Virus record (IMG/VR): IMGVR_UViG_3300009553_000387
Coordinates: 1-24,494 of that record
DNA length: 24,494 bases
Reading direction: 5' to 3' (one strand)
DNA from: a virus
The notes under the pieces were generated by a model. The model made no database searches. It was not told the DNA's origin and worked only from the letters and a program-made list of their open reading frames with translations. Every line of letters begins with the position of its first letter. Positions within the stretch are counted from its first letter, which is position 1. The position numbers and the translations under genes were made by a program. Of the stretch, positions 1-24,494 are shown one piece after another.

Positions 1-252
1 CAGGGGCAGGATGAACGCCCCGCGTGCGGCAGCGAGCGCCCGGTTGCGCGTGTGCGCCGGCCCGCGTCGCTCGCCGTCTGATGGGAGGATCGTGACCCCC
101 GCCATCGGTTGCACATCCGCCCCGCCGTCACAGGCGATGATGTGCTCACAGCGCGGGGCTAAGCTCTGCCACGCCACGCTGGCGGCTGCGATGCGCACAT
201 GCTCCGCGTGGCGTGGGCCGCACGGGGTGATGATCGAGACGAGAGGGGTCAT
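1..252 (-). CDS. Family 2 glycosyltransferase, N-terminal part (cut by window edge)
   Basis: The visible 84 residues begin MTPLVSIITPCGPRH and continue with IIACDGG, a typical opening of a GT-A fold (GT2) glycosyltransferase: a nucleotide-binding beta strand, a helix and the strand carrying the first Asp. A later RGPAHTRNRALAAARGAFILPL segment fits the region just before the metal-binding DxD, which lies beyond the window. Family members move a sugar from a nucleotide-sugar to an acceptor. The ATG at 252 overlaps the stop of the upstream gene as ATGA, so it is probably translationally coupled and belongs to the capsid operon. That context suggests glycosylation of a virion protein or a sugar-decorated surface, but the acceptor is unknown. 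The fold call is fairly secure; the role is inference. Confidence 0.8.
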   Translation of the reverse strand, partial: MTPLVSIITPCGPRHAEHVRIAAASVAWQSLAPRCEHIIACDGGADVQPMAGVTILPSDGERRGPAHTRNRALAAARGAFILPL

Positions 253-506
253 ATATCCACCTTCACGCCAGTCTCGATGTCCCGATAACAGCGGTTGCTT
301 TCGTCCCACATGATCTTTTGCGTTTTGCGCGGCGTGTTTCGCGCGCGCTCGGCATCCAGCAGCTGTGAGAGTTTCGCGATCAACAGAAACTGACCATGCC
401 CCGGTGCGCCCGCCTTTATGAAGTGCTCGGCATAGTGCCGCGCATGGAGCACTTGCGCGATCTCACGGTCATCAAGTTGTAAAGGTGCCTGGTCTTGCGC
501 ATCCAT
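249..506 (-). CDS. Small phage protein of unknown function
   Basis: An 85-residue soluble protein with no recognised domain. It is charged and mostly helical in appearance, with a central HARHYAEHFIKAG segment and a C-terminal WDESNRCYRDIETGVKVDI stretch. The start is supported by a strong Shine-Dalgarno (GGAGGGA) about 7 bases before the ATG. It lies between the major capsid gene (75-base gap) and the glycosyltransferase, with which it shares an ATGA junction. By position it could be a head accessory or head-tail joining protein, but nothing in the residues shows this. Confidence 0.7.
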   Translation of the reverse strand: MDAQDQAPLQLDDREIAQVLHARHYAEHFIKAGAPGHGQFLLIAKLSQLLDAERARNTPRKTQKIMWDESNRCYRDIETGVKVDI

Positions 507-581
507 CGGTTGTCCCTCCCTTTGGATTGTGAGCGGCAGCCCAGCGCCGCCGCTCGTTTCGTTATCCGCCTACTGCCCAAC

Positions 582-2000
582 TCACCCGCTATTGGGGTAG
601 AAGTACGGCAGCGGGCTGGTGCTCGATCCGCCGTTCTCAAAGTACGGGCTCGCCGGATCCCATTCCTGTTCGTGAATCGAGTAGGTATAGGCGAGATTCT
701 GGAAGCGCGCCGCGAGAAACGGCGTCAGCAGAATCAGGCGCGGGCGCTCCACGATCTCAACCTGCACGCAGGTGTGCGTCGGGCTGAGTCGCGAGAACAG
801 GAAGCGGCCATTGTCCATGACCTCAAAGTAGCCGCCCGGTGCCATCTTGGACGCCGCCGCCACCGCCTCGGCGTTCATATCGAAGTATTCCCAGAACAGG
901 GACGGCTGGCCGTTCACCGTCAAGGGCAGCATGTAGAAGTCGCTGCGGTACGTGCCCACGACGCCGCCGGCCGCCACCGTCTCGGTGATCGTGTCGTCGA
1001 CGATGATCTCGTACTCCTTGCCCTCAATCGGCAGCATGCGCGTGTTGCGCAGCCGATCGCGCATATTGGTCTGCTCTTCGAGCGACGATGAGCTCACGAC
1101 CCCGAGCGCGGTCGGGCAGCCGCTGGTCGCGTACACGCACGGCCAGATGCTCGTCAACGTCAACCACGCGCCAAAGCGCATGGTGATCGCCCACTTGACA
1201 TCCAGTCCTAGTTGCTCAGCCAGGCGCTCCATATTGTTCACGGCGTTCGCGAGCAACGCATAGATCGTCGCGCCGGCGGTGTTGATACTCTGGCTGTTGA
1301 AGTCGATGACCAGACTGTCGACCGCCGCGCAGAGCTGCCCGGTGCGGGCGTCGCGCTTGCCGGTGGCGATCTGCCGATCCAGGCCGTTGAACTGCTGATA
1401 GCCCTGGCTGCCGGCGGTCGTGATCGCATTCCCGGTGTAGACAGTCCTCGCGTAGTCGCGTGCGTAGCCGCTGAACAGCTCGGCGATCTTGTACTCGTAC
1501 TCGGTCTGAAAGATGCGCTGCCAGTTGATCGGCCCCGGCGTGGGCACGTCGCCGCCCGGCTTGCCCAGCAGCACGTTATCGCGGAACTCGCCCCGGTTGA
1601 TCGTCTGCCCGGCGTACTTGATGTTGAGCACCTGACTCATGCGCCCCTGCTGGCCAAAGGGAAACGTCTGGGTGCAGGCCTTGAAGCTGCCCACCGTCGG
1701 CCAGTCGGAGCACGCGGCGGTCGGCTCGGTGCCGGTCGATGCCAGCTGCCCAGTCAAGACCGGGTACAGCTCGTTGGTGTTGACCGACTTCATCACCGGG
1801 ATGCGGCCGGCGATGCCCTTCGGCATGATCATCGCGTTGACGATCTGCTTATTCAGACCGGGGTAGCCAAGCAACCCCCCAGGGCCGTGCAGGGGGCTGC
1901 CGGCGGCGGTGCCAGCGTCTTTGAGTGCGGGCGATGCCGACGCCAGCCAGTTGAGTAACTGCATAGCGTCGGGTGAAAGGACTGGCATTGCTTCGGGCAT
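582..2000 (-). CDS. Major capsid protein
   Basis: This 472-residue protein fits a phage major capsid family whose members begin with a GPGGLL or GPGGLF stretch and then run through a FPFGQQGRMSQ and NRGEF region. Here residues 36-48 are PLHGPGGLLGYPG, followed by KQIVNAM and later KACTQTFPFGQQGRM and INRGEFRDNVLLGKP. Length suits a capsid subunit of roughly 45-50 kDa. The gene directly follows the protease-scaffold gene, the usual order for capsid assembly. An AAGGAG Shine-Dalgarno lies 9 bases before the ATG at 2000. The N-terminal PLHGPGGLLG motif recurs in the protease-scaffold with different codons, so the similarity is at protein level. The family call comes from remembered resemblance plus synteny. 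Confidence 0.85.
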   Translation of the reverse strand: MPEAMPVLSPDAMQLLNWLASASPALKDAGTAAGSPLHGPGGLLGYPGLNKQIVNAMIMPKGIAGRIPVMKSVNTNELYPVLTGQLASTGTEPTAACSDWPTVGSFKACTQTFPFGQQGRMSQVLNIKYAGQTINRGEFRDNVLLGKPGGDVPTPGPINWQRIFQTEYEYKIAELFSGYARDYARTVYTGNAITTAGSQGYQQFNGLDRQIATGKRDARTGQLCAAVDSLVIDFNSQSINTAGATIYALLANAVNNMERLAEQLGLDVKWAITMRFGAWLTLTSIWPCVYATSGCPTALGVVSSSSLEEQTNMRDRLRNTRMLPIEGKEYEIIVDDTITETVAAGGVVGTYRSDFYMLPLTVNGQPSLFWEYFDMNAEAVAAASKMAPGGYFEVMDNGRFLFSRLSPTHTCVQVEIVERPRLILLTPFLAARFQNLAYTYSIHEQEWDPASPYFENGGSSTSPLPYFYPNSG

Positions 2001-2017
2001 AATCCGTGTCTCCTTGT

Positions 2018-2036
2018 TTCAGCTTTCAGCTTTCGG
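2018..2036 (-). repeat. GAAAGCTGAAAGC-type dispersed repeat in capsid leader
   Basis: The minus strand reads as tandem GAAAGCTGAAAGCTGAA in the gap between the protease-scaffold stop and the capsid ATG, just before the capsid Shine-Dalgarno. The same unit occurs at 11530-11606, 14250-14309 and 16452-16464. Confidence 0.6.
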
Positions 2037-2039
2037 TTT

Positions 2040-4499
2040 TTAGCTTTGCGATGGCGGCTGCCATCCGCCAAAGCCGCCGCCGGTGTCGGTGCGGTAGAGT
2101 GCGGGCATGGTGCGCGCGGCGATGGCGGCGTAGGGCCGCGCAGGATCGTCCGGTACAACCGGCGCATTCGGATCGGCGGGCGCGGTCGGGCCGGCGCTTT
2201 TCAGCGCGGCTTCAATCTCATTGGGGAGAATGACCGACGGCTGATCGCCTTCGATCTGCGCGATTCTGGACGCCAATTGCGCGATCTGCTGCGATTGCTC
2301 GGCGTACTGCGATTTGAGCGCGGCCAGCTCCTGCGCGCGGGCGTCATCCTTCTGCGCGACGCCGCCGTACATGCCCTTCAGCTCTTGATGCGCGTCGCCA
2401 ATCGACTTGACCATATCCTGCATCTTGAGCACGGGTGCTAAGAGCGCGCCGAGTTTGGCCGCGAACTCGTCCCAGGACATATCGCCCAGGTAGTCGCCGG
2501 CCATTTGCGCGGTATCGTCGAGTGACGGCTCGCCTTCGGCGGCTTCATCGATTCCGCCGTCGCCGCCCATCGCCGGATCGTCTTCGGCGTCCAGTACCGG
2601 CGGCGGCGCGGCTTTGTAGGTAATGCCGTTGATCACGACATCGGGGTACTCAGGTGCCGACTCTTCCTTGAAGGCGATTCCCTGCGCCTGCGCCTCTTTC
2701 TCAGTCGCGACGAGGTTCTGCCCCAATTCCATGCCCTGCTCGGGGGTCAGCCCCAGCTCTTGATACATCGCCTTGAATCGGCGCTCCATCTCTGCTACGT
2801 CCATGCGGAACTCCTTGACTGTAAAGCCGGTAAAGAGGTTCGACGCGCGGCCATACCGGACAGGCACCGGGCTGCGCTCAAAGGTGCGGATCTCATTAAA
2901 CGTCTGCTCGCTATCGGGCTGATCAAGCGGATGAAAGAAGCCCGGCGACATCTCGTGACGGTCGGCGACGCGCGCCATCTGCTGTGCAATTGCCGCGCTG
3001 TGAAACGTGCCACTCTCAATCCGCGTGCGCCCGATGACCACGCTATAATCACATGTCCCAATGTCAATCCCCGGCCCCCAGGGTGCGGCGACATTGGACG
3101 GATCGGGCTGGCCGATATGCCAGTAGCGCAGCGGGCCGAACTGCTTGGTTGCCATCATGCGCTGGCTGTCGGCGTCTAACGCCGCTTCGCTGATGATCTC
3201 GCCGTCGCGGTCTTTGTACGCCGTCGTCGTGCGCGCGATCCAGCGGTGCTGGCCAGCGTGATCTTTGAAGACGACAAATGACTTGGTGCGCCAGTCCTCG
3301 GGCAGCGCGTCTAGCGCGCCGATCGCTTTCGCCCGCCGGATAATGCCGCGCTTGACCGCATCCTTATCGTGCTTGGTGCGCCCCAGGCTCCGCACCGCGT
3401 CTCTGACATCCTGCGCGGTCACAATCGGGAAGCTGCGATCCGGCCCCGCGAAGACGTTCTCATCCAGATCCGCGCGCTTGGTGCCCCCGTAGGTCTCGGC
3501 TTTGAGTCGCCCGTTCACGAGCGCCCCGGCCTCGGTCAGCTGATCGATCTCGCTATTGCTCAGCTTGCTGCCGGCCTGTACCCGTCGCTTCAAGCGCTCG
3601 ATCCGTGCCTGCTGCCGTGCCTGTCGCTCGTTCGCGGCCTGCGCGCGCCGTCCCTCGGTCTGTCGCTTCCGATCCGCTGCCCCCTGCTCGCGGCCCATCC
3701 GCGCTTTGGCGTCCTGGAGCGCGGCCTGGTACTGCCGCACGTCGCCGCGCTCCAGGGCACTGAGCGCCCGCCGTCCCTGGTCGGTCGCGAGTCCGTCGGC
3801 CCCCAGCAGCCCCAGCTGGGCCAGTGCGGGGTTCTGCACGCCGCCGGCCTCGGTTGCGGTGCGCAGCGCGGCGAGGTCAGCCGACGCCATGCCCACCTGG
3901 CTGGCGGTCGTGTCGGCCCTTTTCGCGCGCTCCTGGAGCTGCTGCTGCTTTTTGTCGGCCTCGCTGGGCTTCTTGCTGCCACCCCCGCCGCCGCCTTTGG
4001 GCTTTTCCAGCTTCTTTTTCGCCGCGTCAGCCTGGCGCTGCATGTCTTTCGCCAGCCGATCTCGGTCACGCGCCGCTTGGCGGTCGAGTCGCGCCTGCCG
4101 ATCCGCTTGCCGCTGCGCCCGATCCGCATCGTGCTCCTGATCGCGCTTGGCTTGGCGCGCCTGAGCTACCGGATCCTTGGGCTTCGGCCCGGCGGGTTTC
4201 TTACTGCCGCCGCCGCCCTTCTTGGGCGCGGTCGTTTTGACGGGCGTGCGCGTGGGCGGCTTGGGCTGCTTGCTGAGTACGACCCCGCGTTTGGGCTTGG
4301 CTGCTGGTGAACCTGCACCCCCGGCCTGGAATTGGCCGGTGTCGCCCCGGTACAGGTTGCCGACGATCTGCTTGGCCTTCGTGCGCACGCCCCAGCGCCT
4401 GCCCTTGCGGCGCGCACGCCCGCTGCCCATGCCAGGCGTGCCGAGGAGGCCGCCGGGGCCGTGGAGTGGAGTACCGGGTTGTGACGATGGGTCGGACAT
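2040..4499 (-). CDS. Prohead protease-scaffold fusion protein
   Basis: An 819-residue multidomain protein. Residues about 1-25 hold a PLHGPGGLLGTPG motif shared with the capsid. Residues 30-330 are a Lys/Arg/Gln-rich, low-complexity and coiled-coil region with poly-Gly linkers. Residues 349-399 resemble the small DUF6582-type phage domain (FAGPDRSFPI, later VKRGIIRRAKAIG). Residues 408-550 look like an S78-type prohead protease, with candidate catalytic His461 (RYWHIGQ) and Ser518 (EMSPGFF). The rest is acidic with a coiled coil at about 705-755, as in scaffolds. The protein would cleave and template the capsid shell. The ATG at 4499 has no clear Shine-Dalgarno and lies 8 bases after an intrinsic terminator; a TTG at 4508, inside the terminator tail, is an alternative. 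Function is well supported; the start is not. Confidence 0.82.
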   Translation of the reverse strand: MSDPSSQPGTPLHGPGGLLGTPGMGSGRARRKGRRWGVRTKAKQIVGNLYRGDTGQFQAGGAGSPAAKPKRGVVLSKQPKPPTRTPVKTTAPKKGGGGSKKPAGPKPKDPVAQARQAKRDQEHDADRAQRQADRQARLDRQAARDRDRLAKDMQRQADAAKKKLEKPKGGGGGGSKKPSEADKKQQQLQERAKRADTTASQVGMASADLAALRTATEAGGVQNPALAQLGLLGADGLATDQGRRALSALERGDVRQYQAALQDAKARMGREQGAADRKRQTEGRRAQAANERQARQQARIERLKRRVQAGSKLSNSEIDQLTEAGALVNGRLKAETYGGTKRADLDENVFAGPDRSFPIVTAQDVRDAVRSLGRTKHDKDAVKRGIIRRAKAIGALDALPEDWRTKSFVVFKDHAGQHRWIARTTTAYKDRDGEIISEAALDADSQRMMATKQFGPLRYWHIGQPDPSNVAAPWGPGIDIGTCDYSVVIGRTRIESGTFHSAAIAQQMARVADRHEMSPGFFHPLDQPDSEQTFNEIRTFERSPVPVRYGRASNLFTGFTVKEFRMDVAEMERRFKAMYQELGLTPEQGMELGQNLVATEKEAQAQGIAFKEESAPEYPDVVINGITYKAAPPPVLDAEDDPAMGGDGGIDEAAEGEPSLDDTAQMAGDYLGDMSWDEFAAKLGALLAPVLKMQDMVKSIGDAHQELKGMYGGVAQKDDARAQELAALKSQYAEQSQQIAQLASRIAQIEGDQPSVILPNEIEAALKSAGPTAPADPNAPVVPDDPARPYAAIAARTMPALYRTDTGGGFGGWQPPSQS

Positions 4500-4506
4500 G
4501 GAGATC

Positions 4507-4545
4507 AAAAAGGGGCGCTATCCCTCCGAAGAGAGACAGCGCCCC
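4507..4545 (-). terminator. Intrinsic terminator with UUCG tetraloop
   Basis: On the minus strand a 15-bp stem (GGGGCGCTGTCTCTC pairing with GAGGGATAGCGCCCC, two wobble pairs) closes a TTCG loop and is followed by five T. It ends 8 bases before the protease-scaffold ATG. A GGAGGG that could act as Shine-Dalgarno is buried in the 3' arm. Confidence 0.85.
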
Positions 4546-4577
4546 GACTAGTTACGTCGTGACGATATGTCGATGTG

Positions 4578-4727
4578 TTACTGCTTAGTGTACACCATAT
4601 CGTCAAGCTCTGCTTTACGACAGCGGGGCGTCCACCCGTAGGCTTCGAGCAACATGGCATCAATGGCTCTGATCACGCTGATCAGTGTGCCGCGTAACGT
4701 TAGCCATGTCGCGAGACTGAGATTCAT
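4578..4727 (-). CDS. 49-residue protein of unknown function
   Basis: A short gene reading MNLSLATWLTLRGTLISVIR and onward, 49 residues. Its N-terminal half is hydrophobic and could be one amphipathic or membrane helix; the C-terminal half is charged with two Cys. It starts 3 bases after the stop of the preceding minus-strand gene, with a GAGGT Shine-Dalgarno spanning that junction, which is why it is accepted despite its size. It is the last gene before the UUCG terminator, so it closes the first head-gene transcription unit. No family recognised. Confidence 0.5.
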   Translation of the reverse strand: MNLSLATWLTLRGTLISVIRAIDAMLLEAYGWTPRCRKAELDDMVYTKQ

Positions 4728-4730
4728 CGG

Positions 4731-5090
4731 CTAGACCTCATGGATCGGTGTAAGATGTGTATCGGATGGGTTGTGCGTTAATCCGATGCTTATCAACGTG
4801 ATCCGATGATAAACACGCACCCCGTTTTCTTCTGTGCAGTCGTTTGGATCAAAGGCGATCTTAGGCACCGCGTAAATCCCGTAAGGAATCATGCCGCCGG
4901 TTTCGGCCTCGATTGACACCGCTCCGCCGTCGTGCGCCGCCTTCTGGACGCTTCCGATCTTCAGTCGTGCGAAATTCCAGCTAATTGGTGTCGTAGCAGC
5001 CTGCGCCGCAATCTGTACTAATGCTGCGTCGCTGAACTGTTCGCCATCTTGATCGACCTGATTGGTCGCAATCGTTGCTACCCATCTCAT
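4731..5090 (-). CDS. Phage protein, possibly XkdF-like fold, unknown function
   Basis: A 119-residue protein. The opening (VATIATNQVDQDGEQFSDAALVQIA) and the end (RVYHRITLISIGLTHNPSD) have the pattern of small protease-like phage proteins of the XkdF/S78 type: a beta strand, a 'D..GE..s..al' stretch, and a closing strand with 'igLt..P.d'. No convincing His/Ser pair is visible, so it may be a non-catalytic relative. The ATG overlaps the upstream stop as ATGA, and a 49-residue gene follows after 3 bases. The resemblance is weak; it is best treated as a conserved-looking head operon protein. Confidence 0.6.
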   Translation of the reverse strand: MRWVATIATNQVDQDGEQFSDAALVQIAAQAATTPISWNFARLKIGSVQKAAHDGGAVSIEAETGGMIPYGIYAVPKIAFDPNDCTEENGVRVYHRITLISIGLTHNPSDTHLTPIHEV

Positions 5091-5443
5091 CTAGCAATCC
5101 TCAGTGTGGCGCGGCTGTTCGCGGCATCACTCACGAAGCGCACGCGCCGGCTCACGTTGATGTCCTCTCGGTGCCCACGCACGGCCTGCCGCATCGCCTG
5201 CGCGAGCCAGCTACTGCTAGACGCCCAATCGGGCCGCATCGCCAGCAGCAGGAGCTGGAACAGCGTGGCGTTGCGCTCGGTCAGGTCAGGCCGGTCGGAT
5301 GGAAACAGCGCGGCGGCTTCGACCCGATCCGGCCAGATGTCCAGCACAAAGCCCTCGCTACTCCCCATCGTGCGGCTGCCGTCCTCGCTCGTCGACCAGA
5401 CGAACGACGCCGGCGGCTTGCTGAATAGCTCAACGAGATCCAA
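5087..5443 (-). CDS. Head operon protein of unknown function
   Basis: A 118-residue protein without a recognised domain. It begins MDLVELFSKPPASFVW and has a central helix-rich segment (ATLFQLLLLAMRPDWASSSSWL), ending in a basic tail (RVRFVSDAANSRATLRIAR). The start overlaps the upstream membrane-protein gene by 14 bases and the stop overlaps the next start as ATGA, so it is firmly embedded in the operon. Size and position between a gp10-like gene and the scaffold gene would fit a head-tail connector or tail-completion protein, but this is guesswork from synteny. Confidence 0.6.
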   Translation of the reverse strand: MDLVELFSKPPASFVWSTSEDGSRTMGSSEGFVLDIWPDRVEAAALFPSDRPDLTERNATLFQLLLLAMRPDWASSSSWLAQAMRQAVRGHREDINVSRRVRFVSDAANSRATLRIAR

Positions 5444-5681
5444 CGATGTCCTCCCAGGCGTCGCGCAGCGTCTCGGGTGCGTGGCGCGGGTGAGATGGCG
5501 CAGGATAGGCCGGCGGCGGGTAGGCGCTCTCTGGCGCGCGCGTCGGTAGCGGCGTGACAGACACCAGCGGCGTCAGGGTCGCACGCAGCGGCGTGACAGC
5601 GGCCATCTGCGCCGTGTCCGCCTGCCACAGCAGCGCCAGCACGATCAGCCACGCGAGGATGATCAGGATGAAACGTCGCAT
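5430..5681 (-). CDS. Small membrane-anchored Pro-rich protein
   Basis: An 83-residue protein with an N-terminal hydrophobic helix (residues 3-19, after MRR) followed by a Thr/Pro-rich linker (TPLVSVTPLPTRAPE, then PPPAYPAPSHP). This is either a signal anchor or an uncleaved signal peptide; there is no lipobox Cys. The predicted topology is a short cytoplasmic end with an extracytoplasmic Pro-rich tail. The ATG overlaps the upstream stop as TAATG. The shape recalls inner-membrane spanin-like or other small phage membrane proteins, yet it sits among head genes, not in the lysis block. Function unknown. Confidence 0.6.
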   Translation of the reverse strand: MRRFILIILAWLIVLALLWQADTAQMAAVTPLRATLTPLVSVTPLPTRAPESAYPPPAYPAPSHPRHAPETLRDAWEDIVGSR

Positions 5682-6157
5682 TAGGAGGCCTCGCTATCAA
5701 TGGCCCGCTGAAAGAGCGCGCCGACTTGCCGCTGCCACTTCTCGGCAATCACCTGGTCGAACTGGCGCGGCGCGGTGCCGGGATGGTGAATCGGCTTGCG
5801 GGTGAACACCTGATTGCCGCCTTTGCTGCCCGGCCCGCTCGCGATCTGGCGCGGCAGCGTCTTCGACCGAAACGGCGTGCGAAACACCAGCGTGCCGCCC
5901 GGCCGGGGCGCGATGATGTGCGGCCGTGTGCCCACGCTCAGCCGCGTGTAGTTCTCGTCATCCGTCCCAATCGCGCGGGTGTAGACGGTCGGCGACTCAA
6001 TCGTGAACGTCGGCGCATCGTCGAATGTCTGCGCAGTGACCGCAAAGTCGGCCTTGATCGCCAGCGCGGTGCTGTTCAGGGTGTTGGTGATGGCGCGGGC
6101 CATCGCCTTTGGATCGACGCTTAGCTTACGCGGCACTATAACCTTGCTTTTGCCCAT
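5681..6157 (-). CDS. HK97 gp10-like head-tail joining (minor tail) protein
   Basis: A 158-residue protein read from the ATG at 6157, which has a GAGGGA Shine-Dalgarno; an in-frame ATG 48 bases upstream lacks one. The C-terminal half contains the sequence HPGTAPRQFDQVIAEKWQR, and the middle has a beta-rich stretch (RPHIIAPRPGGTLVFRTPF). The 'H-P-G-T-x-x-x-x-F' signature and the order of elements match gp10-type tail-completion or minor capsid proteins. These bind the end of the tail or the connector in tailed phages. In HK97 this gene follows the capsid gene, whereas here it precedes it. Confidence in the family is moderate. Confidence 0.6.
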   Translation of the reverse strand: MGKSKVIVPRKLSVDPKAMARAITNTLNSTALAIKADFAVTAQTFDDAPTFTIESPTVYTRAIGTDDENYTRLSVGTRPHIIAPRPGGTLVFRTPFRSKTLPRQIASGPGSKGGNQVFTRKPIHHPGTAPRQFDQVIAEKWQRQVGALFQRAIDSEAS

Positions 6158-6348
6158 GGCTTCCCTCGGTGCGCGTGGATACTGATTCGGCGCGGCTTGG
6201 CGCAATTGTTTGTGTCAATCATCTGCACCGGCGTCTCGCCCCAATACGGAACGACCAGGGTTGTGGTGCCGCGCGAGCGCGCATCCTCCCACGCCTGCAT
6301 GATTTGCTGTACTTGCCTGTCGGGAAACGCCCCAAAGATCAGCTTCAT
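6136..6348 (-). CDS. 70-residue phage protein of unknown function
   Basis: The start at 6348 forms an ATGA overlap with the MuF-like gene, giving a 70-residue protein beginning MKLIFGAFPDRQVQQIMQAW. It has an alpha/beta look with a central TTLVVPYWGETPVQMID stretch. The 3' end overlaps the gp10-like start by 22 bases. An in-frame extension to 6447 is possible but would run deep inside the MuF-like gene. Such tiny genes between MuF-like and connector genes are common in phages. No domain recognised. Confidence 0.55.
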   Translation of the reverse strand: MKLIFGAFPDRQVQQIMQAWEDARSRGTTTLVVPYWGETPVQMIDTNNCAKPRRISIHAHRGKPWAKARL

Positions 6349-6908
6349 ACCTGTACCACCCCATCCCTCACTCTGAGTGGCGCCCAATCCAGCGCCCGCT
6401 GCTTGCACACCTGGCAGTCCTCCGCTGCGCTCAGCAGCCAGGTACAATCATAGTTGCCGTCGCCCTCCAGCTCATTCACGTCCCACGCACACCGGCAGCG
6501 CGTCAGGCAGGTTGACGTGCCGTCGCCCGGCATCGCCGGGAGAGAAAGCATCTTCACGGCCCCGCGCCAGTAGGGCGCTTTAATCGACTCGGCGTACATC
6601 TGCGCCCGCGCGTTCCACCCCGCCTGCCACTGATCGCCGCCCTGCACTTCAATCGCGAATTTGCCGAGAAAGCGCAGCTGCGTGGCCAGGTCGGTCGTGA
6701 CCGCCGTGGTCATCGCCGGCGTCAAGGTCTCCACGCCCGCCCCGGCCAGCATCGCCGCCGCGTGGTAGCGCGCCAGTTGCCGACTGACCTCCTGCTGCCA
6801 GGCCGCAACGCCCGCCGGGTAGTCGGCTTCGAGTGCGCCGGTCGCAGTGACCACCAGGCGCGAGAGGCGACTGAGCAACCAGGTGAGCGGAGAAGGCGGA
6901 TTAGGCAC
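6345..6908 (-). CDS. MuF/SPP1 gp7-like head morphogenesis protein
   Basis: The protein (187 residues from the GTG at 6908) ends with a Cys-rich segment, CLTRCRCAWDVNEL, then CTWLLSAAEDCQVCKQRALDW. This pattern of W...C..C and clustered Cys is typical of the C-terminal domain of MuF-like minor capsid proteins encoded next to the portal. These proteins are packaged in the head and are thought to help DNA entry or capsid assembly. The upstream part is helical. The GTG overlaps the TAA of the preceding 44-residue gene (GTGCCTAA); a TTG start further upstream at 6965 is possible. It lies two genes downstream of the portal gene, as expected. The assignment rests on the Cys pattern and synteny. Confidence 0.65.
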   Translation of the reverse strand: MPNPPSPLTWLLSRLSRLVVTATGALEADYPAGVAAWQQEVSRQLARYHAAAMLAGAGVETLTPAMTTAVTTDLATQLRFLGKFAIEVQGGDQWQAGWNARAQMYAESIKAPYWRGAVKMLSLPAMPGDGTSTCLTRCRCAWDVNELEGDGNYDCTWLLSAAEDCQVCKQRALDWAPLRVRDGVVQV

Positions 6909-7035
6909 GTCGGAGCATCCGCCGAATCTTGCGCCGCATGATGTGCCGATCAAGCGACCGATCAATCACAATGTCATAGCGCGCTGGTTCACCTTTCGGC
7001 CATGACGCGATAGGGAGCGTCGATTGCTTACCCAT
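6901..7035 (-). CDS. 44-residue basic protein
   Basis: A very short gene starting MGKQSTLPIASWPKGEP and ending in a strongly basic helix (RHIMRRKIRRMLRRA). It fills the gap between portal and MuF-like genes and overlaps both (8 bases with each). Leaving it out would create an unusually large gap in an otherwise overlapping operon. The basic tail could bind DNA or RNA. Coding status is inferred from packing alone. Confidence 0.45.
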   Translation of the reverse strand: MGKQSTLPIASWPKGEPARYDIVIDRSLDRHIMRRKIRRMLRRA

Positions 7036-8650
7036 GCTTCCGTGCCTCCCTGCCTAGCCGCTTAGCCCATCCTAGCTCAGCTTCCAGCAGTGCTCGCGCC
7101 TCGTCATCCGCCGCGTCTTTCATCGCCACGCCGGGATTGATCCAGGGGTCGAGCCCTTCATACGCCACCCATCCTGACTCGTCTTTCGTCGCCAGCCCCG
7201 GCGGGCCTTGCGCCGGCGCGGCGGTCGGTGCGCCCTGGATGAGCGCCAGTGCCGCTGGGCTGAGCGATGCGCGCTCGGGCGCTTGCTTCTCGTCGTCACT
7301 CAGCTGCCCCGCGCCGGTCGCATCATCCGCCACCATCTCCTGGGGCAAGTCCTCGCTATCGACCGCCAGCTGGCGGGCCATCGGCGGGCTGATCTCGCCT
7401 GACTGAATCTGCACCGCGCGGGTGTCGGCGCGCAGCTTCTGCACCTTGGCTCTAGCCTCCTGATCGCGCATGTCGTTTTCGTCAGTGAACTGCACCTCGG
7501 TTGTGGCGGGCAGCACGCGGTCGCTGACCGTCTGCTCCCACCACTTGATAAACGCCGGCATCGCGCCCTGGCCTTTGGCCGCGTCCTCCAGCACTAAGGT
7601 TTGTGTGCCCGTGCCCAGTCCCTGCCCAGAGAGCGGCTGAATCGACTGGACGGGGACGCCGATATTATTGGCGTAGATCAGGTAGCCGTTATCCCGTTCG
7701 TCCTTTGGCACGAAGCTACTGAGCAGCTCTTTCAGCTTGACCTCGACCATGCTGATCGGCGTGTCACTGGGGATGGCCCCCAGGATCGTGCCGAGGTAGT
7801 AGACCAGCCCGCGCGCCTGAGCGTCGGCCTCGCCGCTCTTCAGAATCGCCTGGAGTGTCGGATCATTAATGCCCTGCAGAAACACCAGTTTATTCGCGCC
7901 GCCGCCGGTCAAATTCTCATACACCAGTTGTTCCATCGCGCTCAGCTTGGATATCGTCTTGTAGGCCCGGCTGGCCGCGCACTCGCCGACGCCGAACAGC
8001 TCCGCGCGGGGGCTGACCTGATCGGCGTAGATCAACACCTGATCCCACCTAAATATCTGCTGCACGCCGTTGATCGGCATGTAGCGCACCGGGTACACTA
8101 AGTTGCCGGTGCGGATCATGCGCAGGCTGTCGAGATGATACAGTCCCGTGATTTTCGCGCCGGGCCTGGAGACTGTCACCGCTGCCTCAGCAAAGCCGCC
8201 GGTTTCGGCACCCTGGACGGTCTCCTTCACGCGAATCTTGACCGTCTCATCGCCTTCGTGCCGCAGACGAATCCCGATCCCATTGTCGCACAGCAGCAGA
8301 TCGCGCATCACCTTGATCGCGAAGGGCACCCAGCCCTCGCCGCCGTTCGCGCGCTTCATGAGCTGCTGACTAGCTGAGACCTTGCGTCCGCTGTCGCCGC
8401 TGTCTTTGATGGTGTAGCCGTGCGCCGCAAAGCGCGTGGCCGCAATCGCCACCGCCGCCGCCCACATGTCCTCTTTCTTGGTGGTATTCGATAATACCCA
8501 ATCGCGAGTGGGACTCCAGTAGGGCGGCAGATCGGTGTAGGTCGGCTGGCTCATCATCCACGGGAATGCCAGGCCGAACACCGCCGGCGCGCTGCTGGCG
8601 TACTCTAAGGTGTTGCCCTGGATGGCGCTGGGGGCTTGCAGGTCGGTCAT
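7028..8650 (-). CDS. Portal protein
   Basis: A 540-residue protein with the sequence style of phage portal proteins: an N-terminal region with PYWSPTRDWVLSNTTKKEDMW, a central RWDQVLIYADQVSPRAELFGVGECAASRAYKTISKL segment typical of the wing-to-stem part (position about 215-250), and later IPVQSIQPLSGQGLGTG-like residues. Twelve copies would form the ring at the capsid vertex through which DNA passes. It follows the large terminase and one small gene, the standard order. The ATG at 8650 overlaps the upstream stop as ATGA and is preferred over an in-frame start 15 bases upstream. The C-terminal 120 residues are Pro/Ala-rich and acidic, a common variable tail. Confidence 0.85.
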   Translation of the reverse strand: MTDLQAPSAIQGNTLEYASSAPAVFGLAFPWMMSQPTYTDLPPYWSPTRDWVLSNTTKKEDMWAAAVAIAATRFAAHGYTIKDSGDSGRKVSASQQLMKRANGGEGWVPFAIKVMRDLLLCDNGIGIRLRHEGDETVKIRVKETVQGAETGGFAEAAVTVSRPGAKITGLYHLDSLRMIRTGNLVYPVRYMPINGVQQIFRWDQVLIYADQVSPRAELFGVGECAASRAYKTISKLSAMEQLVYENLTGGGANKLVFLQGINDPTLQAILKSGEADAQARGLVYYLGTILGAIPSDTPISMVEVKLKELLSSFVPKDERDNGYLIYANNIGVPVQSIQPLSGQGLGTGTQTLVLEDAAKGQGAMPAFIKWWEQTVSDRVLPATTEVQFTDENDMRDQEARAKVQKLRADTRAVQIQSGEISPPMARQLAVDSEDLPQEMVADDATGAGQLSDDEKQAPERASLSPAALALIQGAPTAAPAQGPPGLATKDESGWVAYEGLDPWINPGVAMKDAADDEARALLEAELGWAKRLGREARKHG

Positions 8651-8886
8651 GGTGTCGGCTCCCATCGCGGCGTGCGCGTGATCTGCACGATGCTGCCGAG
8701 CGTGACGGAGCGCAGCCGCTCGATCAGGTGCTCGTGGCAGCTATAGGTGTACATGCCGGGCGGGCGAGCGTACCACACGAACCATGCCGCCTCTTCGTCG
8801 CACCGCTGCGTTGGGTCGGGGTGGACACACGCGAGGGGCGATCCTTGATCTTCCCTGGGTAGCCCTGTGACATGCAGGTTGGTCAT
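8647..8886 (-). CDS. Small Cys/His protein between terminase and portal
   Basis: A 79-residue protein with candidate metal ligands Cys20, Cys29, Cys50 and His53 (TYSCHEHLIERL), suggestive of a small zinc-binding fold. It is linked by ATGA overlaps to both the large terminase upstream and the portal gene downstream. No named family recognised. Small genes at this location are common in tailed phages. A structural zinc site and possible nucleic-acid or protein contact are inference. Confidence 0.6.
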   Translation of the reverse strand: MTNLHVTGLPREDQGSPLACVHPDPTQRCDEEAAWFVWYARPPGMYTYSCHEHLIERLRSVTLGSIVQITRTPRWEPTP

Positions 8887-10196
8887 TGCTCAAACCTCTG
8901 TGACCACACGCCGTAGCGCAGCGCGTCGATTGAGTGATCAAACGCCTTGATAATCTTGCCGTTCGCGTCTTTGCGGTAGCTGACCATCTCAGCACGGAGA
9001 TTCGCGCAGCGTGGATGCGCTTTGACCCGCCGCCGATTGTTCGTGTCGAGTGCTAAGCCACGCCGCAGTTCCTTGATACTTTCCTCGACATCCGACGGGC
9101 TGTTGCGCGTATAGACTCCCGCCGCGTGGAGTCGGCCCTTGAGCTCGGCCGCCGACTTGTCGACGACGGCGTAATCAGGATGCGGATACGGCAGCGCCAA
9201 GACATCGGCGACGTGGACATCACTCAGCACGCCGCAGCGGTCATCTTCATAGAACACATTGATTGTACCATCACGGCGCAACTGGCAGAGCAGAAACACG
9301 CGCGGATGACTGTCGGCTGTCCAGTGGCCGGTCTGTGCGTCGCGCGTGCCGACATAGCCATCGTCGATAAACCAGAGCACCGATCCTGCGCCCGGCTCGT
9401 AGTCGGCCATGCTGGTCACGTTGCCGTCGCTCGGCCCGTCACTCCAGACGCCAAAGATCACGCCGGTCGCCTGCACCCACAGCCCCAGCCCCAGCCGCTG
9501 CCATTCGGTGCCGACGCGCTCACCACTCGCCGTGTCAATGTGCCCCAGCCGCTCCAGCTTCTCACGATAGGCGCGGCCCTCAGCTGTCCAGTGCCCATTG
9601 CGGTAGAGGCGCGGGTTGTCTTCGTGACGACTGTGCAGCATGGTCGTCGTGCCAGCTTGTGAGCGCAGCCACAGCCAATGCGTCGGCGCGTCGGGGTTGC
9701 AGTCGGCGATCAGCTGCTGGTACGGCATGACGCCGTTGCGCAGCCGGGTCGTCAGCGCCAGCCATGAGGTCAGATCCAGCTCGGTCGCCTCCTGCACATA
9801 GATCATGTCGTATTCGGTACTCATGATCTTGGCCGGCTTGTCGAGACCGCCGACGACAAGCTCGCTGCCGTTCGGATAGTGGTAGGCCTGCCTGAAGTTG
9901 CGGCGCGGGCCGTCTTTGACCCCATCGTGCGCTGGCAGCACCTTGTCTTCAAACGTGACCAGCGCCGCTTCGGATAGGCTTTCCCTGGTCTTGCGCACAA
10001 TCAGGCCGCGCATGCCAGCGTACTTGAGCGCGCAGAAGTGTAGCTTCTCCAGACACGCGCGCGACTTGCCGGTGCCGGCTGGGCCGCTGACGACAATCTC
10101 GGTCTGTTTGCTCCGCCACAGATCGACCGCCGCGCCGTAGGCGCTGTAGCCGCGTGGGCGGGGTGCTGGATTAGGCGTCGTCGGGGTCGAAAGCAT
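8883..10196 (-). CDS. Terminase large subunit
   Basis: A 437-residue protein from the ATG at 10196. Residues 38-45 are the Walker A box GPAGTGKS. MIYVQEATELD matches the Walker B with catalytic Glu. IADCNPDAP is the downstream motif usual in these ATPases. The C-terminal nuclease has candidate acidic residues in FIDDGYVGTRDAQ, VVDKSAAELK and AFDHSIDALRYG. It powers DNA packaging and cuts the concatemer. A longer in-frame reading to 10346 overlaps the small terminase and reads as low-complexity Ser/Arg, so it was rejected. The chosen start leaves a 26-base overlap with the small subunit gene. Confidence 0.93.
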   Translation of the reverse strand: MLSTPTTPNPAPRPRGYSAYGAAVDLWRSKQTEIVVSGPAGTGKSRACLEKLHFCALKYAGMRGLIVRKTRESLSEAALVTFEDKVLPAHDGVKDGPRRNFRQAYHYPNGSELVVGGLDKPAKIMSTEYDMIYVQEATELDLTSWLALTTRLRNGVMPYQQLIADCNPDAPTHWLWLRSQAGTTTMLHSRHEDNPRLYRNGHWTAEGRAYREKLERLGHIDTASGERVGTEWQRLGLGLWVQATGVIFGVWSDGPSDGNVTSMADYEPGAGSVLWFIDDGYVGTRDAQTGHWTADSHPRVFLLCQLRRDGTINVFYEDDRCGVLSDVHVADVLALPYPHPDYAVVDKSAAELKGRLHAAGVYTRNSPSDVEESIKELRRGLALDTNNRRRVKAHPRCANLRAEMVSYRKDANGKIIKAFDHSIDALRYGVWSQRFEQ

Positions 10197-10689
10197 CGGT
10201 TTTCTCGTAGACCTTGAAGAGTGGCTGGCCGTCTTTGCCGGTGTGCTCAACCTTATCCGTGAACAGCTTGTGATGCTTGCCGAGTAACGTGAGCGCGCCC
10301 TGCACGGGGTGCAGCTCCAGTGCCACCTTTTCCTCGGTTTCATCATCCTTCAACCGGCGTGTGGTGATACTGATCTTTTGGAGCAAATGCAGCGGCTGCT
10401 CGTCGCTCAGATCGAAGCCGCGGAGATCGCCGTCAGGCGTGCGCCGCAGAAACGGCGCAAGGCTCCCGCGCGCGTGGTCAGTCAGCCGCACCAACACCTC
10501 GTCGGCGCTCATCTTCAGCTCAGCCAGCCGCGCCTGAATCGCAGCCTGGACGTTAACATTTGTTAACAATCGTGATGCTTGTTCGCGTGCGGTATGCTCC
10601 GAATAGCCCGCCAGCCGCGCCGCTTCCGCGCCATTCCATGTAGTCAGGTAGGCTTCAACGAATGCGAGTTGTTTAGGTGACAGTGCCAT
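10171..10689 (-). CDS. Terminase small subunit
   Basis: A 172-residue protein with the Terminase_2-type N-terminal helix-turn-helix: LSPKQLAFVEAYLTTWNGAEAARLAGYSEHTAREQASRLL. The gene order, immediately before the large subunit, confirms the role: it binds the packaging site and hands DNA to the large subunit. The C-terminal half (about residues 70-150) is a mixed region with EEKVALELHPVQGALTLLGKHHKLF, as in this family. The start overlaps the upstream fusion gene by 17 bases. The neighbour upstream has the same HTH fold fused to another domain, making two small-terminase-like proteins in tandem. Confidence 0.88.
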   Translation of the reverse strand: MALSPKQLAFVEAYLTTWNGAEAARLAGYSEHTAREQASRLLTNVNVQAAIQARLAELKMSADEVLVRLTDHARGSLAPFLRRTPDGDLRGFDLSDEQPLHLLQKISITTRRLKDDETEEKVALELHPVQGALTLLGKHHKLFTDKVEHTGKDGQPLFKVYEKTDAFDPDDA

Positions 10690-11206
10690 AGTCTAGTCTT
10701 AGCTGCTCAATGTCATCATCGCAGAGCCTGAACCACTCACCACGAATACGTTTGCTGGCAAACCTAGAATGAAGTAGCTGCTCCAGGCTGATGCAATTGT
10801 CGCAGTCGATAAGCAATACTACCTCTAGACTATACGGCATAAGTGTGTTGAGCGTTGCCAAGCGCCGACGAAAATCAATCGTAATGCCAATCTTCACGAG
10901 TGCATTATCGGCCCGCAAGAGATAAACAATGCCCCTTTTTCGCTCGATCCGCTTACTTGGATTGACCTGTTCGGCAAACCGCTGAAGCATTTCCCGCGTG
11001 CCAGCTCCTGCGACATCGGATAAGAGCGCGATTCGTGCTTCGATTGCGCGCCGGATATCGGGCTTTCGTAGGTTCTCGAATCCCATCTGCCGCGCAGTTC
11101 GCGCAGAGTACCCCGCGCGTATCACTGCTTGTGTTGCGTTAAAGTCAACGAGGTACTCTTCAATAAAGCGTTGCTGCTTATGGGAAAGGCTGTTTAGTTT
11201 TGGCAT
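10673..11206 (-). CDS. Small-terminase HTH fused to GIY-YIG-like (MUG113/T5orf172) domain
   Basis: A 177-residue protein. Residues 7-60 copy the Terminase_2 helix-turn-helix (SHKQQRFIEEYLVDFNATQAVIRAGYSARTARQMG). Residues 90-170 match the GIY-YIG-like MUG113/T5orf172 type: GIVYLL at 92-97, KIGITIDFRRR at 105-115, Glu142, His146 and GEWF at 156-159. The first domain normally recognises packaging DNA; the second belongs to a nuclease superfamily. The fusion suggests a DNA-binding nuclease, perhaps a homing-type or packaging-site nicking enzyme, but no activity is shown. The ATG at 11206 has a GGAG Shine-Dalgarno 7 bases upstream and is the first gene after a consensus promoter, so this protein heads the late operon. 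Confidence 0.82.
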   Translation of the reverse strand: MPKLNSLSHKQQRFIEEYLVDFNATQAVIRAGYSARTARQMGFENLRKPDIRRAIEARIALLSDVAGAGTREMLQRFAEQVNPSKRIERKRGIVYLLRADNALVKIGITIDFRRRLATLNTLMPYSLEVVLLIDCDNCISLEQLLHSRFASKRIRGEWFRLCDDDIEQLRLDYGTVT

Positions 11207-11240
11207 GGTAGGCTCCAAAGCGAACATTTGCCCTACCTAT

Positions 11241-11269
11241 AGTATACCAAAACCTTACAAGCATGTCAA
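11241..11269 (-). promoter_or_regulatory. Sigma70-type promoter of the head operon
   Basis: On the minus strand TTGACA (11269-11264) and TATACT (11246-11241) are separated by exactly 17 bases, 34 bases before the terminase-fusion ATG. The -10 flank GGTATACTAT is identical to that of the promoter at 18015-18043. Confidence 0.85.
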
Positions 11270-11285
11270 GTTTTATGGCCTGTCA

Positions 11286-11453
11286 TTAGACCTTGACCCC
11301 AAGCAGCGAATGCGAGAAGTAGACCGCCAGCGCGGCCAGCGCCGACAGGAACGGGATCAGGAACGAGTTGAGCGCCAGCCGCGACGTACCCCACCAGACC
11401 GCACCGAACGCCAGCGCAATCGCCAGCGCGAAGAGCAACGTTTGAATATCCAT
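11286..11453 (-). CDS. Two-helix small membrane protein, holin candidate
   Basis: A 55-residue protein starting MDIQTLLFALAIALAFGAVWW. It has two hydrophobic helices (about residues 5-20 and 31-46) split by a short GTSRLALNS turn, and a short C-terminal tail. A strong GGAAGGA Shine-Dalgarno lies 7 bases before the ATG. Size and two-helix shape match small phage holins, and an amidase gene sits in the same block, about 0.6 kb upstream. It is the last gene before the head promoter. Holin activity is inference; another small membrane protein of this block (11868-12077) is an alternative. Confidence 0.65.
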   Translation of the reverse strand: MDIQTLLFALAIALAFGAVWWGTSRLALNSFLIPFLSALAALAVYFSHSLLGVKV

Positions 11454-11529
11454 TTTATGTCCTTCCTTTCCAATGCCAGTATAACACCGCCCCCACGAGC
11501 CACCAACCGCCGCACCACAGCGCTACCGC

Positions 11530-11606
11530 GAAAGCTGAAAGCAAAAAGCTGAGAGCAGAAAGGGGTGTGACCTTTTTCATCTTTTAGCTTTCAGCTTTCA
11601 GCTTTC
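11530..11606 (-). repeat. GAAAGCTGAAAGC repeat hairpin
   Basis: GAAAGCTGAAAGC (11530-11542 on the plus strand) pairs with GCTTTCAGCTTTC near 11594-11606, with further imperfect pairing inside. The right arm is a triple AGCTTTC run. It fills most of the 154-base gap between the Pro-rich gene and the holin candidate. It could act as a terminator or RNA-stabilising hairpin, but there is no clean T-run after it. Confidence 0.6.
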
Positions 11607-11607
11607 C

Positions 11608-11871
11608 CTACCGCCCGCCCTGCGCTTCCCGGATGCGCGCGATCAGATCAGACGACACCCCATCGCCCTGGGGTGGTGGTGGTGGTGCATGTCCCTTACA
11701 GTATTCTTTCGCGAGCCCGCAGGTCATACACTCCAGCACGCCGTACTTGAGGCGATAGCGCGTCGCCGGCGGCGGCGGCGCGGGTGGCGCAAAGGGCGCG
11801 TTTGGATTCGCAGGCGCGGCAATGGGTGGGGGCGGCAGCACGGGCGAGATGATCGGCTGATTGGTTGTCAC
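11608..11871 (-). CDS. Pro-rich small protein with a CxxC zinc-knuckle-like motif
   Basis: An 87-residue protein read from a GTG at 11871, which forms a GTGA overlap with the preceding stop and has GGAGGGA 7 bases upstream; an in-frame GTG at 11919 is a poorer choice. It has an N-terminal Pro/Ala-rich segment, then LECMTCGLAKEYCKGH (CxxC...C..H), a short Pro run and a helical C-terminus. The Cys/His cluster could bind one zinc. There is no membrane helix. It belongs to the lysis-type block by position but its job is unknown. Confidence 0.55.
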   Translation of the reverse strand: MTTNQPIISPVLPPPPIAAPANPNAPFAPPAPPPPATRYRLKYGVLECMTCGLAKEYCKGHAPPPPPQGDGVSSDLIARIREAQGGR

Positions 11872-12077
11872 CGTACTATCCCTCCGATGAGCAACATGGT
11901 CACAATCGCGCCCGCGCACATGCCAGCAAACACAACCAGCAGAAACACCGCGAGTCGTGTCCGGCGGGCGTTGCGGGCGTACCGCGCCAGATCTTCAGCA
12001 TAGAGATCGCGCCCCTCCTTCAGCCCGGCTTCATATTGCGCGCTCGTCACTGGCAATCGTGGGACTCGTGTTCCCAT
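11868..12077 (-). CDS. Small single-helix membrane protein
   Basis: A 69-residue protein with a charged, helical N-terminus (EAGLKEGRDLYAEDLARYARNARRTR) and one strongly hydrophobic helix at the C-terminus (about residues 43-66, LAVFLLVVFAGMCAGAIVTM). The ATG overlaps the amidase stop as TGATG. A tail-anchored topology is predicted. Its position directly after the amidase makes it a second candidate for a holin, antiholin or spanin-type lysis helper, though no family is recognised. Confidence 0.6.
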   Translation of the reverse strand: MGTRVPRLPVTSAQYEAGLKEGRDLYAEDLARYARNARRTRLAVFLLVVFAGMCAGAIVTMLLIGGIVR

Positions 12078-12784
12078 CAGGCATCCCCCAGTCCATTCAG
12101 ATCGACGAACCCGCGCCCGTCTGCCAAGTGCCCATTCGACGGATCGTCGATCACAACCGGCTCATCGTCCTTGAGATGCCCCCACAGTGGCCCGGTGTGA
12201 TCGGAGCGCTGATACACGGGCAGCCCGAGTACCTGATAGCGCTTCGGCGGTGGCGGGCGCGGGATCGGGCGCTGCAAGTCGGCGCGAATCTGCGCGCCGG
12301 TCAGGTGCTTCCCAGGGCAGGTGCGCCCGGTCATGCACTCGTTATGGACGTTGACCTTCTCAGGCGGTATCCCCCACTGCTGCAAGATCAGGCGCGTGAT
12401 CTGGAGCAATAGCGCATACTGATCAGGGCTGGGTGCGCGGGCCTCGAAGTTGCCGACGTTCTCGATCCCCAGGTGATCGGCGTTGCACTGGCCGGCGTGC
12501 GTGCCGACGTGCGTGATCGGGGTGAGTTGGAAAATGCCGGTGTCGGCGGGGTTGGGTGCCTGCGCAGCCAAGAAAAGGTGCGGGCCAGACGGCCACTGTT
12601 TGGTATCGCGATAGAAATTGCGCAAGCTGATCATGCTGGCCATGCCGCGCCAGTTCAGATCGTCGGGCTGGTAGGTGTTATGGTGCGTGATGGCAGCGCA
12701 CCACGCCGGCCGCCGGATGCTCTTCAGTGTGACGGCAAACTCGGCAATCGTGTGCCAGTGAATAATGGTTGCGTCAAAGCTCAT
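12077..12784 (-). CDS. N-acetylmuramoyl-L-alanine amidase (endolysin)
   Basis: A 235-residue Amidase_2 (PGRP-like) enzyme that cleaves the bond between N-acetylmuramate and the stem peptide, releasing progeny. Zinc ligands are visible: His34/His35 in AITHHNTYQP, His147 in NVHNECMTG, and Cys156 in TCPGK. HLGIENVGNFE at about 104-114 is the usual core strand. After a PRPPPPKR linker (about 175) the last 55 residues form a small SH3-like module (LPVYQRSDHTGPLWGHL, then GFVDLNGL) that probably binds the cell wall. The start at 12784 overlaps the upstream stop as ATGA; a longer in-frame reading was rejected. No signal peptide is seen, so export would depend on a holin. Confidence 0.9.
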   Translation of the reverse strand: MSFDATIIHWHTIAEFAVTLKSIRRPAWCAAITHHNTYQPDDLNWRGMASMISLRNFYRDTKQWPSGPHLFLAAQAPNPADTGIFQLTPITHVGTHAGQCNADHLGIENVGNFEARAPSPDQYALLLQITRLILQQWGIPPEKVNVHNECMTGRTCPGKHLTGAQIRADLQRPIPRPPPPKRYQVLGLPVYQRSDHTGPLWGHLKDDEPVVIDDPSNGHLADGRGFVDLNGLGDA

Positions 12785-13227
12785 AAATGCCCTGTCGTCA
12801 CGAGATACGTTCCCAGGATGGCCAGCGCGATCATAATCAGAATCACCGCCACCCCAATGATTAAGATCAGCTGTCGGTGCATGTTGCGCCACAACTTGCT
12901 ATCGTCGATAAAGCGATCGAGCTTAACCGCGACCGCCGCAATGCTCTTTTTGATGTCCTGGTTCTGCTGGTGGTTGACCACGAACCGCCCGCGCACCCCC
13001 AGCTCATCACTAAACGCCGCACGGATCGGACTGTCCAGGGTCGACTCGGTTGCGCGGACTTCGGCCTCCAGGCTGGCGCGCTCCATTGCCACATGCGGCG
13101 GCGTGTCCATCCCGTACTTGGCAGCCTGGAGATCGAGGGCAAAGAGCCGATCTTGTTTGGCGCGGATAATCTCCGCATAGCGCCGGGTCTCTTCGTCTAG
13201 TTGCGGCTCATCGTCCACCGTTTCCAC
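12781..13227 (-). CDS. Coiled-coil membrane protein with YGxxTPPHV motif
   Basis: A 148-residue protein with an N-terminal helical region (residues 10-70) that contains AAKYGMDTPPHVAMERASL, and a C-terminal membrane helix (about 118-140, QLILIIGVAVILIMIAL). The YG..TPPHV..E signature resembles helical adaptor stretches I recall from effector-associated proteins of Chloroflexota and cyanobacteria. Here it is attached to a membrane anchor in a phage block just upstream of the amidase, with ATGA coupling. The topology suggests a cytoplasmic coiled coil tethered to the membrane. A lysis, superinfection-exclusion or anti-defence role are all possible; none is shown. Confidence 0.6.
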   Translation of the reverse strand: METVDDEPQLDEETRRYAEIIRAKQDRLFALDLQAAKYGMDTPPHVAMERASLEAEVRATESTLDSPIRAAFSDELGVRGRFVVNHQQNQDIKKSIAAVAVKLDRFIDDSKLWRNMHRQLILIIGVAVILIMIALAILGTYLVTTGHL

Positions 13228-13486
13228 GCTTCAATTGCGCTCGCATCGCATCGATCTGTACTTGCAGATCGGCTATTTGTAGTTCCTGCCCCTCCACGCG
13301 CTCGTATAGTCCGACCACGGCTGCGGCGCTGGCGCTGGCGCAGCGCTCGATCAGGGCGGCGTGGTATTCTCTGCGCTTCTCGGCATTCGTCGGGTCGGCG
13401 ATGTGCGCCGCGGTTGCCTCGGTCAGTACGTCGCCTTCCAGCGCGCGCTGTTCGGCACTGGTTAAAAGTCGTTTATACTTTGCCAC
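13208..13486 (-). CDS. Coiled-coil protein of unknown function
   Basis: A 92-residue, almost entirely helical protein ending in a clear heptad-rich coiled coil (VEGQELQIADLQVQIDAMRAQLKRG, about residues 63-88). It starts with GTG at 13486, with GAGG about 10 bases upstream, and overlaps the next gene by 20 bases. No membrane segment or catalytic motif. It may partner with the neighbouring coiled-coil proteins at 12781-13227 and 13565-14131. Function is not recognised. Confidence 0.55.
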   Translation of the reverse strand: MAKYKRLLTSAEQRALEGDVLTEATAAHIADPTNAEKRREYHAALIERCASASAAAVVGLYERVEGQELQIADLQVQIDAMRAQLKRGNGGR

Positions 13487-13564
13487 AAGATGCGACCTCG
13501 CTCTGTGGGGTTGTGTCTAGCGGGCGGGGATTGTTCTAGCGCTCCCTGCCCGCGCCATCCCGGT

Positions 13565-14131
13565 CTATGGCTCTGCTGGCGGATCGGCTGCTGGCACAAT
13601 CCCCCGCGCCTGTTCGACCGTCGTGAGTCGCTCGTCCAGCAGATCGACCGCCTGCCAGAGCTTCGACCGCTCGCTGGCCGCGTAGTCGCGCCCCTGGACG
13701 AATGCCGCTTCAAGCCGGCTGACCCAGATCTCAATATCCTCGTTCGTCTTTTGAATGGCGTTGACCCCCGCCAGCGCCTGGGTGATCTGCGGGTGCGCCT
13801 CGATCTGCGCGTTGCGCACCTGGCTAACCATCTGGTAGATGTCGCTGGTGCGGGTCTGGTTGTCGGCGATGAGCTTACGCTCGAGCAGTCCATGGCGATG
13901 ATCGAACGCCTTTTCGATGCGCTCAATCGTCAGTTGCAGGCTGGTGGTCTGGGCCTCGCTGTCTTTGAGAATCCGATCCGTCAGCAGATCGAGCGCGCGG
14001 GCGCGGGCGTCGGGGTCGTCAAGTGTGCGCAGCTCGGCGATGCTGGCCTGGAGTTCGGTCGAGAGAAATTGAACGTTGTTGTGCATGGAGGTGCGCGCCT
14101 GGTGCGGCGAGAGGGTGACAGCTACAATCAT
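13565..14131 (-). CDS. Helical coiled-coil phage protein
   Basis: A 188-residue protein (173 if the ATG at 14086 is used; neither start has a clear Shine-Dalgarno). It is helical almost throughout, with repeated acidic/basic heptads such as AQTTSLQLTIERIEKAFDHRHGLLERKL and LLDERLTTVEQARG, and ends in a Pro-rich tail. Homo-oligomeric fibre, tether or tape-measure fragments all look like this, so no function is assigned. It is the first gene of the lysis-type block; the upstream gap holds the repeat hairpin and the terminator of the preceding unit. Confidence 0.6.
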   Translation of the reverse strand: MIVAVTLSPHQARTSMHNNVQFLSTELQASIAELRTLDDPDARARALDLLTDRILKDSEAQTTSLQLTIERIEKAFDHRHGLLERKLIADNQTRTSDIYQMVSQVRNAQIEAHPQITQALAGVNAIQKTNEDIEIWVSRLEAAFVQGRDYAASERSKLWQAVDLLDERLTTVEQARGIVPAADPPAEP

Positions 14132-14249
14132 AACATAATGCGCAAGGGGGTGCTAGACCAGATGTGCTATACTACCGCGCAAACAGGCCGGGCGCGCGGC
14201 GAGGGGGTGACGTACCCGCTGCGAGGCCCGGCCTGCGAGGGAAAGCAAA

Positions 14250-14309
14250 AAGCAAAAAGCTGAAAGACGAAAGGAGTCCGAGCCCCTTTCCGTTTTCAGC
14301 TTTTTGCTT
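14250..14309 (-). repeat. GAAAGC-type repeat hairpin
   Basis: AGCAAAAAGCTGAAAG on the left pairs imperfectly with CTTTTCAGC-type and GCTTTTTGCTTTCC sequence on the right, giving a stem of about 24 bp with a short GC-rich loop. On the minus strand it is followed by a T-rich CTTTTTGC run, so it may be a backup terminator behind 14403-14437. Confidence 0.55.
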
Positions 14310-14402
14310 TCCGCTTTCGGCCGAAGGCCGCGGCGATGTGCGAAAAGCGGCGCGGGCTGCGTTTATCAGAGTGAATCCCCACAGCTCCACAGCTCGACCC
14401 CA

Positions 14403-14437
14403 CACAAAAGCCGACCCGCAATGGATCGGCTTTTGTG
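14403..14437 (-). terminator. Bidirectional-looking hairpin terminator
   Basis: Perfect 12-bp arms CACAAAAGCCGA and TCGGCTTTTGTG enclose an 11-base loop. A-run before and T-run after the GC core are present in both directions. It lies after the leftward accessory operon (last stop at 14741). Confidence 0.75.
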
Positions 14438-14740
14438 CTGCGCTCGCTATGCTGCGCCCCTGGGTTGTCTGGATTGGGTGGGGCTAGTGTTTGGGATAGG
14501 GCGTCATTGTTTGGGCGTTGAGCCGCCCGGCGCTGCTCTGGTGTCGCGGGTAACTGAGCATTTTTCAGGTTCGTATCCGCTATCTAAGGCGTCCTGCTGC
14601 CCGTGCCATCCCGGCACACGAAGGCTGCCCAATGACTCCCCCACCAGCCCCTAAAGTTTGCCTTATGGTACGGCGGCCGGGTAAGGTGTACCGGCTAAAA
14701 CGGGTCGCGGTGTACCCGCCGAGCGTGACCTCTCGCCGCG
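14438..14740. other. Intergenic stretch with no gene seen
   Basis: This 303-base gap between the accessory operon and its terminator shows no persuasive gene. A plus-strand reading frame at 14632 has only a weak GAAGG upstream and runs deep into the opposite-strand gene, so it was not called. The stretch may be a long 3' untranslated region. Confidence 0.4.
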
Positions 14741-15151
14741 CTACAAGGATAGCATGGCGGGCGGGGATTCGTCAAGCGGCACCCCACAGGCAGCGAGCGC
14801 GGCCCGGCAGATCGCCAGCGCCATATCATCGGCCTGCGTCCAGTGATCGGGGCTGCCGTTCCATCCGGTTGTGCTGTGCGGCGTGAATCCGGCCCAATAG
14901 CCATCGCTGTTTTCACCTTCAAATGGTGTTCGCATCTGACACCACATCCCGCGCGCCTCCATCGCTTCAACGACCAGCCACGAATCGCCGATGTCGGTCG
15001 AGTAGTGCGGCAGCAATCCCCATTCGTCGTACTGATCGCGCAGCTCGCGCACCGTCGGCGCACCCAGCGTATCGGCGAACTCGTAATCGAGCGTGTAGCG
15101 AAAGACCTGGAGCGCAATCAGCGCGTCCAGGTCGCGGCCTGCGTCTAGCAT
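14741..15151 (-). CDS. Phage ABA-sandwich-like protein
   Basis: A 136-residue protein read from the ATG at 15151, which forms ATGA with the preceding stop. It has the pattern of the small phage 'ABA sandwich' family: a helix near the start (DALIALQVFRY), a short WLVVEAMEARG helix and strand in the middle, and a closing helix ADDMALAICRAALAACG. These proteins are common in accessory regions and have no firm function. It is the last gene of the accessory operon before the 14403-14437 terminator. Family resemblance is from memory and moderate. Confidence 0.65.
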   Translation of the reverse strand: MLDAGRDLDALIALQVFRYTLDYEFADTLGAPTVRELRDQYDEWGLLPHYSTDIGDSWLVVEAMEARGMWCQMRTPFEGENSDGYWAGFTPHSTTGWNGSPDHWTQADDMALAICRAALAACGVPLDESPPAMLSL

Positions 15152-16122
15152 CACACTCCCTCTTCCTGATCGCCCGCTGCGATCTTGCTGCTCTCGGCTC
15201 GGCTCCAGATGATCGTCGCGTCGACCTGACTCTCGATCGCCTGCACCCAGTCTTTCTTGCACCAATGCGCCAGCACGTACGCGCGATCCCGTGCGCCAAT
15301 CTCGACCATCGGCGTGATCTCTTTGGTCTGCCCCGAGCCGCGCTGCACCTCGCTGCCAGCCCCGAGCGTGACCGACACCGCGTAGAACGGCACGCTGATG
15401 GGCGGCTTGGGCGGATTGGCAGCCGCGCGGATCGGGTTAATGCTATCCAGTGTCTCGTAGTGGCGAATGAAGCAGTTGAGCAGATCGCCGGTGAGCGTGC
15501 TCTTGACGCTCAGCAGCAGCGGCTGCAGATAGCCGACCTGGCATAGATCCTGCACGAACACGCGCGCCCGCAGCACGCTCTGTGGCCGGCCCTCGCTCAC
15601 GCGCCAGCCGAACGCGATGCCATAGCGGTCAACGCTGTCGCGCATTTCGCCAATAGTCTGGATTCCGTCACAGACCACAAAGAGCGAACACACCGGCAGC
15701 GCCCAGTGGGTGACGACGTTGCCCGCGCCATGCTTGATGGCGACGGGGAGGAACCCCGCGCGTCCCATCGCCGCGTCCAGATCGGCGTCCTGGCCAGCCT
15801 CCACAAACCAGCCGGCGTAGATGCGCTTATCGTTCGTCGGCAGCCCGGTGGCCCACTGCAATAGCGGTTCGCGCGGGCGCTCCACGGGGCGGCGCGCGGC
15901 AGCTCGTGTGAACGTTGGCGGCTCGGGCACCGCTTGAGACGCTGCCTTGCCGATCTTCTCATTGAACAGCTGATCCATCTCGCGTGCGGCCTGCTCAGCG
16001 CTGATCGCGGGGATGCCGTGATCGGCGCGGCCTTCTTTCGCGAGCTGCTGGCGGCTGAGGCGGGCGGGGCCAGCGGCTGCCTGGAGCGGTGGGTTGGTGG
16101 TGGTGGTGGTGGTGTCTCGCAT
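15151..16122 (-). CDS. Large accessory-operon protein of unknown function
   Basis: A 323-residue protein, the largest in the accessory operon. The first 85 residues are low complexity (a run of six Thr from GGT repeats, then Pro/Ala-rich and basic). The rest is a well-folded looking domain with AGWFVEAGQDADLDAAM, HGAGNVVTHWALPVCSLFVV, and PLLLSVKSTLTGDLLNCFIRHY. The 'slightly different sequence at each end, strand-rich core, ST-L-TGD' layout recalls DUF5895-like or single-strand-binding-like phage proteins, but this is weak. Replication or recombination support is possible. The stop overlaps the next start as ATGA. Confidence 0.6.
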   Translation of the reverse strand: MRDTTTTTTNPPLQAAAGPARLSRQQLAKEGRADHGIPAISAEQAAREMDQLFNEKIGKAASQAVPEPPTFTRAAARRPVERPREPLLQWATGLPTNDKRIYAGWFVEAGQDADLDAAMGRAGFLPVAIKHGAGNVVTHWALPVCSLFVVCDGIQTIGEMRDSVDRYGIAFGWRVSEGRPQSVLRARVFVQDLCQVGYLQPLLLSVKSTLTGDLLNCFIRHYETLDSINPIRAAANPPKPPISVPFYAVSVTLGAGSEVQRGSGQTKEITPMVEIGARDRAYVLAHWCKKDWVQAIESQVDATIIWSRAESSKIAAGDQEEGV

Positions 16123-16176
16123 CTCGGTTCTCGCTTTCGTCGATAAAAGTATAGCAGGAATATCTAGGCAAGCGTA

Positions 16177-16437
16177 CTAAAAATCAGTTTCATCGTTCGG
16201 ATCGGGCTGGTCGTACTTCCTCAGTGCAGCCGGGATGGGCTGGGGCACGATCTTATTCTGGTTCAGGATGCTCCACTCGCGTACCACTGCCCGCGCCGCG
16301 TCGTCAAGGTTGCTACCGCCGCAAGTGGCCAGGCTGATCGCTATCGCGGCCCAAACAGCTTTGGGGGTGCTCTCAAAAACGTCGCGCGGGATGGCTTCGA
16401 CATACTGATTAAGTGTCTTGTTGATCGTGTACCGCAT
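16177..16437 (-). CDS. Small accessory protein of unknown function
   Basis: An 86-residue protein starting MRYTINKTLNQYVEAIPRDVFES. It has a helical centre (VWAAIAISLATCGGSNLDDAARAVV) and an acidic end (PDPNDETDF). A GGAAGG Shine-Dalgarno lies about 7 bases before the ATG, and one copy of the GAAAGCTGAAAG repeat sits just upstream. No domain recognised. It is separated from the next gene by 54 bases. Confidence 0.6.
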   Translation of the reverse strand: MRYTINKTLNQYVEAIPRDVFESTPKAVWAAIAISLATCGGSNLDDAARAVVREWSILNQNKIVPQPIPAALRKYDQPDPNDETDF

Positions 16438-16451
16438 CGTCGCTTCCTTCC

Positions 16452-16464
16452 TTTCAGCTTTCAG
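16452..16464 (-). repeat. GAAAGCTGAAAG repeat copy
   Basis: One short copy of the repeat unit lies in the 27-base gap between the genes at 16465-16752 and 16177-16437, directly before the latter's Shine-Dalgarno, as at the capsid gene. Confidence 0.5.
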
Positions 16465-16752
16465 TCACGCCGCCCGCACCAGCCCCGCGCTCACCACCGC
16501 CTCGACCAGATCCAGCTCCTGCCGCGCCGCAATGCGCTGGCTCATCGCCTGCTCGATCTGGCACTGCTGGTAGCCCTGGAGCAGCCCGGCATCGTAGCCC
16601 TCGGCGCGCGCCTTGCCGACGATGCGCCCACAGTCAATCAGGCTGGTGATGATCAGGCCGAGCGTGCTGGGGATCGCAAAGTGGTCGACTTCGATGTCCA
16701 GGTCGTCACGCTGAATCAGGATGCCGGCGGCGGTCTTACTGATGATAATCAT
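16465..16752 (-). CDS. Accessory protein of unknown function
   Basis: A 95-residue protein read from the ATG at 16752 (AGGGGAA about 11 bases upstream). The start MIIISKTAAGILIQRDDLDIEVDHF gives a beta-rich N-terminus; the C-terminal half is helical (EGYDAGLLQGYQQCQIEQAMSQRI). An in-frame upstream extension has an Arg-rich composition unlike a normal protein and was rejected. No family recognised. It is part of the run of small accessory genes driven from 18.0 kb. Confidence 0.55.
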   Translation of the reverse strand: MIIISKTAAGILIQRDDLDIEVDHFAIPSTLGLIITSLIDCGRIVGKARAEGYDAGLLQGYQQCQIEQAMSQRIAARQELDLVEAVVSAGLVRAA

Positions 16753-16781
16753 AGCTCGTGTTCCCCTTCGTCGTTCGTCGA

Positions 16782-17021
16782 TTATTCGCCGCGTGCGTCG
16801 ACTCCGTAGTAGCACCCCTCGCACAAACCGCCGATGCCGATCAGGTGTGGCATGCTTTCGCCGTAACACACCTGCGGCCGCGCACACCGCGTACAGTTAA
16901 ATTGAAACTCGCACCCGCAAACATCGCTCTCGCTGTCGCATTCGTGGGCTTGCCATTCAACCGCCGCGACGGCAAAGGTACTGATTGGGAGTGCAGCGAT
17001 CTGTCGTCCAATCTGATCCAT
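16782..17021 (-). CDS. Small Cys-rich protein, possible zinc ribbon
   Basis: A 79-residue protein with Cys pairs in SDVCGCEFQFNCTRCARPQVC and LCEGCYYG. The spacing C-x-C, C-x2-C and C-x2-C would suit one or two zinc sites. A GGAAG-rich Shine-Dalgarno precedes the ATG. It follows the 40-residue CCxC protein and the SWIM protein in the operon, forming a cluster of three small metal-binding-type proteins. Role unknown; binding nucleic acid or protein is the usual job of such modules. Confidence 0.6.
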   Translation of the reverse strand: MDQIGRQIAALPISTFAVAAVEWQAHECDSESDVCGCEFQFNCTRCARPQVCYGESMPHLIGIGGLCEGCYYGVDARGE

Positions 17022-17044
17022 CTTGCTTCCTTCCTTCCTTCCTG

Positions 17045-17167
17045 TTACTTTTTACCTTCGTCGTCGTACTTCTTCAACCAGCACTTCGCGCACATCGGCT
17101 TATTGGTGGCATCATCGCGCAGATCGGCCAGCCGCCGGTGGCAGGTGCAGCAGCGTGGGGCTGTCAT
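17045..17167 (-). CDS. 40-residue zinc-ribbon-like mini protein
   Basis: A very short protein beginning MTAPRCCTCHRRLADL with a second pair at CAKC and a Lys-rich end (KKYDDEGKK). The two CxxC pairs are separated by about 17 residues, the shape of a minimal zinc ribbon. The ATG overlaps the SWIM-protein stop as ATGA, which supports that it is translated. No named family recognised. Confidence 0.55.
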   Translation of the reverse strand: MTAPRCCTCHRRLADLRDDATNKPMCAKCWLKKYDDEGKK

Positions 17168-17562
17168 AGCTGCGCCCACACCAGCGACCGCACGGCCACG
17201 ATCCGCGCTGCGATGGGCCGCGACTCGGCCTCGATGTCCCTGGACTCACACTCAGCCAGGAACAGGTCTTCCAAGATGCCCCAAACGAGCAGATGCCAGC
17301 ATTCCCGCTTCTTGCTCTTCTGACCATTCAAACAGTCGCACCCGGCCCGCGTGACCCGGTAGTGCTTCCCTGACGGGCTGTCGATGTGCAGCGTCCCCAG
17401 CTCCCAGCGGAGGCGCGCGTAGGGCAGTTTGTCTTTCACCAGCGTGTTGATGCGCTTGGTCAGCGCCGCGTCGCCGAGCCTGACGGCGCTGTCTCTGTAA
17501 TCACGGGCGCGGTCGAGGATGTCGCAGAGGCGAGGGATGGGTTGGTCGGAGTGGATTGTCAT
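17164..17562 (-). CDS. SWIM zinc-finger-like protein
   Basis: A 132-residue protein with a SWIM-type zinc finger: Cys75-x-Cys77, ten residues, Cys88-x-His90 (RAGCDCLNGQKSKKRECWH). SWIM fingers bind DNA or proteins and appear in recombination-linked and phage proteins. The N-terminal half is helical with no other motif. It lies upstream of the 40-residue zinc-ribbon-like gene with ATGA coupling. The Shine-Dalgarno is weak. A role in early phage DNA metabolism is possible but unproven. Confidence 0.7.
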   Translation of the reverse strand: MTIHSDQPIPRLCDILDRARDYRDSAVRLGDAALTKRINTLVKDKLPYARLRWELGTLHIDSPSGKHYRVTRAGCDCLNGQKSKKRECWHLLVWGILEDLFLAECESRDIEAESRPIAARIVAVRSLVWAQL

Positions 17563-17588
17563 GGTTCGTTGCTCGCTTTCTGGTGTGC

Positions 17589-17777
17589 CTAGATCGCCTC
17601 GATCTGGCTGTTCAGTTCGGTGACATCGGACTTTGACAAGTAGCGATTGAAAAGCGGCTGGAGCCGTGCGACATCAGCCTTAGTGATAAACCCCTGATGG
17701 ATCGGCTTATGGGTGCGTCCATACAGCACGACCGCGATCTTATCGCCAACCTTCGTTACCTTGTACTTCTTTTGCAT
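17589..17777 (-). CDS. Small accessory protein, unknown
   Basis: A 62-residue protein from the ATG at 17777 (MQKKYKVTKVGDKIAVVLYG). The N-terminus looks like a small beta barrel, similar in style to short phage DNA-binding or SH3-like proteins, and the C-terminus is a helix (TELNSQIEAI). The start lies directly after the upstream stop (TAAGATG), so the two are probably co-translated. Function not recognised. Confidence 0.55.
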   Translation of the reverse strand: MQKKYKVTKVGDKIAVVLYGRTHKPIHQGFITKADVARLQPLFNRYLSKSDVTELNSQIEAI

Positions 17778-17778
17778 C

Positions 17779-17976
17779 TTAGTTGCCCTTCTTATAGTCG
17801 AGGTACATCTGCTTGGCTTCCTCGTATCGTCCTTCACTCAGCTTGACCTGGATAGCGATGAGCACTGACCGGGGGTCGAGTTGGCTGGCTTCCCTGCTCG
17901 CCTGGCTGGCGGTGAACCGCTGGGCTTCCAGTGTCTCTTCGATGCGGGCGATGGTGGCAGCTTGCTGGCGGGTCAT
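17779..17976 (-). CDS. First gene of accessory operon, unknown helical protein
   Basis: A 65-residue protein from the ATG at 17976, MTRQQAATIARIEETLEAQRF, mostly helical, ending EEAKQMYLDYKKGN. It is the first gene behind the consensus promoter at 18015-18043. The AGGAG Shine-Dalgarno lies about 21 bases upstream, which is unusually far; a TTG further upstream would lie inside the promoter spacer, so it is not used. Position and size fit a phage control or anti-repressor-type protein, but nothing specific is seen. Confidence 0.5.
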   Translation of the reverse strand: MTRQQAATIARIEETLEAQRFTASQASREASQLDPRSVLIAIQVKLSEGRYEEAKQMYLDYKKGN

Positions 17977-18014
17977 TGCTTTGGGCTTTCGTGTGTGCTC
18001 TCCTAACTGATGAT

Positions 18015-18043
18015 AGTATACCACTGTCAACGGGTGTTGTCAA
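18015..18043 (-). promoter_or_regulatory. Consensus sigma70 promoter for leftward accessory operon
   Basis: On the minus strand TTGACA (18043-18038) and TATACT (18020-18015) are 17 bases apart. The spacer itself contains a second TTGACA-like word. The GGTATACTAT flank matches the head promoter at 11241-11269. Confidence 0.88.
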
Positions 18044-18050
18044 GTGTTTC

Positions 18051-18066
18051 ATCGTAAAAATACGAT
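18051..18066. promoter_or_regulatory. Candidate operator palindrome
   Basis: ATCGTA and TACGAT are perfect 6-bp arms around AAAA. The site lies between the -35 boxes of the divergent promoters (8 bases from each), the expected place for a regulator of both. Confidence 0.65.
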
Positions 18067-18073
18067 AATACCA

Positions 18074-18102
18074 TTGACAATATGCGCGTATGGGTGTATG
18101 CT
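18074..18102 (+). promoter_or_regulatory. Consensus-like promoter for the HTH gene
   Basis: TTGACA (18074-18079) and TATGCT (18097-18102) are 17 bases apart, about 30 bases before the HTH-gene ATG. Confidence 0.82.
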
Positions 18103-18133
18103 GGTGTCAACCAGTTAGCGAGGGGGTAGCCAC

Positions 18134-18370
18134 ATGGACGAAGAGACGTTTTACACGATCCCAGAGGCGGCCAAGAAGCTGCGAGTCACGCGGGCAGCGC
18201 TGTACAAGTGGATGAAGGAAGGCCGGTTGGCGTTCGTGCTGGTGGGGTCGGAGCGACGGATCACCAGCTCGGCTATTGATGCGTTCGTGAAGACAGGCAA
18301 AGTAGACAAGCCGGATCGATCTGATCTACAATCGACCGACATACGAACGCCCATGCAGGCAGCCGCGTAA
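18134..18370 (+). CDS. MerR-like/excisionase-type HTH DNA-binding protein
   Basis: A 78-residue protein. Residues about 8-52 are a winged helix-turn-helix of the excisionase/MerR type: YTIPEAAKKLRVTRAALYKWMKEGRLAFVLVGSERRI. The TIPEAAKKL helix and the RITSSAIDAFV stretch fit the family. A GAGGGGG Shine-Dalgarno lies 7 bases before the ATG. It is transcribed divergently from the accessory operon. It could repress that promoter or direct integrase reversal; the ATCGTA-AAAA-TACGAT palindrome is a plausible target. Its 3' end lies inside a 15-bp inverted repeat. Confidence 0.85.
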   Translation: MDEETFYTIPEAAKKLRVTRAALYKWMKEGRLAFVLVGSERRITSSAIDAFVKTGKVDKPDRSDLQSTDIRTPMQAAA

Positions 18371-18396
18371 CTCGCAGCCCGCATGGGCGTTCGTAT
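18341..18396 (+). terminator. Long inverted repeat across the end of the HTH gene
   Basis: Perfect 15-bp arms ATACGAACGCCCATG and CATGGGCGTTCGTAT enclose a 26-base loop that contains the HTH stop. There is no T-run, so it may be a factor-dependent terminator or a regulatory hairpin. Confidence 0.5.
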
Positions 18397-18492
18397 TGGT
18401 AACTGCCTGCCTAACTTTCCAGGGGAAGTCAGCCAGCTACCAGGCCATCACCATCCTCGCATTACTGAGTCTAGCTTAGGCCATCTATGAAA

Positions 18493-19050
18493 TCAGGAGC
18501 ATACGACAGCTTGCAGCCGCTTATCGAGCCGTTTCGCGTAGGCGGTGATCTCGCGGGTGTCAACGTTGCTCATCGCGACATCAACAACCGCATGGCAGCG
18601 CACGAAGGTCACGCCGCGAACAGGCAACAGATCCGTACCAAGAAAGAGTTTGGCCTGCTCGCCAACGTCAGGAAGCACTTCGCTGTACTTGCCGATCTTG
18701 GTCACGAGCGCCGTCGCCGTCGTCAGGTCGGATTGCTGCTCATAGAGCAAGACCACGACCCCGCCGACGGTCTTTCCACCGCGCTGGAAGCGCTGGTCAA
18801 TTGCCTTGGTTGCTGGCGGGTAGTCCTTCATCGCCGGCGGCGCTGAGTCTTTGATCTGCGCGGCACTCATGCCGGACGGAAGATCGCCGGACTGCACCAG
18901 CAACGGCTCCAGGTCAATGTCCTTAAGTGCCACGGATGCCGGCGCTGGCGCAGCAGTCGCCGGCGGCACGAATGCCGGTACGACTTGCGGTGACTCGCCA
19001 CAGCCAATGAGCAGCGCGGCCATGATCGCGAGGATTGCTAGGTAGCGCAT
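18493..19050 (-). CDS. Predicted lipoprotein, unknown function
   Basis: A 185-residue protein with a bacterial lipoprotein signal: short basic start, hydrophobic stretch, and LLIGC lipobox with Cys17. A Pro/Ala linker follows, then a globular domain (QSGDLPSGMSAAQIKDS, later SDLTTATALVTKIGKYS) seen in hypothetical lipoproteins. There is no clear Shine-Dalgarno. It is transcribed against its plus-strand neighbours, which suggests a separately expressed cargo gene (moron-like) that could alter the host surface, for example to block superinfection. That role is inference. Confidence 0.75.
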   Translation of the reverse strand: MRYLAILAIMAALLIGCGESPQVVPAFVPPATAAPAPASVALKDIDLEPLLVQSGDLPSGMSAAQIKDSAPPAMKDYPPATKAIDQRFQRGGKTVGGVVVLLYEQQSDLTTATALVTKIGKYSEVLPDVGEQAKLFLGTDLLPVRGVTFVRCHAVVDVAMSNVDTREITAYAKRLDKRLQAVVCS

Positions 19051-19337
19051 CGCCGGTTATTTCTGTGACCGTACTAGTCACAACTCACTCTTTTGGGATT
19101 CCGTCTCATCATGAGACTGATCGATTTGCCCCGCGCTGCCGGCCGAAGACGACCCGCCGCCGGTGTTCTTTAACAACCTGTTTATGACATTTTGTTCATA
19201 CTAGTATATACGCACGAGCGTGCTACATGGTGTCGTTTCGATGCCAGTGTACACGACGTTTTAACGCTTGTGGCATAGTACGTTGTAAGGAATTGCCGCA
19301 AGCTCTGTCAGGAGTATCCGTAGCGAAAGGAACGCCC
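19051..19337. promoter_or_regulatory. Regulatory gap with several dyads
   Basis: The gap between the lipoprotein and the first TGT-like gene holds three dyads: GTGAC...GTCAC near 19064-19081, a perfect GTCTCAT-c-ATGAGAC at 19103-19117, and GCACG-AG-CGTGC at 19211-19222. An AT-rich CTAGTATATAC near 19200 could be a -10. No consensus -35 is seen. Confidence 0.4.
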
Positions 19338-20048
19338 ATGCGCCTGATCTTCTGCCTGGGCGGCAATCGCGCCTATATGGCGACGGCGCGCCAAGCGGGC
19401 TGGTGGCCAGGCGCGCGCCTCCCATCCGCGCTGTATCCTGATCACTACCCGCTCGCCTTTGCCGATCAGGACTGGCGCAAGTTTGACGGCCTTGCCCCAG
19501 ACGACCCCGCCTACCAAACGGCGTACCAGCGCTATCTTGCAGCCGTCGCAGCGGCAGCGCCGACAATGGCCAGCGTGATCGACTGGGAGGAACAGCGCCC
19601 ATTATCTGAAGTCCTGACATGGGCGCTGGCAATCAGCACCCATGTCGAGACCGTGATGATCATTCCCAAGGTGCCGGGCGCTACCCGCCAGATCCCTGAG
19701 CGGATCAACGGCGTGCCGATCACGCTCGGTTTCTCGGTGCCGACGCCGCACGGCGCGACATCCTGCCTGCCCGATGAGTTTAGCGGGCGGCGCGTGCATT
19801 TACTGGGCGGCTCCGTCCTCGATCAGCTCAAATGGGCACCCGTGCTGCTGGCGGCTGGCGCAGATGTCCGAAGCGCCGACGGCAATTCGTTTCACTATGC
19901 CGCTGGCCGTGGCACTTATTTCGACGGCCGGCGCTTCGTCAATCACGGGCCGCGCACGACAACGACCATCGAAGCCATGCGTCTGTCACTTTGCAATATC
20001 CCCCGCGCATGGCGCGCCGCCGGATGGACACTCTCGGCAAGCCCCTAA
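19338..20048 (+). CDS. TGT/DpdA-like phage enzyme, copy A
   Basis: A 236-residue protein that, in my reading, matches a phage family (possibly DUF6610) related to tRNA-guanine transglycosylases. It opens with FCLGGNRAYM, then has TLGFSVPTPHGATSCLP and VHLLGG at 153-158, with SADGNS at 179-184. The 'HLLGG...ADGNS' pair resembles the barrel end of TGT/DpdA enzymes, where an Asp attacks the base; Asp181 is the candidate. TGTs swap guanine for a deazaguanine; phage members can act on DNA. The ATG at 19338 has AAAGGA 7 bases upstream. It is very close to copy B at 20731 in sequence. Family by memory, catalytic role inferred. Confidence 0.6.
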   Translation: MRLIFCLGGNRAYMATARQAGWWPGARLPSALYPDHYPLAFADQDWRKFDGLAPDDPAYQTAYQRYLAAVAAAAPTMASVIDWEEQRPLSEVLTWALAISTHVETVMIIPKVPGATRQIPERINGVPITLGFSVPTPHGATSCLPDEFSGRRVHLLGGSVLDQLKWAPVLLAAGADVRSADGNSFHYAAGRGTYFDGRRFVNHGPRTTTTIEAMRLSLCNIPRAWRAAGWTLSASP

Positions 20049-20227
20049 AATCATCGGCGCTAGGGCACTCGCCCGCCTACGCCAGCCACGCGAGACACCC
20101 CGCGAGGGTAAGGACACCACTCTGGTGTTTCGCAGATCGGCGGTTTTTCGCGGCACAGCGCGGCATGCCGGGCCTTTTGGCGCGAATGCCGCGACTCCGC
20201 AAAACGGCGCACATTTTTCACAAAGTC

Positions 20228-20304
20228 TGGTGGGCGGTACGGGACTCGAACCTGTGACCTCATCGGTGTGAACGATGCGCTCTGGCCAGCTGAGCTAACC
20301 GCCC
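20228..20304 (-). tRNA. tRNA-Val (CAC)
   Basis: A full cloverleaf is seen on the minus strand: 7-bp acceptor GGGCGGT/ACCGCCC, D arm GCTC/GAGC, anticodon stem CATCG/CGATG with loop TTCACAC (anticodon CAC), and a T arm with TTCGAGT loop (one A-C mismatch). The 3' CCA is encoded at 20228-20230. It lies on the opposite strand between the two TGT-like genes. Confidence 0.93.
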
Positions 20305-20364
20305 GAACGGGCGTGCGAGGCTCACCGGAATTAACCAACTGATTTTTAGAAGGAGCCGGGTGCG

Positions 20365-20399
20365 CGACGCGCAATAAATGTAATAGTTAATGCGCGTCG
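20365..20399 (+). repeat. GC-arm inverted repeat with AT-rich centre
   Basis: CGACGCGCA and TGCGCGTCG enclose a 17-base AT-rich loop, about 30 bases before the GNAT-like gene start. It could be an operator or a recombinase site; the AT core contrasts with the GC-rich surroundings. Confidence 0.4.
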
Positions 20400-20428
20400 T
20401 ACTGCTACGTGTGTTAGGAGGGGATGCC

Positions 20429-20734
20429 GTGATCTTCGAGAGCCTATACGGCAGCGCACAAGCGGGCGAATTGCTGCTGATCGAGGGCGGCTACTGCCGC
20501 TGGCATGCCCGGCGCGACGGCACGATCACGATCTACGAGATCATCAGCACGCGACCTGGCGCGGGGTGGGATATGCTATCGGCGCTGATCGACTACGGCA
20601 AGCCGATCACGGCGCGCTGTCCGATCAGGATGACGCACGCCAACGCCTGGTGGCGGCGGCGCGGGTTCCGCCTCATCGCTACCGAAACAACGCAGCAGGG
20701 CACTGCACTCAATGTCTGGAGGTTCGATCCGTGA
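20429..20734 (+). CDS. GNAT-fold acyltransferase-like protein
   Basis: A 101-residue protein. Its sequence has the order of a small GNAT fold: a strand with LLLIEGGYCRWHARRDG, a strand-helix TITIYEIISTRPGAGWDMLSALI where the pyrophosphate loop should lie, and a closing ANAWWRRRGFRLIATETTQQG, equal to the 'N..Y.k.GF' motif. Short GNAT proteins in phages include the DNA-modifying Mom family. A GTG at 20429 has an AGGAGGGG Shine-Dalgarno 7 bases upstream, better than the ATG at 20390. The TGA overlaps the next start as GTGA, so it is translated together with TGT copy B. Substrate unknown. Confidence 0.65.
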   Translation: MIFESLYGSAQAGELLLIEGGYCRWHARRDGTITIYEIISTRPGAGWDMLSALIDYGKPITARCPIRMTHANAWWRRRGFRLIATETTQQGTALNVWRFDP

Positions 20735-21432
20735 AACTTATTTTCTGCCTGGGTGGGAACCGCAGCTATATGGCAATGGCGCGCGCCTCCGGCTGGTGGC
20801 CAGGCGCACGCTTGCCGGCCGCGCTGTATCCTGATCACTATCCGCTCGCCTTTGCCGATCAGGACTGGCGCAAGTTTGACGGCTTATCGCCGCCTGATGC
20901 TGCGTACCAAACGGCGTACCAGCGCTATCTCGCGGCCGTCGCGGCGGCAGTGCCGACGATGGCCAGCGTGATCGACTGGGAAGAACAGCGCCCACTTTCC
21001 GAAGTCCTGACATGGGCGCTGGCGATCAGCCGATATGTCGAGACGGTCATGATCATTCCCAAGGTGCCGGGCGCGGTCGACCAGATCCCTGATCGGATCG
21101 GCGGCGTGCCGATCACGCTTGGCTTTTCGGTGCCGACGCCGCACGGCGCGACATCCTGTCTGCCCGATGAGTTTAGCGGGCGGCGCGTGCATTTACTAGG
21201 CGGGTCGGTACTCGATCAGCTCAAATGGGCACCCGTGCTGCTGGCGGCCGGCGCGGATGTCCGAAGCGCCGACGGTAATTCGTTTCACCATGCCGCCGGC
21301 CACGGAACCTACTTTGACGGCCAGCGGTTTGTTAATCACGGCCCGCGCACGACAACGACCATCGAAGCCATGCGCCTGTCGCTTTGCAACATCCCCCGCG
21401 CATGGCGGGCCGCCGGGTGGACGCTCAGCTAA
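20731..21432 (+). CDS. TGT/DpdA-like phage enzyme, copy B
   Basis: A 233-residue copy of the protein at 19338, with most residues identical and with the same VHLLGG and SADGNS motifs. Several stretches of DNA are identical over 30 or more bases, so the pair arose by duplication or is kept alike by gene conversion. It starts with GTG in a GTGA overlap with the GNAT-like gene, with TGGAGG 9 bases upstream. The stop overlaps the integrase stop end-to-end (21429-21432). Sequence outside the genes is not repeated. If the fold is right, it would exchange a base in tRNA or DNA; this is not shown. Confidence 0.6.
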   Translation: MKLIFCLGGNRSYMAMARASGWWPGARLPAALYPDHYPLAFADQDWRKFDGLSPPDAAYQTAYQRYLAAVAAAVPTMASVIDWEEQRPLSEVLTWALAISRYVETVMIIPKVPGAVDQIPDRIGGVPITLGFSVPTPHGATSCLPDEFSGRRVHLLGGSVLDQLKWAPVLLAAGADVRSADGNSFHHAAGHGTYFDGQRFVNHGPRTTTTIEAMRLSLCNIPRAWRAAGWTLS

Positions 21433-22397
21433 TCGTCGTTCTCCTGCGACCGTGCCACCAGCCGCGCGATCTGACTGGCCTTGCCGTGGATCGCCGCCAG
21501 CTCCGCAGGGTCGAGCTGGGTGTAGATCCGCGTCGTGTTCAGTGACGAGTGCCGCATGAGTTGCTGAATCGTCAGATCGCCTAGGCCTTCTTTCAACCAG
21601 TTGCGGGCGCAGAGGTGCCGGAACGCATGCAGCGGCCGGGGCACTAAGGGCACATCGGCCCGTTTCGCGAGGTGCGCTAGGCACTTGCGCAGCGCGCGGG
21701 TCGAGGCGCGCTTGAGGAACTTATCGCGAAACAGCGGATCGGCATCGGGTCGATCCCCCGCCAGGCTCAGCAGCGCTTGCCGCGTGATCGGACTGATGAA
21801 CGCGCTGTCCTCATGCCCGCCCTTGCTCAGCACGATCATCTCATCGGCGCGGATCTGTCCACAGCTGAGCGCGCAGACCTCTGCCGCGCGTAGCGCGCTG
21901 TCGCACAGCAGCAAGATTAGCGCGTAGGACTGCTGGGCGTCGCGGAGCGCGTAGGGATTACTACTCGGCCACCATTTGTTGACCTCGACTCGCTCATCGA
22001 TCCACTCACGCGCGGTGGTCAGCAGCTTGACCACCTGTTCCTCGGAGTAAATCCGCCGCCGCTTGCGCTTCTGTGCAATCGGGCGCACGCGGCCGGCCCC
22101 GACGAACGGATCGCGCTCCAGTACGTCCTGCTCGGTCAACCAGCGACAGAGCGTTTTGATCATCCGGTACGACCCGCCGATGGTGGCAGGGGCGAGCTTG
22201 CGGCTGCGCTGCTCAGCCAGGTACGCGCTGATGGTGAGCGCGCTGATCGGGCGGTCTTTTAGGTAGTCCCTGAACGGGCGCAGGAAGGCACGATAGGTCG
22301 CGATCGAGGCGGGGTTGCAGGTCTCGGATCGGGAATCGAGGAATGCCGCAATCAGGGCGGCGGGCGAACGGGACGCAGGGTTCGCTATTGGCAGCAC
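21429..22397 (-). CDS. int: Tyrosine recombinase (phage integrase)
   Basis: A 322-residue enzyme with a complete tyrosine-recombinase catalytic set: Arg170 (DSALRAAEV), Lys192 (LSKGGHEDS), His257 and Arg260 (HAFRH), His283 (MRHSS) and Tyr292 (RIYTQ). Residues 10-90 are the SAM-like core-binding domain. The start is a GTG with AGGAGG 5 bases upstream. It performs site-specific integration or excision. The strand is opposite to the upstream TGT-like gene and the stops overlap. Its 5' side carries repeats and a hairpin (22441-22587). A partner excisionase could be the HTH protein at 18134. Which attachment site it uses is not visible. Confidence 0.95.
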   Translation of the reverse strand: MLPIANPASRSPAALIAAFLDSRSETCNPASIATYRAFLRPFRDYLKDRPISALTISAYLAEQRSRKLAPATIGGSYRMIKTLCRWLTEQDVLERDPFVGAGRVRPIAQKRKRRRIYSEEQVVKLLTTAREWIDERVEVNKWWPSSNPYALRDAQQSYALILLLCDSALRAAEVCALSCGQIRADEMIVLSKGGHEDSAFISPITRQALLSLAGDRPDADPLFRDKFLKRASTRALRKCLAHLAKRADVPLVPRPLHAFRHLCARNWLKEGLGDLTIQQLMRHSSLNTTRIYTQLDPAELAAIHGKASQIARLVARSQENDD

Positions 22398-22440
22398 AGT
22401 AACCTCCTAGCCACAGCAGCGGGCATCTGCCGCTATGGGG

Positions 22441-22554
22441 TGAACGTTTCAAAATGGGCGATTGGGATGCACTATTCGTGGTGCAGCCTATCCGCGCGGA
22501 GTGAAACGACCCGCGAAAAATGGAGGTTTTGACTTGAAGTGGTGACGTGAAACG
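22441..22554. repeat. GTGAAACG repeat cluster and dyads upstream of integrase
   Basis: GTGAAACG occurs at 22501-22508 and 22547-22554, and an inverted CGTTTCA at 22445-22451. There are dyads TGCAC...GTGCA (22468-22485) and a perfect TCCGCGCGGA (22491-22500). Arm-type integrase sites or a repressor operator are possible. Confidence 0.45.
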
Positions 22555-22587
22555 TGGGCGATGGATCGGGGTTCGATCCATCGCCCA
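22555..22587 (+). other. Strong 14-bp hairpin in leader of early gene
   Basis: TGGGCGATGGATCG and CGATCCATCGCCCA form a perfect stem with a 5-base loop, ending 17 bases before the ATG at 22604. It may control translation or end transcription from upstream; no T-run. Confidence 0.6.
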
Positions 22588-22603
22588 AAGAAAAGGAGTC
22601 GAG

Positions 22604-23065
22604 ATGGCTAATTCTACCATGAAACGGCCCGGCCACACCCTGACCATCCTGGGTGCGCCGGACTTTGACGACCGCGCACCGCAGAAGGACGCGACGATCC
22701 ACCGCGTGAGCCTGAGCCCCAGTCGCGCCTTCAAGCTGCTCTGCGACATCGGGCATCTCTACCCGTCGCCGGACTGGCGGCCGAGGGTCGGCGCGATGCT
22801 TGAGGCGGACGGCGCGTGGACGCTGTACCTGTGGCCGAAAGCCGACCCCGACAGCGCGCTGCTCTTGCTGCTGATTAGCTACGGCGCGGTGCGGCTGGCC
22901 GATGCAAGTAGGTGGCACGGGCAGGCCTGGGTATCGGGCGATCTGCTCTACAAGATGCTGGCCGTGGCAGCCGAGCGCGCCTACTGGGATCTGTCCTTTG
23001 AGCCGCGCGTGCTGCGCGATGAGCGGAGCGGCTACCTGCTGGCGCTGCCCAAGGTGCTGCCATGA
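22604..23065 (+). CDS. Early-region protein of unknown function
   Basis: A 153-residue protein read from the ATG at 22604, which has an AAAGGAG Shine-Dalgarno 6 bases upstream. An in-frame start at 22547 would put the hairpin inside the coding region and was rejected. It begins MANSTMKRPGHTLTILGAPDF, then a mixed alpha/beta domain with FKLLCDIGHLYPSPDWRPRV, TLYLWPKADPDSALLLLLIS and YWDLSFEPRVL. No catalytic motif or family recognised. It is translationally coupled (ATGA) to the tiny acidic gene that follows. Confidence 0.65.
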   Translation: MANSTMKRPGHTLTILGAPDFDDRAPQKDATIHRVSLSPSRAFKLLCDIGHLYPSPDWRPRVGAMLEADGAWTLYLWPKADPDSALLLLLISYGAVRLADASRWHGQAWVSGDLLYKMLAVAAERAYWDLSFEPRVLRDERSGYLLALPKVLP

Positions 23066-23154
23066 TCAACGCCGACCCACCCCCGCCACCAGAACCGGGC
23101 GACAATCCCGACATCGACAGCACGCCTGATACGGAAGGGCCTGACCCGCTCTAG
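23062..23154 (+). CDS. 30-residue acidic Pro-rich peptide
   Basis: The frame reads MINADPPPPPEPGDNPDIDS and continues to a TAG, 30 residues, very acidic and Pro-rich with no hydrophobic part. It overlaps the upstream stop as ATGA. Such peptides often appear as acidic mimics or leader-like products in phages, but whether it is made is unknown. Confidence 0.4.
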   Translation: MINADPPPPPEPGDNPDIDSTPDTEGPDPL

Positions 23155-23169
23155 CTGACCCCGCCGTCA

Positions 23170-23195
23170 GTAGAGACGCAATATCTTGCGTCTTT
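23170..23195 (+). repeat. GTAGAGACGCAA-type palindrome
   Basis: AGACGCAA and TTGCGTCT form an 8-bp stem with a TATC loop followed by TTT. The element GTAGAGACGC...GCGTCT resembles dispersed palindromic repeats in Chloroflexota and cyanobacterial genomes. It could also end transcription of the two preceding genes. Confidence 0.6.
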
Positions 23196-23305
23196 GATGT
23201 GGCCTTGTCGCCCGCCCGCAGCCGGCCCCGACCGCCGGCGTATCGCATTGGTTTTTTACCGCATTACAATGCTGTAAACTGACGTTTTTAGCACATCTTT
23301 TCGGG

Positions 23306-23311
23306 TATAAT
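23306..23311 (+). promoter_or_regulatory. -10 box of an early promoter
   Basis: A perfect TATAAT lies about 36 bases before the MUG113-like gene start. The -35 is poorly conserved (CGTTTT at 17 bases, or CTGACG at 20). Confidence 0.6.
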
Positions 23312-23347
23312 GAAGCGAGCATAGAAGCAATAGAAAAGGGGTGCAAG

Positions 23348-23998
23348 ATGGCTGTTACGCGTCGAATCACAACCCGCGATGGGAAAACATGGTATGTCGG
23401 TGATCATATCGAGTGGGACGATGCAACTGACCCTGCGTGTGTCATTATCCCGGCAAACCAGATCGAAGGACTGAGTGATCGCGCAATTGGACGTGCGGTA
23501 CGCGAAAGCATGAAAGAAGCGCGCTTTTGTGCCGCAGAATACGCCGCTGAGCACATGATCAGCAATGTGGGAACAAGTCAACATCCAAACCTGCCACCGT
23601 TCGTCCTTGACAAAAAGTCACTACTCGTAGAGTTTGCAGGGCGAACACCAGTGATTGATCGTGCGTTGGCGATCATCGCCGACTACGAAGCGCGGCTGGC
23701 GCGACGAACACCGAAGCACCCCCCGCGTGATCGTTCTGGGTACATCTATCTGGTTGAAGGCCAGAACTGCTACAAGATCGGCAAGTCGATTGATGTGCCC
23801 ACACGCACCCGATCATTCGGGCTACAGCTCCCTTTCCCGACGAAGCTTATCCATTCGATGCCAACCGATGACATGGTGTGGGCAGAAGCCTACATGCACC
23901 GGACTTTCGCGCACTGCCGAATGAATGGCGAGTGGTTTGATTTATCACCTGATGAAGTGGCGTGGATATGCGATATTGAATCGCTTAATCCTGGCTAA
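23348..23998 (+). CDS. MUG113/T5orf172 (GIY-YIG-like) protein
   Basis: A 216-residue protein. The N-terminal 120 residues have no recognised domain but start as a strand-rich MAVTRRITTRDGKTWYVGD. The C-terminal third is a MUG113/T5orf172 domain: GYIYLV at 131-136, KIGKSIDVPTRTR at 143-155, Glu180, His184 and GEWF at 194-197. This superfamily includes GIY-YIG nucleases, and the Arg and Glu are the expected active-site residues. The AAAAGGGG Shine-Dalgarno is 7 bases upstream. It resembles the C-terminal domain of the terminase fusion at 10673-11206. Likely acts on DNA, substrate unknown. Confidence 0.82.
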   Translation: MAVTRRITTRDGKTWYVGDHIEWDDATDPACVIIPANQIEGLSDRAIGRAVRESMKEARFCAAEYAAEHMISNVGTSQHPNLPPFVLDKKSLLVEFAGRTPVIDRALAIIADYEARLARRTPKHPPRDRSGYIYLVEGQNCYKIGKSIDVPTRTRSFGLQLPFPTKLIHSMPTDDMVWAEAYMHRTFAHCRMNGEWFDLSPDEVAWICDIESLNPG

Positions 23999-24004
23999 CA
24001 ACCA

Positions 24005-24050
24005 AGCAGGCCAGAGCGATGGGATTGCGCCCCATGTGCTCTGGCCTGCT
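24005..24050 (+). other. 13-bp hairpin before the replication gene
   Basis: AGCAGGCCAGAGC and GCTCTGGCCTGCT are perfect arms with ATGGG/CCCAT pairing inside. Followed by CAGGAG but no T-run. It lies between the MUG113 stop and the small leader ORF and could be a terminator or translational control element. Confidence 0.55.
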
Positions 24051-24064
24051 CAGGAGTACTCAAT

Positions 24065-24109
24065 ATGTTGCCTGCATTGTATCACAACAGCGCAAGGGAA
24101 CGCCGATGA
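24065..24109 (+). CDS. Possible 14-residue leader peptide
   Basis: MLPALYHNSARERR is preceded by CAGGAG 8 bases upstream, and its TGA overlaps the ATG of the next gene as ATGA. Coupling this way suggests the short product controls translation of the replication gene. It may be no more than a chance frame. Confidence 0.35.
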   Translation: MLPALYHNSARERR

Positions 24110-24494
24110 GCGCAAATACACTTGTTGCGACACTGCTGACGATGGCAGGGCAGCGCAACATCATCACCATCCCGCGCGCGTTTGTGCGGTTCACCGGATC
24201 GCTCGAATCCGCAATGATGCTGAATCAGCTGCTCTACTGGAAACCCCGCGCGCATGGTGAGGCGATCTACAAAACCGATCTCGATTGGGCCGATGAGCTG
24301 TGCTTAACGCGCTACGCCGTTCGAAAAGCGCGCGAATGCCTCGCAGCGATGGGGTTCCTGACATACGCAACACATCATGTCAGAGGCGCGCCGGCGGTGC
24401 ATTACTCCATCGACTTCGATGTACTGGTAGATCGCTGGACTTCATGGCTCCAGGAACAAGAAGTAAAGTCCGAAAACGAACTTTACGAACCCCC
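24106..24494 (+). CDS. Phage replication-type winged-helix protein, N-terminal part
   Basis: The visible 129 residues begin MSANTLVATLLTMAGQRNI and contain LESAMMLNQLLYWKPR, then TDLDWADELCLTRYAVRKARECLAAMGFL. A helix followed by LNQLLYW and a winged-helix 'eel.lsr..vr.a...L...g.l' is the pattern of phage replication organisers (DnaD-like or O-like). AAGGGAA lies 7 bases before the ATG. The gene runs off the right edge. It would open the replication module on the plus strand, in line with the early region. The family is moderate-confidence; the start is good. Confidence 0.7.
   Translation, partial: MSANTLVATLLTMAGQRNIITIPRAFVRFTGSLESAMMLNQLLYWKPRAHGEAIYKTDLDWADELCLTRYAVRKARECLAAMGFLTYATHHVRGAPAVHYSIDFDVLVDRWTSWLQEQEVKSENELYEP

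Follow-up and report, generated by a model that had tools for sequence, protein, structure and literature searches.

A DUF6610 and GNAT gene pair in a tailed phage as a candidate module for 7-deazaguanine modification of DNA

What might an integrase-carrying virus do with two closely similar DUF6610 genes, a small GNAT-fold protein and a tRNA-Val gene, all set beside its integrase? We addressed this question for a virus record of IMG/VR with a GC content of 62%, which was analysed over its full length of 24,494 bases (hereafter the window). The window encodes terminase subunits and an endolysin, and the record is on this account assigned to a tailed phage. The features of the locus are the following.

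19338..20048, plus strand: DUF6610 copy A, ATG start, 236 aa (Pfam PF20314 at 3.8e-33; AlphaFold2 pLDDT 93.3; Foldseek; conservation)
20228..20304, minus strand: tRNA-Val, anticodon CAC (ARAGORN; Rfam RF00005, 62.7 bits)
20429..20734, plus strand: small GNAT-fold protein, 101 aa (AlphaFold2 pLDDT 92.3; PDB GNAT matches, E 1.7e-5; Pfam GNAT matches in relatives; linkage)
20731..21432, plus strand: DUF6610 copy B, GTG start, 233 aa (Pfam PF20314 at 2.3e-34; 91% identical to copy A)
21429-22397, minus strand: tyrosine integrase, convergent, meeting the 3' end of copy B

The locus and its two DUF6610 genes

The first-pass annotation of this DNA had pointed to two long proteins with a VHLLGG motif followed by SADGNS. 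Both motifs are indeed present in both copies, and both proteins belong to PF20314 (DUF6610), with bit scores of 115.2 and 119.2 against a curated cut-off of 27 bits. The amino-acid identity of 91% leaves 20 aligned residues different between the copies, and the nucleotide identity is 87%. The substitution rates (dN 0.069, dS 0.435) give a dN/dS of 0.16, from which we conclude that both are real, selected genes and not chance open reading frames or an assembly artefact. The copies are sisters in the family tree (support 100/99), which is poorly resolved overall and is relied upon for this pairing only. On the strength of the pairing, copies A and B appear to have arisen by a recent duplication.

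The GNAT gene accompanies copy B only, the DNA upstream of copy A being unrelated to it. Its stop codon overlaps the start codon of copy B by 4 nt (GTGA), in agreement with the earlier statement that the two are translated together, and its own start is most likely the GTG at 20429, with AGGAGG a few bases upstream and an equivalent start residue in relatives. The integrase was likewise correctly placed next to the module, at the 3' end of copy B. Elsewhere in the window, a terminase small subunit (PF03592) is fused with a MUG113/T5orf172 (GIY-YIG-like) domain (10673-11224, minus strand); a second terminase small subunit gene (10171-10689) adjoins this fusion gene, and a further T5orf172 gene lies at 23348-23998.

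The single tRNA gene at the locus, tRNA-Val, is found between copy A and the GNAT gene on the opposite strand, and a role for it in the module had been suggested. This role was rejected. The anticodon CAC has no G34, hence this tRNA-Val is not a queuosine substrate, and none of the other DUF6610 loci carries a tRNA-Val. A tRNA of any kind occurs in only 4 of the 28 other loci, with the anticodons TCT, TGT, CCA and TTC. With no G34 and no tRNA-Val at the other DUF6610 loci, the gene is probably incidental. An exact-match search with the tRNA-Val, as a pointer to the host, found no host.

Predicted fold and conserved residues of DUF6610

Copy A was modeled by AlphaFold2 with a 29-sequence alignment, and the model is an eight-stranded barrel (pLDDT 93.3, pTM 0.90). 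In the Foldseek comparison with the PDB, TGTs took ranks 1, 3, 5, 7, 8 and 10 (E 4e-4 to 6e-3; TMq 0.55-0.61), the top TGT structures being 4gg9, 4hvx, 6h62, 1p0e and 2pwu; class II aldolases ranked close behind. The library of viral models (BFVD) separates TGT-type proteins from other barrels better than does the PDB. The first two matches in this library were DUF6610 proteins, the best match beyond the family was the queuine tRNA-ribosyltransferase of Arthrobacter phage Mufasa8 (E 7.6e-6), and several TGT-type proteins stood lower. Phage nt-1 R9TGF0, which we assume may be a DpdA2, was a weak fold match (E 0.036). The resemblance to TGT/DpdA enzymes proposed from the sequence is thereby upheld, by the barrel model, by best PDB matches that are mainly TGTs and by the best viral match outside DUF6610; a structure search, the check that had been suggested, returned a TIM-barrel/TGT match.

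Conservation throughout the family is complete or almost complete at D43 in strand 3, at D82 following strand 4, at H154-G157-G158 in strand 7 and at D181 in strand 8, which is where the active site of a barrel would be expected. D43, D82 and D181 are invariant aspartates at strand ends, D181 lying on the last strand of the predicted barrel, and all three are kept in HVTV-1 gp69, HCTV-1 gp64 and Rinkes gp1. The motif series of DpdA (DSGAFS, SVLDxIGD, VHGFGLTS, SVDSS) resembles that of DUF6610 (FADQxW, ATVLDWE, VHLLGGSP, SxDGN); the pairing of the motifs is our reading of the two alignments, which have the order VHxxG then SxD in common.

Profile-profile comparisons (hhalign) of DUF6610 with DpdA and with TGT fell below significance, as did the DpdA-TGT control, itself of few sequences. 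The TGT profile (PF01702) had no match in the window or its relatives at E 0.01. The same model also misses the annotated dpdA of phage Rinkes and so is blind to the edge of the superfamily. The C-terminal zinc site of TGTs (CxCxxC...H) is absent from the 236-residue sequence and from the family alignment, the 236-residue protein has no evident tRNA-binding extension, and a PDB sequence search with DUF6610 gave chance matches only. The structural case for a TGT-like DUF6610 therefore stands on the predicted fold, not on sequence statistics. We consider it probable, jointly with the full explanation given below, that DUF6610 belongs to the TGT/DpdA superfamily as one of its small members, and a TGT-type base exchange with a 7-deazaguanine is very likely its reaction.

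The GNAT partner and 7-deazaguanine genes in relatives

The model of the 101-residue protein has a GNAT fold (AlphaFold2 pLDDT 92.3), the listed PDB matches are all GNATs (E 1.7e-5), and its relatives match Pfam GNAT models down to 4.4e-10. The acyl-CoA motif of the GNAT superfamily is R/QxxGxG/A. In the window protein and in most of the DUF6610-linked members, the corresponding loop is shortened to RPGAG, while a few keep a full RxxGIG; because of this shortening, cofactor binding by the window GNAT is uncertain. A Mom-like identity for this protein, which had earlier been likened to Mom in size and position, gained no support, as no Mom family match was found in Pfam, PHROGs or NCBIfam, and the best structural matches, Naa50 and RimI among them, are GNATs of the ordinary kind.

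A single-sequence search with DUF6610 found no relatives in viral contigs; it was the GNAT query that opened the family. The DUF6610 alignment had no relative among the genome contigs at the patterns used. Linkage in IMG/VR was counted by hand, with identical contigs collapsed. Of the 27 testable distinct contigs from the unbiased DUF6610 search, 19 had the GNAT either next to DUF6610 or in fusion with it (the other 8 loci had no GNAT), and in the reverse search DUF6610 adjoined the GNAT in 21 of 26 contigs, the remaining five GNAT loci having no DUF6610 nearby. Two fusions were found whose domains are arranged in opposite orders, one being GNAT-DUF6610 (relative L025) and the other DUF6610-GNAT (relatives L092/L093). 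The GNAT is a conserved, sometimes fused, and real partner of DUF6610. The sole relative of the window GNAT among annotated phages is that of Dinoroseobacter phage R5C (40% identity), where DpdA precedes it by two genes, within a queD-queC-folE-queF-dpdA operon. The same GNAT type is thus found with two different transglycosylases, DpdA in R5C and the predicted one, DUF6610, in the window. In a separate observation, an RRXRR and HNH protein (IscB-like; L003 2631-3917) lies just upstream of one GNAT-DUF6610 pair.

Genes for the import of queuosine precursors recur next to DUF6610. A QPTR/Vut_1 or QueT gene directly adjoins DUF6610 in five related phages. In L026, a QPTR/YhhQ-type gene lies between the GNAT and DUF6610 (Vut_1 1.5e-36, TIGR00697 2.5e-24), and in L024 this position is held by QueT (3.3e-26). 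In L014, the QPTR gene is flanked by QueF (3e-30) on one side and a second DUF6610 on the other, and in L078 and L019 it is downstream, the copy in L019 being apparently truncated. In the halovirus HCTV-1, a Vut_1 gene is found two genes away from DUF6610. QPTR and QueT/QrtT were, before a 2024 study, the two transporter families with a characterised role in queuosine-precursor salvage, and such salvage normally serves tRNA (PMC11130926). Among phage records these importers seem infrequent: a tblastn search of limited sensitivity gave QueT-like matches in 16 of 50,697 records, Streptococcus phage Dp-1 among them, and one match for the QPTR query from L026. HCTV-1 was missed by this search, and the figures are a rough guide to rarity. 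Some neighboring genes are recorded here on their own account. The slot of the importer in L026 and L024 is filled in L007 (1417-1653) by a 78-aa membrane protein of unassigned family. The second DUF6610 of L014 (11403-12668) continues, with the reading frame kept, into a stretch that resembles a DNA methylase (SPPF motif; PF01555 E 0.03, under the cut-off), and L024 encodes a large protein (4856-7123), probably a terminase by sequence, that is interrupted by an intein (PF14890 1.2e-13).

Synthesis genes accompany the family in HVTV-1 and in phage Rinkes. HVTV-1 gp69 is a DUF6610 protein (E 2.7e-56), whose gene adjoins folE, with queD, queC and queF near and in the same operon. The DNA of HVTV-1 contains dPreQ1; its authors did not find a viral DpdA and left an undetected transferase possible (PMC6884629). 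In Mycobacterium phage Rinkes, DUF6610 is gene 1; after it come a gene of the QueF family, which carries the annotation GTP cyclohydrolase and has a PF14489 match at its position, and then dpdA, queC, queD, queE and folE. Rinkes gp1 (L005 1-1299) is annotated as a ParB-like nuclease domain protein, in which DUF6610 spans residues 199-384; a similar ParB/Sulfiredoxin entry was the top match in the viral fold library. DUF6610 genes are also annotated in L069, L070 and other haloarchaeal plasmids, one of them next to a weak PCNA-like match, and Microbacterium phage Megan (L063 670-2543), another phage with paired transglycosylases, has a tandem pair of genes annotated as queuine tRNA-ribosyltransferases. 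In the 24.5-kb window itself we found no QueC, QueD, QueF, QueT or YhhQ gene, most IMG/VR relatives had no 7-deazaguanine gene, and the 13 loci searched for a preQ1 riboswitch or other regulatory RNA had none beyond tRNA. The suggestion of a base-modification module is nevertheless well supported by context, in that relatives adjoin genes for 7-deazaguanine synthesis or import.

Proposed mechanism, alternatives and known systems

We propose that in phage DNA DUF6610 would replace guanine with a 7-deazaguanine, either preQ0 or preQ1. The part of nucleophile would fall to Asp181, with Asp43 and Asp82 as candidate general acid/base and base-recognition residues. That DNA is the substrate is likely in our judgment, a degree less so than the exchange itself. 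In the window phage the base would be supplied by the host, since there are no synthesis genes within the 24.5 kb of a record that is perhaps incomplete; Salmonella phage 7-11, with DpdA alone, sets a precedent in its use of host preQ0 (PMC8651126). Relatives would be further equipped for precursor import, by QPTR or QueT, and one of them for making preQ1, by QueF. The co-translated GNAT would act in the same pathway, in the simplest version through N-acylation of preQ1 at its primary amine, whether the base is still free or already inserted. PreQ1 bears a primary amine, a natural target of a GNAT, and QueF is present, where tested, in R5C, L014, HVTV-1 and Rinkes; for these two reasons N-acylation of preQ1 is the preferred version. 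Action of the GNAT on the base itself is given slightly less than an even chance. The modified DNA may resist host restriction or another DNA-targeting defense. Taken as a whole, base exchange in DNA by DUF6610, a GNAT within the pathway and protection of the DNA make up a probable explanation. A narrower form of it is tentative: an undescribed hypermodification, in which a minimal DUF6610 would insert preQ1, the GNAT would N-acylate its aminomethyl group and the precursor would be salvaged from the host or the environment.

The GNAT might instead work outside of base chemistry, acetylating a host protein in counter-defense, as does the small GNAT AcrVA5, and being merely co-expressed with DUF6610. 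Its best fold matches are protein N-terminal acetyltransferases, five GNAT loci are without DUF6610, and there is a very weak profile match (E 0.7) to 6iuf, which we take to be AcrVA5. Yet adjacency in 21 of 26 contigs, fusions in both orders and recurrence by DpdA in R5C argue for a shared pathway, and we hold the host-protein role to be unlikely. A Mom-type module, in which the GNAT would modify DNA adenine as Mu Mom does, with DUF6610 as a helper, would account for a small phage GNAT adjoining a putative DNA-modifying enzyme, but the missing Mom match and the 7-deazaguanine pathways among the partners make it exceedingly improbable.

The remaining alternatives concern DUF6610. The TGT fold, the tRNA gene between the copies and the normal service of precursor salvage to tRNA (PMC11130926) would suit guanine exchange in a host or phage tRNA, with the GNAT modifying the tRNA base. 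Against this stand the tRNA-Val without G34, the scarcity and mixed anticodons of tRNA genes at the other loci, the lack of an evident tRNA-binding extension or TGT zinc motif in a protein of 236 aa, and the presence of the base in the DNA of HVTV-1, a relative with a preQ0 operon (PMC6884629); we regard the tRNA reading as quite improbable. That DUF6610 is another TIM-barrel enzyme (an aldolase, sugar isomerase or nucleotide-processing enzyme) with no base exchange is very unlikely: class II fructose-bisphosphate aldolases do score near TGT in Foldseek, and the profile link to TGT/DpdA is below significance, but TGT-like proteins dominate the viral fold search, and the linkage is with queuosine-precursor transporters, QueF and preQ0 operons.

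Base exchange in DNA by DUF6610, if borne out, would offer a function for a family without an assigned role and an answer to the puzzle, dating from 2019, of dPreQ1 in HVTV-1 DNA with no recognised DpdA. Two predictions follow: the 7-deazaguanines with which some phages disguise their DNA would be salvaged and not made by these phages, and the GNAT would attach a further group. Each can be tested directly, in one case with the cultured phage R5C. The literature searched does not mention DUF6610, and we did not find described in it the GNAT partnership, the GNAT-DUF6610 fusions or salvage-type modules in bacterial phages. The archaeal-virus DUF6610 proteins (HVTV-1 gp69 and HCTV-1 gp64) are probably the group that Cui et al. 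2023 call DpdA4, a word absent from the papers of the full-text search.

These archaeal-virus proteins share with the window PF20314, the conserved aspartates, the VH-LLGG motif and an origin in tailed dsDNA viruses. They differ in their archaeal setting, their own preQ0 operon, an N-terminal extension and the lack of a GNAT in the stretch examined; the form in the window is short, makes up a protein by itself, and has a GNAT but no synthesis genes with it. DpdA1 and DpdA2 (phages 9g, CAjan and nt-1) have in common with DUF6610 the predicted fold class, the order D...D...VHxxG...SxD and a presumed base exchange, but show no significant sequence or profile similarity to it, and DpdA1 is larger (about 290-430 aa among those compared). 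Bacterial TGT (PF01702) provides the best PDB fold matches (TMq 0.55-0.61), yet has 375 aa as opposed to 236, and DUF6610 has no PF01702 match or zinc motif and no indication of tRNA specificity. Streptococcus phage Dp-1, whose DNA contains dPreQ1 (PMC6884629), resembles the relative L024 in its phage-borne QueT and differs from the window in having no DUF6610 match. Mu Mom is, like the window GNAT, a small phage protein of GNAT fold, but there is no family match between them, and the partners of the window GNAT point to guanine, not adenine, chemistry. The R5C operon carries the same GNAT type as the window, at 40% identity, and sets it beside a DpdA1-type transglycosylase in place of DUF6610 and a full set of preQ1 synthesis genes.
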